Shown here: piece after piece, positions 1-59,016 of the stretch
Numbering within the stretch: position 1 is the stretch's first letter
How the letters are laid out: each line of letters starts with the position of its first letter
Source: Verrucomicrobiota bacterium
GTDB lineage: Bacteria > Verrucomicrobiota > Verrucomicrobiia > Limisphaerales > PALSA-1396
Direction of reading: 5' to 3'
NCBI GenBank assembly: GCA_016200005.1
Contig: JACQFP010000079.1
Coordinates: 1-59,016 of the forward strand
DNA: 59,016 nt
Translations under genes and position numbers: made by a program
The notes under the pieces: generated by a model
What the model saw: the letters and a program-made list of their open reading frames with translations, nothing else
Database searches by the model: none
What the model was told of the DNA's origin: nothing

Positions 1-2
1 AT

Positions 3-80
3 GAGTTACTGGATCGCGTGATCGCGGGAGTGAAGTTCGTCGATGGTGTCGAACTCAACCCCAAGGCAATAGCAGCGTAA
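3..80 (+). CDS. 3' end of an unidentified gene (partial)
   Basis: An open frame enters from the left edge and ends in TAA at 78-80, giving 25 residues that finish VELNPKAIAA. The composition looks like coding sequence rather than a random frame. No domain can be recognised from so short a tail, so no function is given. The gene body lies outside the window. Confidence 0.45.
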   Translation, partial: ELLDRVIAGVKFVDGVELNPKAIAA

Positions 81-184
81 ACACATTTACCCTTGGGATG
101 CCCTCCACCCCCCGCCATCCACAACTTTTGGAAATTTCTCGTTCTGACCCATGACTTCCGACTACGGACCACTGACCTCAGAGA

Positions 185-355
185 TAGTTGAGAGTTGAGG
201 GTTGAGAGTTCGGCCACTGCTGATTCCAGCATTTCAGATTGTTCAGTCAGAGTCTCCTCACGTCGTCTCCTACTCTGCCGCCGTTCGAGGTTGAATGTTG
301 AATGTTGAATGTTTCCTCTGTCTCCTGCTCTCTGCTTTCTGCTTTCAACTTTCAG
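185..355. repeat. Simple-sequence tracts (GTTGAGR heptads, TTGAATG heptads, CTGCTTT tracts)
   Basis: The intergenic stretch after the first partial gene holds heptad-like tracts. GTTGAGA/GTTGAGG units lie near 187-210, three TTGAATG units near 291-311 and CTGCTTTCTGCTTTC near 331-350. The same kinds of tract recur at 1378-1402 and, inside genes, at 17131-17167 (metG) and 29780-29805 (TIGR00282 phosphoesterase). This indicates a mobile or slippage-prone simple repeat of this genome. No gene was seen between 81 and 362. Confidence 0.6.
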
Positions 356-362
356 CTTCTTC

Positions 363-1361
363 TTACAACGTCGTCCCCGCCAGGAACGGTTCGCGGGTTT
401 GCAGTTTGAGAATGTTGTCACAGGTGACACGCGCGATTTCGATCAGCGCTTCGTGGGTCAGGAACGCCTGGTGCGAGGTGATCAACACATTCGGAAAGGT
501 CAACAGGCGCGAAAGGACATCATCCTGGAGGACGTCGCCGGAGTGGTCTTCAAAGAAAATCCCTTCCTCCTCTTCATACACATCCAGCGCCACGCCGCCA
601 AGCTGACCGGACTTGAGGGCGTCAATCAGCGCGGTGGTGTCGATGAGTTTGCCGCGACTGGTGTTGACGATGACCGCGCCGCGTTTCATCTGCGCAATCG
701 TGCCGGCCTTCAACAGCCGATACGTTTCGGGCAACAGCGGGAGGTGCAGGGAAACCACGTCGCTGGCAGCCAGGAGGTGGTTCAAATCGGTGTAATGAAT
801 GGCGTGCTGCGCGGCCCAGTCGGGCGAGGGAAACGGATCGTAGGCCAGGACGGTTGTCTCGAAGCCACGAAAGATTTGCGCCGTGATTTTGCCAATCCGG
901 CCGGTGCCGATGATGCCGACGGTCTTGCCGCAAAGGTCGAATCCGACGAGACCGTTGAGGGAGAAATTGTGTTCCCGGACGCGATTGTAGGCCCGATGGA
1001 TTTTGCGGTTGAGGGTCAGGAACAAGCCGATCGCGTGTTCGGCCACGGCGTGCGGCGAGTAGGCGGGCACGCGCACGACCGGAAGCTTCAATGCTTTGGC
1101 CGCGGCCAAGTCCACGTTGTTGTGGCCGGCGCAACGGAGCGCGACGAGTTTCACGCGCAATTGCGCCAGCGTTTCCAGACAGGCGCGATCAACCCGGTCG
1201 TTGACAAAAACGCAGACGACATCGGCGTTTGCGGCGGTGCCCGCGGTTTCGACGTTCAAACGGAAATCGTGAAAGCGCCAGTGGATACGGTCACTCGCTC
1301 CGGCGCGTTCGAAATATTGCCGGTCGTAGGGTTTGGCGTCGTAAAAGGCGGCTTCGATCAT
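363..1361 (-). CDS. ldhA: D-lactate dehydrogenase (D-2-hydroxyacid dehydrogenase family)
   Basis: Reduces pyruvate to D-lactate with NADH in the cytoplasm, a fermentative redox-balancing step (family knowledge). The 332-residue product matches the LdhA subgroup over its whole length. It begins MIEAAFYDAKPYDRQYF and contains CVFVNDRVD, ALRCAGHNNVDLAAAK, VPAYSPHAVAEHAIG, the NAD-binding VGIIGTGRIG, NTSRGKLID, and a C-terminal FFEDHSGDVLQDDV followed by SHQAFLT with the catalytic His. The length agrees with the roughly 330 residues of the E. coli enzyme. The frame stays open upstream to 2141, but that extension runs antisense-like through the marC gene and has no family similarity, so ATG 1361 is chosen. 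A heptad repeat lies just upstream (1378-1402). It may be co-transcribed with the marC-like gene 119 nt upstream. Confidence 0.92.
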   Translation of the reverse strand: MIEAAFYDAKPYDRQYFERAGASDRIHWRFHDFRLNVETAGTAANADVVCVFVNDRVDRACLETLAQLRVKLVALRCAGHNNVDLAAAKALKLPVVRVPAYSPHAVAEHAIGLFLTLNRKIHRAYNRVREHNFSLNGLVGFDLCGKTVGIIGTGRIGKITAQIFRGFETTVLAYDPFPSPDWAAQHAIHYTDLNHLLAASDVVSLHLPLLPETYRLLKAGTIAQMKRGAVIVNTSRGKLIDTTALIDALKSGQLGGVALDVYEEEEGIFFEDHSGDVLQDDVLSRLLTFPNVLITSHQAFLTHEALIEIARVTCDNILKLQTREPFLAGTTL

Positions 1362-1480
1362 GGTTGCCTGCTCCCGGGTGTTGAGCGTTGATGGTTGAGA
1401 GTTGAGTGCCTTGAAGAAAAAGGTGAAACGCCATCTCTGATCACTGATTTCTGTCTTTCGCTTTGGCGGTCGTTCATCAC

Positions 1481-2116
1481 CTATGGAAGCAAATCGCCCT
1501 TCAACTCCCGAAGTCCGTTTAACAGGAATTGAACCGCCAGGGCGGCGAGCAGCATGCCCATGATGCGGGTGGTGATTTTCATGGCGATGGGGTTGAGCCA
1601 GAGCGCGCCGCGTGTGGCGAGCCGCAAAATGACGTAGCTGGCGGCGGAGACGGCGACGATGCAAAGATACAGTGCCACGTGTTGCGCCAGACCCCGAGCC
1701 TGGTTGTGGAGCAGAATGACAGTGGAGATGGCGCCCGGTCCGGCAAGCATCGGAATGGCCAGCGGCGTGATGGCGATGTCGGCCTTCTCGGCGGCGGCGG
1801 CGGTTTCCTCGCTGGTTTCCTGCGTGCGCGAGCGTTGCGCGCGCAACATGTCCAGCGCCACGAGCAGGAGGATGACGCTGGCCGCGATTTGAAACGCGGG
1901 CAGGGTGATGCCGAGAAACTGGAAGATCAATTTGCCGGCGACCGAAAAGACCAGGAGCACCACGGCCATGACCCAACAGGCGAGGCGGGCCATCTTGATT
2001 CTTTGTTCCGCCGAATCGAGCGGGGTCATGGCCAGGAACGCCGGCACCGTGGAGATGGGATCGACGATGACGAACAACGAACTGGTCGCCAGCAGGATGA
2101 ATTCGAACAATTTCAT
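1481..2116 (-). CDS. MarC-family integral membrane protein
   Basis: A 211-residue hydrophobic protein of the MarC/UPF0056 family, inner-membrane proteins of about 200-220 residues whose transported substrate is not firmly established. The family signatures are visible: FVIVDPISTVPAFLAMTP near the N-terminus and ITPLAIPMLAGPGAISTVIL in the middle. About six membrane segments can be drawn, with a charged loop (RAQRSRTQETSEE) between the third and fourth. The name MarC comes from multiple-antibiotic resistance, but the family is not an established drug exporter. ATG 2116 directly precedes the conserved start MKLFEFILLATSSLF. It lies upstream of ldhA on the same strand. Confidence 0.9.
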   Translation of the reverse strand: MKLFEFILLATSSLFVIVDPISTVPAFLAMTPLDSAEQRIKMARLACWVMAVVLLVFSVAGKLIFQFLGITLPAFQIAASVILLLVALDMLRAQRSRTQETSEETAAAAEKADIAITPLAIPMLAGPGAISTVILLHNQARGLAQHVALYLCIVAVSAASYVILRLATRGALWLNPIAMKITTRIMGMLLAALAVQFLLNGLRELKGDLLP

Positions 2117-2186
2117 GTCGTGCCGCGGCCGCAGGGGTCACTCAAGCCATTCGCAACGAGGCTGGCGAACTTGAATCCGCAAGGGT

Positions 2187-2579
2187 CTAATTTCGGCGGC
2201 TCGCTTTCAACAGTTCGATGGCCCGCTTGGCATTTGGATCACCGGCCTCCATGGCTGTGAGCAATTTGGTTTCCAAAGCGACCATTGAGTTGTGCACGGC
2301 CATGCCTTGCTCAAACGTGAGGTTTTGACGGGCCTTCATGACCTCCAGTGACACAATGGCTTTTTCGTAGTCTGCGGTTCGCAGGGCCTCTGAAGCGACC
2401 TTGGCCTCGCTTCTTACTTCAGCGGGAGCGCTCACGAACGCTTCCTGGATTTGGGAGGCGGCCTCTTTGGGAGTGCTCGCGGTCGGGAGACCGTCACTTG
2501 TGGACTTGGTACAACCACTAAAAGCCATAAGCAGAATGGCGCCGAAACCGCAAGCAACATGGTCAAGTGTTTTCCTCAT
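2187..2579 (-). CDS. Small predicted lipoprotein, function unknown
   Basis: A 130-residue protein starting MRKTLDHVACGFG, followed by a hydrophobic stretch and the lipobox-like LMAFSGC, which predicts signal peptidase II cleavage and lipid anchoring at Cys. The mature part is helical and charged (STPKEAASQIQEAFVSAPAE, then a segment rich in E, A, K and L) and ends KRAIELLKASRRN. A longer frame begins at 2690, but the lipoprotein signal fixes the start at ATG 2579. It follows the pseudopilin gene on the same strand after 46 nt, so the two may be co-transcribed. No family was recognised. Confidence 0.72.
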   Translation of the reverse strand: MRKTLDHVACGFGAILLMAFSGCTKSTSDGLPTASTPKEAASQIQEAFVSAPAEVRSEAKVASEALRTADYEKAIVSLEVMKARQNLTFEQGMAVHNSMVALETKLLTAMEAGDPNAKRAIELLKASRRN

Positions 2580-2625
2580 AAATTGAAAAGCCCAGATGAA
2601 CCCAACATATTTCTGTTCCTCGCGA

Positions 2626-3366
2626 TTAGGTACCGTCTCTTGATCCTGGATTGCACCACATGCGCCCGGGGCGTTGGCCCGGATATCCACCGATACCGGC
2701 CTCGAGCGCGTATGCCTTAAACTTGATGAACTCGGTCTGCCCGCCGAACATGCCCATCACGATGCCGCCACTATGACGCTTGCTGACCCCTTCAGTAGGA
2801 TTGCTCGTCGCATTGTCGTAGTAGGTGTATTGCATCTCATCCGACTCCCAATAAATCATAAAGTGGGGCTTAAACAGCGACATTTTATAGCTGACCCATG
2901 GCTTGCCCGTGGGACTCGTCCCAAAGGCCGAAACCGAGCCGTTCATCGTGTAGCTGGTTACCTGCATCTCCCGCGCGCGAAAGGCAGCGTTGTTCGTGCG
3001 TTCAAGGGGACACCAATAGAGTCCTCCCTGTTTGTGGTAGGGCCACAACTGACCCCTTTCAATGACGTCTTTGGGTTTGCCAGTAGTGCGAGTATAGCAC
3101 CAGTTGGGCACCTCGGTTTGACCTGAACTCCAACCCGTGTATGGCAGCGTATCGTTGAAATCATGAACATACATGTGCGTGCACAATAGAATCTGCTTTA
3201 AGTTGTTGAGGCACTTGGCCCGGTTGCCCTTTTCCTTGGCTTTGGCCAGCGCCGGCAGCAACAGCCCCGCAAGAATGGCGATGATGGCGATTACTACCAG
3301 CAGTTCGATCAGCGTGAAGCCCTTCCGATTAATGCTGCGGCGGGTGAGGATAAACGATTTCGTCAT
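2626..3366 (-). CDS. Type II secretion/type IV pilin-like protein (pseudopilin, H-X9-DG type)
   Basis: A 246-residue secreted or membrane protein with a class III signal. A basic leader (RRSINRKG) is followed by [18 protein letters not shown], where prepilin peptidase is expected to cut after Gly and N-methylate Phe. The helix then runs into [12 protein letters not shown]. The C-terminal half carries a His/Gly-rich segment ([14 protein letters not shown]) equivalent to the H-X9-DG motif, with the final DG degenerate (GG). Proteins of this class are strongly expanded in Verrucomicrobia, Lentisphaerae and Planctomycetes, and their individual roles are mostly unknown. ATG 3366 is preceded by GGAG at good spacing. 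Three further full-length paralogues lie at 42826-48289. Confidence 0.9.
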
Positions 3367-3487
3367 ATTTAGCTCCGTAATCCTTTTCTTCTTGATTGCA
3401 CCCCAAAAATGAACCGACCGCCAAAAAAAGTCAATGGTTCATTCCGAATAACTTAACGCGCGGTCGCCGGGTGGAACTAAAAATCTT

Positions 3488-3515
3488 GTAGCGACAGGCG
3501 GGGACGCCCGCCGCT
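3488..3515. repeat. GTAGCG-type hairpin repeat, copy 1
   Basis: GTAGCG is followed by the hairpin GGCGGG-GACG-CCCGCC (stem arms at 3497-3502 and 3507-3512). Related GTAGCG-plus-hairpin sequences lie near 14098 and, inverted, at 51869-51894. This suggests a dispersed REP-like family. No terminator U-tract follows. Confidence 0.5.
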
Positions 3516-3713
3516 GCTTCCGATTTGTGAAGTTGCCCGCCACGCACCCGCGAAAGTGTGGCGATCTCAGTTCTGTTTCATCCGCGCTGGCGAATTGGTG
3601 AAGGCACGGATGTGCGATGACATAAAGTTTCGGAAATTCCCCCCGTAAGGCAGGGCATTATTCTCCGAAACTCCAAGCGTCTCCATAAATTGCTGTCGGC
3701 CTCAAATAATTTG

Positions 3714-3742
3714 TTGCACTGCCGCCAGGCCACGACTATAAA
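3714..3742 (+). promoter_or_regulatory. Candidate sigma70-type promoter of the cytochrome cluster
   Basis: TTGCAC at 3714-3719 and TATAAA at 3737-3742 are separated by exactly 17 nt, about 100 nt upstream of ATG 3843. This is a close match to the housekeeping -35/-10 consensus and is well placed to drive the cytochrome genes. It is a sequence match only. Confidence 0.5.
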
Positions 3743-3842
3743 ACCGCGAAGGAAGTGGTCGCACCCGTTTGAACCAGTTGATTCATGAAAGCGTGTCATG
3801 CGCTTTGAGTCGCTGCTGCCTGACTCAAAAAGGATTACGCCT

Positions 3843-5972
3843 ATGAAAACAACGTTGTTCGTTTCTGCCCGGCTCCTGGCGTGCAGTCTTGTTTTGATGG
3901 CCGTCGCCGGTTGCACGCCCAAAGGTTCGCTCGAAGATTCCGCCGGCGGTCGCAAGCCGGAGGATTTTGCGGAAATTGCCGCCGATGTGTTCAAGCCGAT
4001 GGACGGCGGCATCGCCCTGGCGCCGGACGAGATCAAGGGCCGCAACACCTGGAATCTCTGGTGCGGCGGCGACGAACAGTTCTGGGACCGCATGGCGCGG
4101 GAGAGTTTCGGACTGATTGATTTGCTCAAGACGATTGATTCGCGCAAGCGCGGCACCCGCTTCAAGGAACTTGGCCTGATCAACGAGCCGGGTTTCCGAC
4201 GGGCCGCCAAGCCGGACCCATACGGCCTGTGGATTGACGAAGCCGACACGCCTGAGCCGCCGGAGATCGATCCGAAAGTCTATGGTCACCCCACGGGCAT
4301 CATGGGCTTCCGGCTGTTTGAGAATCCCGATTTCAAAGGCGACGCCGTGAAGAACTGGAACGGCGAACGCTACTACACCGACGCTGACTACGCCGTCCGC
4401 CATGACCTGGTGCGACCGTATCGGGTCGGCGTTGCGTGCGGCTCGTGTCACATCGCGTTTCATCCCTGCCACCCGCCGGCGGACCCGGAAAACCCGAAGT
4501 GGGAGGACCTCGCCTCCGCCATCGGCAATCAATACATTCGTGAAGGCGCGGTCTTTGCCCACAACGTGAAACCCGGCGGGTTTTTCTGGGAGATGCTCAA
4601 GACCCAGCCGCCCGGCACCTCGGACACCTCGCGCATTGCCACCGACAACATCAATAATCCAAACGCGATCAATCCCATCTTCGTGTTGGGTGAACGCTTG
4701 TCGGTCGCCGAGGAAGAATCCCTGGCCGGCGATACGCTGAATCTTCCCACTGTGACGGCGAAGCTGAAAGTCCCACATGTGCTCAAGGACGGTGCAGATT
4801 CGGTTGGCGTGCCCGGCGCGACGCTGCGCGTTTACGTCAACATCGGCAGCTATTCCCAGCATTGGTTGCAGCAACACAACGCGCTCATCGGACTGCGCAA
4901 GCAAAAGCCCTTCAGCATCGCGACTGCGCAGAAGCATTCCGTCTATTGGCTGGCGACGCAGACAAAGTTTGGAAATGTTGCGAAGTTTTTCATGCGCCTC
5001 CAATCCTTTCGCCTGGAAGATGCGCCGGGGGGCAAGGATCTCATCAGCCAGGACGAAGCGGTGATGACGCGCGGCAAACTGGTTTTCGCCGAGAACTGCG
5101 CGAAATGTCATTCGAGCAAACGCCCGCCCGCTGGCCAGGACGCGGAGGATTGGTTTCGCAATGAAATCGTCAAGACCGATTTCCGCGACGGTAACTTCTT
5201 CTCCGACGACAAGCGTCAGCTTATCAGCAAAATCAAGAGCAACGCCGCTCGCGCCTGTGCCACCAACGCCAAGCGCGGCCACGTCTGGGACTCGTTCTCC
5301 TCTGAGACTTACAAGAATCTTCCCTCGGTCGGCGACATCGAGGTCTGGAATCCCTACACCGATCAGACGGAGAAGTTCACGGTGCCGGGCGGCGGGACGG
5401 GCTATTACCGGACACCGTCGTTGATCAGCGTCTGGTCGTCGGCACCGTTGCTGCACAACAATGCGCTCGGCAAATTTACCGGCGATCCGTCCGTCAAAGG
5501 CCGGATGGCGGCATTCAACGACGCCATTGAGAAACTGCTGTGGCCTGAGAAGCGTCTCGACAAAGCATCCATCTGGCGCACCAGCCAGGAATGCAACCTG
5601 CAGATTCAGGAGAGCGTTCTGCCCGAACCGTTGCGCACGTTGCTCAAGCCGCATACGGACGCGGACGGTTACTTTCGCCTCGGCCCCATTCCCGAGGGCA
5701 CGCCGGTCAACTTGCTCGCCAACATTGATCCGGACACGGACCCCAAAGAACTGGTAGCGCTTTGCCTGAAGATCAAAAAGGCGATGCTCAAAATCAAACT
5801 GGAGAAGCTCGATTCCGCCGCGGCCAAGGACTTGCTCAAGGCCGAGGTCGCACCGGCGCTCTTCAAAGCCAGCAAGTGCCCTGATTTGATCGAAGACCGC
5901 GGCCACTATTTCGGCACGGAGTTGCCCGACGCCGACAAACGCGCGTTGATCGAATACCTCAAGACGCTCTAG
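3843..5972 (+). CDS. Lipoprotein diheme c-type cytochrome
   Basis: A 709-residue exported cytochrome. The N-terminus MKTTLFVSARLLACSLVLMA ends in the lipobox VAGC, so it should be a periplasmic or outer-surface lipoprotein. Two heme c motifs are present, C199-GSC-H and C419-AKC-H (MetRS-style numbering from ATG 3843). The first is followed by an unusual His/Cys/Pro-rich stretch, IAFHPCHPPADP. Near the C-terminus GYYRTPSLISVWSSAPLLHNN resembles the distal region of MauG/RoxA-type diheme proteins. ATG 3843 is chosen over an upstream in-frame ATG (3798) because the signal peptide starts there and AAAGGA precedes it. It heads a cluster with a domain-sharing small protein (29 nt downstream), two more cytochromes and a patatin. 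Electron transfer or oxygenase activity is inferred, and the substrate is unknown. Confidence 0.85.
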   Translation: MKTTLFVSARLLACSLVLMAVAGCTPKGSLEDSAGGRKPEDFAEIAADVFKPMDGGIALAPDEIKGRNTWNLWCGGDEQFWDRMARESFGLIDLLKTIDSRKRGTRFKELGLINEPGFRRAAKPDPYGLWIDEADTPEPPEIDPKVYGHPTGIMGFRLFENPDFKGDAVKNWNGERYYTDADYAVRHDLVRPYRVGVACGSCHIAFHPCHPPADPENPKWEDLASAIGNQYIREGAVFAHNVKPGGFFWEMLKTQPPGTSDTSRIATDNINNPNAINPIFVLGERLSVAEEESLAGDTLNLPTVTAKLKVPHVLKDGADSVGVPGATLRVYVNIGSYSQHWLQQHNALIGLRKQKPFSIATAQKHSVYWLATQTKFGNVAKFFMRLQSFRLEDAPGGKDLISQDEAVMTRGKLVFAENCAKCHSSKRPPAGQDAEDWFRNEIVKTDFRDGNFFSDDKRQLISKIKSNAARACATNAKRGHVWDSFSSETYKNLPSVGDIEVWNPYTDQTEKFTVPGGGTGYYRTPSLISVWSSAPLLHNNALGKFTGDPSVKGRMAAFNDAIEKLLWPEKRLDKASIWRTSQECNLQIQESVLPEPLRTLLKPHTDADGYFRLGPIPEGTPVNLLANIDPDTDPKELVALCLKIKKAMLKIKLEKLDSAAAKDLLKAEVAPALFKASKCPDLIEDRGHYFGTELPDADKRALIEYLKTL

Positions 5973-6001
5973 CTCGCGGAGCGACAACCAAAAGGATCCG
6001 T

Positions 6002-6451
6002 ATGGAAATGGCTGACCTGATGAACAAGTCGCAGGCCGAGTTGGACGGCCTGTTCAAAACCAATCCTCCCGGCCCCATCCCCGAAGGTAATGCGGCCGGC
6101 ACTGCAATCGTCTGCCCGGGCACCTTTTGGTCGCGGCTGATTGCGCGCTTCGTCCATGATTTCGCCTGGCAGGGGAAGGTGTTGACCAAAAACCCCGACG
6201 GTAATGGTGCGACACTGATGAACAAGATCACCACCGCGGGCGTGCAAGCGATTGTCGCGCGCGTTTACTTCACCCAAAGCTGGCTGGACGGGAAGGAGTG
6301 CATCGTCCTCGATTACTCGAAGACGTCGCTGCTCGCGCGCAAGATTCGCGACGAGATTCGTCTAGTGGACGTGGCGAATAGAATTTACCTCGGCAAAGTC
6401 TGGTGGGGCAAAACCCGGTTGGTTGATTTCGCGCTGCAATTTCCCAAGTGA
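6002..6451 (+). CDS. Small protein with a domain also fused to a downstream cytochrome
   Basis: A 149-residue protein, probably cytoplasmic because no signal is visible. Its key segments are SQAELDGLF, TAIVCPGTFWSRLIARFVHD, ECIVLDYSKTSLLARKIRDE and YLGKVWWGKTRLVDFALQF. The same segments occur in the same order in the first ~147 residues of the next gene (6941), where they precede a transmembrane helix and a cytochrome domain. I do not recognise the domain and assign no function. ATG 6002 has AAAAGGATCC just upstream. The gene lies 29 nt after the lipoprotein cytochrome and is likely co-transcribed. Either it partners the cytochromes or it is the unfused ancestor or duplicate of the fusion domain. 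Confidence 0.8.
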   Translation: MEMADLMNKSQAELDGLFKTNPPGPIPEGNAAGTAIVCPGTFWSRLIARFVHDFAWQGKVLTKNPDGNGATLMNKITTAGVQAIVARVYFTQSWLDGKECIVLDYSKTSLLARKIRDEIRLVDVANRIYLGKVWWGKTRLVDFALQFPK

Positions 6452-6514
6452 GCATCGTCGATATTTTCAGAGGAAGGAAGCGTGCCTCACCTGTGAAGGT
6501 CTGGCGACGATTCT

Positions 6515-6551
6515 CCCTCTCCCCCGCTGCGGGGGAGAGGGCCGGGGTGAG
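6515..6551. repeat. CCCTCTCC-type hairpin repeat, copy 1
   Basis: CCCTCTCCCCC (6515-6525), five loop bases, then GGGGGAGAGGG (6531-6541) form an 11-bp stem. The flank GCCGGGGTGAG follows. Further copies of this family are at 6888-6915, 13921-13940 and 29359-29385. Confidence 0.75.
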
Positions 6552-6590
6552 AATTTCCCGAATCAAAATTCCGCGCATTGGACCCCTGAA

Positions 6591-6660
6591 CCCACCCCCA
6601 GCCCCTCCCTGGAGGGAAGCGGCGCACGGTGGATTGTTCCCCTCTTGGGAGGGGTCAGGG
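6591..6660. repeat. CCCACCCC/CCTCCC-type inverted repeat, copy 1
   Basis: A left arm reading CCCACCCCCAGCCCCTCCCT and a right arm ending GGGAGGGGTCAGGG face each other about this interval. The same inverted-repeat family occurs in cleaner form at 8878-8960 and 19143-19221. This copy has diverged, with mismatches in both arms. Confidence 0.6.
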
Positions 6661-6696
6661 AACCGCGATGCTTTCCAAGCCGTCGGATACGCGCGG

Positions 6697-6813
6697 AGCG
6701 TTTGGAGTGCGGCGACTTGTCGCCGCTGTTACACGGGGCGTGTGGAGAAGACACCCCCGCTCTGGAGTCGGCACCTTCTCAAAGCGGCGACAAGTCGCCG
6801 CACTCCAAACGCT
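6697..6813. repeat. 30-nt inverted repeat with internal palindromes
   Basis: Arms at 6697-6726 and 6784-6813 are perfect 30-nt reverse complements separated by 57 nt. Each arm ends in the self-palindrome GCGGCGACTTGTCGCCGC or its complement. The arrangement resembles a paired REP (REPIN-like) unit. No transposase is nearby. Confidence 0.7.
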
Positions 6814-6887
6814 GACGCGACCACCCACATTCCATTCGGTTCAAGGGCCGCAAGGCGCGTGCGAAGTTCGGAGAATTCTCGCCCTGA

Positions 6888-6915
6888 CCCTCTCCCCTTC
6901 GGAAAGGGGAGAGGG
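6888..6915. repeat. CCCTCTCC-type hairpin repeat, copy 2
   Basis: CCCTCTCCCCTT (6888-6899) and AAGGGGAGAGGG (6904-6915) form a 12-bp stem around a 4-nt loop, 25 nt upstream of the next start codon. It could affect transcription or translation of the fusion cytochrome, but copies elsewhere suggest it is a dispersed repeat. Confidence 0.7.
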
Positions 6916-6940
6916 AAGTTGTTATTGAGCCATAGCATCT

Positions 6941-8836
6941 ATGCCCATTGACCGCGCGCAGTTGTTGAAGATGTCGCAGGCTGAACTGGACGAGTTGTTC
7001 AGAAAGTCTGCCGCCGGCACCCTTCCCGATGGGGAGTGCACCGGCACGGTGTTGATTTGTCCGGCGACGCTCTGTGGCAAGTTCCTCGCTTGGTTTGTCC
7101 GCTGGTTCTGCTGGCAAGGCAAAGTCTTTCATCGCGCGAAAGGCTGGTTGGTCAACCGCATCTCGCCCTTCAGTGCCCATGCGATCAAAGCGAAAGTTTA
7201 CAAAGACAAGAGCTGGCTCGATCAAAACGAGTGCATCGTCCTCGACTACTCCAAGACGTCGCTCGTCGCGAAAATGATCCGCGATGAAATCCGCGAGGTT
7301 GCGCCCGGCCTTTACCTCGGCAAAGTCTGGTGGGGCAAAAAGCGGTTGATCGATTTCATCGTCAGCTTCCAATACGAACCGACGCCCTACCGCTGGCGGC
7401 GTTTTTGGGCCACGCTCGGTCTGGTGTTTGTCTTCGTGGTCATCTGCGCGATGGTGCGTTTCAACCGCGACCGACCGGTGACCTACGCAGACCCGGTGGA
7501 GCATTTCAAATACGGCTCCACCGGCGGCGAACGCACTTCGGGCATCCCGCTCTCACTCTGGAAAGCGATTCCGACCTTGTTCGATGGTTACCTCCCCGGC
7601 AAGGGGCTGCAATCACTCGGTTTCATTTTCGAGGACGGCAAGGAATTCCCCGTCGGCACGTCGCGCCGCAACGTGCAGGGAATTGACCGAATTTTCCTCA
7701 ACTGCGCCATCTACCACGTCGGCACCGTGCGCGATACACCGGAGAGCAAGCCGCGCATCATCGTTGGCATGCCGGCGAACACCATCGATCTTCAGGCCTT
7801 CCAACGCTTCCTTTCGGCGTGCGCCATCGATGAAAATTTCAACGCGGCTCGCCTCATGGATGAGATCGCAAAGGAAAAGACGGAGGATCGGCTGAACCGT
7901 CTCCTGTTGCGGCTGGTGGGCATCGACCTCATGCGCCAACGACTGCTGACCTTGCGTCAGCGTTTCAGCTTCATGGATCGCGAACCGGATTATGGGCCGG
8001 GTCGCGTGGACACGTTCAACCCGCCGAAGGTGCTGTTGAATTTTCGCATGGACAATCTCCCTACCAACGAGTGGGTCGGCATTTGCGACTTCCCGTCCGT
8101 CTGGAATCAGCGCAAGCGAAAAGGAATGCATCTGCACTGGGACGGCAACAACGACTCCGTCGAGGAACGCAACCGCAGCGCCAGTTTCGGCACTGGCGCC
8201 ACGCCGCCAACGCTCGACCGCGCTTCGATCAAGCGGATGGAAGATTGGCTGCTCGACGCCGCGCCGCCGCCATTCCCGTATGCCATCGACCGCGCTCTGG
8301 CGGCGAAGGGCGAGTCGCTCTACATGGAGTATTGTTCCCGTTGCCACGGCAGGAACGGCAGCGATTTCACCGGCGAACTCGTTGGCAAGATCACTCCAAT
8401 CGAGCAAATCAAAACCGACCGCCACCGGCTGGACTCCTATTCGGTGGACCTTTGCGCGAATCAAAACCTTCTCTACGCGGCGTATCCGGCGGAGCGTTTC
8501 AAACATTTTCGCAAGACCTTCGGCTATGCCAACCAGCCGCTGGACGGCATCTGGTTGCGCGCGCCATATCTGCACAGCGGTTCCGTGCCAACGCTGCGCG
8601 ACTTGCTCGAGCCGGCTTCGCAGCGGCCGAAAGTGTTTTACCGCGGCTACGATGTCTATGAACCCAAGCGCGTCGGGTTCGTCTGGAATGTGGTCGAGGA
8701 GAAAGGTCGGAAGTTTTTCAAAATCGACACCGGCCTCCCCGGCAATGGGAATGCGGGACACGAAGGTCGGGAATACGGCACGGGGCTTGGTCGCGCCGAG
8801 AAGGACGCGATCGTGGAATACATGAAAACATTTTAG
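6941..8836 (+). CDS. Fusion protein: unknown N-terminal domain, membrane anchor, RoxA-like cytochrome domain
   Basis: A 631-residue protein in three parts. Residues 1-147 repeat the preceding small protein (SQAELDELF, ECIVLDYSKTSLVAKMIRDE, YLGKVWWGKKRLIDF). Residues ~156-173 are a single hydrophobic segment (ATLGLVFVFVVICAMV). The rest is a cytochrome-type region with DFPSVWNQRKRKGMHLHWDG, FGTGATPP and a heme site C465-SRC-H, then APYLHSGSVPTLRDLLEP, as in RoxA/MauG-like diheme proteins. By topology the N-terminal domain should be cytoplasmic and the heme domain periplasmic. The first heme site reads C255-AI-Y258-H, with the second cysteine replaced by Tyr (TAC at 7712-7714); the sister gene at 9117 has CAICH. 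Function is unknown; an electron-transfer or oxygenase role is inferred. Confidence 0.85.
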   Translation: MPIDRAQLLKMSQAELDELFRKSAAGTLPDGECTGTVLICPATLCGKFLAWFVRWFCWQGKVFHRAKGWLVNRISPFSAHAIKAKVYKDKSWLDQNECIVLDYSKTSLVAKMIRDEIREVAPGLYLGKVWWGKKRLIDFIVSFQYEPTPYRWRRFWATLGLVFVFVVICAMVRFNRDRPVTYADPVEHFKYGSTGGERTSGIPLSLWKAIPTLFDGYLPGKGLQSLGFIFEDGKEFPVGTSRRNVQGIDRIFLNCAIYHVGTVRDTPESKPRIIVGMPANTIDLQAFQRFLSACAIDENFNAARLMDEIAKEKTEDRLNRLLLRLVGIDLMRQRLLTLRQRFSFMDREPDYGPGRVDTFNPPKVLLNFRMDNLPTNEWVGICDFPSVWNQRKRKGMHLHWDGNNDSVEERNRSASFGTGATPPTLDRASIKRMEDWLLDAAPPPFPYAIDRALAAKGESLYMEYCSRCHGRNGSDFTGELVGKITPIEQIKTDRHRLDSYSVDLCANQNLLYAAYPAERFKHFRKTFGYANQPLDGIWLRAPYLHSGSVPTLRDLLEPASQRPKVFYRGYDVYEPKRVGFVWNVVEEKGRKFFKIDTGLPGNGNAGHEGREYGTGLGRAEKDAIVEYMKTF

Positions 8837-8877
8837 GTTGAGTTATGAAATTGGAGTCGCCACTCACTATGAACCGA

Positions 8878-8960
8878 CCCACCCCTGACCCCTCCCAGGA
8901 GGGGAACTATCGTCGCGCGTCCGTCGTTCTGTTCCCCTCCTGGGAGGGGTCAGGGGTGGG
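8878..8960. repeat. CCCACCCC/CCTCCC-type inverted repeat, copy 2
   Basis: Arms at 8878-8907 and 8931-8960 are perfect 30-nt reverse complements (starting CCCACCCCTGACCCCTCCCA) with a 23-nt spacer. The element fills part of the 280-nt gap between two cytochrome genes. A further inverted pair built on GGTAGGGCGCGTCAC (near 9015) and GTGACGCGCCCTACC (near 9076) follows it. No gene was seen in this gap. Confidence 0.75.
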
Positions 8961-9116
8961 TTCATGGTGCCGATTCGTGGTCAAAGAACCACGGAGGCTT
9001 CCCATTAACCTCAAGGTAGGGCGCGTCACTCCGTGCGCGCCGCTCCCAAACCCTCCCAGGCCCGGCGCGCACAAAGTGACGCGCCCTACCTTCCTCCGTC
9101 CAGCAATCTCCAAACC

Positions 9117-10601
9117 ATGAAAACCAAAACGAAGCGCAAAATCCTTATCACGGTCATCATGCTCATGGTGCTCGGTGGTGCCGGCGCGTTGTTCGGCTGG
9201 TATAAATTCTTCAGTGAGGAGGACCAACCGCCCTTCGCCAACGAAGCCGAGCGGTTCAAATACGGCTCCATCGGCGCAGAGTTTTCGCGCGGCCTGCCGT
9301 ATTGGATCTGGGTGGTGATGCCGCGTATCTTTCCCGACTTGATGCCCGGCCCCGGAGGTTACAAATCTTTCGGTCTCGTCTGGGAAGAAGGGAAGGAAAT
9401 CCCCGTTGGCTTCAGCAAGAAAGTCGTCGGCTTTCCACGCATCGCCAACAACTGCGCCATTTGCCACGTGGGCACCTGGCGCAGCAAGGAGGACGAAGTT
9501 CCCCACGTGGTCGTCGCTTCGCCCGCGAACACGGTTGATGTGCAAGGGCTGCTCCGTTTCCTGGCGAAGGCCGGCGACGATTCCCGTTTCAACGCCAGCA
9601 ACATTCTGGAGGAGATTGACCGCGAGACCAAACTATCGTTCATCGACCGCCAGCTTTATCGCTTCGTCATCATCCCCTTCACCAAGCGGGCGCTGCAGGC
9701 CCAAAAGCAACAGTTCGCTTGGATGAACCGCCCCGGCTGGCCGGATTGGGGGCCGGGCCGTGACGACCCGATGAACCTCACGAAATATTTCATGACCTCG
9801 ATGCCCGTGGACAACTCGACGGGTCAGGCCGACTTCCCGAGCAACTGGAACCTGCAATCCCGCAAAGGCACGAATCTTTTTCTCAACTGGAGCTGCGATA
9901 CACCCGCCGTGCGTTCGGTGCTCATCGACTCTGCGCTCGGTCTCGGTGCGGCCCCGGACAAGAGCAATCCCATTGACCGGCTGAACTGGGCGCTCAAACG
10001 GCGGCGCTGGTTCATCAAACGAATGGAGGACCTCGACAATTTCCTCAGCACGCTGCCGCCACCAAAATATCCGTTCCCCATCGACGCGGCGCTCGCGGGG
10101 CAGGGCAAGCCGATTTACGACCGCCACTGCGCCGAATGTCACGACGTGGGCAAGCCGCGCACGAACAAGCCGATTCCCATCGAGGAGATCGGCACCGACC
10201 GCGAGCGCCTCGACACCTGGACCCAACCCGCCGCCGACCAGGCCAACGACGCGGTGAAGCGACTGGGCATCACTCGTCCGAACATGGTGAAGAATTTTGG
10301 TTACTGTTCACCGCCGCTCGACGGTCTCTGGATGCGCGCGCCCTATCTGCACAACGGTTCCGTGCCGACGCTGCGTGACTTGCTCGAACCGGTGGACAAG
10401 CGCCCGGCTTACTTCTACCGAGGCTACGATGTGTTCGACCCGGTCAACGTCGGTTTCATCTCGCATGCGCCGCCAGCCATCCGCGTTGGCTGGAAGCACG
10501 ACGCAAAAGAACGCGGCAACGGCAACCAGGGGCACACCTACGGCACCGGGTTGAGTGACGCGGAGAAACAATCCTTGATTGAATATCTGAAAACCCTTTA
10601 G
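9117..10601 (+). CDS. Membrane-anchored RoxA-like diheme c-type cytochrome
   Basis: A 494-residue protein with an N-terminal anchor or signal (ILITVIMLMVLGGAGALFGW) and two intact heme motifs, C113-AIC-H and C338-AEC-H. It is closely related to the cytochrome part of the 6941 gene: both have ERFKYGS, a GLVWEEGKEIPVGFS/EDGKEFPVGTS segment, an ADFPSNWN/CDFPSVWN segment, APYLHNGSVPTLRDLLEP and FYRGYDVF, and end in (D/E)YLKTL or EYMKTF. These features fit diheme oxygenase/peroxidase-like cytochromes such as RoxA or MauG, but the assignment is from memory of the family. ATG 9117 is preferred over the upstream frame start at 9033 because the hydrophobic signal begins there. The patatin gene starts 3 nt after its stop. 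Confidence 0.87.
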   Translation: MKTKTKRKILITVIMLMVLGGAGALFGWYKFFSEEDQPPFANEAERFKYGSIGAEFSRGLPYWIWVVMPRIFPDLMPGPGGYKSFGLVWEEGKEIPVGFSKKVVGFPRIANNCAICHVGTWRSKEDEVPHVVVASPANTVDVQGLLRFLAKAGDDSRFNASNILEEIDRETKLSFIDRQLYRFVIIPFTKRALQAQKQQFAWMNRPGWPDWGPGRDDPMNLTKYFMTSMPVDNSTGQADFPSNWNLQSRKGTNLFLNWSCDTPAVRSVLIDSALGLGAAPDKSNPIDRLNWALKRRRWFIKRMEDLDNFLSTLPPPKYPFPIDAALAGQGKPIYDRHCAECHDVGKPRTNKPIPIEEIGTDRERLDTWTQPAADQANDAVKRLGITRPNMVKNFGYCSPPLDGLWMRAPYLHNGSVPTLRDLLEPVDKRPAYFYRGYDVFDPVNVGFISHAPPAIRVGWKHDAKERGNGNQGHTYGTGLSDAEKQSLIEYLKTL

Positions 10602-10604
10602 GCC

Positions 10605-13600
10605 ATGCTCGAAAAAATCTTCCATACTGCCAGCTACCGGCGGAAACTTCCGGTCCCGTTCTTTGAAGTGTTGGACCAGGAACACGCCGCCCTCCACGGC
10701 GGCGCGACGACCACGTTCTCCTGGGACTTCGCGCCGGATCACCTGAAAGAATCCAGCGAGGAACTCCTTGCCAAAATCAAACTGCTGTTTCCCGCCGACG
10801 AGCAGGCCCAACTGCCCGCCTCCGCGACCAAGGAAGAGCGGGCGCGGTGGCTCAACAAATTGTTGCGAACACCGAGCTGCCTTTATCACGATCGTGATTT
10901 TCCCAAAGCCGGATTGAAAAAAGAAACGGTCGCGATGACCCGACTGGAGCTGGACCCAGCCGAACTCACGCGGCTCAACCGCCTCCTGCTGGAGGAGGCG
11001 TTTCCAGACCACATCAGAAAAATCTCGGACATTCATCTCGAAAGAATCTACCGGCAAATCCATGCCGGTGCCGGCAGCGCGGCACTCTGTTTTTCCGGCG
11101 GCGGCATCCGCAGCGCCACCTTCGCGCTCGGGGTGGCGCAGGGACTCGCGAAGCACGGAGTGTTGAAACATTTTGATTACCTTTCGACCGTTTCCGGCGG
11201 CGGCTATATCGGAAGCTGGCTCAGTTCGTGGATTCATCACGCGGGTGGAGTGGACGCGGTGTGCGACAAACTCAAAGCGGGCAAGCCTGATTCGGTCACC
11301 GATCCGGAGCCGGAACCGTTGAGCCATCTGCGCAAATACAGCAATTACCTCAGCCCGAAACTCGGCTTGTTCTCCGCCGACACCTGGGTGCTGGCCGCGA
11401 CGTATTTGCGCAACCTGCTGTTGAACTGGGTGGTATTTGCGCCGATTCTGCTGGCGCTCTTCGCCTTGCCGCGCGTTCACGCGTCACTGCTGAACCTGAC
11501 CCCGCCGGACTGGCTGATCGCGGCGGGATTTTTCTCCGGGTTTCTGCTGGCCGCGTGGGGCATGGCCTACAGTGCGATGAACCGCCCGGCGGCACGGGAC
11601 GATTTACAGCGACACAGCCGCGGCTGGTTCCTGCGGCGCGACCAACAGAGCTTCCTCCTCTGGTGTTTGGCGCCGATGTGTGCGGCGGCGATTTGCATCA
11701 CCACCTCGTGGTCGTGGGTGCAGAACGGCCTCGACACGGACACAAGCAACGCGGCCCTGAAATGGTTCCTGGGAATCGTCGGTGGAACGCCGGAAGTGAA
11801 GCCGGAAATTATGAACTATTGCCTGCTGGGCGCGGTCCTGCACTTTGCCGGCTGGCTTCTGGCGGAATGTTTTTTGCAGCGCTGGCGCGCCGGCAAGTGG
11901 GCCGATCTGCGCAAGGAATTTTTTCTCACGCTGGTCATCGGCGCGGTGGGCGGCGTTTTTTTGTGGAGTGCCGCATCCCTGAGTGTGCGGAATGCCAATT
12001 CTGCGCTGGGTTCGATGTTGTTCAGTTGTTTTGCCGCGCCGGTGTTTCTGATGTTGTTCCTCGTCGCGGCAACCCTCTTCATCGGCGTCGTGAGCGACGT
12101 GACTTCCGACGAGGACCGCGAATGGTGGGCGCGGATGGGCGCGTGGCTGCTCATCGCCATCGTCGGCTGGAGCCTGTTTGGTGCCCTGGTTTTATTTGCG
12201 CCCCTGGGATTGCTCGCGCTGCCGAAACTCCTTGGCGCGCTCGGCGGCATCAGCGGACTGTTCACCCTGATCGTCGGCCACAACGGCAGCACAGCGGCGA
12301 ACAAGGAACGGAAAACCAAGGAAAGCCCGTTTGCCTTTTCTCTCGATAAGGCGCTGACCCTGGCCGCGCCGATCTCGCTCGCGGCGCTGGTGGCCGGCCT
12401 TTCACTCGCCACCAGTAGGCTGTTGGTCACGGCCGCGAAACCATTGAGCCCCTTGGTCTCCGACCTCAAAACCTACTCGGGGCTTCACGCGGGGAAGGAT
12501 TTCTGTCAGGTCGTCAGCAGCGCACCGTGGTGGTTGACCGCCGGATTCCTCCTCGTCGGCGCTTTCGTGGGATGGTTACTTTCGCGATTCATCAACGTGA
12601 ACAAATTCTCGCTCCACGCCATTTATCGCAATCGGCTCGTGCGCGCCTATCTCGGCGCTTCCAATCCCAGACGCGACCCCAATCCCTTCACCGGCTTCGA
12701 CCCCTGCGACAATCTGCCGCTGCAGGAACTGCGCGATCCGGGCAACTCCGCGCGGCCGCAGCGGCCCTTGCACATCGTCAACATGGCGCTCAACCTCGTC
12801 ACCGGCGAAAACCTCGCGTGGCAGGAGCGCAAGGCCGAGACCTTCACTGCCAGCACCCTGCACTGCGGGAATTTCCGGCTCGGCTACCGCTTCACCAAAC
12901 ATTACGCTTTGAGTCTGAGAAAAATCGGCCAGCCTAAAAACGGCCTTTCGCTTGGCACCGCGATGGCAGTTTCGGGCGCAGCGGCCAGCCCGAATCAAGG
13001 TTATCATTCCTCGCCGGTCGTCGCCCTGCTCATGACGCTGTTCAACGTCCGGCTCGGCTGGTGGCTCGGCAATCCCGGCGCGATGGGGCATGACACCTTT
13101 CACGACTCCGCGCCGCGTTCGCCCGTGCGCCACATGGTCAAGGAGGGACTGGGCCTCACCGACAGCACCAGCCCTTACGTTTATCTTTCTGACGGCGGGC
13201 ACTTCGAAAATCTTGGCTTCTACGAAATGATCCTGCGCCGCTGCCGGCTCATCGTGGTCAGCGACGCCGGCTGCGACCCCAAATGCAACCTCGAAGACCT
13301 CGGCAACGCCATCCGCAAAGTGCGGGTGGACCTCGGCGTAAGAATTGAAATCAAGAAGTTCGACATCTTCTCGCGTATTGGAGACGAAGGGAAACGGCTC
13401 GGGAAATACTGCGCGGTGGCGGAGATTGATTACGGCAGCATCGATGAAGGCGCGAGGAAAGGGATACTGATTTACTTGAAGCCCGCCTTGTGCGGTGACG
13501 AGCCGCGGGACATCTACAATTATTCGCGCGCCAGCCAGGAATTCCCGCACGAGACCACCGGCGACCAGTGGTTCAGTGAATCGCAGTTCGAGAGCTATCG

Positions 13601-13796
13601 CGCATTGGGCCAATTCGTCATTGACCGGATTTACCAGGACCCATTACGTGCGCAACCCCTGGACGGCCAACCGGCAGATGAACTCAGTACGTTTGTCGCC
13701 CGGGCCTGCCAGTATGCCGAATGTCCTCCGCTTGACGGCTGGAAGGAAAAAGTCGAGGTCTCCTCCGTCAACTCGCCGATTGCAAAAACTGAATAG
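10605..13796 (+). CDS. Large membrane-associated patatin-like phospholipase
   Basis: A 1063-residue patatin-family lipid acyl hydrolase. The oxyanion-hole loop is CFSGGGIRSATFALGVAQGL (GGG at 165-167). The nucleophile is S197 in YLSTVSGGGYIG, and the dyad Asp is D863 in YLSDGGHFENLGF. Between these lie roughly eight or more hydrophobic segments (e.g. LLLNWVVFAPILLALFALP), so the catalytic site is split around a membrane domain. Patatins with this layout cleave acyl esters of membrane lipids; the substrate here is unknown. ATG 10605 follows the cytochrome stop by 3 nt, implying translational coupling and a shared function with the cytochromes. The small soluble patatins are about 300 residues, so this is an unusually large member. 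Confidence 0.88.
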   Translation: MLEKIFHTASYRRKLPVPFFEVLDQEHAALHGGATTTFSWDFAPDHLKESSEELLAKIKLLFPADEQAQLPASATKEERARWLNKLLRTPSCLYHDRDFPKAGLKKETVAMTRLELDPAELTRLNRLLLEEAFPDHIRKISDIHLERIYRQIHAGAGSAALCFSGGGIRSATFALGVAQGLAKHGVLKHFDYLSTVSGGGYIGSWLSSWIHHAGGVDAVCDKLKAGKPDSVTDPEPEPLSHLRKYSNYLSPKLGLFSADTWVLAATYLRNLLLNWVVFAPILLALFALPRVHASLLNLTPPDWLIAAGFFSGFLLAAWGMAYSAMNRPAARDDLQRHSRGWFLRRDQQSFLLWCLAPMCAAAICITTSWSWVQNGLDTDTSNAALKWFLGIVGGTPEVKPEIMNYCLLGAVLHFAGWLLAECFLQRWRAGKWADLRKEFFLTLVIGAVGGVFLWSAASLSVRNANSALGSMLFSCFAAPVFLMLFLVAATLFIGVVSDVTSDEDREWWARMGAWLLIAIVGWSLFGALVLFAPLGLLALPKLLGALGGISGLFTLIVGHNGSTAANKERKTKESPFAFSLDKALTLAAPISLAALVAGLSLATSRLLVTAAKPLSPLVSDLKTYSGLHAGKDFCQVVSSAPWWLTAGFLLVGAFVGWLLSRFINVNKFSLHAIYRNRLVRAYLGASNPRRDPNPFTGFDPCDNLPLQELRDPGNSARPQRPLHIVNMALNLVTGENLAWQERKAETFTASTLHCGNFRLGYRFTKHYALSLRKIGQPKNGLSLGTAMAVSGAAASPNQGYHSSPVVALLMTLFNVRLGWWLGNPGAMGHDTFHDSAPRSPVRHMVKEGLGLTDSTSPYVYLSDGGHFENLGFYEMILRRCRLIVVSDAGCDPKCNLEDLGNAIRKVRVDLGVRIEIKKFDIFSRIGDEGKRLGKYCAVAEIDYGSIDEGARKGILIYLKPALCGDEPRDIYNYSRASQEFPHETTGDQWFSESQFESYRALGQFVIDRIYQDPLRAQPLDGQPADELSTFVARACQYAECPPLDGWKEKVEVSSVNSPIAKTE

Positions 13797-13920
13797 TGCG
13801 ACGTCATCGACGCTGGCGTTTGCGGGGCGCGAAGACGCAAAGAAGTTCTGCTGTTTTCCCTGCGCCTTGGCGTCTTGGCGTCTTTGCGTTGAAAATGCTT
13901 TACGTCCTCCCTCACCCCGA

Positions 13921-13940
13921 CCCTCTCCCCAAGGAGAGGG
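13921..13940. repeat. CCCTCTCC-type hairpin repeat, copy 3
   Basis: CCCTCTCC and GGAGAGGG form an 8-bp stem with a 4-nt loop, preceded by CTCACCCCGA as in the copy at 29359. Confidence 0.65.
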
Positions 13941-14097
13941 CGAATCGTTCGCCACTCCTTTGGAAGATCGGGCGTTGGAGTTGGCAGGAGAGTCACCGAG
14001 CAATCAGAGGTTGGGCGATGGCAGCTCCCGCTCCTTGGGGAGGGAATTGCCCGAAAGGACATTTCGCACATTAAACCCCTGAACCAGACGGGCGACG

Positions 14098-14184
14098 ACG
14101 TAGCGCGGGCGTCTTCGCCTGCGAGTTGGCCAGGCGTCCCGCCGGGCGTTCGCGCTGGCAGCGGGACGCTGCCGCAACTCGCAG
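14098..14184. repeat. GTAGCG-type element with nested stems, copy 2
   Basis: GTAGCG and a GGGCGTCTTCGCCTG hairpin are followed by nested complementary arms. CTGCGAGTTG (14119-14128) pairs with CAACTCGCAG (14175-14184), and inside it GCGTCCCGC (14134-14142) pairs with GCGGGACGC (14161-14169). The structure is a long cruciform-type repeat rather than a simple terminator. Confidence 0.6.
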
Positions 14185-14293
14185 CCGGGACGGACTGCGC
14201 AACAGCGTTCATGGGAAGGGGCCGGGGTGAGGGAGAACGAGAGGTAAAAAGCTCAGATGGTTTTTTAACTCGTGCGGTGAGGGCGAACGTCGG

Positions 14294-15313
14294 CTAATCG
14301 CGTGTGGTTTGTTTGCCGAGATTGATGATTTTGTCGATGAGCTTGGGGTAGGGGATGTCGGCCTTTTTGGCGGACTCGGCAAAGTCTTCTTCGCGGGCGA
14401 GGATGGGATTGGGGTTGGCTTCGATGAACACGACTTCGTTTTGCGGGGTCAATCGCAGGTCGAGCCGCGCGTAACCGTCGATGGCGAGCAGCCGGTAGAT
14501 TTTCTTGCAGATCGATTCGATGCGTTGAACGAGGTCCGCATCGAGTTCCTTCGCAAATTCATTTCGGATCCCCCAACGCTTGCGATACTCCTCGTCCCAC
14601 TTGGCTTTGTAGGTGGCGAACTTGGGTTCGTCGGGCGGCACTTCCTTGAAGGTCAACTCGCGAATGGGCAACACCTGAAGGCGATGGTTGCCGAGAATGC
14701 CGACGTAAAGCTCCCGGCCCTCGATGTATTCCTCGGCGATCACGTCCTGATCAAATTTTTCGTGAATGAATGCGACGCGTTGTTTGAATTGCTCGTCATT
14801 TTCCACGAACGAAGCCTGGGCGATTCCGTAAGACGCTTCTTCCTTCAAAGGTTTTATGAAAATGGGAAAGGCAAGCCGGCTGGGGCGGGCGATGCGTTTG
14901 CCGCGCGGAATGATTGTGAAATCCGGAACGTGGATACGGTGATAACCGAGAATCTTTTTCGAGATGCCCTTGTTTTTGCACAGTGTCAGCCCGGTCGAGC
15001 CGCAGCCGGTGAACGGCACGTCCTGCAGTTCAAGAAACGAAACGATGTTCTGGTCGAACGCGCGATTGTTTTTGAACTGGTCGGCCAGATTGAAGATGAT
15101 GTCGGGCTGAAAGCTTTCAATCTTCTGGCTGATCAAATCGGTGTCGTCGAAGATCGCCAGGTGCTCGTTCGGGTAGCCCAGCGTCGCCAGCGCTTCGAGG
15201 ACGTTGGCTTCGGTTTCCCAATCTTTGGTCTTGAGTTCCTTGCTGAGATTCTGGTCCAGGGTGGTTGGCCCCATGGCGTCGAACAGCGCGAGGACTTTTT
15301 GTTTCTTCTTCAC
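14294..15313 (-). CDS. ATP-grasp ligase, D-Ala-D-Ala ligase-like
   Basis: A 339-residue ATP-grasp enzyme resembling D-alanine-D-alanine ligases. An N-terminal Rossmann-like part (PDIIFNLADQF) is followed by VPFTGCGSTGLTLCKNKG, the ATP-binding PIFIKPLKEEASYGI, EEYIEGRELYVGILG, and the metal-binding DGYARLDLRL and VVFIEANPNP. These enzymes join a carboxylate to an amine through an acyl phosphate. True Ddl function is doubtful because the loop residues differ from classic Ddl and the gene is not in a cell-wall cluster. The start is GTG at 15313, 8 nt after the stop of the zincin gene, so the two are coupled. A role in ligating a peptide or amino acid handled by the neighbouring peptidase is inferred. 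Confidence 0.85.
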   Translation of the reverse strand: MKKKQKVLALFDAMGPTTLDQNLSKELKTKDWETEANVLEALATLGYPNEHLAIFDDTDLISQKIESFQPDIIFNLADQFKNNRAFDQNIVSFLELQDVPFTGCGSTGLTLCKNKGISKKILGYHRIHVPDFTIIPRGKRIARPSRLAFPIFIKPLKEEASYGIAQASFVENDEQFKQRVAFIHEKFDQDVIAEEYIEGRELYVGILGNHRLQVLPIRELTFKEVPPDEPKFATYKAKWDEEYRKRWGIRNEFAKELDADLVQRIESICKKIYRLLAIDGYARLDLRLTPQNEVVFIEANPNPILAREEDFAESAKKADIPYPKLIDKIINLGKQTTRD

Positions 15314-15321
15314 CGTGGGGA

Positions 15322-16338
15322 TTATTTTGAACGTTTGAATTTGCCGGTGAACAGATAATTCATCACCAGCGACGTGATGTAAGAGGCGACTTGTAAGTGG
15401 AGTGTCGGGTCATCGTTAGCGACATAGAGATTGAGTTCATCACAGCGATCGATAAGCCGCGTCAACAAGCGATTCACGCGATATTTCTTCTCGTTTGTCC
15501 AGCGACAGGCGGAGTCCATGATGGGTTTGCGATGGGAGCGCAGATAGCGCGAAGCCCGTTCGCGATGCGCCTCTCCTTCGCCGGCTGCAAAGAGTTGTTT
15601 TAGATCGCGGTCGTAAAAATCAGGGTAGGAATCCTCGTAGAGTTTTCGTTTTCGCGCGTAGTAAGTTTTAAGTTTGAGGTTGAGACAATCGTAGTCTGTC
15701 GCGCGGATTGTGGGCTGGTGAACGGGCGGTTTGCCGGCAAGGGAGCGCATCAATTCGTCCACATACTCCAGTTTTTTCAATGCCTTCCAACCGCCAAAGC
15801 GCTCCCGCCAATCAAACTCGGGTGTGAGCCAGACGGCAAACGTTTCGGCGAAATCCTCATCGGGATGGCTCTGCGCGTACCAGTCGGCAAGATGAATGAC
15901 GTAAGAACGGCTGTAGGGACGGGGACGGTAGGTGTCAGTTTCCTCGGTTGAGGCGAGGCCAAAGCATTGCTGCCATTTTTTCTTTTTGTAAAGTTGGTAA
16001 GCGTAGGAGTAGGCATGCGCCGCTTCGTGGCGCATCAGTTGCATGAACCACGGCTTGGTTTCGCCTTCGACTTCGAGAATGATTTTTCGCTCCAGTTTTC
16101 TCAACCGCTCGTGCGTGAGGAAGAACGGAATGAAAATCGCCGGAACACCGACGGGACAGAACCACTCATCGCCGACAAAACAAGGGGGATGAAAGACAAG
16201 ATTCTTTTGCGCAAGCTCGTCGTATAACTGCTGGATCAAAGGCTGAAGTTCCGTGCCTTCGAGTTTCAGACCCAACTGCCGGATGTTCTTCTCCAACAAT
16301 TCTTCATCGCTGAGATTGGCCCAGTCTGGTGAATCCAT
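15322..16338 (-). CDS. Putative zinc metallopeptidase (HEXXH zincin)
   Basis: A 338-residue protein with the zinc-site motif RH104-E105-AAH108-AYSYA and a downstream acidic ligand candidate in DEDFAETFAVW (E165), the usual layout of gluzincin-like putative peptidases. The N-terminal part holds two cysteines (PPCFVGDEWFCPVG). No signal peptide is visible, so it is probably cytoplasmic. It sits directly upstream of the ATP-grasp gene with an 8-nt gap, which implies joint expression and perhaps opposite reactions (peptide bond hydrolysis and formation). The substrate is unknown. It is 12 nt downstream of metG's reading frame end and may share its transcript. Confidence 0.8.
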   Translation of the reverse strand: MDSPDWANLSDEELLEKNIRQLGLKLEGTELQPLIQQLYDELAQKNLVFHPPCFVGDEWFCPVGVPAIFIPFFLTHERLRKLERKIILEVEGETKPWFMQLMRHEAAHAYSYAYQLYKKKKWQQCFGLASTEETDTYRPRPYSRSYVIHLADWYAQSHPDEDFAETFAVWLTPEFDWRERFGGWKALKKLEYVDELMRSLAGKPPVHQPTIRATDYDCLNLKLKTYYARKRKLYEDSYPDFYDRDLKQLFAAGEGEAHRERASRYLRSHRKPIMDSACRWTNEKKYRVNRLLTRLIDRCDELNLYVANDDPTLHLQVASYITSLVMNYLFTGKFKRSK

Positions 16339-16350
16339 GCGGTGATGATT

Positions 16351-17922
16351 CTAGGGTTGCTTTGCCGGCTGGTCTTTGCGCGGGAATAACGGAGATACCT
16401 CGCCGATTGTGTGGCCAGCTTGCAAGCCGCCCCACTCAGCCAATGCGAATGTGTCGGGTGAACCGCTCAAGCCAAGCTGTGCGTAAATCTTCGTTGCTGT
16501 GCTAGGCAAAAACGGCCAGAGCAAAACCGCGAGGATGCGACAGCTTTCGGCGAGGTTGTAAAGCACTTCGTCGAGGCGTCCTGCTCGGGCCGGGTCTTTG
16601 GCGAGTTTGAAGGGCTCAGTTAGCTGGACGTATTGATTGGCGCGGACGACGAGCATCCAGATGGTAATCAGCGCACCTTGCAACAGATTATCTTTTAAAT
16701 GTGCAATGGTGGACTTTGTTATGGTGCTTGCCCACTCAGCTAGCTCGTCGTGCTGCAGGGGAACGACACCGTTTCGATAGCGTTTGAGCATCGAAAGGGA
16801 ACGGTTCACGAGGTTGCCCAGACCATTGGCGAGTTCGGCGGAGTAACGCGCCTGAAAACCGGCGTCGGTCCAGTTTCCGTCCGGGCCGATGTCGAGTTCG
16901 CGCACAACGTAAAACCGGAAGGCGTCCAACCCCCATTCGTTAATTACAGTGATGGGATCAACGATGTTGCCGGTGCTCTTGCTGATCTTTTCTCCGTCTT
17001 TCTGCCACCAACCGTGAGCAAGGATTTGTTTGGGCAATGGTAGCCCCATCGCTTTCAGCATGATTGGCCAATACACGGCATGAAATTTCAGTATGTCCTT
17101 ACCGATGACGTGGATATCGGCGGGCCACAATGAGAGTTGAGGGTTGAGGGTTGAGGGTTGAGGGTTTAAGGCGTGGACAACCGTCGGATCACCGAGAGCA
17201 GCTGGAATGGTGACGTAGTTCACCAGCGCATCGAACCAGACGTAGGTGACGAAGTTGTTGTCGAAGGGCAGGGGAATGCCCCAGTTCAAACGGGACGCGG
17301 GACGGCTGATGCACAAATCTTCTAGGGTGTTGTTTTTCAGGAAGCCGAGAACTTCGTTGCGACGGTAGTCGGGTGCGATAAAGCTTGGGTTGAACTTGAT
17401 GTAATCAATCAACCATTGCTGGTGATTTTTCAGGTCGAAATAATAATTCTCTTCCTCCAACTCGATGACTTCGCCATAGGCGGGATCGAACGTGCCATCC
17501 GGTCGGCGATCTTTGTCGGTGAGGAATGTCTCCTCCCTGGTCGAGTAAAACCCTTTGTAAGTCGCTTTATAAAATTGTCCAGCGGCGTGGAGCTTTGACA
17601 AAATCACCTGGACAACTTCCTTGTGTCGGGCCTCGGTGGTGCGGACAAAATCGTCGATAGTCAAATCCAGCCTGGCGGCGAACGATTTCCACGACGCGGC
17701 CAGTTCATCGCAATAGGCTTGCGGGTCTTTTCCTTCGGCTTGGGCGGCTTGCTGGACTTTTTGGCCGTGTTCATCAAGACCAGTAAGATAAAACACTTCC
17801 TCACCCAGGCTGCGGTGACTGCGGGCAATGACATCGCTGATGATTTTTTCGTAGGCATGGCCGAGGTGCGGCTGGCCGTTAACGTAATCAATGGCGGTCG
17901 TGATGTAAAATCGCTTGCTCAT
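16351..17922 (-). CDS. metG: Methionyl-tRNA synthetase
   Basis: Charges tRNA-Met with methionine (class I synthetase). The 523-residue product has the HIGH-type signature PHLGHAYEKI, the WPADIHVIGKDILKFHAVYW core and the KMSKS-type KISKSTGNI. It lacks the zinc-knuckle cysteines and the C-terminal EMAPII-like dimerisation domain, so it is a short form. ATG 17922 (MSKRFYITTAIDY) is chosen; the frame opens 39 nt earlier but without family similarity. The coding sequence contains a repeat tract at 17131-17167 that encodes LNPQPSTLNPQ just before the WPADIHVIGKD core. This is an insertion relative to the family, made of the same heptads found between genes. Confidence 0.95.
   Translation of the reverse strand: MSKRFYITTAIDYVNGQPHLGHAYEKIISDVIARSHRSLGEEVFYLTGLDEHGQKVQQAAQAEGKDPQAYCDELAASWKSFAARLDLTIDDFVRTTEARHKEVVQVILSKLHAAGQFYKATYKGFYSTREETFLTDKDRRPDGTFDPAYGEVIELEEENYYFDLKNHQQWLIDYIKFNPSFIAPDYRRNEVLGFLKNNTLEDLCISRPASRLNWGIPLPFDNNFVTYVWFDALVNYVTIPAALGDPTVVHALNPQPSTLNPQLSLWPADIHVIGKDILKFHAVYWPIMLKAMGLPLPKQILAHGWWQKDGEKISKSTGNIVDPITVINEWGLDAFRFYVVRELDIGPDGNWTDAGFQARYSAELANGLGNLVNRSLSMLKRYRNGVVPLQHDELAEWASTITKSTIAHLKDNLLQGALITIWMLVVRANQYVQLTEPFKLAKDPARAGRLDEVLYNLAESCRILAVLLWPFLPSTATKIYAQLGLSGSPDTFALAEWGGLQAGHTIGEVSPLFPRKDQPAKQP
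17131..17167. repeat. GTTGAGG heptad tract inside metG
   Basis: GAGAGTTGAGGGTTGAGGG and further GTTGAGG units (plus strand) lie within the metG coding region and translate on the minus strand as a LNPQPSTLN-type run at about residues 252-264. Matching tracts lie outside genes at 187-210 and 1378-1402. Confidence 0.8.
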
Positions 17923-18098
17923 GCGCGACGGGAGTGTGGCGAAGGCGCGTCGGCTTGGCAATCACGGGAATTGGCGAGGGCGGGCCGCCGCAAACGGAAG
18001 TTGAATTGCGGCCGCCAATCTCCTAGCCTGTGCTCAAGTATTGATGCCGGGCTGCGTGCCGGCAGGCGCCCGGGCCATCAACGAAACCCAACTGAATC

Positions 18099-18983
18099 AT
18101 GGATGATTTCTTCAACAAGCTGTTCGATGTTCTTCGATCAATACTGGACTACCACTTGTTCAAGGCGCTCACCGTGGCCGACCTGATCAAGTTATTCGTG
18201 TTGTTCGGCGTGGTCATCGTGGTGGAGCGCTTCCTGCGCCGGCATTTTACACTGCGCCTGCTCAAACGATCGCACTTCGAACCTTCCTTGCAATACGCGT
18301 TGGGCAAAATCATGGGCTACTGCTTTCTAGCGCTCGGCTTTTACATTTCGTTTCAGATGGCAAACATCGACCTGAGTTCGCTGGCGATCGTGGCGGGCGC
18401 GGTGGGGGTCGGGCTGGGATTCGGTCTGCAGAACATCATCAGCAACTTTGTCAGCGGCTTGATTCTCCTGGCGGAGCGACCCATCGCCATCGGCGACCGG
18501 GTGGAAATCTCCGGCGTGGCTGGTCAGGTCAAGAAGATCAGCTTGCGCAGCACGACAGTGGTGACGAACGACAACATCGCGATCATTGTGCCGAATGCTG
18601 ATTTCATCACGCACAGCGTCACGAATTGGAGTTACGACGATCCCCGCGTGCGCTACCGCATCCCCTTCGGCGTCGCCTATGGAACGGATTTGAAAAAGCT
18701 GCAAGGCTTGATGATGGAAGTCGCCGCCGAACATCCGAAGGCGCTGAAAGAGCCCAAGCCATCCCTGTTCATGACCGGCTTCGGCGACAACTCGCTTAAT
18801 TTCGAATTGGCGGTCTGGTCCTCGGAGATGACGGTCAGCCCGCGGACGTTTCGCAGTGATCTCAATTTTGCGATCGAACAGAAATTGCGTGAGAACAACA
18901 TTGAAATTCCGTTTCCGCAACGCGACGTGCATCTGCGCTCGGGTTCGTTCGTCTCGTCATCTCCATCTCCTGAAAAGTCATGA
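18099..18983 (+). CDS. MscS-family mechanosensitive channel
   Basis: A 294-residue inner-membrane channel that would release solutes on hypo-osmotic shock. After two or three membrane helices comes the pore-lining helix AIVAGAVGVGLGFGLQNIIS, with the Gly/Ala spacing typical of MscS TM3. This is followed by the beta domain (ERPIAIGDRVEISGVAGQV, VPNADFITHSVTNWS) and an alpha/beta C-terminus (FGVAYGTDLKKLQ, EIPFPQRDVHLR). The length matches E. coli MscS (286). It is monocistronic by position: the upstream gene metG is divergent and a palindromic stretch follows. Confidence 0.92.
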   Translation: MDDFFNKLFDVLRSILDYHLFKALTVADLIKLFVLFGVVIVVERFLRRHFTLRLLKRSHFEPSLQYALGKIMGYCFLALGFYISFQMANIDLSSLAIVAGAVGVGLGFGLQNIISNFVSGLILLAERPIAIGDRVEISGVAGQVKKISLRSTTVVTNDNIAIIVPNADFITHSVTNWSYDDPRVRYRIPFGVAYGTDLKKLQGLMMEVAAEHPKALKEPKPSLFMTGFGDNSLNFELAVWSSEMTVSPRTFRSDLNFAIEQKLRENNIEIPFPQRDVHLRSGSFVSSSPSPEKS

Positions 18984-19039
18984 TCCGAACCACGCCCGTC
19001 CCAATTCCTTTCCCATGAACCATGCCGGGCCTGTCTCCC

Positions 19040-19067
19040 AATCCTTGTCCCAGGTGGGACAAGGATT
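19040..19067. repeat. 13-bp palindrome
   Basis: AATCCTTGTCCCA, a 2-nt GG centre, then TGGGACAAGGATT: a perfect 13-bp inverted repeat 56 nt after the mscS stop. It has no T-tract, so it is a weak terminator candidate. It could also be an operator or a repeat. Confidence 0.6.
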
Positions 19068-19142
19068 CGGAGTGCCGGGTTCATGGCCAGGATGCGCGGC
19101 AAGATGGACGTGGAGGCTGCCCATGAACCTGCCACCCGCTCA

Positions 19143-19221
19143 CCCACCCCTGACCCCTTCCCAGGAGGGGAACAAAGCGAGCGTGTGCTGCTCCCCTCCT
19201 GGGAAGGAGGTCAGGGGTGGG
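19143..19221. repeat. CCCACCCC/CCTCCC-type inverted repeat, copy 3
   Basis: Arms 19143-19170 and 19193-19221 are complementary apart from one indel and share the CCCACCCCTGACC...CCAGGAGGGG sequence with the copies at 6591 and 8878. Confidence 0.7.
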
Positions 19222-19297
19222 TTCAGGGGTTCGATTCGCGCACTGCGATCCGTGGAATCTCGCTCGTCAAGGACGAAAAAAGCAGTAGTGTTGGAGC

Positions 19298-21127
19298 GTG
19301 CAGTTGGGGACGCCGACATTGGAGAAGGTGGTTGCAGGCGCGCAGGCTTATATTCTGCGAAATTGGCGGCGCGCGTTGCGTCTCCGCGAACGGCTGCGCT
19401 TCAGCGAGGAGACCTTTCACTTGATCCTGGCGGGCGCCGTGGGCGTTCTCGGCGGCTTCGTCAATCTGCTTTTTTACCTCTGCACGGAATCGGTTACGAA
19501 ATTATTTTTGCGTCACACGGGCGACCCGGTTGAAGTGGCCGAGATTCTGGGTTGGTGGCAACGATTGTTGGCGCCGACGTTGGGCGGACTGGCAGCCGGA
19601 CTGGTTTTGTATTGGGGACTCCGCATTGCCGGGCAGAAAGGTTCGAGCAATTTGCTGGAGGTGGTGGTCGCGGGCGACGGTCGGCTGCCGTTTCGCGTTG
19701 GGATAGTCAAGACGCTTTCCTCCCTGTTGAGCATCGGTTCGGGCGCGTCCATCGGACGTGAGGGAGGCATCGTGCAACTGGCCGCCACGCTGGCTTCCAA
19801 GGGCGGACAGCTTGCGAACTGGCAACCTTACCGCCTGCGATTGCTGGTGGCCTGCGGCGCGGCATCGGGCATTGCCGCGGCTTACAATGCACCCGTGGCG
19901 GGCGCGGTGTTTGCCGCGCTGATTGTGCTGGGGAATTTCTCGATGAACATGTTCGCGCCGCTGGTGTTTGCCTCGGTCATCGCCTCGATTGTGTCCCACA
20001 GTTTTTTTGGCATGGAGCCGAGATATGTTGTGCCGACGTTTGCGGTCACCCGTTTGACTCAACTACCGTGGTTTTTGTTGCTGGGCATTCTGGCGGGAGC
20101 GACGGGTGCCGCCTTCCTGAAAATGCTTCATTGGTGCGAAGAACGGTTTCAACGCCTGCCGCTGCCCATTTACGCCCGCCTGGCTCTGGGTGGATTGGCA
20201 GTGGGAATCATCGCGCTGGCCTATCCCGGTGTGTGGGGCAACGGCTATGTTATGACGAACCGGATTTTGCACGGTCAATATGCCGGAGAATTATTTCCCG
20301 TGCTATTCCTGACGGGTCTGCTCCTCGCAAAAGTACTGGCCACTTTGGCGACGGTTGGTTCGGGCGCCGTCGGCGGGGTGTTTACGCCCACCTTGTTCTT
20401 GGGTGCGGGTCTGGGATGCGTGTTCGGCACGGCCTTGCACGAATTGGGTCAGGCTGGCGGGCTGCCGACCGGCGCGTTTGCGCTGGTGGGAATGGGGAGC
20501 GCGCTGGCGGCGACCACGCATTCGCCGTTGCTGGCGATGATTTTGGTGTTCGAGATTTCCTTGAATTATTCGCTGATGCCGCCGTTGATGCTGGCGTGCG
20601 TTGTTTCGTCACTGCTGGCGCGCCGGCTGCATCGGGAATCCATCTACACGGCGCCACTACAACTGACCCAGTTGACCGCCGACCGGGAAAGCGCGCGCAT
20701 GGGTACTGCGACTGAGCAAACCGTGGGCGAACTGATGCGCGAGCCGGTGCCGCCGGTGCGTGAGAATGTGAAGTTGCGGGAGATCGCCGAACGTTTCCTG
20801 TCCAGTTCGAATAATTTTCTCCCGGTGGTGGATGCCAAAAGGCGGCTGCTTGGCATCGTGGCGCTTCAGGATTTGAAGGAGTATCTCAACGCCGGGGAGG
20901 AGATGAGCGCGGTGATTGCCTACGACGTGATGCGTCCGCCGCCACCGTGCGTGACACCCAATCAACGGTTGCTGGAGGCGTTGCCGACGGTGCTCGCCAG
21001 TGAACAGCGGAACGTGCCCGTGGTAAACTCATTCAAGGAATATCGACTGGTCGGCGCCCTGGCACGCGCTGAAGTGCTGGGACTGCTTTCCGAAGCGATT
21101 GCCGCGGGCCGCCAGGGCAAAGCGTGA
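19298..21127 (+). CDS. ClC-family chloride channel/transporter with CBS domains
   Basis: A 609-residue membrane protein. The ClC selectivity motifs are present in order: GSGASIGREGGIVQL, then GSGAVGGVFTPTLFLGAGLG. The helix pattern fits the ~18-helix ClC fold. After about residue 465 come two CBS domains (VGELMREPVPPVRENVKLRE, then AYDVMRPPPPCVTPNQRLLE), which bind nucleotides and regulate such channels. Note GREGG rather than the common GREGP. The start is uncertain: GTG 19298 is the longest frame, but TTG 19304 is better spaced from GGAG and conserved sequence begins only near LRERLRFSEETFHL. It is convergent with the WecA-like gene. Confidence 0.9.
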   Translation: MQLGTPTLEKVVAGAQAYILRNWRRALRLRERLRFSEETFHLILAGAVGVLGGFVNLLFYLCTESVTKLFLRHTGDPVEVAEILGWWQRLLAPTLGGLAAGLVLYWGLRIAGQKGSSNLLEVVVAGDGRLPFRVGIVKTLSSLLSIGSGASIGREGGIVQLAATLASKGGQLANWQPYRLRLLVACGAASGIAAAYNAPVAGAVFAALIVLGNFSMNMFAPLVFASVIASIVSHSFFGMEPRYVVPTFAVTRLTQLPWFLLLGILAGATGAAFLKMLHWCEERFQRLPLPIYARLALGGLAVGIIALAYPGVWGNGYVMTNRILHGQYAGELFPVLFLTGLLLAKVLATLATVGSGAVGGVFTPTLFLGAGLGCVFGTALHELGQAGGLPTGAFALVGMGSALAATTHSPLLAMILVFEISLNYSLMPPLMLACVVSSLLARRLHRESIYTAPLQLTQLTADRESARMGTATEQTVGELMREPVPPVRENVKLREIAERFLSSSNNFLPVVDAKRRLLGIVALQDLKEYLNAGEEMSAVIAYDVMRPPPPCVTPNQRLLEALPTVLASEQRNVPVVNSFKEYRLVGALARAEVLGLLSEAIAAGRQGKA

Positions 21128-21156
21128 AACGTGAAATCGTGAAACGTGATGCGGAC

Positions 21157-22128
21157 TCAGATAAATGCCAACACACCCAGGACCGTTGCCAGCAACCAGA
21201 TGAGCAGCACCGCGCGGACCGGACTCAAACCACGCCGCACCAGGCGATGAGAAAGATGATTGGTGTCTCCAATGTAAAACGGTTGACCGCGGCGCCAGCG
21301 CAAGGCGACCACCCAGACCAGATCGAGCAGCGGGATGGCCAGAATCAGCAACGGCGTCAACACCGCCAGGACTCGGGGATTCTTCTGCGTATAAAAGTGA
21401 GGGAGAATGGCCAGCACCGCGAGCAGGTAACCCACCAGATGACTGCCCGCATCGCCAAGAAACGCGCCGGCCTTCGGAAAATTGTACGGCAGGAAGCCGA
21501 GCAACGCGCCGCAGACCAGCAGCGCCAGCAGCGCCACGAGATATTGCCCGCTCACGGCGGCGAACGCGGCGAAACAAAACGCGCCGATGGCACCCAGACC
21601 TGCGCAAAGACCGTTCATGTTGTCCATGAAGTTGAAGGCATTGATGACGGTCAGAATCCACAAAACCGTGATGGCGTAGCTGAACGCGATGCTGGGCACA
21701 AACAAGGTCACGCGCACGCCGGCGCCGGCGACAATGGCCGCGATGAAAAGCTGTCCCGCGAATTTCACGGAGGCGCGCAATTCATATTTGTCGTCCCACA
21801 ATCCCAGCGCGACCATCGTCACCGCGCCGAAAAAGATCGCGGCCAGTTCCTTGCGGCGCGCCCCCAAGCCGTGAGTCAAGGAGGTGGTTTGCAAACCGGT
21901 GAGGCCGGATTGGATGAGCAAGATCGCGGCGACGGTGGGCACGAGTATTCCGGTCAGCACGGCCAATCCGCCCGCCAGCGGGATGGGCGATTGGTGAATC
22001 TTGCGATGGCCCGGATCGTCCACCAGCCCGATGCGCAAACACCAGGCCCGCCACGCCGGCAACGTCAGAAGCGCGGTCAGCCACGCGCCGCCGAAGGCCA
22101 GCAGATAAACGTTGAATGGAAAACTCAC
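21157..22128 (-). CDS. WecA/TagO-like undecaprenyl-phosphate glycosyl-1-phosphate transferase
   Basis: A 323-residue polytopic membrane enzyme of the MraY/WecA family, which transfers a sugar-1-phosphate to undecaprenyl phosphate to start polysaccharide synthesis. The motifs are VDDPGHRKIHQSPIPLAGG near the N-terminus, VINAFNFMDNMNGLCAG in the middle and GAFLGDAGSHLVGYL later. The sugar cannot be told from sequence. The classic DGLDGL of motif III reads DNMNGL. The ATG overlaps the stop of the GT4 gene by 4 nt (ATGA), so they are translationally coupled and form a glycan-building operon with the DUF2723 protein. Confidence 0.88.
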   Translation of the reverse strand: MSFPFNVYLLAFGGAWLTALLTLPAWRAWCLRIGLVDDPGHRKIHQSPIPLAGGLAVLTGILVPTVAAILLIQSGLTGLQTTSLTHGLGARRKELAAIFFGAVTMVALGLWDDKYELRASVKFAGQLFIAAIVAGAGVRVTLFVPSIAFSYAITVLWILTVINAFNFMDNMNGLCAGLGAIGAFCFAAFAAVSGQYLVALLALLVCGALLGFLPYNFPKAGAFLGDAGSHLVGYLLAVLAILPHFYTQKNPRVLAVLTPLLILAIPLLDLVWVVALRWRRGQPFYIGDTNHLSHRLVRRGLSPVRAVLLIWLLATVLGVLAFI

Positions 22129-23297
22129 GTGTGGGTCAGGTGTTTTTCAGCGGCCAGTTTCAAGTAAAGCGCATAAAGATCGGCCACCATGCGATTGACG
22201 TCGAAGCGTTCCTTGACCATTTGTTGGCCGCGGCGTCCCAGACGCTCGCGCAAGCTGGAATCACGCGCCAGTTGCAATAGCCGCGCGGTTAATTCCGAGG
22301 TGTTGCCGGGAGACAAAAGAAATCCTGTTTCATCAGTGATGCAGATTTCTTTGGCGCCGCCGCAGTCGTAAGCAACCACAGGTCTGGCCGCCGCCAACGC
22401 CTGCGGCAACGCGCGGGGCAGACCCTCTCGCAAGGACAGATGCACAACTGCATCCATGATACCAACCAGTGACGGAACTTGTGCCGGGGGAACAAGTCCG
22501 GTGAAAATGAATTGTCTTTCCAGTCCCATGGCGCGGGCCTGATTTTCGAAACGCCGCCGCCAGGGACCATCGCCAACGAGCAAGAACTTGATCTGCGGAC
22601 ACTCCTGCACCAGTGCCGAAGCGACGCGAAACAAATCCTCGTGCCCTTTTAATTTGAACAGCCGGGCGATTTGGCCGACGACGAAGTCGGTGGGCGCAAT
22701 TCCGAGGCTGGCGCGCAATGCCGGGTCGTTGGTGGTTGACAAATACGGAGCCAGGTCGAATCCGCTGAGGATGGTTGTGAACTGATCGCGCCTGCCGATA
22801 CCCGCGTTGAGATATTGCTCAGTCATGGCGTCGGCGACGCTCACAAAATGCGTTGTGACCCTTCCGGCCAACCGTTCCGCCGACAAGAATATCCAGTTGG
22901 AAAGCACTCCTTGAAACGGGCCGAACGACGGGCCGTGAATGGTGTGGACGATGATGGGCACTCCCGCGCGCGCCGCCGCCAGCCGCCCCAACACACCGGC
23001 CTTGCCGCTGTGCGTGTGCACGAGGTGCGGCCGTTCGGTGCGGAACAACGCGGTCAAATGTCGCATGGCCCGACAGTCCTTCAACGGATGCACCGGCCGC
23101 ACCAGTTCGGGCAGGACCCTCAACGAGCCAGGTGAGTTTACGAATGCTGATTCAAGCGAGCCTTCACTGCCAGGGGACGCTCCGGAGATCAGGTTTACTT
23201 CCAGACCGGGTTTCTGTTGCAAGCCCAAGACTGACGCAATGGTGTTTTCCTGGGCGCCGCCAACAATGAGTCGGGTGATGACGTGGGTGACGCGCAT
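22125..23297 (-). CDS. GT4-family glycosyltransferase
   Basis: A 390-residue GT-B fold glycosyltransferase (group 1). Visible features are the N-terminal HVITRLIVGGAQENT, HLVHTHSGKAGVLGRLAA, the nucleotide-sugar site FVVGQIARLFKLKGHEDL and the C-terminal VAYDCGGAKEICITDETGFL with the family E-x7-E region. It transfers a sugar from an activated donor to a lipid-linked or polysaccharide acceptor at the inner face of the membrane (family role). It lies 13 nt after the DUF2723 gene and overlaps the WecA-like gene by 4 nt. Together they suggest surface polysaccharide or glycolipid assembly. Confidence 0.9.
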   Translation of the reverse strand: MRVTHVITRLIVGGAQENTIASVLGLQQKPGLEVNLISGASPGSEGSLESAFVNSPGSLRVLPELVRPVHPLKDCRAMRHLTALFRTERPHLVHTHSGKAGVLGRLAAARAGVPIIVHTIHGPSFGPFQGVLSNWIFLSAERLAGRVTTHFVSVADAMTEQYLNAGIGRRDQFTTILSGFDLAPYLSTTNDPALRASLGIAPTDFVVGQIARLFKLKGHEDLFRVASALVQECPQIKFLLVGDGPWRRRFENQARAMGLERQFIFTGLVPPAQVPSLVGIMDAVVHLSLREGLPRALPQALAAARPVVAYDCGGAKEICITDETGFLLSPGNTSELTARLLQLARDSSLRERLGRRGQQMVKERFDVNRMVADLYALYLKLAAEKHLTHT

Positions 23298-23310
23298 CCG
23301 CTCTTCATGT

Positions 23311-26160
23311 TCAGGGCGAGCCGTCTTTGAGTTCCTTGAGTCGGGCGCTGATGGATCTTCGTTCTTCGGTGTTGGGCGGCGCGTGCTTCAAATACAGCTC
23401 GTAGTTTTTAATGGCGTTTTGCCAGTCCTTTTTACGGAAGGCAATTTCACCCAGACCGTAATAGACCTGGAACGCCGACGGGAAGGCGGTTCTCAATTTC
23501 TCGTAATCGCTTTGCGCGGCGTCCAGTTCGTCGATTTGCAGATTGGCAATGGCGCGGTTCAGCAGCGCGGCGTTGTTGTCCGGCTGCAATTCCAAGAGGC
23601 GGGTGAGGGGCGCAACCGCTTCCTTGAAGGTCTTGAGTTGAATGCACAGGGCGCCCTTGCTCAGCAGCGCCTGCGGATCGTCCGGCGCGAGGCTCAACAG
23701 TTTCTCCACCGTGGTCATGGCTTCGGCATGGTGGCCGAAGGCCATCTGGACCTGCGCGACCGCCGCCAGCAAATTCTTGTCCTGAGGATATTTGGTGAGA
23801 GCTGCCTGCAGGATATCGTCCGCCGCTTGCGAATTGGTGCTGGCAAATTGCGCGCTGGCTTCGAGCCGGATCAACTCGATCTGGTTGGTTTGATCCAGCG
23901 GAAAAGTTTCGGGATGCGCGCGAATCTCCGCCACCAAATCCAGCACCTTGCCGGGCATCCGCCCCATGATCATCAACTGACCAAGCCATAACCGCGCCGC
24001 CAGATGGTCCGGCGCGAGCGCCGCCACGCGATCAAATTGCTGGACCGCCTGGCGATAGTTTCTGCCTTTGGTAAAGATGCGGCCTTGCTCGAAACAAAAA
24101 TTCGGTTCATCAAACGGGCCGTTGGCGCGCATGATTTGTTCCCAGTTGCTGTACTTGGAAAACCTGTCTTCGATGGTCTTGGCAACATCCACGGTTGATT
24201 TCTTGCCGGCGCGCCGGTCGCGATTGTAGTCGAGATTGATTTGCGCCACCACATTGTCCGGGTTCAGTTCCACCGCGCGCTGGAAGTGGGCTGCGGCATC
24301 GTCAAATTGACCGCTCTTTTGCAACTCGACACCCCAATAGTTAAGGGCGCGTGAATAGTACGTGCTGACCAGCGTCGCCGCAAAACCGCGCTGTTTCACC
24401 AGTCCGGGCAACGGCGACAGGACATCAGTTCCAATCTGCTTCCAGAAGTTTTCGTTCTCGGAGATTTCATCCGGAGTCGACGACGGCGCGTTGATCGAGT
24501 TGGTGGTATAGGTTTTGAGCTGATACACGAGCCCGTGCGGCCGCATGTAGAATTCCTCGAAGTAGTAACCGAAGCTGGGATGCAAATAGTACACCTCGTT
24601 GCTGCGGCTGAGGTCAAACATCATTTTCATCAAACTGACATCATCAATCAACCCGGTGGGGTTGTTGGTGGAGGTGCGATACGGCCAGCGTTGCGCATAT
24701 CGTTTGCTCAAAAACTCATGGTACTTCGCCAGCTTCAGCAAACGCGTGTCCAGCAGGAGGTAGTCATCCACCGTTTTGTTTCGATGCAGCGTGGCCGTGA
24801 GCAGATACAATTCGGTCGGATCGTCGCTGAGCACCACAGCGTTTTTGGGGAGGGATTTTGCCTGCAGTTCGGCATACTGACGCAACGGCACCGCGCTGTT
24901 CGCCCGGATTCTGGGCAGGTTCTGGTAGATCAACGCGGCCGGCCCGCCCACCAGCGCGAGCCAAAGGATCACGGTGATGACTCCATTCGTGGCTCGCCGT
25001 AAAAAACCCGCGCGTGAACGCGGCCCGGAAGGTTCCGTGCCGAAGACGAGTAGAAAATACCCGCTAAAATAACCGATGCTCAGCGCACCCAGATAATACA
25101 GCGTCAGAAAGGATGTGCGCAGCCCTATCTCCATGGATAATTTGCGCGGACTGAAAACCGAATCAAACGCGGCCACCACACAAGCAACCAGAAACAAACC
25201 ATGAACGAGATGAAACATCCATGTCGTCAGCTTGATGCTGATGGCGTTGGTATCCCCAAGGGACGACTTCCAACGGATGCCCATGACCACCACCGGCAGT
25301 AATGAAGTCAAGGCGAGCAATAACGCCACGTATTTCGGCAGGGCAAGCGCGTTGCGCACCATGCTCTTTTGACCGACCAGGTTGGCCTTCAAGGCCTGCC
25401 AAAACGTTGCATCCGACAGGCTCGACGCGCTGTGCAGCAGCGGCAGCAGGAGATACAACAGCAGTCCCACCGCACCGCAAGCGGCCAGGCGGCCAATGAA
25501 GCGCCATTTGAAAAAACCCGTTCCTTTGATCCAAATTAACGCGACGAGAAACGCCGGCGCAAAACCGATCATTGCCCAGTTGTTTGGAATCGCCAGTCCA
25601 TATACCAACGCGAACTTCGTCAGCCACGACTCCTGTTGCGTGACGCGGTATTCCAGCAGACACCGGATGACGTACGCGAAGAGCAGCAGGTCAAACATCT
25701 CCGAGGTGCCCGCCGTCGCATTGTCCCAGAATGACAACTGCAGACCGCAAACCAGCACCGCCAGCACGGGCGGCAGCCAGGCGCCGGGAATCGACAGCCG
25801 CGCAGACGGACTGTGCTCGCGCAAACGCTGTTCGCGGGTCCGATCATGAGGCAGCAACATCACCGACCGCGCCAGCAACGCCAGCGTCAGCACCGCGCAA
25901 ATCGCCGCCAGAAGATTCAAGGCTTGCGGTTGCCAGCTCATCGGCAGCCAGCTCAGGGGATAAGTGACAACAAAATACAGCGGCCAGTAAAAGGGAAGTT
26001 GTCCGTCCCACCGTCCCAATTGAATGATCTGACCGAGGTTGCCAAGCGTCACCCAGCGATTCAGCGTCACCAGATACAACACCAACACTCCGGCAGCGAC
26101 CAGCCACGGGAGAATTGTGGAAGGAGGATTCCTCGTGTTCGACTCATGTTTGTTTGTCAT
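23311..26160 (-). CDS. DUF2723-type membrane glycosyltransferase with C-terminal TPR repeats
   Basis: A 949-residue protein. The N-terminal half has about ten or more membrane helices. The DUF2723-like opening is LVLYLVTLNRWVTLGNLGQI, then LSFWDNATAGTSEMFDLLLF and GLAIPNNWAMIGFAPAFLVA. The C-terminal half is soluble with TPR-type helical repeats (FDDAAAHFQRAVELNPDN, YRQAVQQFDRVAALAPDHLA, ...) to the end. DUF2723 proteins are lipid-linked-sugar-dependent glycosyltransferases of the GT-C type, linked to protein or lipid glycosylation in Bacteroidetes and relatives. It heads an operon with the GT4 and WecA-like genes. The acceptor is unknown. Confidence 0.87.
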   Translation of the reverse strand: MTNKHESNTRNPPSTILPWLVAAGVLVLYLVTLNRWVTLGNLGQIIQLGRWDGQLPFYWPLYFVVTYPLSWLPMSWQPQALNLLAAICAVLTLALLARSVMLLPHDRTREQRLREHSPSARLSIPGAWLPPVLAVLVCGLQLSFWDNATAGTSEMFDLLLFAYVIRCLLEYRVTQQESWLTKFALVYGLAIPNNWAMIGFAPAFLVALIWIKGTGFFKWRFIGRLAACGAVGLLLYLLLPLLHSASSLSDATFWQALKANLVGQKSMVRNALALPKYVALLLALTSLLPVVVMGIRWKSSLGDTNAISIKLTTWMFHLVHGLFLVACVVAAFDSVFSPRKLSMEIGLRTSFLTLYYLGALSIGYFSGYFLLVFGTEPSGPRSRAGFLRRATNGVITVILWLALVGGPAALIYQNLPRIRANSAVPLRQYAELQAKSLPKNAVVLSDDPTELYLLTATLHRNKTVDDYLLLDTRLLKLAKYHEFLSKRYAQRWPYRTSTNNPTGLIDDVSLMKMMFDLSRSNEVYYLHPSFGYYFEEFYMRPHGLVYQLKTYTTNSINAPSSTPDEISENENFWKQIGTDVLSPLPGLVKQRGFAATLVSTYYSRALNYWGVELQKSGQFDDAAAHFQRAVELNPDNVVAQINLDYNRDRRAGKKSTVDVAKTIEDRFSKYSNWEQIMRANGPFDEPNFCFEQGRIFTKGRNYRQAVQQFDRVAALAPDHLAARLWLGQLMIMGRMPGKVLDLVAEIRAHPETFPLDQTNQIELIRLEASAQFASTNSQAADDILQAALTKYPQDKNLLAAVAQVQMAFGHHAEAMTTVEKLLSLAPDDPQALLSKGALCIQLKTFKEAVAPLTRLLELQPDNNAALLNRAIANLQIDELDAAQSDYEKLRTAFPSAFQVYYGLGEIAFRKKDWQNAIKNYELYLKHAPPNTEERRSISARLKELKDGSP

Positions 26161-26227
26161 GCGGTGTTCACATTGAAAACCAGGCCGGCCAACTTGGCAA
26201 GGCTAGATTACCATCAGCAGCACGATG

Positions 26228-27442
26228 CTATTCTCCGGACGGGCTGTCCTTGCGACGCAAATCCGCCACACATTCCACATGTTGGGTTTGTGGAAACATG
26301 TCCAGCGGAATGACGCGCGCCAATTCAAAGACACCGTCGGCGCACAAAACGTTCAAGTCCCGCGCCAGGGTTGCCGGGTGACAGGAGACATAAATGATCT
26401 GGCTGGGTCGCGTTTGACGCAACACTTGCAAGCTTTCCGGTGAACATCCTTTGCGTGGCGGGTCGAGCAATACCGTCGTGCTCGCTGGTGGGAAGCGCGT
26501 CAAGAGCGACGGCAACAAATCCTCCGCCCGGCCCGCGATGAACTCGCCATTCGTGCGGCTGTGCGCCGTCGCATTTTGTCGCGCGGCGGTGATGGCCAGG
26601 TTGTCCAACTCCACTCCCACAAACGACTCCACCAGGTCGGCCAGTTCCACGCTGAAAAAACCGACGCCGCAATAAACGTCCACGAGAAATCGCCCTGTTG
26701 GAGTCCAAGCTTCAGCTTGTTCCCGGCGGGGCGACATTTCCTGGCAAGCTGAAGCTTGAACTCCAACGCTTCGCAAACGCTCCCGCACCACCTCGACCAG
26801 CTTGGGTAGCAGGAAAAAATTATTCTGGAAAAACGAATCGCGCGGCACCTCCCAGCCTTCCGGCGCGACTCGCAGAACAACCTTGATGCCGCCTTTGGGT
26901 GGCGGATGCGCGCGCACTCGTTGAATCTCTTGATTCAACGCCGGCTCGGCGATCTTGCATTCTTCGATGTCCACCACTAGCCGGTTGTCCGCGCGAATGA
27001 AGCCGATGTTCAGCTTTTGCTGCGGCTTGTTCCACTGGCTGCGGATCATGATGCGATTGCGGTAGCCGTAAGGTTGCGGACAGGGAATCACTGGCGCGAC
27101 AAGGTCGGGGGCGAATTTCCCAACCCGCTCGAACAAATCCGCGATCTGCTTGTGCTTGATGCGCAACTGCGCTTCGTAGGCGATGTGCTGATACTGGCAA
27201 CCACAGCAATCACCGAAGTAACGGCACGGCGGCGTCACGCGCTCCGGCGACGGCTGAACTACTCGGAGCAAACGAGCGCGGGCAAACTTCTTTTTGATCT
27301 CGGTAATCTCGGCCTCGACGAATTCGCCGAGGAGCACGAACGGGACGAACACAACGAAGTCGTTCCGTCGTGCGACGCCCTCGCCGCCGAACGCGATGTC
27401 CGTAATGCTCAATGAAACAATTGTGCCCGGAGACAAATTCAC
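26228..27442 (-). CDS. rlmD: TrmA/RlmD-family RNA (uracil-5)-methyltransferase
   Basis: A 404-residue SAM-dependent RNA methyltransferase that forms 5-methyluridine, probably in 23S rRNA (RlmD/RumA type). An N-terminal TRAM domain (SITDIAFGGEGVARRNDFVV) precedes the Fe-S cysteines PPCRYFGDCCGCQYQH, the SAM site FLVDVYCGVGFFSVELADL, LLDPPRKGCSPESLQ with the catalytic Cys, and IIYVSCHPATLARDL. The start is GTG 27442, inside a perfect 9-bp stem. A 69-nt palindromic repeat (26698-26766) is inserted in frame between the RNA-binding and SAM domains, adding ~23 residues including VQASACQEMSPRREQAEAW. The exact target (RlmD or TrmA-like) is not certain. Confidence 0.87.
   Translation of the reverse strand: MNLSPGTIVSLSITDIAFGGEGVARRNDFVVFVPFVLLGEFVEAEITEIKKKFARARLLRVVQPSPERVTPPCRYFGDCCGCQYQHIAYEAQLRIKHKQIADLFERVGKFAPDLVAPVIPCPQPYGYRNRIMIRSQWNKPQQKLNIGFIRADNRLVVDIEECKIAEPALNQEIQRVRAHPPPKGGIKVVLRVAPEGWEVPRDSFFQNNFFLLPKLVEVVRERLRSVGVQASACQEMSPRREQAEAWTPTGRFLVDVYCGVGFFSVELADLVESFVGVELDNLAITAARQNATAHSRTNGEFIAGRAEDLLPSLLTRFPPASTTVLLDPPRKGCSPESLQVLRQTRPSQIIYVSCHPATLARDLNVLCADGVFELARVIPLDMFPQTQHVECVADLRRKDSPSGE
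26698..26766. repeat. Palindromic element inserted in frame inside the rlmD-like gene
   Basis: Arms 26698-26718 (TTGGAGTCCAAGCTTCAGCTT) and 26746-26766 are 21-nt reverse complements with one mismatch, around a 27-nt loop. Its length of 69 nt is a multiple of three and it contains no stop in the coding frame. Confidence 0.8.
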
Positions 27443-27535
27443 CCGCGCACGTTACGCGCGGGTGGAATCATGGAAAAGGCTTTTGTCGGAGCGATGAAGA
27501 GTTTACAGGCGATCTCGGTATCAGGCCGCTTGCGG

Positions 27536-27859
27536 CTAATCCCATCGAATCTCTATCTGATCACTAAAAAACACTCCACCCCAAAAACTGCCACAGCGCG
27601 CCCAACCTGATCGTTCACGACCATCTCGGTCGCGCACCTTAAAAAAATAAATGATCTGGTTTCGGCTATTCGTCCAGAACTTGAATGGTCCTGTAAAAAA
27701 CATGTACCGCTGCTTCTTCTCCACAATTTCAAATTCATTCTCATCCGCCCACTTCTTCAAAATAACTTTCGATCGTCTGTCGAACCACCAATAGACGGTG
27801 ACAAATAAAGCAATGGCGAACGAGCCTATTACGAGCGGCAATATGATGTCTTTATCCAT
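27536..27859 (-). CDS. Small single-pass membrane protein, function unknown
   Basis: A 107-residue protein with one N-terminal membrane segment (ILPLVIGSFAIALFVTVYWW) followed by a basic region, a charged section (KKWADENEFEIVEKKQRYMF) and a hydrophobic/aromatic tail (SFWGGVFFSDQIEIRWD). The codon pattern and ordered topology make it a likely real gene. It lies alone between the rlmD-like gene and a hairpin-rich repeat. No family is recognised. Confidence 0.6.
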   Translation of the reverse strand: MDKDIILPLVIGSFAIALFVTVYWWFDRRSKVILKKWADENEFEIVEKKQRYMFFTGPFKFWTNSRNQIIYFFKVRDRDGRERSGWARCGSFWGGVFFSDQIEIRWD

Positions 27860-28208
27860 ACGCGCTGGCGTTGTCTTAACGTTCTAAGTAGGCCGCGCGT
27901 ATTGCAGCCTATCTGGTTTCACGGTGCGACTGTATTCTGGGCGTAGGTTTCTGTCCAGCACGGCATTCCTCCTGAAATGAGCGTTGAACGGGCAACAAAA
28001 GAGGGAGCACAGTTCTTCGCTCCAAGTCCCATTAACACCCGGCTTTAGCCGGGTGAGGAGAACAACTTCGCCACCTAACCGCTTCAGCGGTTTGCTGAAT
28101 TCGGCAAACCGTTGAAACGGTTTCTTGGTGTCTCCGGCCAGCCACACCCAACTGAAGTTGGGTGTTAATGAAAGGGTTTGTTGCTGCTTGTCTTATCGCC
28201 AAATCACT
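27860..28208. other. Intergenic region dominated by a hairpin element
   Basis: This 349-nt gap contains the 141-nt element at 28030-28170. The remainder shows no gene. Confidence 0.6.
28030..28170. repeat. 141-nt hairpin array with terminal inverted repeats (MITE/REPIN-like)
   Basis: The ends are CATTAACACCC (28030-28040) and GGGTGTTAATG (28160-28170), perfect 11-nt inverted repeats. Inside are CCCGGCTTTAGCCGGG (28038-28053), AACCGCTTCAGCGGTTT (28077-28093), AAACCGTTGAAACGGTTT (28106-28123) and CACCCAACTGAAGTTGGGTG (28145-28164), so four successive stems. It has no coding capacity. This is typical of a non-autonomous mobile element or a paired REP sequence; a structured RNA is a less likely alternative. 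Confidence 0.72.
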
Positions 28209-29237
28209 TCATTTCGGATGCGGTGTCTGCTCGTAATGTCTCCTCAACAAGTCATCGCCGAAATCATTTTCGAAATCGCGCCAGACGGCGTGGATGTGGT
28301 TCGCGTCGTTCTGCGTGTTGTCGTATTCCATCAGAAACGTCGGGCCTTGAATGCGATAATAATGCTTCTCGCCTCGTTCCAGTCCACCCGCCCAAGCAAA
28401 ATAGACTTTGCTGAAGCCCGCCTTTCGGATTTTTTCGAGATCACGGTCGGCCACTTCCGCGCGATGGCGATAGACATATTCCCGAATCAACTCCAGCAAC
28501 AGTTTGCTTTGGTCCTTGTTCATCCGGGAAGCGGGCAGGCCGGTCGTCGCCAGAATTCTTGCCTTGCGCTCCGCGCCAGTGATGATGTCCGCCGGTGCGG
28601 TGTTGGTGTAAATCGCGGTTTTCTTTTGCTCATCGTTGAATGATTTCACCAATTGCCGGGCGAGGTCTTCCTCCACGGCCAAAACTCGCAATCCCTTTCG
28701 CGGCCCTTGGCGGACTTCGGCTGGGTTCGTGCCCATGAAAGACGGCGTGGCCGCAATGTCATTTCCATTCGCGATGGTGAAGTTGATCGAGAGATGATGT
28801 CCTTCGACGCGCCAGGCCCAAGTTTCCTTGTCGCCGGGCTTGCCGAAAATCGACACGAAGTATCGCTCGGGATCGCGCGCCGGACCTTTGCCTTGCTCCA
28901 GTTCGCGCAGAATATCTTCGAGGCTCATGATCGTGACCGCCTTCGCATAGCCGCGCTGGCTAAGACCGGAAGCGAGGAGCGCGTGCGCCAGATTTCGCTG
29001 CGCCGGCGTCATTTCTTTGATGGGAAGTCCCTTGCGTTCTTTGGGAATGAAATGCCAGTTTTTGCGTTCCTCATCCCTCAATTCAAACCGCGCCTTGGCC
29101 TGCTGTTCCGAGGTCAGCGACGCGAGAAAATTATTTGCCGCGTCGCTCATTTCTTCGGCCGGTGAATGCGCCGAAGCCCGGAAGACAATCGCAAGGAACA
29201 ACGAGACGACGACACAGACCAATCGGGAATTCTTCAT
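28209..29237 (-). CDS. Exported DUF3500-family protein
   Basis: A 342-residue protein with a cleavable signal (LVCVVVSLFLAIVFRASA-H). The mature protein shows the DUF3500 pattern: LTSEQQAKARFEL, WHFIPKERKGLPIKEMTPAQ, a YFVSIFGKPG segment, WAWRVEGHHLSINFTIANG and, at the C-terminus, YYRIQGPTFLMEYDNTQNDA with NHIHAVWRDFENDFG. The His- and Asp-rich segments suggest a metal or ligand site, but no activity is established for the family. The length is typical. It is divergent from the TIGR00282 gene. It is not linked to an obvious pathway here. Confidence 0.85.
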   Translation of the reverse strand: MKNSRLVCVVVSLFLAIVFRASAHSPAEEMSDAANNFLASLTSEQQAKARFELRDEERKNWHFIPKERKGLPIKEMTPAQRNLAHALLASGLSQRGYAKAVTIMSLEDILRELEQGKGPARDPERYFVSIFGKPGDKETWAWRVEGHHLSINFTIANGNDIAATPSFMGTNPAEVRQGPRKGLRVLAVEEDLARQLVKSFNDEQKKTAIYTNTAPADIITGAERKARILATTGLPASRMNKDQSKLLLELIREYVYRHRAEVADRDLEKIRKAGFSKVYFAWAGGLERGEKHYYRIQGPTFLMEYDNTQNDANHIHAVWRDFENDFGDDLLRRHYEQTPHPK

Positions 29238-29358
29238 GTCGTCCAGTCAAACGAATCGTCGCCAAAACGCAAACGGAAAATCATTCTTGTTCCTAGACAT
29301 ACACATTGTTGCCGTTTGAAGTTCGCGCTGGCGATCCACGAAAAGCCCCTCACCCCGT

Positions 29359-29385
29359 CCCTCTCCCCATCGGATGGGGAGAGGG
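29359..29385. repeat. CCCTCTCC-type hairpin repeat, copy 4
   Basis: CCCTCTCCCCAT (29359-29370) and ATGGGGAGAGGG (29374-29385) form a 12-bp stem with a 3-nt loop, flanked by CTCACCCCGT on one side and GGGCGGGTGAGG on the other, as in the other copies of the family. It lies in the divergent promoter region of two genes. Confidence 0.7.
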
Positions 29386-29469
29386 TGCTGTTTTAGGGCG
29401 GGTGAGGAGAATTGGCAACTTACGCCCGTTTTGCTTGCGTGCTCTGACGTGACGCTTACTGTTCCGCCA

Positions 29470-30270
29470 GTGAAGATTCTTTTTATCGGCGACATCGTGG
29501 GACAGCCGGGCCGGCGCGCGGTCAAAGAACTCGTTCCGAAATTGCGGGAACAGCACGGCATCGACCTCGTGATTGCCAACGGGGAAAATTCCGCCGGTGG
29601 TTCGGGCATCACGCCGGACATGGCGAAGGAAATCTTCTCCGCCGGCGTGGATGTCATTACCAGCGGCGACCATCTTTGGGATCAAAGGGAAGTCATCGAA
29701 CTCCTGGAGAACGAGCGCCGCTTTCTGCGTCCGCTCAATTACCCGCCGGGAACGCCGGGGCAGGGGAGTGCGGTTTTTGAAAGCAGAAAGCAGAAAGCAG
29801 AAATCGGAAATTCGATTTCAGTCGCCGTTTTGAATTTGCAAGGCCGCACGTTCATGCCCAATCTCGAAAACCCTTTTCACGCAGCCCGAGCCGAGGTTGA
29901 ACGTCTGCGCCAACAGACGAAAATCATCTTCGTGGATTTTCACGCCGAGGCGACGTCGGAAAAAATCGCGCTGGCGCGGATGCTCGCTGGCCAAGTGAGC
30001 GCGGTCATCGGGACGCACACCCACGTGCAAACCGCCGACGAGCAAATCTTCCCCGGCGGCACGGCGTATCTGACCGACGCCGGTTTCACCGGCCCGCACG
30101 ACAGCGTGATTGGCCGCGAGATCGAGCCAATCATCAAGCGATTTCTGACCAACCAGCCGCAGAAGTTTGAAGTGGCAAAGAACCGTGTGCTGCTCCAAGG
30201 TGTCGTCGTGGAAATCGAAGCAGCGACCGGTAAAGCTGTGAAGATTCAGCGCCTCTCCGAAGCGATTTAA
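29470..30270 (+). CDS. TIGR00282/YmdB-family metallophosphoesterase
   Basis: A 266-residue calcineurin-like phosphoesterase of the YmdB family, dimetal enzymes that hydrolyse 2',3'-cyclic nucleotides in related bacteria and influence stress gene expression. Motifs are ILFIGDIVGQPGR, VIANGENSAGG, ITSGDHLWDQREV, IIFVDFHAEATSEK and AVIGTHTHVQTADE, giving the metal ligands. The start is GTG 29470, preferred over the upstream frame from 29374 because family similarity begins at KILFIGD. Between the GTPGQG and SVAVLNLQGRTF segments it carries an ESRKQKAEIG stretch encoded by an AGCAGAA repeat (29780-29805), which is an insertion relative to the family. Confidence 0.92.
   Translation: MKILFIGDIVGQPGRRAVKELVPKLREQHGIDLVIANGENSAGGSGITPDMAKEIFSAGVDVITSGDHLWDQREVIELLENERRFLRPLNYPPGTPGQGSAVFESRKQKAEIGNSISVAVLNLQGRTFMPNLENPFHAARAEVERLRQQTKIIFVDFHAEATSEKIALARMLAGQVSAVIGTHTHVQTADEQIFPGGTAYLTDAGFTGPHDSVIGREIEPIIKRFLTNQPQKFEVAKNRVLLQGVVVEIEAATGKAVKIQRLSEAI
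29780..29805. repeat. AGCAGAA-type tract inside the TIGR00282 gene
   Basis: AAGCAGAAAGCAGAAAGCAG and its continuation lie in the coding sequence, at residues ~104-112. A related CTGCTTT tract lies outside genes at about 331-350. It is read in frame without stops. Confidence 0.65.
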
Positions 30271-30494
30271 ACCTGCACACGGAAAAGTGCCGGATCGCCT
30301 GATTGCCAACGTCTGCTGACTTGACCGGCCACAACCGCGTCGTCAACCAAACCCTTGGAATTTTGCATTTCAGCGACCCATCTACGACCGAAATGGCCGG
30401 TTGTTCAGCAGAAAAGCATCTCGTATGGGATCGACAAAAGCGCAAAATAAAAATGCTCGCCAGAGACAATGCGAGTTGATAGTGTGAGCCGTAG

Positions 30495-30959
30495 ATGCCC
30501 TCCGCCAGCAAGCCCAGGCCGGGACGACCGCTTCGGATATTGGTCGTCGATGATGAGCGTTTGTTGCGCGAATCCGTCAACATGTTGCTCTCCTACGATG
30601 GCCATCAAGTGGAACTGGCAAACGACGGCGACGAGGCGCTCGTAACACTTGCGGCCAAACCATTCGACGTGGTGCTGACCGACTTTGAAATGCCGAAGAT
30701 GCGAGGGGATCACCTGGCGGTTGCCATCAAGGAGCGGTGGCCGGAATTGCCGGTCATTATGCTCTCGGCTTACGGAGAAATCTTCAAAGCTGAGGGCAAA
30801 CAGTTTCCAGGCGTTGACCTCATCCTCAGCAAACCATTCCTGCTGGCAACGTTGCGGCAGGCGCTGGTCACCGTGCTCGGGACAGAGCAGGGCGAGGCGG
30901 GTCCGCTCACCCCGCCCTCGAAGGATGCTCCCGTCCATCGCAAACGTCCGGGCAAATAA
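30495..30959 (+). CDS. Single-domain response regulator (CheY-like receiver)
   Basis: A 154-residue receiver protein without an output domain. The acidic pair is in ILVVDDERLLRE, the phosphorylated residue is D63 in VVLTDFEMPKM, the conserved Ser/Thr is in VIMLSAYGEI and the Lys is in ILSKPFLLATL. A short basic N-terminus (RPGRP) and a Pro-rich C-terminal tail (GPLTPPSKDAPVHRKRPGK) surround the domain. It presumably works by protein interaction downstream of an unlinked kinase. It does not overlap the neighbouring bioB but lies 52 nt before it in the same direction. Confidence 0.88.
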   Translation: MPSASKPRPGRPLRILVVDDERLLRESVNMLLSYDGHQVELANDGDEALVTLAAKPFDVVLTDFEMPKMRGDHLAVAIKERWPELPVIMLSAYGEIFKAEGKQFPGVDLILSKPFLLATLRQALVTVLGTEQGEAGPLTPPSKDAPVHRKRPGK

Positions 30960-31011
30960 GCTGGCGCGTTCTGACCTTGCGCAAATCCGCTCGCGCGCTA
31001 TCCTGTCAAGC

Positions 31012-32109
31012 ATGACTGCAGCATCTGTTGACGTGACGCGCCATGGTCGTATCACCGCGCTTGGAAAACGCGTCCTGGCCGGCGGCGCCATCAACCGCGA
31101 AGAAGGTCAATGGCTTTTTGATCTGGAAAGCACGGCGGATATTTTTGATTTGATGTCGTGGGCCAACCGTATCCGCGAACATTTCAAGGGCAACAAGATT
31201 CATCTGTGCTCCATCGTCAACGCCAAAGCCGGCGCGTGCTCGGAGAATTGCAGCTTCTGCGCGCAATCGTCGTTCTATCAAACCGGTTCGCCCAAATACG
31301 GCTTTGTCGATCCCGAACCTGTACTCGAAGCCGCCGACGAAGCGAACCAGAACGGTGTGACTGCCGTCGGCCTGGTCGCCGCGTGGAAAGGCTTGAAAGA
31401 AGGCCCGATGCTCGACGAGGTTTGCGACCGCATCCGCGAATTGAAGGCCAGCGGCAAGACGCGACCCGACGCCTCGCTCGGCATCATCAAAAGCCAGAAG
31501 GTGGCGGATCGCCTGAAGGAAGCAGGGCTCGAATGTTACGGCCATAACCTCGAAAGCTCGCGTCGATTTTTTCCGCAGACCTGCACGACGCACACGTACG
31601 AAGACCGCGTCGAGACCATCGGCTATTTGAAAAAGGCCGGCCTCAAAATTTGTTCCGGGGGCATCATCGGCATGGGTGAGACGCGCGTGGACCGCTGCGA
31701 TCTCGCGTTCTCGCTGAAAGAAATCGGCGCCAATGTCGTGCCGATCAACATTCTCAATCCCATCCCCGGCACCCCGTTTTAAAAGAACGAACCGCTGCCG
31801 GTCATGGAGATTTTGAAGACCATCGCCTGCTTCCGGTTCGTTTTGCCGCGACAGGAAATCATGATGGCCGGTGGACGCACCGTGAATTTGCGCGACGCGC
31901 AAAGCATGGTCTTCCTGGCCGGCGCGAGCGCGCTGATGGTCGGCAATTACCTCACCACGCTCAATCAGCCCGTCGAGAAGGACCTGCGAATGCTCAAAGA
32001 CCTCGGCTTGGATCCGAGCTGGGACAAACACGGGTTCAGTGATCAGGAAGAAAACAGCGGTGGTTTTGAAAAAGAAATTGGCCAGACGGCAGCGGTCCTG
32101 GTGACGTAA
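31012..32109 (+). pseudogene. bioB: Biotin synthase, interrupted by one in-frame nonsense codon
   Basis: BioB inserts sulfur into dethiobiotin, the last step of biotin synthesis, using radical SAM chemistry. The reading frame shows the Fe-S/SAM cysteines C76-SENC80-SFC83 (GACSENCSFCAQSS), YGHNLESSR, and CSGGIIGMGET. It then stops at codon 257 (TAA, 31780-31782) right after NPIPGTPF. The same frame continues without any shift into a standard BioB C-terminus (EKN-like KNEPLPVMEILKTIACFRF, PRQEIMMAGGR, FLAGASALMVGNYLTT) to TAA at 32107-32109. A single base change at 31780 (GAA to TAA) explains the break. The truncated protein would lack the conserved C-terminal region. It is either a recent pseudogene or a sequencing error. 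Confidence 0.85.
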
Positions 32110-32190
32110 AACTAAACTGGCCCTGCCTTGATTTGCGTTTGGATTCAACCCTTCCTCCCGTGCCCAGCCAGAACCGCCAGGAATAGATTT

Positions 32191-35100
32191 GTGTTTTTAT
32201 CATCGGCAGGACATAGGTGGGTCGGTCACGCGAGCTTGTTGCGTGTGTTGGCATTTTTTTTGTTGTGGGCGACTGGAACTGGTCTCCAGGCCGCTAACGG
32301 CCAAAGCGCTTCAGCGGAGCCTTTCGAGGTCTCGCAGGTCGAGGGTAATTGGCAGCAGAACAGCGTCACCGCCATTGTCCAATCTCACGACGGTTACCTT
32401 TGGCTGGGCACCTACCACGGCCTGGTGCGCTTTGATGGCGTGACCTTCACCGTGTTCGATTCGGGCAATACGCCGGAATTGCCGAACGGCCGCATCACCA
32501 GCCTGTACGAAAGCCCGGACCGCGTGCTGTGGATCGGTCATGAAACCGGCCAGGTCACGCGCCTGGCGGACGGCCGCTTCCAATCAGTCCATCTGGGGTC
32601 TAACTGGGCGGGCGGCGCCCTCCAGGCGATCACCAGCGACGAGGCGGGCGACGTGTGGCTGATGAACGACACCGGAACCCTGTTGCGTTTGCGCGATGGC
32701 AAAACCGCCCGAACGCCCGGAGGCGCCTCGGCCATGATGATTGCGACCTTGGCGCGGACGAAGGACGGCAGGCTTTGGATGGCGTCCAGCGGCAAAGTGG
32801 CTACGTTGGATCAGGGCAACGTTGTGCCCGTGGTCTTTCCGGGAGACCAACCAAACGCCATTTATGAGCGGGTCTTTGCCGCGGAAGAGGGCGGGGTGTG
32901 GGTGCTGGGGAACGGTCGTCTCCGTAAGTGGCGCGAGGGTGGGTGGGCCACGGAGGTCGAAGGCTTTCCCCGCGAGTTTGGGGTCGTCAACCTGCTGATC
33001 GAGACGCGCTCGGGACTGCTCGTGGGCACACAGCGAGAGGGTCTTTACCTGCTGAGATCCGGCGCCGAGCCGCTCCACTTCACCCGCACCAACGGCCTGT
33101 CACACGATTGGATCCGGGCGCTCGCCGTGGATCAGGAGGGCAATTGCTGGATCGGCACCGGGACGGGGTTTGAAGGCTTGCGTCCGCGCAAAGTCCGGAT
33201 GGTGTCGCCTCCGGATGGCTGGCAGGGTTTCGGAGTGCTCTCGTTCAGCGTACATTCGGATGACACGGCCTGGGTGGGCACCGAAGGCGGCGGTCTGTAT
33301 CGTTATGACGGTCAGCAATGGACTGTGTTGGGCCAAGCGGCCGGACTCAAGAGTCCCTTCATTTGGTCCGTGCTGGAAACCAAACAGCAGGAACTGTTCG
33401 TCGGCACGTGGGGTGGTGGGTTGTTTCGCTGGAACGGCGCGCGGTTTGAGTCGCCAGGCGACCTGCGCAACATAACCGCGCCGGTGGCTGCTTTGTACGA
33501 AGGCCGGGGCGGTGAACTTTGGATCGGCACTCATGAAGGGTTGTATCGCTATGAAACCGGCAAGCTGGTCTGGTTTGCCGGCAAGGACAAGCTGACGCTG
33601 CCGGACGTGCGGACGATCACAGAGTCTCCGGATGGGACGCTGTGGTTTGGCATGTCGGGCGGCGGCCTGGGGTCCTTGCGGAAGGGTGTGTTGAAGCAGT
33701 TCAGGCAAAACGACGGGTTGGGCAGCGACTTGGTCAGTTGTTTGTATGCCGACCCGGACGGCACACTTTGGATTGGCACGACGGACAACGGCCTGACCCG
33801 GCTGGCCCGGGGAAAGTTTTCCATCATCAGCGCCGCGCAGGGATTGCCCAGCAAGATCATGAGCCACATCGTGGCGGACGGCATTGGCCACTTTTGGTTG
33901 GGCACACAGGGCGGCATTCTGCGCGTCAGCAAATCCGACCTCGAACGTTGTGCCGGGGACCAGACCAGTTCCGTCCATTGCCTGAGCTATGGCCGGGCGG
34001 AGGGATTGAGTGCGCCAACTTGTTTGGGTGGATTTCAACCCGGTGCCTGCAAGAGTGCGGATGGGCGACTCTGGTTTCCCACCGTTAAAGGCCTGGCGGT
34101 GGTGGACCCGGCTAATGTCACCACCAATTCCGTGCCGCCACCCGTGGTCATTGAAGCTCTGTTCGTGGATGGCGTGGCGTCGGAAAACTGGATGCACGCG
34201 AACCCAGACGTTGCCCCCGGCTCATCCCACACGTTGGTGCAACCGGCGACGCAGCCACCTGTGGAACGGCCGAACGAACTTGCCCCAGAGATCGCCAAGC
34301 CACTGCGCATTCCGCCGGGGCACCGGCGCTTCGAGTTCCACTACACTGGTTTGAGTTTCGTGGCGCCTGACAAAGTCCGCTTTCGTCGCAAGCTGGAAGG
34401 TTTGGAGCACGACTGGGTGGATGCGGGCGTCACGCGTGTCGCGGAATACAGCTACCTGCCTCCCGGCGACTACACCTTCAAGGTCATCGCCTGCAATAAC
34501 GACGAGGTTTGGAACGAGGCTGGCGCTTCGGTCGCTTTCACCTTGCTGCCGTATTTCTGGCAGACGCTCTGGTTCCGGGCAGCCTCGATCGTTGGCGGTG
34601 CCGGGGCGGTGGCCGCCGGCGTTCTCGGGGTGGTCCGCCAACGCCTGCGTCGCAAGCTTGAACACCTGGAGCGCCAGCGCGCACTCGAACGCGAGCGGGC
34701 CCGCATCGCTCGCGACATTCACGATGACCTCGGCGCCAGCCTCACGCGCATCAGCATGCTCAGCCAATCGGTCCTCAGCGAGGTTCAAGGTCAGCCGCAA
34801 GCCGCGGCCAATGTTGATCAAATCCAGACCACCGCCCGTGAACTCACCCGGGCGATGGACGAAATCGTCTGGGCGGTCAACCCCAAGTACGACACGTTGG
34901 ACAGCCTGGCGGCTTATCTTGGTCGCTTCGCCCAGCACTACCTGAGCGCGGCCAACATCCGTTGCCGCCTCAATGTGCCCGTGCAACTGCCACCCGTGGC
35001 GCTGACCGCCGAGATTCGGCACAACGTCTTCCTCGCCTTCAAAGAGGCGCTGCACAATGTTGTCAAACACGCCCAGGCCACCGAAGTGTGCGTGTCGCTC

Positions 35101-35331
35101 GAATTGCGTCCCACCGGGTTTGAATTGCACGTGGTGGATAATGGACGCGGATTCCATTGGCACCCCGCCAACCCGGCGGTCGCCGCGTCAGGAGACAGTT
35201 TGCGTTGCGCAGCCGGCCACGGCCTGACAAACATGCAGAAACGCATGGAAGAGATTGGCGGACGCTGTGACTGGGACACCGCGCCGGGCGAGGGCACGCG
35301 CGCGAAGTTCACCGTGATGTTCAAATCCTGA
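32191..35331 (+). CDS. Beta-propeller sensor histidine kinase (two-component regulator propeller family)
   Basis: A 1046-residue membrane sensor kinase. After a signal or anchor (LLRVLAFFLLWATGTGLQA) comes a long array of propeller repeats (WLGTYHGLVRFDG, WIGHETG, WIGTGTGFEGL, WVGTEGGGLYRYDG, WIGTHEGLYRYET and more), then a Y_Y_Y-type domain (FEFHYTGLSFVAPDKVRFR) and one membrane helix (VGGAGAVAAGVLGVV). The HisKA_3 dimerisation domain has the phospho-acceptor H844 in IARDIHDDLGASLTR, and the HATPase_c has LAFKEALHNVVKHAQA and VVDNGRGF. It senses an extracellular ligand, probably carbohydrate-related as in hybrid propeller sensors, though this is inferred. GTG 32191 is preferred (AGGA upstream). 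The partner regulator follows. Confidence 0.9.
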   Translation: MFLSSAGHRWVGHASLLRVLAFFLLWATGTGLQAANGQSASAEPFEVSQVEGNWQQNSVTAIVQSHDGYLWLGTYHGLVRFDGVTFTVFDSGNTPELPNGRITSLYESPDRVLWIGHETGQVTRLADGRFQSVHLGSNWAGGALQAITSDEAGDVWLMNDTGTLLRLRDGKTARTPGGASAMMIATLARTKDGRLWMASSGKVATLDQGNVVPVVFPGDQPNAIYERVFAAEEGGVWVLGNGRLRKWREGGWATEVEGFPREFGVVNLLIETRSGLLVGTQREGLYLLRSGAEPLHFTRTNGLSHDWIRALAVDQEGNCWIGTGTGFEGLRPRKVRMVSPPDGWQGFGVLSFSVHSDDTAWVGTEGGGLYRYDGQQWTVLGQAAGLKSPFIWSVLETKQQELFVGTWGGGLFRWNGARFESPGDLRNITAPVAALYEGRGGELWIGTHEGLYRYETGKLVWFAGKDKLTLPDVRTITESPDGTLWFGMSGGGLGSLRKGVLKQFRQNDGLGSDLVSCLYADPDGTLWIGTTDNGLTRLARGKFSIISAAQGLPSKIMSHIVADGIGHFWLGTQGGILRVSKSDLERCAGDQTSSVHCLSYGRAEGLSAPTCLGGFQPGACKSADGRLWFPTVKGLAVVDPANVTTNSVPPPVVIEALFVDGVASENWMHANPDVAPGSSHTLVQPATQPPVERPNELAPEIAKPLRIPPGHRRFEFHYTGLSFVAPDKVRFRRKLEGLEHDWVDAGVTRVAEYSYLPPGDYTFKVIACNNDEVWNEAGASVAFTLLPYFWQTLWFRAASIVGGAGAVAAGVLGVVRQRLRRKLEHLERQRALERERARIARDIHDDLGASLTRISMLSQSVLSEVQGQPQAAANVDQIQTTARELTRAMDEIVWAVNPKYDTLDSLAAYLGRFAQHYLSAANIRCRLNVPVQLPPVALTAEIRHNVFLAFKEALHNVVKHAQATEVCVSLELRPTGFELHVVDNGRGFHWHPANPAVAASGDSLRCAAGHGLTNMQKRMEEIGGRCDWDTAPGEGTRAKFTVMFKS

Positions 35332-35447
35332 CTCGATGAATCGCAAAGCACGGAGTGCCTACAGGGAAAGCTGAACCCACGCCGGTTGGCAGGCGTCGGA
35401 CCTTGGTCTGTGTTTTCCGTGGTTGTGTCCCCGTGTCCCCAAAATAC

Positions 35448-36152
35448 ATGACAGCGAAACTTGACGTGATGAGGTATAAGAAATCCGTGACGATTGACGT
35501 TTCGATTGTGGAAGACGATCCGCACGCCCGCAAGATTCTGGCGGCTTGGGTCAGCGGCGCTTCCAGCTTCCAGCTCGCAGGCGAGTGGAGCAACGCCGAG
35601 AGCGCGCTGGCACCGCTGGCCGAGCGGAAGCCACACGTCGTGCTGATGGACATCAACCTTCCCGGCATGAGCGGGGTGGATGCGGTGAAACGACTGAAGC
35701 CCATGCTGCCGGACACACAGTTCCTCATGTTGACGGTCTATGAGGATACCGACCATATTTACAACGCATTGGCGGCGGGGGCGACCGGTTACCTGCTCAA
35801 ACAAACGCCGCGCGACGAACTGCTCGCCGCGCTGCAAGATGTTCACCGCGGCGGCTCCCCTATGACCAGCAATATCGCCCGCAGAGTCGTCCAGTCCTTC
35901 CTTCGCGATCCTGCTCCCGCGGCGGCAAGCGAGGTTCTTTCCACACGCGAACAGGAAGTGCTGGACATGTTGATGCGAGGTTACCTGTTCAAGGAGGTCG
36001 CCGACCGGCTCAACATCAGCGTGCATACCGTAAACACCTATGTCCGCCGCATCTATGAGAAACTTCACGTGCGTTCCCGCGCCCAGGCCGTCGCCAAGTA
36101 CGCCCACTTCGTTGAGGGCGGGGCGCGGCCGCACAGTTCCGCCAGGGGCTGA
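35448..36152 (+). CDS. NarL/LuxR-type response regulator
   Basis: A 234-residue regulator and partner of the HisKA_3 kinase 116 nt upstream. The receiver domain has IVEDDPHARK, the phosphorylated D68 in VVLMDINLPGMSGVDAV, MLTVYED and YLLKQTPRDEL. The C-terminal LuxR-type helix-turn-helix is TREQEVLDMLMRGYLFKEVA followed by DRLNISVHTVNTYVRRIYEK, then KLHVRSRAQAVAKY. It would bind DNA after phosphorylation. Targets may include the two exported hydrolases directly downstream, but this is inference. ATG 35448 is chosen; ATG 35469 or GTG 35487 are also possible because no clear ribosome site is present. Confidence 0.88.
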   Translation: MTAKLDVMRYKKSVTIDVSIVEDDPHARKILAAWVSGASSFQLAGEWSNAESALAPLAERKPHVVLMDINLPGMSGVDAVKRLKPMLPDTQFLMLTVYEDTDHIYNALAAGATGYLLKQTPRDELLAALQDVHRGGSPMTSNIARRVVQSFLRDPAPAAASEVLSTREQEVLDMLMRGYLFKEVADRLNISVHTVNTYVRRIYEKLHVRSRAQAVAKYAHFVEGGARPHSSARG

Positions 36153-36368
36153 CCAGCCTGTGTGACGGTGCTGGTCGTTGAGTTCACAATTGGGCGCAAA
36201 GAACTTCGCGGGCAGTTGGTGCGGATTATTCTGTGGACCTGGACGACAACGAGGACTGTTGCCGGTAGGAAAGTGCCAACTTGGTGGGTGCATGTGTCAT
36301 GTCGCGCATTTTGGGGACATGCCCTTTCCCGCGGACCTGCTGCATGATGTATTCAAAATGCCATTTAA

Positions 36369-38096
36369 ATGACCTCTTCGATTTCCTCCAGCCGGGCTTT
36401 GTTGCTGTGCGTCTTCCTCGCCGTTTCGGTATTGGCGGAGAATGACCAACCGCCGTTTATCTTCGAGGCGGACGTAAAGGTGCCGATGCGCGACGGCGTC
36501 CAGCTTGCCGCGAATGTCTTCCGTCCCAAAGGCGACGGCCCCTGGCCGGTGATCCTAATTCGCACGCCGTACGGCAAAGGGGACGAAAAATGGCCCGGCG
36601 CCAAAGATGTCGCTGCTAAAGGCTATGTCACAGTGGTGCAGGATTGCCGCGGTCGTGGAAAATCGGAAGGGATTTGGGAACCGTTCCTGCACGAGGGGCA
36701 GGACGGTTTCGACACGCAGGAGTGGGTGGGTAAACAGTCCTGGTGCGACGGCAACGTCGGCACCTCGAGTGCCTCTTATGCGGGCTGGACACAATGGGCC
36801 TCCGCGCCCAATTCGAGCAAATACCTCAAGGCGATGGTGCCGATGGTGCCGTTTGGCAACACCTACGAGGACCTGGCGTATTCGGGTGGCGCCGTGATGC
36901 TAGGGTTGCTGATGGGCTGGGGCGAGGCCGTCGGCGGCGTGGCGTTGGACTCCAACAAACTCCAGCAGGCCTACAATTATTTGCCGCTGCGCACGTTCGG
37001 CGATCAGTTCGAAAAAAAAATCCCATATCTCAATGAATGGGTTCAACACGCCACCTACGATGCTTACTGGAAACAGCGCGGCATTGATTACCGTTATGCG
37101 GAGATCACCGTGCCCACGCTGAACGTCGGCGGCTGGTATGACATTTTCTCGAAAGCGACCCTCGACTTGACCACCGGTGTGCGCACAAAGTCCCGCAGCC
37201 CGCAGGCGCGCACCAACCAGTTCGTCATCATGGGGCCCTGGGGACATGGCGTGGGTGTTCGCAAGACCGGTGAACTCGATTTCGGCGCCGACGCCGAACT
37301 GAAAATTTTCAGCCGACAGTTCGATTGGTACGAATATTGGCTCAAAGGGCGAGAGAGGAAGATTCACGACTGGCCGCCTTATTACCTGTTTGTCATGGGC
37401 GAGAACCGTTGGCACAGCGAAAACGAGTGGCCGCTAAAGCGCACGCGGTTCACGCCCTACTACCTTCGCAGCTCGGGCCACGCAAACTCGCTCAAGGGCG
37501 ACGGCTCGCTCAACACGACCCAACCCGGCACCGAACCGAAGGACGGTTTCACTTACGACGGTGACAACCCGGTCGCCACGGTGGGCGGAAACAACATTGT
37601 CGGCGCCACTGCGGGACCTTGTGACCAGACCAAGTTGGAAGAACGCGAAGATGTGCTCGTCTATTCGACGGCGCCGCTGGAGCAGGAAGTCGAAGTCACC
37701 GGCCCGGTGAAGCTGATCCTTTGGGCCGCTTCCAGCGCGCGCGACACGGATTTCACCGGCAAACTGGTGGACGTGCATCCGGACGGCAAGGCGTACAATT
37801 TGTGCGAGGGGATTCTGCGCGCCCGCTACCGCAACGGCCCGGACAAACCCGCGCTCCTGGAGCCGGGCCAAACCCAACGCTTCGAGATTGACCTCTGGGT
37901 CACCAGCAACCTGTTCAAACGCGGCCATCGCATCCGCCTCGAAGTTTCCAGCAGCAATTATCCGCGTTTTGATCGTAACCCGAATAGCGGAAACCCCATC
38001 GGCTCCGACACCGAAATGCTCACCGCTAAACAGACAATTCTTCACGACCGCGAACACGCATCCCATCTCTTGCTGCCAGTGATTCCACGGCCATGA
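36369..38096 (+). CDS. Exported CocE/NonD-family hydrolase (X-Pro dipeptidyl-peptidase-like)
   Basis: A 575-residue alpha/beta hydrolase with a signal peptide (RALLLCVFLAVSVLA-E). The conserved opening is VPMRDGVQLAANVFRP, then LIRTPYGK and VVQDCRGRGKSEG. The catalytic Ser is S136 in GTSSASYAG, the Asp is D258 in VGGWYDIFSK and the His is H293 in GPWGHGVG. The C-terminal jelly-roll domain (LILWAASSARDTDFTGKLVD) is the X-Pro peptidase C-terminal fold. Substrates of the family include esters and proline dipeptides, and cocaine in the eponym; here it is unknown. It is preceded by a 216-nt spacer. Confidence 0.9.
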   Translation: MTSSISSSRALLLCVFLAVSVLAENDQPPFIFEADVKVPMRDGVQLAANVFRPKGDGPWPVILIRTPYGKGDEKWPGAKDVAAKGYVTVVQDCRGRGKSEGIWEPFLHEGQDGFDTQEWVGKQSWCDGNVGTSSASYAGWTQWASAPNSSKYLKAMVPMVPFGNTYEDLAYSGGAVMLGLLMGWGEAVGGVALDSNKLQQAYNYLPLRTFGDQFEKKIPYLNEWVQHATYDAYWKQRGIDYRYAEITVPTLNVGGWYDIFSKATLDLTTGVRTKSRSPQARTNQFVIMGPWGHGVGVRKTGELDFGADAELKIFSRQFDWYEYWLKGRERKIHDWPPYYLFVMGENRWHSENEWPLKRTRFTPYYLRSSGHANSLKGDGSLNTTQPGTEPKDGFTYDGDNPVATVGGNNIVGATAGPCDQTKLEEREDVLVYSTAPLEQEVEVTGPVKLILWAASSARDTDFTGKLVDVHPDGKAYNLCEGILRARYRNGPDKPALLEPGQTQRFEIDLWVTSNLFKRGHRIRLEVSSSNYPRFDRNPNSGNPIGSDTEMLTAKQTILHDREHASHLLLPVIPRP

Positions 38097-38405
38097 CACA
38101 ACGGCAGAACGGATGGTCATCGCTTCGAGCCGTTGCGACACGCGCGCCATGATGCGATGCATGGAACAGCCCGGCAGGGCGACCGGCTTTAAGCGCGAGC
38201 GGCGGACAACGCACGACCGCAGATCAGGGGAAGGGATGGCTGGTTCAGGGTCGGACGTTGCTCACGATTGATGCCGGCGACTGGTGAAGCTGAAATGCGC
38301 GACACCTTTTTGGACTTCCTGCCCGGCGGTGGGATGTTTAGTCTCAGCGTGTTCGGTCGGCTGGTTCAAAACAACAGGATTTCTACCGAAAGCAAACCAA
38401 ACGAT
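38097..38405. other. Intergenic region, no gene recognised
   Basis: This 309-nt gap lies between two plus-strand exported hydrolases. The frame of the following gene is open through part of it from 38268, but a signal peptide starts only at 38406. Nothing else is visible. Confidence 0.5.
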
Positions 38406-40238
38406 ATGCGGACATCACAGAATGCCGATCCACTCAATCATTGGCGTGTGCCGGGTCCTCTCGGCCTGTTCGTGTTGACCATGGCATTGGTTTGCAGCGG
38501 GGCTTCGCGTCAGCCCGGCGTGACTGCGGATGCCGCCAAAACAAGAACCGTTGCGCCGCGCCGTGCGCTTTACACTTACACCCTTGCCCGCGATGCGACT
38601 CCCGAATCCTACGACGAAGCGATGGCGGTCGCCTGTTTGCAAGGCATCCTCAATCGCAAGTCACCAGCGCTTTACGTGCTCTCGCGCAATTATGCCCGTC
38701 CGCAATACTGGCTCGACCTGCTCTCGAAAGACGGACGCTGGCTCGAGGGACGCGAGTTGAAGCCAGTGGCCGACTTGAGCGCGCTCGTCCAACTCGCCGG
38801 CAAGCAGCTCAAAGGCGCCATCATCTGGGACCCCGCCGTGCCCGCCACCGCGAACGTGGCGACGACGATGGCCGGAGTTGAAGATGGCGTCGTGCTTAGC
38901 CCGGAGTACGCGGCCCGTTTCTTGAAACAATGGCAACTGCCGGTGCTCGCGGATCTCCGTGGCCGGTTCACCGGCGCCGAGACCGGCAGCAAGAAGAACG
39001 ACGCCTATCGCTGGGCCATCCACGAGTACCTCGCCAAGGGCCGTTGCTCTTCGCAGTGGCTTTGTCTCTTCGAGGATTCCTTTTCCACGCGGGCGCGCGG
39101 CGACATCGGCTACGTCGTCACGCGCGATTGGGCCGTGAAAAATCGCGCGTTCGTGTTCGATCTCTCGCCGTGGGGCGACGAGAAGCCGCAGGATGATCCC
39201 GAACAACGCCTCGGCCTGGACCTGGAAACTTACAAACTCCTCCTGACTGACACGCTCCGGCAATCCGCCGGCAAACACATGACCGAGCTGACCGGCTTTT
39301 TCGCCTTCTCGAAATACGCCAACATGCCCGACCACAAAAGCGCTCACGAGCCGGTGCCGACGGAATGGGAATCGGTCTGGTTGATGTCGCCGTTCAACTG
39401 TTACCAGAACACGATTTCGAGCCAGTGTTACAATCAGTCGTTGCACAGCCAGGCGCCGCGCGCGCCGCTCCGTCAGCACCGCACCGCCCGGAAAGTGCCG
39501 CTCGAAAAGAAAGCCTACCTCTGCATTCTCATGGCGGATTACGACTCGGCCACACCGCTCTACGAATTCCTGCCGAACCACTGGCACAACGCCGACCGCG
39601 GCAAGACTCCGCTGGCTTGGGGCATCAACCCGAATCTGCTCGAAACCTACCCGGACCTCATCGCCTATTTCTACAGCACCGCCACAGCCGCCGACACCTT
39701 CACCGCCGACGCGAGCGCCGCCGGTTACATGAATCCAAACCGCATCCGCAAGAAATACCTGCCGCTGTTCATGAAGCACAACCGACGTTTCTTCCGCGAG
39801 GCCGACATGGACATCGCACCGATGGTGCTGGACTGGGACGAACCGACGCCGGACGTGAAGGATGCGTTTCGCAAGTTCGCGCCGAACGGTTTTGCGACCA
39901 TCGTGATTGATTTTCACAACCAGGGAGGAAAACTCCCCGCGCCGCAGGTTTGGAAAGACATGCCGGTGATGGAACTGCTGAACCACGCGTGCAACTTCGA
40001 GGGCGCCGAGAAAACCGCCGGTCGCATGGCCAGGGCCATCAAGGATCACGGGAACAAGATTCCGGGCTTCTATTTCTTCCGCATCGTGTGGGTGAACCCG
40101 ACGCAAATCAGCGAGACGCTCGCCGCCCTGCGCCAGCAGCGCCCGGACCTGGACTTCGAGGTGCTCGATCCGCACACCTTTTTTGCGCTGTTCAAGGAAT
40201 ATCAAGATCAGCGGACAAAGACCGCTCATCCGCGATGA
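38406..40238 (+). CDS. GxGYxYP-type putative glycoside hydrolase
   Basis: A 610-residue exported protein. The signal is in GPLGLFVLTMALVCSGA. The N-terminal domain shows ACLQGILNRKSPALYVLS, typical of the GxGYxYP N-terminal domain. The catalytic-type domain carries WESVWLMSPFNCY, YLCILMADYDSATPLYEFLP, WGINPNLLETYPDLIAYFYS and ASAAGYMNP at the position of the naming motif. The family is a putative glycosidase found in gut and soil Verrucomicrobia and Bacteroidetes, with no settled substrate. ATG 38406 is chosen for the signal peptide; the frame opens earlier at 38268. It lies downstream of the kinase, regulator and CocE-type genes. Confidence 0.8.
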   Translation: MRTSQNADPLNHWRVPGPLGLFVLTMALVCSGASRQPGVTADAAKTRTVAPRRALYTYTLARDATPESYDEAMAVACLQGILNRKSPALYVLSRNYARPQYWLDLLSKDGRWLEGRELKPVADLSALVQLAGKQLKGAIIWDPAVPATANVATTMAGVEDGVVLSPEYAARFLKQWQLPVLADLRGRFTGAETGSKKNDAYRWAIHEYLAKGRCSSQWLCLFEDSFSTRARGDIGYVVTRDWAVKNRAFVFDLSPWGDEKPQDDPEQRLGLDLETYKLLLTDTLRQSAGKHMTELTGFFAFSKYANMPDHKSAHEPVPTEWESVWLMSPFNCYQNTISSQCYNQSLHSQAPRAPLRQHRTARKVPLEKKAYLCILMADYDSATPLYEFLPNHWHNADRGKTPLAWGINPNLLETYPDLIAYFYSTATAADTFTADASAAGYMNPNRIRKKYLPLFMKHNRRFFREADMDIAPMVLDWDEPTPDVKDAFRKFAPNGFATIVIDFHNQGGKLPAPQVWKDMPVMELLNHACNFEGAEKTAGRMARAIKDHGNKIPGFYFFRIVWVNPTQISETLAALRQQRPDLDFEVLDPHTFFALFKEYQDQRTKTAHPR

Positions 40239-40837
40239 CGCACACTCCTGCCCTCAGATGTCCACACAAATGAAAAGATCGCGCTGACGTTTCCCGACGA
40301 ACGAATCCTTCGCGACGGCCGCAGTGAGCGACTCACTTTGAACTTCGCGGCCAACAGGTCGATTAAGCCTGCGATGTTATCCGACGAACTGAGCATCCGC
40401 AAAGACCCGCAACTGTAACGGAAAACTGGGTGGATCGTGACGCCGGTGGTGGATTGAGCAACGGTCGTTCTTCAGCCTGGAGTTCGTTAGTTGGTGCGAA
40501 CTTCCTGACGCTTTGCAGAGATATCGTCACGAGGACCCGACCGGATTGGAGAGCATACGGCGTCCGGCAAACACCGACTTCCAGCGGGTGGGAAGCGGCA
40601 CAGCAAGTGCCCGGCGACAGTTTCTTCTGTCACTAATTTGAGTGACATGTGTAATGCGGCAGCCATGTTAGGATTAGTCAACATTAACCCAATAGCCCTG
40701 ATGACATGCATTTTTTGTCTGGCAGCACAATTTCAATCCCGACACGCTGTGTCAGGGTTGGCGTGAAAGGAGTAGGACGAATCCTGCAGCCGTCATGATC
40801 GGCTAAACATGAACCCATGAACCCAAACCCAGATAAT
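40239..40837. other. Long intergenic region with riboswitch-like sequence
   Basis: This 599-nt gap holds no convincing ORF. It contains a cobalamin-riboswitch-like stretch (40350-40490) and, near 40700, a TGATGACATGCATTTTTTGT segment resembling one upstream of the duplicated gene (near 45357). The shared segment suggests a common promoter of the two paralogous secreted-protein genes. Confidence 0.5.
40350..40490 (+). ncRNA. Possible degenerate cobalamin riboswitch
   Basis: AGACCCGCAACTGTAACGG (40403-40421) closely resembles the conserved CCCGC-(A/C)CTG-T core of cobalamin riboswitches, preceded by GAACTGAGCATCCGC as the neighbouring strand. A CAGCCTGGAG sequence (40473-40482) stands where the B12 box would be but matches poorly. 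The canonical GGGAA upstream element was not found. No cobalamin gene is nearby and the next gene is ~350 nt away. This is a low-confidence candidate. Confidence 0.3.
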
Positions 40838-42745
40838 ATGAAACCACCTAAATTTGTGAAACTCAGCTTGATTGTGAGCGGATTCCTGTCGCTGGTCTGC
40901 ACCTGCCCAGCGGCGCAAATTGCTTTTGAAGACTTCAATTATTCGATCTCTTCAACCTTATCGAACCAAAACGGCGGTACTGGATGGCTGAGCCCGTGGC
41001 TGGGGGCCAACATCGGCGGCGGTGGTAACGAGGCCAACGAGTTGGACTTTGTGATCACCAATGGATATAGCTGGTCGAATAGCACCGGTGGTTATATTGT
41101 CGGCACCGGCGGTGCTATTTTCGACCATGACTCCTCTCCGCATGGGGAATTCCGGCAATGGTTCAGTCCCGGCACGGCCTTGGGCTTCGGAACCACCTAC
41201 GGAACCAATATCTGGTTTTCCTTCATAGCGACGTATGATGTCGCGTCGGGCAGTGGCTGTGCTGTCCTCCCATTCGAGGCCTTGGGTGATTCATTAACCG
41301 GTTTCGGCGTGACTTGCCTGGGTCCTGCTGGGGGAGGTGACTTCCAAGTGCAACTCCGGGTGGGGGCATTTGGTCAGGCTCCTGGCCCGCTCCTTGGCAC
41401 GCAGGCCAGCGATCTGAGGAACCTCGCCGCGTGCCGGCCTGGCACCAATCTCGTCGTGGGCCGGTTCCAGTTGGACCCGACGGGACCGGGCGGAGCGGCT
41501 CCGCCGTTCACCGGCAACGACCGGCTGGATGTCTGGCTTAATCCGAACGCGGAGCCCACCACCGGCAGCCAATTGTGGTATAGCGGCTTTTACGCTTATC
41601 GCGACGCCACCGTCAGTTCAGGCTACACAGGCATTCGCACGGGTGGTGGCGGGCAGATGACGATAGATGAGTTCAGAATCGGCACCAACTACTCGGACGT
41701 GATTCCCAGCACGGCAAACTCGCCAGCCCAGATACCGTCGCCGCCGCTTCTTTCGATCGAAAATGCCGGCCCTGCGGGCGTCCAGTTTAATCTGAGCGAA
41801 GGCACCCCGACAAACTCCAACGAAATCGTCACCTACTATACAACCAATTCTGGAGGTGCTCCTGTGGCCATTGACGCTACCTGGGTTGGGAAGACTCCCG
41901 CGTCCTATTCCTTCACCATCGCTAAACCTCCCGCCAACGGACCGACGAACTTCACGGCGTACACCTGGCTGATTCCAAATCCCAACGGCCACATCCAGGC
42001 GTTGGACAACCCCAATGCCGTCCAATTGGCGATCATCTCCGATGGGCAGGGTGGCGCCAAGGCGGTGCTCGGATACTTCGTGAACAGCGGTGGCACCCTC
42101 TACGACAACATCAACACCATCTTCACCACTGGAGTGATCGCAACGCTCTCCAACGCTCCGTTTGCGGGCACGTGGACACTTCGGGCCAACAGCGATACGA
42201 GCTTCACGATCATTGCCCCTAACAACGTGCAGGCCTCCGGCTCATTGCAGTCCGGCGATGAGGGTAATTTTGCCAGTTCCGTTTCGTTTTTCCTTGGCGT
42301 GAATCCTAACGGCGGACCAAACGTCGGCAACCCGGCCCTTGGCTACTACATGACCGTGAGTGGCGTCATCATCACCAACAACAGTGGCGTGACGATCAAC
42401 CCCAGTTGGGGACCCGGTGTCGTTGTTCAAAGTGATTTCGGCACCGGGGCACCGTTTAGCGCACAGAATCCCCCTAACTGGTCTGTGCTCGCCAACTTCC
42501 CTTCGTGCATTTATGTGATGCCGAGCAACAGCCTTTACCGGGCCACCTGGGGGAACGCGTGCGGTACCAGTTCAGGCGCCAACTCCCTGACCACCACCAA
42601 CGCCTTGGGCGGTTCGGGCGCTTGGACGACCGTGGTGCCAACGACTTCGCTCTTGAGCGACAGTACCAACATCGCTTTCATCACGACAAAATACACGACG
42701 AACAGCGCGGCCTATTTCCGCGTCAGCGTGCCCTATGTTCCCTGA
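40838..42745 (+). CDS. Secreted protein of block A, function unknown
   Basis: A 635-residue exported protein (signal around LSLIVSGFLSLVCTCPAA). The N-terminal half is lectin-like in composition (ESFNYP-type opening FEDFNYSISSTLSNQNGGTG, then FITNGYSW-type and NDRLDVWLNP, MTIDEFRIGT). The C-terminal half has repeated Ser/Thr/Asn-rich beta segments such as GTWTLRANSDTSFTIIAP. The paralogue at 45521 matches throughout. Start ATG 40838 is chosen because it aligns with the paralogue's ATG 45521. It begins block A; its job may be a surface or matrix protein served by the pseudopilins, but no domain is confidently named. Confidence 0.75.
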   Translation: MKPPKFVKLSLIVSGFLSLVCTCPAAQIAFEDFNYSISSTLSNQNGGTGWLSPWLGANIGGGGNEANELDFVITNGYSWSNSTGGYIVGTGGAIFDHDSSPHGEFRQWFSPGTALGFGTTYGTNIWFSFIATYDVASGSGCAVLPFEALGDSLTGFGVTCLGPAGGGDFQVQLRVGAFGQAPGPLLGTQASDLRNLAACRPGTNLVVGRFQLDPTGPGGAAPPFTGNDRLDVWLNPNAEPTTGSQLWYSGFYAYRDATVSSGYTGIRTGGGGQMTIDEFRIGTNYSDVIPSTANSPAQIPSPPLLSIENAGPAGVQFNLSEGTPTNSNEIVTYYTTNSGGAPVAIDATWVGKTPASYSFTIAKPPANGPTNFTAYTWLIPNPNGHIQALDNPNAVQLAIISDGQGGAKAVLGYFVNSGGTLYDNINTIFTTGVIATLSNAPFAGTWTLRANSDTSFTIIAPNNVQASGSLQSGDEGNFASSVSFFLGVNPNGGPNVGNPALGYYMTVSGVIITNNSGVTINPSWGPGVVVQSDFGTGAPFSAQNPPNWSVLANFPSCIYVMPSNSLYRATWGNACGTSSGANSLTTTNALGGSGAWTTVVPTTSLLSDSTNIAFITTKYTTNSAAYFRVSVPYVP

Positions 42746-42776
42746 TGATTTTTTGGGCGGGGGTCGGTGAGTGGAA

Positions 42777-42801
42777 GGCGTCAGAGTCATTCTCTGGCGT
42801 C
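42777..42801 (+). promoter_or_regulatory. Conserved intergenic hairpin of block A
   Basis: GGCGTCAGAG (42777-42786) pairs with CTCTGGCGTC (42792-42801) through 10 base pairs including two G-U. The same position in block B has a related stem with changed but still paired bases. It lies between the secreted protein and the pseudopilin gene and may set their expression ratio. No T-run follows. Confidence 0.5.
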
Positions 42802-42825
42802 TCTTTGGTAATTTTGATTGATTGA

Positions 42826-43659
42826 ATGGAAACTGAGATAAACCGAACAAGACCTCGAGTCGTGAAATTATTTACCGGCTTGGAACGCGGGTCCCCGCGG
42901 TACAACGGTGCCTTCACACTGATCGAACTGCTGGTCGTCATCGCTATCATCGCCATCCTGGCCGGATTGTTACTGCCGGCCCTCGCCAAGGCGAAGGAGA
43001 AGGCTCGTGCCATCCAATGCATGAACAATGCGCGCCAGATTCAGTTGGGCTACAATATGTATCCCACCGATAACGGCGATCAGATCGTAGCCTTCTGGCT
43101 GACCGACAAGCCGGCGCCGCCGGGCTCCCTCTTCCCGGCCATTTACACCTTTTGGCCAGACCTGTTGCGCCCGTATCTTTATGGGACCAACATTCTGGCC
43201 TGTCCCAGCGTCAGAACCGGATTCGGGCTGAGCATGGAGGAAGGCGAGTTGACCGCCTATACCGCGCGTCAGTACAACCAAGACTGGAGGCCGAAGCTCG
43301 CCCGAGTGAAACGTCCATCCCAAGCTATTCCGACCGCGGATGCGGGTGAGATCGTCAACGTGGCCGAGACGAACGCAGACCTGTGGGTCGAAGTACCGCA
43401 GTCCGCGTACCTCATGTGGCTGCCCCCGAGCACGCGGCCGTGGTACAGTTACATCACACCGTGGCGTCCGATCGCCCGCCACAGTCGGCGTTGCACGGCC
43501 GGTTACGTGGACGGCCACGCCACGTCAATTCGGGTCAGCGAGATGGGTCTGCAATACTGGCCGGGCAAAACGCTCGATGGTCAGACCGCCTGGGCCGGCG
43601 CGCAACCCTTCGGCGGCAATGACCTTTATGACCCGCGTTGGCAGTGGACCACGGATTAG
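42826..43659 (+). CDS. Pseudopilin, H-X9-DG type (block A, first)
   Basis: A 277-residue pilin-like protein. The leader ends NGA and is followed by [18 protein letters not shown], then [20 protein letters not shown]. The C-terminal part has the H-X9-DG motif ([14 protein letters not shown]) and ends [12 protein letters not shown] 42826 aligns with the start of its block B counterpart. A second pseudopilin gene follows after 5 nt. The globular domains of all three pseudopilins share a [14 protein letters not shown] segment and an LQYWPG segment, so they are one paralogous set. The secretion role is inferred from the signal only. Confidence 0.9.
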
Positions 43660-43664
43660 TTGAA

Positions 43665-44498
43665 ATGAAAACTCTAAAGAGACGTTTGAAAACCAAGATC
43701 ATGATAACCTCAAACGGACGCCAGCCGCTGCCATGCCGAGTCGATATCGCGTTCACCTTGATCGAACTGCTGGTGGTCATTGCCATCATCGCCATCCTGG
43801 CCGGCTTGCTCCTCCCGGCGCTCGCCAAGGCGAAAGAGAAGGCTCGCGCAATCCAATGCATGAACAACGCGCGTCAGATTCAGTTGGCCTATACATTGTA
43901 TGCGGGAGATAACGCGGATCAGGTGGTCGCTGTCGGCTCTTTTGATCGGGTGGCACCCGCAAGCGCTTGGTTTCCCGGCGTCGGGGTTCTGTGGCCGGAC
44001 GCGCTGCGCTCTTATATTCAGACCACCAATCTCATTCACTGTCCCAGCGTCAAAGACAGCATGTTTGGGTTGGGCTTGAACCACGGCGAATTGGGAGGTT
44101 GGGTCGCACCCCAATACCAACAATGGTACTGGCCGAAACTGAACTCTGTGAAGCACCCCTCCGAAGCGGCCGTGATGGCTGATGCTGGGCTGATTGCCAA
44201 CCTGGCGGAGACGAACGCCGACCGATGGGTCGAAGTGCCAGGGTCGGCCAACCTCTATTGGGCCACGCCCAGTCTTCGGTCGTGGTACAGTTACCTGACG
44301 CCCTACCGTCCCATTGGCCGGCACAACGGGCGTTGCACGATCAGCGACGTGGATGGGCACGCGGAATCCATCAAGGTCAGCACGTTGGGGCTGCAATACT
44401 GGCCCGGCCGGACGACCGACGGCCAGACCGCTTGGGGCAACGAGTTCTGGGGCGGCAACGGCCTTTCTGACCCGCGCTGGAAATGGGACCGCGACTAA
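43665..44498 (+). CDS. Pseudopilin, H-X9-DG type (block A, second)
   Basis: A 277-residue paralogue of the preceding gene, with [18 protein letters not shown] after a basic leader, the H-X9-DG motif as [15 protein letters not shown] and a C-terminus DPRWKWDRD. The ATG at 43665 is 5 nt after the previous stop (an upstream in-frame ATG at 43638 would overlap the previous gene). Its 3' end is nearly the same as that of the block B pseudopilin at 48289, including the following AACGTC, so block B probably corresponds to this gene. Confidence 0.9.
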
Positions 44499-44541
44499 AA
44501 CGTCGCCATCGCCGCGTTGGGCAAGCGACCCTGACCGCATT

Positions 44542-45174
44542 ATGAACAAGAAGCCCCTCGTCGTTGTTCTCGCCGTTGTGGCGATTATTGTTTCCGGCGT
44601 CTGGATTTACTGGAACACATTTGGGCGGGGGCCAAAAATCGAACTGGATCCCTATCGGGCGCTGGGCGAGGTCGCCGGGGAGGAGACGGCGCGTCTGCTC
44701 AACCACCAAGGGCAGGTCGTCATCATCGCTCGCGCAAACAGCGGCGGCGCGAACCCGGTGCAGGAAGCCGAGGTGAAGGCCTTCAGCGTCGCGCTCAGAA
44801 AAGGCCATGTTGGAGTCGCCACCACCGAGCGGTTCACGGTGCCGCCGACAGTTGCCATGTTCTCGGGCAATACCGTTCCCCGCGATCGGTTTTTGCAGAT
44901 ATTTCAGGCCCATCCGAAAACGGCTGCCCTCGTGTTGTTCGCGGAGTTTCCGATGCTGGACAAGCCCGACCTTGACCTGCTGAAACAAAGCGGCATCAAA
45001 ATCGTGTTGATCTCCGGCAACCCGCCCGGCTGCCAGGGTCTGCTGGAGGCGGGGGTGGCTCACCTGGCCTTCGTGCCACGCACTGACGGGCCGCCGCAAA
45101 CCTTCCAACCGACTCAAACCCTCCGCGACTGGTTCAACCGCTATTACGTGGTTCTCACGCCTGGAAAAATGTAG
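44542..45174 (+). CDS. Small membrane-anchored protein of block A, function unknown
   Basis: A 210-residue protein with an N-terminal anchor (LVVVLAVVAIIVSGVWIYW) and an extracytoplasmic domain. The domain contains LDPYRALGEVAGEETARLLN, ALVLFAEFPMLDKPDLDLLK and GIKIVLISGNPPGCQGLLEA, which reads like a Rossmann-type ligand-binding fold. The copy at 48384 is the same length and about nine-tenths the same by eye. It overlaps no gene and is preceded by a stretch (CAAGCGACCCTGACCGCATT) identical to that before the copy. ATG 44542 is chosen; the frame opens earlier only as an extension through the pseudopilin's end. Confidence 0.8.
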   Translation: MNKKPLVVVLAVVAIIVSGVWIYWNTFGRGPKIELDPYRALGEVAGEETARLLNHQGQVVIIARANSGGANPVQEAEVKAFSVALRKGHVGVATTERFTVPPTVAMFSGNTVPRDRFLQIFQAHPKTAALVLFAEFPMLDKPDLDLLKQSGIKIVLISGNPPGCQGLLEAGVAHLAFVPRTDGPPQTFQPTQTLRDWFNRYYVVLTPGKM

Positions 45175-45520
45175 GGCTTGCGGTGTTGGCGCCGCGCCGG
45201 CGCTACGCGCAGTTCTTCGAGCGTTGCGATCGGCAGCCGGCGGTGCCTTTGCAGTTCGCCGTGCAACGCGGCAATCGCGACGTTCTTGTCGCGTACTTTG
45301 GTGACATGACGTATCCGGGAGATTTGTCAATATTACCCACGATTAGCCCGTTCGCCGTGATGGCATGCAGTTCTGTCTGGAGGCGCAACATCTACCATAT
45401 TTTGGCCAAAATCGCCGGTTGGTTTGGCCTGAAATTAGTTCTGCGTACGGCTGGTGCCTTCAGAATTGATTAAGCTTGAACCCACGGCTACATGAGCCGG
45501 CGCACAATATCAAAGTAATT
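45175..45520. other. Intergenic region between blocks A and B
   Basis: This 346-nt gap contains the synthetase remnant (45203-45287). It also contains a segment with GTGACATG and TGATGGCATGCAGTTCTGTC that resembles the region upstream of the block A secreted gene. An open frame across it is explained by the remnant. Confidence 0.55.
45203..45287 (+). pseudogene. Remnant of an acyl-CoA synthetase 5' region
   Basis: This 85-nt stretch starts CTACGCGCAGTTCTTCGA and translates as YAQFFERCDRQPAV and then VQRGNRDVL. It aligns with residues near YAQFFDRCDRWSAV of the intact acyl-CoA synthetase at 49077, at about 49173-49257. It lies just after the first copy of the membrane-anchored gene, exactly where the intact synthetase lies after the second copy. 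It is a scar of the duplication, not a gene. Confidence 0.7.
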
Positions 45521-47383
45521 ATGAAAATAACAAAACTTACAAAGCTCAACTTGATTGTGATCGGAGAGCTGTCGCTGGTTTGCACCAGCCCGGCGGCACT
45601 GATCGCTTATGAAAGTTTCAACTATCCTGTCGGATCAACTCTTTCAAACCAAAACGGCGGCACCGGATGGATGGCGCCGTGGACTGGCGCCAATCTTGGT
45701 GGCGGCGGGAGCAATCCTTCGGAGTTGGATTTCGTGATCACAAATGGCTATAGCTGGTCGAACAGCACCAGCGGTTATATTGTTGGTAACGGCGGTGCTA
45801 TTTTCGATCACGACAGCGCCAACGCGTATTCCGAAGCCCGCCAATGGTTCGATCCCTCCAATCCCCTAAACGACATCACGACCTTGTGGGGGACAAATAT
45901 CTGGTTTTCCTTCATCGCAACGTATGACGTCGCTTCGGGCAGCGGCGGGTCGGTCAACCTGTTCGAGTCGGCCAACGATTCGGTAGGTGGGGCTGGCGTG
46001 GTGTGTTTGGGACCCGCCGGTAGCAACGATTTTATTGTGCAGATCCGCGCGCCGACATTCGGCCAGGGGCAGCATAGCGGCACGACCGCTCAAATCCAAT
46101 CGTCAATGCCTGGCACCAATCTCGTCGTTGGGCGATTCCAATTGGCCCCGGGGCCGCAGACCAGTGCGATCTTCGGCAACGACCGGCTGGATGTCTGGCT
46201 CAACCAGACCAAGGAGCCGACCAATGGCAGCGAGCTGTTCTTTACTGGTTTTGCCGCTGACCACAGCGCTCCCTTCAGCTCGGGGTATGCGGGCATCCGC
46301 ACGGGCGTCAATTGCGAGATGACGATTGATGAGTTCAGAATCGGCACGACCTTCGCCGATGTGGTGCCCGCTACGGCCGTGTCACCAAACCCGAAGCCAC
46401 CACCGCCATTGCTTTCGCTGGAAAACGCGGGACCCGACGGGCTGCAATTGAACACCAGCGAAGCCACTCCGGCGAACTTCAATGAGATCGTAAGCTATTA
46501 TACAACCAATTCGGGCGGTGCCCCCGTCCCCATAGAATGTGCGTGGGTCGGGAAGGCTCCGGCCTCCTATGCGATCACGATCGCCAAACCTCCCGCGCAT
46601 GGACCCAGTAATTTTATGGCTTACGTCTGGCTGATTCCAAACTGGAACGGCCACATCATCGCGCTCGACAACCCGACCGTGCTGCAATTGGCCATCATCT
46701 CGGACGGACGGGGCGGCGCTAAAGCCGTGTTGGGGTACTACGCGAACAGCGGCAACAACGCGCAGGCCAACCTCGATACCCTCTTCACCACTGGGGTGAT
46801 GGCGACGCTTTCCAATGCGCCGTTTGCCGGCACGTGGACTCTTCGGGCCAACAGCGACACGAGTTTCACCATCATTGCCCCCAACAACGCGCAGGCTTCC
46901 GGTTCCCTGCAAACCGGCGATGAAGCCAATTTTGCCAGCCAGGTTAAATTTTTCCTTGGCGTGAGTCCCAATGGCGGCTCGAACATCGGCAACCCAAGCC
47001 TTGGCTTCTACATGACTGTGAGTGACGTCACCATCACGAACAACACGGACGGCTTGGTCGTGCGAGGCGATTTTACTAATGGCCAGCAGTTGGACGTAGC
47101 GCAAAGTCCGCCAAATTTCTTGCCGGCGGCGAACTTTCCTTCCTGCATCTACGTGATGCCGACGGGCAGCGTTTACCGCACCACGTGGCACAACGCCACC
47201 GGCCCCGGTGTCGGCCAGAATTCCTTGGAGACCACCAACGCCTTGGGAGGCTCAGTCGCCTGGCCGAATACGGTGCCCAGCACTTCGGTGTTGAGCGACG
47301 GCACAAATGTCACTTTTGTTACCAAGGAATTCACGACCAACAACACGGAATTCTTCCGCGTCAGCATCCCTTATAGCCCTTGA
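45521..47383 (+). CDS. Secreted protein of block B, paralogue of 40838
   Basis: A 620-residue exported protein with signal LNLIVIGELSLVCTSPAA. It shares with the block A protein the segments NQNGGTGW, FSFIATYDVASGSG, GTNLVVGRFQL, FGNDRLDVWLN, MTIDEFRIGT, YYTTNSGGAP and GTWTLRANSDTSFTIIAP. It is 15 residues shorter, mainly in the middle and near the end. ATG 45521 is the start that preserves the signal. Function unknown; surface or matrix role inferred. Confidence 0.77.
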   Translation: MKITKLTKLNLIVIGELSLVCTSPAALIAYESFNYPVGSTLSNQNGGTGWMAPWTGANLGGGGSNPSELDFVITNGYSWSNSTSGYIVGNGGAIFDHDSANAYSEARQWFDPSNPLNDITTLWGTNIWFSFIATYDVASGSGGSVNLFESANDSVGGAGVVCLGPAGSNDFIVQIRAPTFGQGQHSGTTAQIQSSMPGTNLVVGRFQLAPGPQTSAIFGNDRLDVWLNQTKEPTNGSELFFTGFAADHSAPFSSGYAGIRTGVNCEMTIDEFRIGTTFADVVPATAVSPNPKPPPPLLSLENAGPDGLQLNTSEATPANFNEIVSYYTTNSGGAPVPIECAWVGKAPASYAITIAKPPAHGPSNFMAYVWLIPNWNGHIIALDNPTVLQLAIISDGRGGAKAVLGYYANSGNNAQANLDTLFTTGVMATLSNAPFAGTWTLRANSDTSFTIIAPNNAQASGSLQTGDEANFASQVKFFLGVSPNGGSNIGNPSLGFYMTVSDVTITNNTDGLVVRGDFTNGQQLDVAQSPPNFLPAANFPSCIYVMPTGSVYRTTWHNATGPGVGQNSLETTNALGGSVAWPNTVPSTSVLSDGTNVTFVTKEFTTNNTEFFRVSIPYSP

Positions 47384-47410
47384 AGATTTTGGGGTGGCAG
47401 GTTGGGACCG

Positions 47411-47439
47411 GAGGCGTCAGAGACAGTCGCTGGCGCCTC
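47411..47439 (+). promoter_or_regulatory. Conserved intergenic hairpin of block B
   Basis: GAGGCGTCAG (47411-47420) pairs with CTGGCGCCTC (47430-47439) around a 9-nt loop, one G-U pair. It sits at the same place as the stem at 42777-42801, between the secreted protein and pseudopilin genes. Several bases differ between the copies while pairing is kept. Confidence 0.5.
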
Positions 47440-47452
47440 CTCGATAATCGCA

Positions 47453-48289
47453 ATGGATGAAAAGAGAATTGAAATGAGCACGACCAAATCGAAAATTATG
47501 AAAACCATCAGCACCCTGACCTCGTCACACCGGGACGGGGTCGCGTTCACGCTGATCGAACTGCTGGTCGTCATTGCGATCATCGCCATTTTAGCCGGCC
47601 TGCTGTTACCGGCACTGGCCCGGGCGAAAGAGAAAGCCCGTGGAATCAAATGTATCAACAACGCGCGCCAGGTCGGCCTGGGTTACCTCATGTATGCGGA
47701 GGACAACAAGGACCGGGCCGTGGCGCTGGTGGCCTGGAACCAACCGGCGAACTCAAGCGCTTGGTTCCCGGGAATCGCTACGATGTGGCCCGACCTGCTG
47801 CGATCATATACTCGTACGACCAACCTCATCGCCTGCCCCAGTGTTAAGAATGGATTCGGGCTGGGCTTGAACCACGGCGAACTAACCTCCTGGACCGTTC
47901 CGCAATATCAACAGGACTCGAAGCCGATTCTTACCAGCGTGAAGCATGCCGCCGAAAGCGTCTTCATTGCCGACGACGGGCTGATTGCCAACGTAGCCGA
48001 GACGAATCCCGAACTGTGGGTCGAGGTGCCGGAGGCGGGCTCCCTTTTTTTCTGCACGCCCAGCCTTCGCTCGTTGTACAGTTATCAAACCCCCTACCGT
48101 CCCATTGGCCGTCACAACCGGCGTTGCACCACAGGCTACGTGGATGGACATGCGCAAGCCATCAAGGTCAGCACGCTGGGGCTGCAATACTGGCCCGGCA
48201 AAACCGCCGATGGTCGAACCGCGTGGGGCTCTGAAGTCTGGGGCGGCAACGGCCTTTCTGACCCACGCTGGAAATGGGACCGCGACTAA
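47453..48289 (+). CDS. Pseudopilin, H-X9-DG type (block B)
   Basis: A 278-residue pseudopilin: [14 protein letters not shown] leader, then [18 protein letters not shown] and [18 protein letters not shown]9-DG as [15 protein letters not shown], and C-terminus DPRWKWDRD. It is closest to the second pseudopilin of block A. Block B has only one such gene, so one copy was lost in B or gained in A. ATG 47453 aligns with block A start 42826. Confidence 0.9.
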
Positions 48290-48383
48290 AACGTCTCCAT
48301 TGCCGAGTTGGGAAAACGAATCAGCGTGCGGCGCGTGGATTTGATGGATTTATGGATTCTGCACAAGCGACCCTGACCGCATT

Positions 48384-49016
48384 ATGAACAAGAAGCCCCT
48401 CGTCGTTGTTCTCACTGTCTTGGCAATCCTTGGCTCCGCCACCTGGATCTACGTGAACAGACCCGGTCGCCTGCCCAAAATCCAACTGGACCCTTATCGG
48501 GCGCTGGGCGAGGTTGCTGGGGAGGAGACCACGCGTCTGCTCAACCACCAAGGTCAGGTCGTCATCCTCGCCCGCGACAACCGCGCCGGCGTCAACCCGG
48601 TCGAGGCGGCTGAGGTGAAGGCGTTCAGCGCCGCGCTCAGGAAAGGTGGTGTCGGCGTCGCCGCCACCGAGCGGTTCAGCGTGCCGCCCGCAATGGCCAT
48701 GTTCTCGGGTGGTGCCATCCCACGCGATCGCTTTTTGCAGATTTTGCAGGCGCATCCCAAAGCGGCGGCCCTCGTGCTGTTCGCGGAGTTTCCGATGCTG
48801 GACAAGCCCGACCTTGACCTGCTGAAACAAAGCGGCATCAAGATCGTGTTGATTTCGGGCAACCCGCCCGGCTGCCAGGATCTGCTGGAGGCGGGCGTGG
48901 TCCACCTGGCCTTCGTGCCACGCACTGACGCGCCGCCGCAAACCTCCCAACCGGCTGCAACCCTCCGCGACTGGTTTAACCGGTATTACGTGGTTCTCGC
49001 GCCGGGAAGAATGTAA
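48384..49016 (+). CDS. Small membrane-anchored protein of block B, paralogue of 44542
   Basis: A 210-residue protein with N-terminal anchor LVVVLTVLAILGSATWIYV and the same domain order as its block A copy (LDPYRALGEVAGEETTRLLN, ALVLFAEFPMLDKPDLDLLK, KIVLISGNPPGCQDLLEAGV). Its upstream spacer is longer than in block A by about 50 nt, including a GGATTTGATGGATTTATGGA stretch. Function unknown. Confidence 0.8.
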   Translation: MNKKPLVVVLTVLAILGSATWIYVNRPGRLPKIQLDPYRALGEVAGEETTRLLNHQGQVVILARDNRAGVNPVEAAEVKAFSAALRKGGVGVAATERFSVPPAMAMFSGGAIPRDRFLQILQAHPKAAALVLFAEFPMLDKPDLDLLKQSGIKIVLISGNPPGCQDLLEAGVVHLAFVPRTDAPPQTSQPAATLRDWFNRYYVVLAPGRM

Positions 49017-49076
49017 GCCTTGCCGTGAGGACGCTGCGTAAACTACACTGGCACATCATTGGCCGCCTTCGCCAAC

Positions 49077-50648
49077 ATGGAAGCACCGCTTACGCCGCTT
49101 GAGTTTGCCCGGCGCGCCCGCCGACTTTACTCCCATCGCGAAGCCGTGGTGGACGGGGCGCTGCGGCTGACCTACGCGCAGTTCTTCGACCGTTGCGATC
49201 GCTGGTCGGCGGTGCTTCAGAAGCTGGGCGTGCGACCCGGCGACCGCGTCGCCTGCATCGCCCCGAACACACACGAGCATCTGGAAGCCTATTATGCCGT
49301 GCCCCAAATCGGCGCGATCATCGTCCCGATCAACTACCGCCTGCGCGCCGACGATTTTGCTTATATCATAGGCCACAGTGGGGCGTGTGTGGTCTGCGCG
49401 CAGGCTGACTATCTGGATGCCGTAGATCAGGTGCGGGCGCAATTGCCGGGCGTAAAGCATTTCGTCGCCTTTGACGGGAGCAAACCCGGCTGGCTGTCGT
49501 ACGAGGAGAATCTGGCGGCCGCTTCGCCGAAGTTTGAAATTGCGTCCGTCCGGGAGAACGAGTTGCTCTCGATCAATTACACCAGCGGCACCACCGCGCG
49601 GCCCAAGGGCGTGATGTTGACCCACCGGAACATTTATCTGAACATTCTTGGCCGGCTGGCGCACAACCACATGACCTCCGCTGAACGTTATCTGTGGACG
49701 CTGCCGATGTTCCACGTGAACGGCTGGTGCTTCGTCTGGACCATCACCGCCGTGGGAGGAACGCATGTCTGCCTGCGCAAGCCGGAGACGAAAGCAATTT
49801 TCGAACTTCTTGGACGGGAACGCGTCACCCTGTTTTGTGCCGCTCCGACTGTGCTCATCGGCATCGCCAGCGCGCCGGAGGAACTACGCCGCGCGGCGCC
49901 ACGCGGCGTGCGCGTACTGACGGCGGGCGCACCTCCTGCCGCCGCCACCATCGAACGGATCGAAGGCGAACTGGGTTGGTCCATCACCCATGTTTATGGC
50001 CTTACCGAAGTCTCGCCCATCGTGACCATCTGCGAACCGCGACCCGACGACAGCCGGCTCGACGCCCGGGAGGCGGCAAGGTTGAAAGCCCGGCAGGGAG
50101 TCGAGTGTCTCGCCGCCGGCGAAGTGCGAGTGGTGGACGACGCGGGACATGAGGTGCCCCACGATGGTCGCACGATGGGGGAAATTGTCATGCGCGGCCA
50201 CGCGGTCATGGCCGGTTATTACAAGGATCCGGCGGCTACAGCCCTGGCGATTCGCGATGGCTGGTTTCACAGCGGCGATGCCGCCGTCGTGCATCCGGAT
50301 GGTTATCTCGAAATTCGGGACCGCTGGAAGGACATCATCATCAGTGGCGGCGAGAACATTTCTTCTGTGGAGGTGGAAGGTGTCCTGCTCCGGCACCCGG
50401 CCGTGCAAGAGGTCGCAGTGGTGGGATGGTCACACGAGAAATGGGGCGAGGCGCCGCACGCTTTCGTTGTTCTTCGCGACGGCGTGAAAACGGAGGCGGC
50501 CGAGCTGCGGCGCTTCTGTCGCGACCAACTGGCGCATTTCAAAGTCCCGCAGGAGTTCCACTTCATCGCCGAACTGCCCAAGACGGCCACCGGCAAGGTC
50601 CAGAAGTATGTGTTGCGCGGCGGCCAGCCGAACATGGCTGCGCAGTAG
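49077..50648 (+). CDS. Acyl-CoA synthetase (AMP-dependent ligase)
   Basis: A 523-residue ANL-superfamily enzyme that activates a carboxylic acid with ATP and joins it to CoA. Motifs are the P-loop-like INYTSGTTARPKGVMLTHRN, the Y-G-x-T-E element THVYGLTEVSPI, the ribose-binding DGWFHSGDAA and GYLEIRDRWKDIIISGGENI, and the C-terminal lysine PKTATGKVQKYVLRG. This fits a fatty- or aryl-acid CoA ligase; the substrate is not readable. ATG 49077 is chosen over TTG 49059. It follows the block B membrane protein by 60 nt. A scrap of the same gene's 5' region lies after the block A copy. Confidence 0.93.
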   Translation: MEAPLTPLEFARRARRLYSHREAVVDGALRLTYAQFFDRCDRWSAVLQKLGVRPGDRVACIAPNTHEHLEAYYAVPQIGAIIVPINYRLRADDFAYIIGHSGACVVCAQADYLDAVDQVRAQLPGVKHFVAFDGSKPGWLSYEENLAAASPKFEIASVRENELLSINYTSGTTARPKGVMLTHRNIYLNILGRLAHNHMTSAERYLWTLPMFHVNGWCFVWTITAVGGTHVCLRKPETKAIFELLGRERVTLFCAAPTVLIGIASAPEELRRAAPRGVRVLTAGAPPAAATIERIEGELGWSITHVYGLTEVSPIVTICEPRPDDSRLDAREAARLKARQGVECLAAGEVRVVDDAGHEVPHDGRTMGEIVMRGHAVMAGYYKDPAATALAIRDGWFHSGDAAVVHPDGYLEIRDRWKDIIISGGENISSVEVEGVLLRHPAVQEVAVVGWSHEKWGEAPHAFVVLRDGVKTEAAELRRFCRDQLAHFKVPQEFHFIAELPKTATGKVQKYVLRGGQPNMAAQ

Positions 50649-51041
50649 TTGTTCATGGCGCCAAGCTGACTTGAACGACGGCAACGGTCTTTTTGACCCG
50701 CGCTGGAAATGAGGCCGCGACTCAGCCCGGACAAAACTTCGGGTTTGCCGTAATCACACGGATTGCTTCAGCGAGTAAATCACTGCCGCGCAAAGGCCGG
50801 GCTTTCATCTGCGAGGGTGCGGGCGGTTCGCCGTCAAGCCGGTCCAGGAGATTCACAACGATTTCCTCCAATGGGTGACTTTGGTTTCAGAGACTTTCCA
50901 AATGGATTGTACACTGGCACGCCGTCGTCGTAGGATCCGAAAGATGTTGAAACCGGACATTTCCTCAAATATGCAAGTGCCTCTAACAGCGGCTGGCTGG
51001 AGTAGTGAATTGAAAACGAACGCGCTGGAGTATCGAATGGC
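50649..51041. other. Intergenic region after the acyl-CoA synthetase
   Basis: This 393-nt gap contains the pseudopilin tail remnant (50677-50723). The rest shows no recognisable gene or repeat. Confidence 0.55.
50677..50723 (+). pseudogene. Remnant of a pseudopilin 3' end
   Basis: GACGGCAACGGTCTTTTTGA and the following CCCGCGCTGGAAATGAGG align with the ends of the block A (near 44453-44498) and block B (near 48245-48289) pseudopilin genes, which encode [13 protein letters not shown]. Here the frame reads NGLFDPRWK and then meets TGA. It lies just after the synthetase and marks another, deleted copy of the duplicated unit. Confidence 0.7.
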
Positions 51042-51824
51042 ATGACGCACCGGCTCGGCAAAAACCTCGACGGCTACCACGGCGAAACGATCGACATCAC
51101 CGTCGTGCTGAATGATTGCCTGGCCGCCGCGCGCAGGCATGGTTGGAACCTCCAGGAAATTCACGTGGCGCCCGGTCGTGATTTGCTGGCCTTCACACGC
51201 CGCGCATCCGACCTCACACCCAACACAAAACGCATTTACCTCAGCGCCGGCATTCACGGTGACGAGCCGGCCGCGCCGCTGGCCGTCCGCCAGTTGTTGC
51301 AGGAGAATCAATGGCCCGCCGCCGTGGACCTCTGGCTTTGCCCGTGCCTGAATCCCACCGGCTTTCCACTCAATCGACGCGAGAATGCGGACGGCGTGGA
51401 TCTCAACCGGCAGTATCTTCACCTGCAGGCTGCGGAGACGCGCGCCCACATTGCCTGGCTGGAACGACAGCCGGGATTCGATGTCTGCCTTTGTCTCCAT
51501 GAAGATTGGGAATCGCACGGCTTCTATGTCTATGAATTGAATCCGGATAATCTTCCTTCATTCGCTGAGACCATCGTGGAGAGCGTCTCGAAGGTTTGTC
51601 CCATCGACCAGTCACCCGTAATTGAAGGTCGCGAAGCGCACAACGGAATCATCCGTCCCAGCGCCGATCCGCGCTCGCGCCCCGAATGGCCCGAGGCGTT
51701 TTATCTCTTCACTTACAAGACGCGATTGAGCTACACGCTCGAAGCGCCGTCGGATTTTCCGCTACCAACTCGCGTCAACGCGCTCTTTACCGGCGTAAAT
51801 GCGGCGTTCAAATCGATCCTGTAG
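51042..51824 (+). CDS. M14-family metallocarboxypeptidase-like protein (MpaA/AstE-like)
   Basis: A 260-residue zinc hydrolase. The ligands are in YLSAGIHGDEPAA (H-x2-E) and in CLCLHEDWES. The substrate site is DGVDLNRQYL, and the catalytic Glu is likely in SYTLEAPSDFP. The family cleaves C-terminal amino acids or acyl groups, e.g. murein peptides (MpaA) or acyl-amino acids; the exact substrate is unknown. No signal peptide is visible. It stands alone on the plus strand after the synthetase remnant. Confidence 0.85.
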   Translation: MTHRLGKNLDGYHGETIDITVVLNDCLAAARRHGWNLQEIHVAPGRDLLAFTRRASDLTPNTKRIYLSAGIHGDEPAAPLAVRQLLQENQWPAAVDLWLCPCLNPTGFPLNRRENADGVDLNRQYLHLQAAETRAHIAWLERQPGFDVCLCLHEDWESHGFYVYELNPDNLPSFAETIVESVSKVCPIDQSPVIEGREAHNGIIRPSADPRSRPEWPEAFYLFTYKTRLSYTLEAPSDFPLPTRVNALFTGVNAAFKSIL

Positions 51825-51868
51825 CTGCGTCTCGTCAGAGCGCGGCAAACCTTCCTTCCTAGATCATT

Positions 51869-51894
51869 GGGGCGGTCTCACGACCCGCCGCTAC
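51869..51894. repeat. GTAGCG-type hairpin repeat, copy 3 (inverted)
   Basis: On the minus strand this reads GTAGCGGCGGGTCGTGAGAC followed by CGCCCC. The stem GGCGGGTC/GACCGCCC is imperfect around a 4-nt loop. It belongs with the copies near 3488 and 14098 and lies between convergent genes. Confidence 0.5.
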
Positions 51895-51898
51895 GGAA

Positions 51899-52342
51899 TC
51901 ACTTCAAGCTCGCCGCACGCCGCTTCACCCACTCCTTGCCGAGTTCCGTCAATGTCTTCGCCTTCAACACCCGCTCCGCCAACGGGAACACGATGCGCTC
52001 TTCCTTGTCGAAATGTTTGCGCGACGCCGTGACTGCTCCGAGCAAGAGCTGCTTGGCCTCCTTGACCGATTTGGCCGTGCGCAATTTGGTGAACGTCTCC
52101 TCGATCAATTCGTGTTCGTGATGGAACGTCTCGCTCTGGCCAATCTGCTCGAAACAATGCTCCAGTGGTTTGATGAACAGTTCGTCCTCGGTCTGCGAGT
52201 GCGGCAACATGACCTTGTCCACGAGCGCCGCGAGGGACTTCGCCTCTGCCAACGTCTTGAGACGCGGCGCGGCGGCCTCGACGTGGTCAAAGAGATGATG
52301 AAACACAGTGTGTTCCGCCCGCAAAATGTCCGTGATCTTCAT
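51899..52342 (-). CDS. Hemerythrin-like HHE-domain protein
   Basis: A 147-residue four-helix-bundle protein that would bind a di-iron site. Metal ligands are in RAEHTVFHHLFDHVE, MLPHSQTEDELFI, FHHEHELIEE and SRKHFDKEERIVFPL. Such proteins act in oxygen, nitric oxide or iron handling; the exact role is not known. ATG 52342 begins directly with the conserved helix. It stands alone on the minus strand. Confidence 0.9.
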   Translation of the reverse strand: MKITDILRAEHTVFHHLFDHVEAAAPRLKTLAEAKSLAALVDKVMLPHSQTEDELFIKPLEHCFEQIGQSETFHHEHELIEETFTKLRTAKSVKEAKQLLLGAVTASRKHFDKEERIVFPLAERVLKAKTLTELGKEWVKRRAASLK

Positions 52343-52556
52343 GGTGCAACGACGACACCAAGCAAATAACTCATCGCCGCCGATTCCGCCAGACGTTTCT
52401 TGTCTTAATTAAGCGTACAGGCGCGGAAACGCGGAGGATTTGAGCCACATGGAAACATGATTCCCGTTGAAGAAGGCGAGCTACGTCAACGGATTCATGG
52501 GAAAACTCTGAAATAGTTTCGACACAATTTCCTTTCCGCGTAACCCTGCAAACAAA

Positions 52557-53366
52557 TTAATTTGTCAATGGTGTTGCGCCAGCATCCAGTAGCGCTCGCA
52601 CGATTTTGTGCCTTTTTTTTGCACGGGCTAGTTTGATTGGCGGTGAACTCAGTTTTCCGGTCAAGTTAGGATCTGCACCGGCTGCGATGAGCGCCAAAGC
52701 AACTTCATCAAGCCCACCTTGGATTGCTTTTTGCAGAGCGGAAATCTCATGTGGCATGACATTGATGTTCACTCCAATTGAAATGAGGTAAAGCGCTACT
52801 GAAGTGCAACCTAATTTGCAGGCTTCCCACAGGCAGTAGTCATTCACTTTTGCACCTGCCGCCACTGCTTGTTTCAAAAAATCAAACCAGTCTTCGAACG
52901 ATCGTAGCTGCGGCTTTTCTTCGCTCACCATTTCGATTGCTCGCACAAACCACTTCAATGGCGAACTCTTGCGCCAATACATTTCAATCGTTTTGAAAGC
53001 CGCCTCGCTTGCCGCGTTACAGCCAGGATGTGTTTCCAGCGCAACTGACGCACCCGCTCGAACCAATTCCTGGGCTATTTCAAAATGATGCTGTTTGATC
53101 GCTCCGTTGAGCGCAGAGCCGGGAAACACCTCGAAATTGACTTTCGCGATCTGATTCACGTCCGCACCGGCAGCAATCAATTCGCGAACAACCTCCAAAT
53201 GGCCACACCGAGCAGCAGTCTCCAAGGGCGGACGCTTGTCTTTTCTTCCGGCGTTGACGTTCGCACCGGCAGCAATTCGCTCTCGGATGATGGCTAGATT
53301 TCCGTCCAAGCACGCTTGGAGCAACTTTGTGTCAGACCGTGGCGCACGTTGTCTTTTCTCGTCCAT
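52557..53366 (-). CDS. Ankyrin-repeat protein
   Basis: A 269-residue protein made largely of ankyrin repeats, e.g. LLQACLDGNLAIIRERIAAG, PPLETAARCGHLEVVRELIA and ALNGAIKQHHFEIAQELVRA, each about 33 residues and ending AGANVN- or AGADVN-like. Such proteins bind other proteins. No signal peptide is visible. ATG 53366 is chosen because the frame upstream to 53417 would overlap the gcvP end. It lies 17 nt after the gcvP stop on the same strand and may be co-transcribed. Confidence 0.85.
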   Translation of the reverse strand: MDEKRQRAPRSDTKLLQACLDGNLAIIRERIAAGANVNAGRKDKRPPLETAARCGHLEVVRELIAAGADVNQIAKVNFEVFPGSALNGAIKQHHFEIAQELVRAGASVALETHPGCNAASEAAFKTIEMYWRKSSPLKWFVRAIEMVSEEKPQLRSFEDWFDFLKQAVAAGAKVNDYCLWEACKLGCTSVALYLISIGVNINVMPHEISALQKAIQGGLDEVALALIAAGADPNLTGKLSSPPIKLARAKKRHKIVRALLDAGATPLTN

Positions 53367-53383
53367 TCTCGTTGGGTTCGGTG

Positions 53384-56314
<2,931 letters not shown>

Positions 56315-56408
56315 GCGAGGAAAGTACGGGGCGTTGCGGGCAAATCAAGAGATTTTGCGGCGGACGCTTTTGCGTGACGAAAAAACGGTGATGCGTTAAG
56401 TTCGCTCC

Positions 56409-57041
56409 ATGATGAATCGGCGCCAACGCCCTTTGATTTTTGCGGCTATGACGATATCTGCGGCCTGGCTGCTGGCGTGGGGCGGTTACACGTTGGCAAG
56501 CAATTCCAAGATGACCGCGGAGAAGTTGAGGACCTACGCGCAATCGGTGGAATTGGGCCGCTTGACGGGCAAGGCAAGGGCGGAAGCCATCAACCAACTT
56601 GCCTTCAAACTGAATGCCCTGGCTGCGGATGAGCGCCAACAAGCGAGAATGGACGGCGTCTTGCAAGGCTGGTTGGAACAAATGACGGAGGTAGAGAAGA
56701 CCGCATTTATCGAAGCGACAATGCCGAACGGTTTCAAAGAAATGTTATCAGCATTTGAGAAAATGTCAGAGGAGAAACGACGCCGGGCGATCGGCGAAGC
56801 TCTGAAACGGCTCAAGGAAGTACGGGAGAATCTTCGCGAAAGCAGTCCGTCAGCGCCGGTAGCGGCGACCAATCGAGCTCCCGTCATCACACCGGAGGTG
56901 GAGAAACGCGTGCGGGAGATCGGCCTAAAATCATTCTACAACGAGAGTTCGGCCCAGACGAAAGCAGACTTGGCTCCGATACTGGAGGAGTTGCAACGCA
57001 TGATGGAAAGCGGTGCAATAGCGCGAGGCGGACCGAAATGA
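56409..57041 (+). CDS. Membrane-anchored helical protein of an ABC operon
   Basis: A 210-residue protein with one N-terminal membrane segment (PLIFAAMTISAAWLLAWGGY) and a helical, charged extracytoplasmic part (TAEKLRTYAQSVELGRLTGK, MSEEKRRRAIGEALKRLKEV). The stop overlaps the next gene's ATG by 4 nt (ATGA), so it is coupled to the ABC ATPase. No domain is recognised; it may be a partner subunit of the transporter. Confidence 0.78.
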   Translation: MMNRRQRPLIFAAMTISAAWLLAWGGYTLASNSKMTAEKLRTYAQSVELGRLTGKARAEAINQLAFKLNALAADERQQARMDGVLQGWLEQMTEVEKTAFIEATMPNGFKEMLSAFEKMSEEKRRRAIGEALKRLKEVRENLRESSPSAPVAATNRAPVITPEVEKRVREIGLKSFYNESSAQTKADLAPILEELQRMMESGAIARGGPK

Positions 57042-57928
57042 TCGAACTGCGGAATGTGCAAAAGAAATTCGGCGGCCGTCTGGCGGTTGACGACCTGACG
57101 CTAAACGTGCCTGCCGGCGAAATCTTCGGCCTGCTTGGCCACAACGGCGCTGGAAAGAGCACGGCCATTGGCATGATGCTTGGTCAAGTCTGGCCAACGG
57201 CGGGCGTCGTCAGGGTTTGTGGGTATGATGTCTCCGCGCACCGACAAAATGCGCTGCAAAAGGTCGGCGCGATTTTTGAAACGCCAGTGTTTTACGATTA
57301 TCTGTCCGGCTGGAGCAATTTACAGATTTTGAGCCACTACACAGCGCCCACGCCGCCGGCACGCTTGCGCGAGGTTATTGATTGGGTTGGCCTGACCGGT
57401 CGCGAAAAATCCAAAGTCAAAACCTACTCGCACGGGATGCGGTCGCGGCTGGCCTTGGCGCAGGCGTTGTTGCCGAAACCGGAACTGCTTATTCTGGATG
57501 AACCGAGCGACGGTCTCGATCCGGAAGGCATCCACGAGATGCGGCAGACGATTCTGCGATTGCACCGTGAACTGGGTCTGACAATCCTGCTTTCCTCGCA
57601 CCTGTTGAATGAAGTGGAACAACTCTGCACCCGCATCGCGGTTTTGAATCAAGGCCGAAAGGTTTTTGAAGGCACATTGAATGAAATTTCGCAGGGGCCA
57701 AAGTGGGTGCGTCTGCGGGTGGGAGACTTTGCCGATGCCGTCGCGCGACTCAGACAGGCACAAATGGTCCTCGACCAGCGCGACGGTCAATACGTGACGC
57801 TGGCGAGTGGGATCGACACGGATCAGGTGGTCAGGCATCTGGTAGGGCAGGGGATGCCGGTGTACGAAATCGCCCGGGAAAAACAGACGCTGGAAGACTT
57901 TTATCTGGCGTTGATGAAGAAGAATTAG
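57038..57928 (+). CDS. ABC transporter ATP-binding protein
   Basis: A 296-residue ABC ATPase. Walker A is GLLGHNGAGKSTAIG, the signature is a variant YSHGMRSRLALAQAL (SHGMR in place of SGGQ), Walker B is LLILDEPSDGLDPEG and the switch is LLSSHLLNEVE. The C-terminal region (FADAVARLRQAQMVLDQRDG) is the regulatory tail seen in CcmA/YhaQ-type exporters of drugs, lipids or peptides. It partners with the permease directly downstream. Confidence 0.95.
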   Translation: MIELRNVQKKFGGRLAVDDLTLNVPAGEIFGLLGHNGAGKSTAIGMMLGQVWPTAGVVRVCGYDVSAHRQNALQKVGAIFETPVFYDYLSGWSNLQILSHYTAPTPPARLREVIDWVGLTGREKSKVKTYSHGMRSRLALAQALLPKPELLILDEPSDGLDPEGIHEMRQTILRLHRELGLTILLSSHLLNEVEQLCTRIAVLNQGRKVFEGTLNEISQGPKWVRLRVGDFADAVARLRQAQMVLDQRDGQYVTLASGIDTDQVVRHLVGQGMPVYEIAREKQTLEDFYLALMKKN

Positions 57929-57940
57929 GTGCAGCCTCTT

Positions 57941-58780
57941 ATGTTTTACCTTCAACTGCGCAACGAACTCTGGAAACTCTTCGGCAAGAAGCGCACCTAC
58001 ATTGGTTTCGGGATGTTTTTGGTGGCTGAAATCGTTATTATCCTGATTTTCCGCTACTCGAACGCCACGCGCTGGATGAAGCGCACACTGGAGAACAATG
58101 GATTTGTGGCGGAACAGTTTCTCTCTGTGCTGACCATTGCTTCGTTGATGGTGATCATTATTTCTTACACGCTGTTGCCGCTTTATGTGGCGCTCGTGGG
58201 GGGGGACTTGGTGAGCAAGGAAGCCGAGGACGGAACTCTGCGCATGATTTTGTCCCGGCCCATTTCCAGGCTGCGCTTGCTGGGTTTGAAGTGGCTGGCC
58301 GGTTTCCTGTTTTCGATGGTGCTCGTGTTGTCGCTGGGACTATTCGGCCTGCTGTTTACCAACTTCTGGTTTCCTGCGGATGGGAGTCTGTTTGTTTCGC
58401 TCCCGGGCGAGCGAATCAACATTTTCCAAGCGGGGATGGGCTTGAAGCGTTACGCGGCGGCCCACCTGTTCATGGTTACCAAGGCCTGCACGGTGATGGG
58501 ACTGGCCTTCATGTTTTCGTGTTTCAACATGAAACCCGCCGCCGCAACTATTCTTGCACTTTCGGTGATCATCATTAACGGGATCCTGATGGAGATTCCG
58601 TACTTCAAAGATTTGCAACAATGGTTCCTCACTTATCATCTGAACACCTGGCAGCTTCTGTTTGTGGAGAAAATTCCGTGGTGGAAAATCGGCGAATCAC
58701 TTAGCATCCTGTTTGGCTTTAACGTGTCGTTTGTGGTCGTCGGTTGCACCGCATTTCACATGCGCGACATCAAGTCGTAA
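57941..58780 (+). CDS. ABC-2-type transporter permease
   Basis: A 279-residue membrane protein with about six helices (FGMFLVAEIVIILIF, LSVLTIASLMVIIISYTLL, WLAGFLFSMVLVLSLGLFGL, ...). GGDLVSKEAEDGTLRMILSR is the conserved ABC-2 coupling region. With the ATPase it forms an exporter whose substrate is unknown. The start may be GTG 57929 (directly after the ATPase stop) or ATG 57941; the latter has AGGTG at proper distance and is chosen. Confidence 0.9.
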   Translation: MFYLQLRNELWKLFGKKRTYIGFGMFLVAEIVIILIFRYSNATRWMKRTLENNGFVAEQFLSVLTIASLMVIIISYTLLPLYVALVGGDLVSKEAEDGTLRMILSRPISRLRLLGLKWLAGFLFSMVLVLSLGLFGLLFTNFWFPADGSLFVSLPGERINIFQAGMGLKRYAAAHLFMVTKACTVMGLAFMFSCFNMKPAAATILALSVIIINGILMEIPYFKDLQQWFLTYHLNTWQLLFVEKIPWWKIGESLSILFGFNVSFVVVGCTAFHMRDIKS

Positions 58781-58877
58781 CGCCATGTTGAACCCAGCCG
58801 CTGCGCGGCGAGCCTTGCGGCGGTGCAACGGGCTTATCGTGTTCACCGGTTCAAGAGGTCGTGAGTTTTTTTTGATT

Positions 58878-58919
58878 GGCGGCGAGCGTGCTTCCGCATC
58901 CACGGGCACACTCGCCGCC
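58878..58919. repeat. Imperfect inverted repeat upstream of the recombinase gene
   Basis: GGCGGCGAG (58878-58886) and CTCGCCGCC (58911-58919) pair over 9 bp, with a mismatch and then GTG/CAC extending the stem around a 16-nt loop. It ends 2 nt before the integrase ATG, where it could act as a regulatory or recombination site; its role is not shown. Confidence 0.5.
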
Positions 58920-58921
58920 CT

Positions 58922-59016
58922 ATGACTAAAACTACGTGTCCCTCCATCGCAAAATTCGCGGACTTTGTCCAACTCAAAGATTATCGCCCGCCCACCAAGG
59001 ACGAGTACGTCCGTTA
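58922..59016 (+). CDS. N-terminus of a probable tyrosine recombinase/integrase (partial)
   Basis: ATG 58922 opens a frame to the window edge encoding 31 residues: CPSIAKFADFVQLKDY, then RPPTKDEYVR. This resembles the N-terminal SAM-like DNA-binding domain of tyrosine recombinases found in the same phylum. The catalytic domain lies beyond the window, so the call is tentative. Confidence 0.5.
   Translation, partial: MTKTTCPSIAKFADFVQLKDYRPPTKDEYVR

Follow-up and report, generated by a model that had tools for sequence, protein, structure and literature searches.

We interpret the five-gene cluster described below, with confidence a little above even, as a membrane-associated lipid-oxygenation system that resembles the PA2077/PA2078 pair of Pseudomonas aeruginosa rather than the rubber-cleaving cytochromes. 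The cluster lies in a window (i.e., the whole stretch of DNA analysed) of 59,016 nucleotides from a Verrucomicrobiota bacterium (contig JACQFP010000079.1), where its five genes, designated A, S, B, C and D, are all co-directional on the + strand. Its features are the following:

3843..5972, + strand: A, 709-aa di-heme cytochrome with a lipoprotein-like start, CGSCH and CAKCH
6002..6451, + strand: S, 149-aa protein, predicted eight-strand barrel
6697..6813, no strand: inverted repeat in the S–B gap, two 43-nt arms, 88%
6941..7375, + strand: S′, N-terminal region of B that duplicates the S domain
7376..8836, + strand: cytochrome part of B, RoxA-like and di-heme, with a membrane anchor and CAIYH as its first heme motif
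8877..9092, no strand: two inverted repeats in the B–C gap, 8877–8961 (100%) and 9013–9092 (93%)
9117..10601, + strand: C, 494-aa membrane-anchored RoxA-fold di-heme cytochrome, CAICH and CAECH
10605..13796, + strand: D, 1063-aa membrane patatin, whose multi-helix membrane part separates Ser197 from Asp863

The extent and the shared direction agree with an earlier note on this DNA, which had described a one-direction cluster of three cytochromes, a small protein and a 1063-residue patatin, with 3 nt between the last cytochrome and the patatin (the TAG stop of C ends at 10601 and D starts at 10605). The “good promoter” that it placed before the first gene was not recovered: a sigma-70 scan of positions 3300–14300 returned two sites, where 2.5 were expected, and as both lie on the − strand, none stands before A. 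A weak TTGCAC-17-TATAAA, picked by eye, is found at 3714–3742. Because the S–B gap (489 nt) and the B–C gap (280 nt) both contain inverted repeats, a single transcript is not assured. Judging from their hydrophobic N-terminal segments, A and C are probably exported, while the hydrophobic segment of B (residues 152–177) stands downstream of the S copy.

Both B and C exceed the cut-off of the Pfam RoxA-like_Cyt-c model (57.5 and 62.6 bits; cut-off 26.7) and that of NCBIfam NF040606, “di-heme-cytochrome C peroxidase” (170.1 and 167.7 bits; cut-off 150). They fall far under the cut-offs of the curated NCBIfam models for RoxA, RoxB and RoxC (1000, 900 and 900 bits, respectively), with 57.7, 53.6 and 68.4 bits for B and 82.3, 86.9 and 95.6 bits for C. 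For MauG (TIGR03791; cut-off 443.85), C scores 11.6 bits, while A and B are not listed. The structural model of C (pLDDT 93) aligns with RoxA (4b2n) over 379 residues (Z 20.2, rmsd 3.4), whereas the next match reaches Z 12.1, and MauG and the bacterial cytochrome c peroxidases, which have the di-heme core and the PYLHNGS histidine in common with C, reach Z 11.6 or lower. The heme cysteines and histidines of C and its MauG-type histidine are present in 44/44 aligned proteins, as is the axial histidine of the second heme in 42 of them (two gaps). At the place of RoxA W302, as set by alignment, a tryptophan occurs in all 30 B proteins and in 26 of the 44 C proteins, while the place of F317, set in the same way, holds Phe in 19/30 B proteins (F270 in the window) and Leu, Ile, Val or Met in every C protein. 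C and 29 of the 30 aligned B proteins have two CxxCH motifs. The sole exception is the B of the window (whole ORF 6941–8836, 631 aa including S′; CAIYH and CSRCH), where a Tyr codon (TAC, 7712–7714) stands at the place of a cysteine. Since its first heme motif has thus lost one cysteine, B may be altered or failing in this genome.

The third cytochrome, A, is below all family cut-offs (14.7 bits for Pfam RoxA-like_Cyt-c and 38.8 bits for NF040606, against the same thresholds), its heme cysteines and histidines are kept in 23/23 aligned A proteins, and its start, read by eye, is lipobox-like. As for D, it matches the Patatin model PF01734 (37.9 bits; cut-off 27.7), with a dyad made of the nucleophile Ser197 (11193–11195) and Asp863 (13191–13193), both invariant in 8/8 sequences. 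D-type patatins were matched in 43 plasmid records, and four loci were inspected among the 12 listed: no cytochrome is listed near the patatin in Azospirillum and Hymenobacter, while a di-heme peroxidase is found in Methylobacterium and a peroxidase family protein in Phyllobacterium. A D-type patatin is thereby ruled out as an obligate partner of the cytochromes.

S, presented in the earlier note as a small protein of unknown domain, indeed passes no Pfam or NCBIfam cut-off, but that account overlooked a second copy, S′, which opens B: its 145 residues are 52% identical to S, and the two DNAs share stretches of 116 nt (72% identical) and 47 nt (91% identical). S has no hydrophobic segment. Its model (pLDDT 85) has eight strands and gives no Foldseek match at E 0.001; lipocalins align with it at Z 6–7, inside the usual background, while one match is stronger (Z 12.7 over 130 residues, 18% identity), namely Tcur_1030 (4mve), a barrel-like solved structure. 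The title of that entry states no function. A profile of S against PDB sequences yielded a single match (E 0.097), judged to be due to chance. DUF4334 is a conceivable family for S; PF14232 matched in none of 58 genomes, but in no control either. S was found in one of 387 genomes of the phylum, that of the window itself, and in none of 80 relative loci did an S match share a frame with B or C. PHROGs returned no match for any of the five proteins.

B and C fall into two sister clades, which contain the same groups and span at least six phyla. They occur together in 63 of the 80 relative loci, accompanied by A in 49, and in 59 loci their frames lie on one strand less than 1 kb apart. Such recurrence in other phyla indicates that the clustering is more than chance. 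Other genomes do keep these genes together: in Verrucomicrobia, two contigs (L057 and L058) have the order A-S-B-C, although the patatin is absent from both; in L057, the gene after C has only a sub-threshold alpha/beta hydrolase match. Most genomes searched near the window’s own lineage lack the cluster, and the matches to C in genomes of the order are partial or distant. A paralog in the window’s own genome has, by eye, no lipid genes among its neighbours.

Around B and C, lipid genes are frequent: at least one lies nearby in 48/80 loci, compared to 2/40 control regions, part of the neighbours being recognised by local models derived from these loci. None of the tested families is present in the other 32 loci, some of which have short flanks. 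A patatin is the first gene after C in six further loci, representing three patatin types (L059, L096, L097 and L101 by Pfam; L099 and L102 by local model), and a Tle1-like lipase holds this place in L094. Across 50 genomes, ten patatins fall inside the loci (0.66 expected from 188 matches), along with 4 of 11 lipoxygenase rows (0.04 expected; an excess that weakens to P 0.04 with near relatives collapsed) and 7 of about 30 animal peroxidase genes (0.10 expected). Recurring neighbours include two of fatty-acid type (lipoxygenase and animal-type peroxidase) and two general oxidoreductases, i.e., old yellow enzyme (OYE) and GMC oxidoreductase. In a relative from the order, a GMC-patatin fusion directly follows an A cytochrome, and on Rhizobium plasmids OYE-B-x-C-A-GMC-patatin make up one tight run of seven genes (RL_RS32270 to RL_RS32240 on pRL11 of Rhizobium johnstonii 3841). 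The link between RoxA-like cytochromes and a lipid acyl hydrolase, first noticed in the window, is thus seen again in unrelated genomes.

In the literature seen, the closest relatives with published tests of activity are RoxA and PA2077/PA2078 (PMC4496055), the latter two being the oleate 10S-dioxygenase and the 7,10-diol synthase of P. aeruginosa (FadCcp; PMC4496055, PMC5155153). FadCcp, as published, and B/C are both tandem paralogous di-heme RoxA-like genes with a PY-x-HNGSVP motif, whose products are located outside the inner membrane; since descriptions rather than sequences were compared, this likeness rests on the paper. FadCcp proteins are described with two heme motifs each, which is also true of C, while the B of the window has one broken. 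One FadCcp member keeps the inter-heme tryptophan that the other has lost, and B and C tend likewise. The reported spacing between heme and histidine is 245 and 235 in FadCcp; for C it is 225 and for B 210. Furthermore, the FadCcp signal peptides are cleaved and no lipase is named in the portions seen, whereas the present cluster is membrane-anchored and comes with A, S and lipases. RoxA and RoxB share with the cluster the fold of C, two c-heme motifs, the conserved ligands and, in B, the tryptophan at the W302 place, but C is aliphatic at the F317 place and the cluster has no rubber context.

Within Pseudomonas, 144/199 genomes have NF040606 matches, the best of which score near 600 bits, far from B and C, and the members sampled sit on another, long-separated branch. 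Six such loci were rejected as PA2077/PA2078 because their heme motifs differ, and a DNA pattern for PYFHNGSVP was found in 0/398 genomes of the Pseudomonas family, among which P. aeruginosa was presumably not drawn.

As we picture the lipid-oxygenation system, D would free or remodel acyl chains at the membrane, the S and S′ barrels would hold or hand over the lipid, and the B and C pair would oxidise unsaturated acyl chains with O2 to a hydroperoxide or diol type product. A could be a third, lipid-anchored di-heme partner, passing electrons or acting on the product, and in related operons OYE and GMC oxidoreductases would process the oxygenated lipid. The substrate, the product, the order of steps, the ligand of S and the membrane sides are inferred. 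The proposal that the cluster oxidises a lipid or polymer at the cell surface is consistent with the recurrent lipase link and with the RoxA fold, except that polyisoprene is not favoured, because the RoxA, RoxB and RoxC cut-offs are missed and the neighbours are of fatty-acid type or general oxidoreductases.

Alternatively, the cluster might dispose of lipid hydroperoxides, the di-heme peroxidases reducing peroxidised acyl chains and the patatin excising damaged ones, which would amount to repair instead of synthesis. The NF040606 scores of B and C, the presence of MauG and bacterial peroxidases among the structural kin of C, and a catalase-like ORF (named by eye) adjoining the other family branch in one Pseudomonas locus (L138) all point this way, as do patatins themselves, which are known membrane-lipid hydrolases. 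Yet lipoxygenases and animal-type peroxidases oxygenate lipids or make lipid peroxides, and C matches RoxA far more strongly than it matches the peroxidases, so that we regard disposal as rather unlikely. It appears less probable still that the cluster serves to break down a hydrophobic compound from outside the cell, such as an isoprenoid polymer, squalene, a sterol or a hopanoid, through RoxA-like cleavage. At face value, it would suit the fold of C, the OYE neighbours and a cholesterol-oxidase-like GMC neighbour in Pseudomonas (149 bits, well short of the 850-bit cut-off). However, even the best score against the RoxA, RoxB and RoxC models (95.6 bits) remains far too low, acyl chains are the targets of patatin and lipoxygenase, and the Rhizobium run includes no transporter. 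Finally, it is very improbable that these are ordinary electron-transfer cytochromes beside which the patatin lies by accident: they do have c-type hemes, and one motif of the window B is broken, but the extensive RoxA fold of C makes a plain electron carrier unlikely, lipid genes recur above expectation, and the same place is taken by patatins of three types and by a Tle1-like lipase.

The earlier note had also proposed that the system was undescribed. No description of the cluster was found among the papers listed, although the kind of enzyme is already known: the sources seen document one bacterial pair of di-heme cytochromes that oxygenates fatty acids, PA2077/PA2078 (PMC4496055), the products of which are reported as cell-to-cell signals (PMC6377657). 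More tentatively, the lipid-oxygenation reading could be extended to an as yet unnamed, horizontally spreading family of bacterial oxylipin operons, whose range would cover at least six phyla and include rhizobial plasmids. In such operons, a B–C dioxygenase core with A as its lipid-anchored partner would be joined interchangeably to a lipase (patatins of several types, Tle1-like or of another fold), to lipid carriers (S) or to enzymes that oxygenate and process the lipid (lipoxygenase, COX-like peroxidase, OYE, GMC), in parallel to the release, oxygenation and processing routes of plants and animals. Given that versions of the set recur in many distant bacteria beside fatty-acid oxidising enzymes, the cluster probably represents a widespread system, so far little studied, that either makes oxidised lipids or destroys them. 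If the B–C core does the same kind of chemistry as PA2077/PA2078, a metabolism of the oxylipin type would be a common trait of bacteria that live freely or in association with plants, and the lipase that supplies the lipid would be encoded within the same cluster.

The earlier note's gene map for 3843-13796, where it proposed a cytochrome-patatin oxidation cluster, is borne out by five co-directional genes, and the gaps between genes hold palindromic elements that look like inserted dispersed repeats:

3843-5972, co-directional with S, B, C and D: ORF of A, a di-heme lipoprotein-like cytochrome
6002-6451, co-directional with A, B, C and D: ORF of S, a 149-aa protein
6697-6813, intergenic gap: palindromic repeat element
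6941-8836, co-directional with A, S, C and D: ORF of B, a RoxA-like di-heme cytochrome
8877-8961, intergenic gap: palindromic repeat element
9013-9092, intergenic gap: palindromic repeat element
9117-10601, co-directional with A, S, B and D: ORF of C, a RoxA-like di-heme cytochrome
10605-13796, co-directional with A, S, B and C: ORF of D, a 1063-aa membrane patatin
13903-14239, intergenic gap: palindromic repeat element

C and D are 3 nt apart. The sequence found at the end of the 8877-8961 repeat occurs again as an inverted pair at 19141-19223. A has two heme motifs and, by eye, a lipobox-like N-terminus, while C has a single hydrophobic segment, at its N-terminus. B is a fusion, of which residues 1-145 form a second S domain (S′, 52% identity to S) and residues 152-177 the sole hydrophobic segment; should B's basic stretch lie on the inner side of the membrane, S′ would face the cytosol and the hemes the outside. 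The S and S′ DNA copies share 72% identity across 116 nt and 91% across 47 nt, so that the duplication may be fairly recent.

B and C score above the cut-offs of Pfam RoxA-like_Cyt-c and NCBIfam NF040606 and far under those of the rubber oxygenases RoxA and RoxB (PMC5979037) and of RoxC, and C misses the MauG cut-off by far. Among Pfam and NCBIfam models, A passes no cut-off and S has no convincing family match (one Pfam row, E 0.3). In PDB sequence searches, the top match for C is RoxA (4b2n, 2.8e-16), and A has none. The predicted C structure (mean pLDDT 93.4, pTM 0.91) aligns with RoxA over 379 residues (Z 20.2), against Z 12.1 for hydrazine synthase and 11.6 for MauG. The eight-stranded S model (pLDDT 85) has one match well over background, Tcur_1030 (4mve, Z 12.7), whereas lipocalins (Z 6-7) fall inside the background range; betaproteobacterial S proteins, by eye, begin like lipoproteins and extend further at the C-terminus. 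The patatin GGG, Ser197 and Asp863 of D are kept in 8/8 aligned relatives, and a membrane part made up of several hydrophobic segments separates Ser197 from Asp863. On a Methylobacterium oryzae plasmid (L218, 1875-9634), a D-type patatin and a di-heme peroxidase that scores 570 bits with NF040606 are divergently oriented, and a cytochrome P450 lies nearby.

We scanned 84,980 species genomes with the B/C alignment and studied the best 80 of 530 confirmed relatives, labelling cytochromes by best tblastn query. C-type genes occur in 76 of these 80 loci, B-type in 67 and A-type in 50; B and C are found together in 63 and all three in 49, and where both B and C occur they are co-stranded, with frames less than 1 kb apart, in 59/63. 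Every S hit in these loci lies in a frame separate from those of B and C. A quickly inferred tree of 153 sequences (SH-aLRT support; L056 left out) separates two clades of 65 rows each, C with support 98 and B with support 82 (96 for 62 of its rows); one B-clade row had carried the label C. Read by eye and without formal test, both clades hold Verrucomicrobiota, Acidobacteriota, Nitrospirota, Cyanobacteriota, Myxococcota and Pseudomonadota, and Kiritimatiellota appear in the B clade only. From this shared composition, B and C appear to stem from an old duplication and to have been retained as a pair. Nearest to the window's B and C in the tree are L057 (74%) and L058 (62%), respectively; L056, outside the tree, reaches 68% to C.

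Near home, the distribution of the pair is patchy: C matches occur in 10/58 genomes of the order set, including its own, the others being pieces or distant relatives; S is found in its own genome only, both in the order set (1/58) and among the phylum genomes (1/387); and a same-genus genome (82% complete) holds nothing beyond a 27-residue piece. Of 72,556 plasmids, 65 carry a C-like match. The window's own genome also encodes a more distant, lipoprotein-like di-heme paralog (contig C54; L049, 8501-10336), beside which no lipid genes were seen by eye.

All heme Cys and His residues are conserved in 44/44 C and 23/23 A proteins, and the second Cys of heme 1 in 29/30 B proteins, the exception being the window's own B, with Tyr (CAIYH). 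The Tyr codon, TAC, differs by a single base from the Cys codon, TGC, in C, and a sequencing or assembly error is possible. As it stands, the defect counts against an intact B-C pair in the window. Together with repeats in gaps whose counterparts in L057 and L058 span just about 10-25 nt, it suggests that this cluster may be decaying. Heme-His mutants of PA2078 are reported to have stayed active, while those of PA2077 were dead (PMC4496055), so a protein that has lost a heme ligand may still function. When a profile of 44 C proteins is aligned with RoxA, the place of W302 is Trp in 30/30 B and 26/44 C proteins, and that of F317 is Phe (19/30), Leu (8), Ile (2) or Met (1) in B and aliphatic in 44/44 C proteins. 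B is thus the more RoxA-like member at these places, although C is closer by overall score (82.3 vs 57.7 bits).

Pfam searches of representative loci revealed lipoxygenase, animal haem peroxidase, FMN oxidoreductase (old yellow enzyme, OYE), GMC oxidoreductase, alpha/beta hydrolase, patatins and a Tle1-like lipase beside the cytochromes. Neighbour-cluster models matched in 48/80 loci (37/69 without eleven Pseudomonas) vs 2/40 control regions (hand-picked, 20 kb, from 30 of the same genomes), a count biased in the loci's favour, as the models were built from them. In a less biased Pfam count across 50 of the 80 genomes, 10 of 188 patatin matches lie in the 50 loci (0.66 expected), 4 of 11 lipoxygenase rows (0.04 expected) and 7 of about 30 animal peroxidase genes, rows merged by hand (0.10 expected). 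Collapsing close relatives leaves patatin (8) and peroxidase (4) far over expectation, and lipoxygenase, all from one Nostoc-like group, drops to P 0.04. Two cluster kinds emerge in the 80 loci, 35 with S and 41 with OYE, GMC, peroxidase or lipoxygenase (both, 3; neither, 7); a patatin is present in 5 loci of the former kind and 6 of the latter, that of L074 being a weak match about 9 kb away.

Pfam identifies the first gene 3′ of C as a patatin in L059, L096, L097 and L101, and an L097-type model does so in L099 and L102, with three dissimilar types altogether; in L094 this gene is a Tle1-like lipase. In L057 it matches alpha/beta hydrolases below cut-offs, and in L090, L093, L113 and L114 it looks like a hydrolase by eye (sub-threshold DDHD match in L090, no Pfam match in L113). 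A patatin follows C by about 270 nt in L065 and after one ORF in L104; the remaining loci have another ORF there, or none found. In G007, a relative from the order, a single frame combining GMC and patatin domains lies about 27 nt after an A-type cytochrome. Rhizobium leguminosarum GLR17 p2 and R. johnstonii 3841 pRL11 each carry an unbroken series of OYE, B, a small protein, C, A, GMC and patatin, in which neighbours overlap or lie no more than 35 nt apart; the one Sinorhizobium fredii plasmid examined shows this gene order too, except that a hypothetical protein replaces the patatin.

Other neighbours were also recorded. In L118, a GMC oxidoreductase-alpha/beta hydrolase fusion (5945-9400, Pfam) precedes a single C-type cytochrome, itself followed by a metallophosphoesterase; similar ORFs occur in eight other Pseudomonas loci, L087 (shorter) and L106, while the single C-type cytochrome of L137 has, by eye, an extra membrane part. 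A conserved protein, whose full-length copies measure about 650-790 aa, occurs in 31/80 loci (e.g., L063, L064, L077), between S and B wherever S is present, and in 0/40 control regions; none was seen in the window's cluster. Its CxxCH motifs (25/25 clustered ORFs; Pfam match in 0/2 tested) mark it as a further putative c-type cytochrome family. In a Pseudomonas genome (L138), a gene from the 600-bit branch of NF040606 adjoins a catalase-like ORF (by eye), possibly another lipid-peroxide pair.

Among the matches listed in the open-licence PMC literature, no paper, judged by its title and abstract opening, links bacterial di-heme pairs of this kind to patatin, lipoxygenase, OYE or GMC. The chief rival reading, disposal of lipid peroxides, seems to us rather improbable. 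By analogy with PA2077/PA2078 of P. aeruginosa, which convert oleate to the 10-hydroperoxide and 7,10-diol in the periplasm (PMC4496055, PMC5155153), we slightly favour a pathway in which D would release acyl chains, S would bind them, the B-C pair would oxygenate them and A would serve as a relay or carry out a further reaction.
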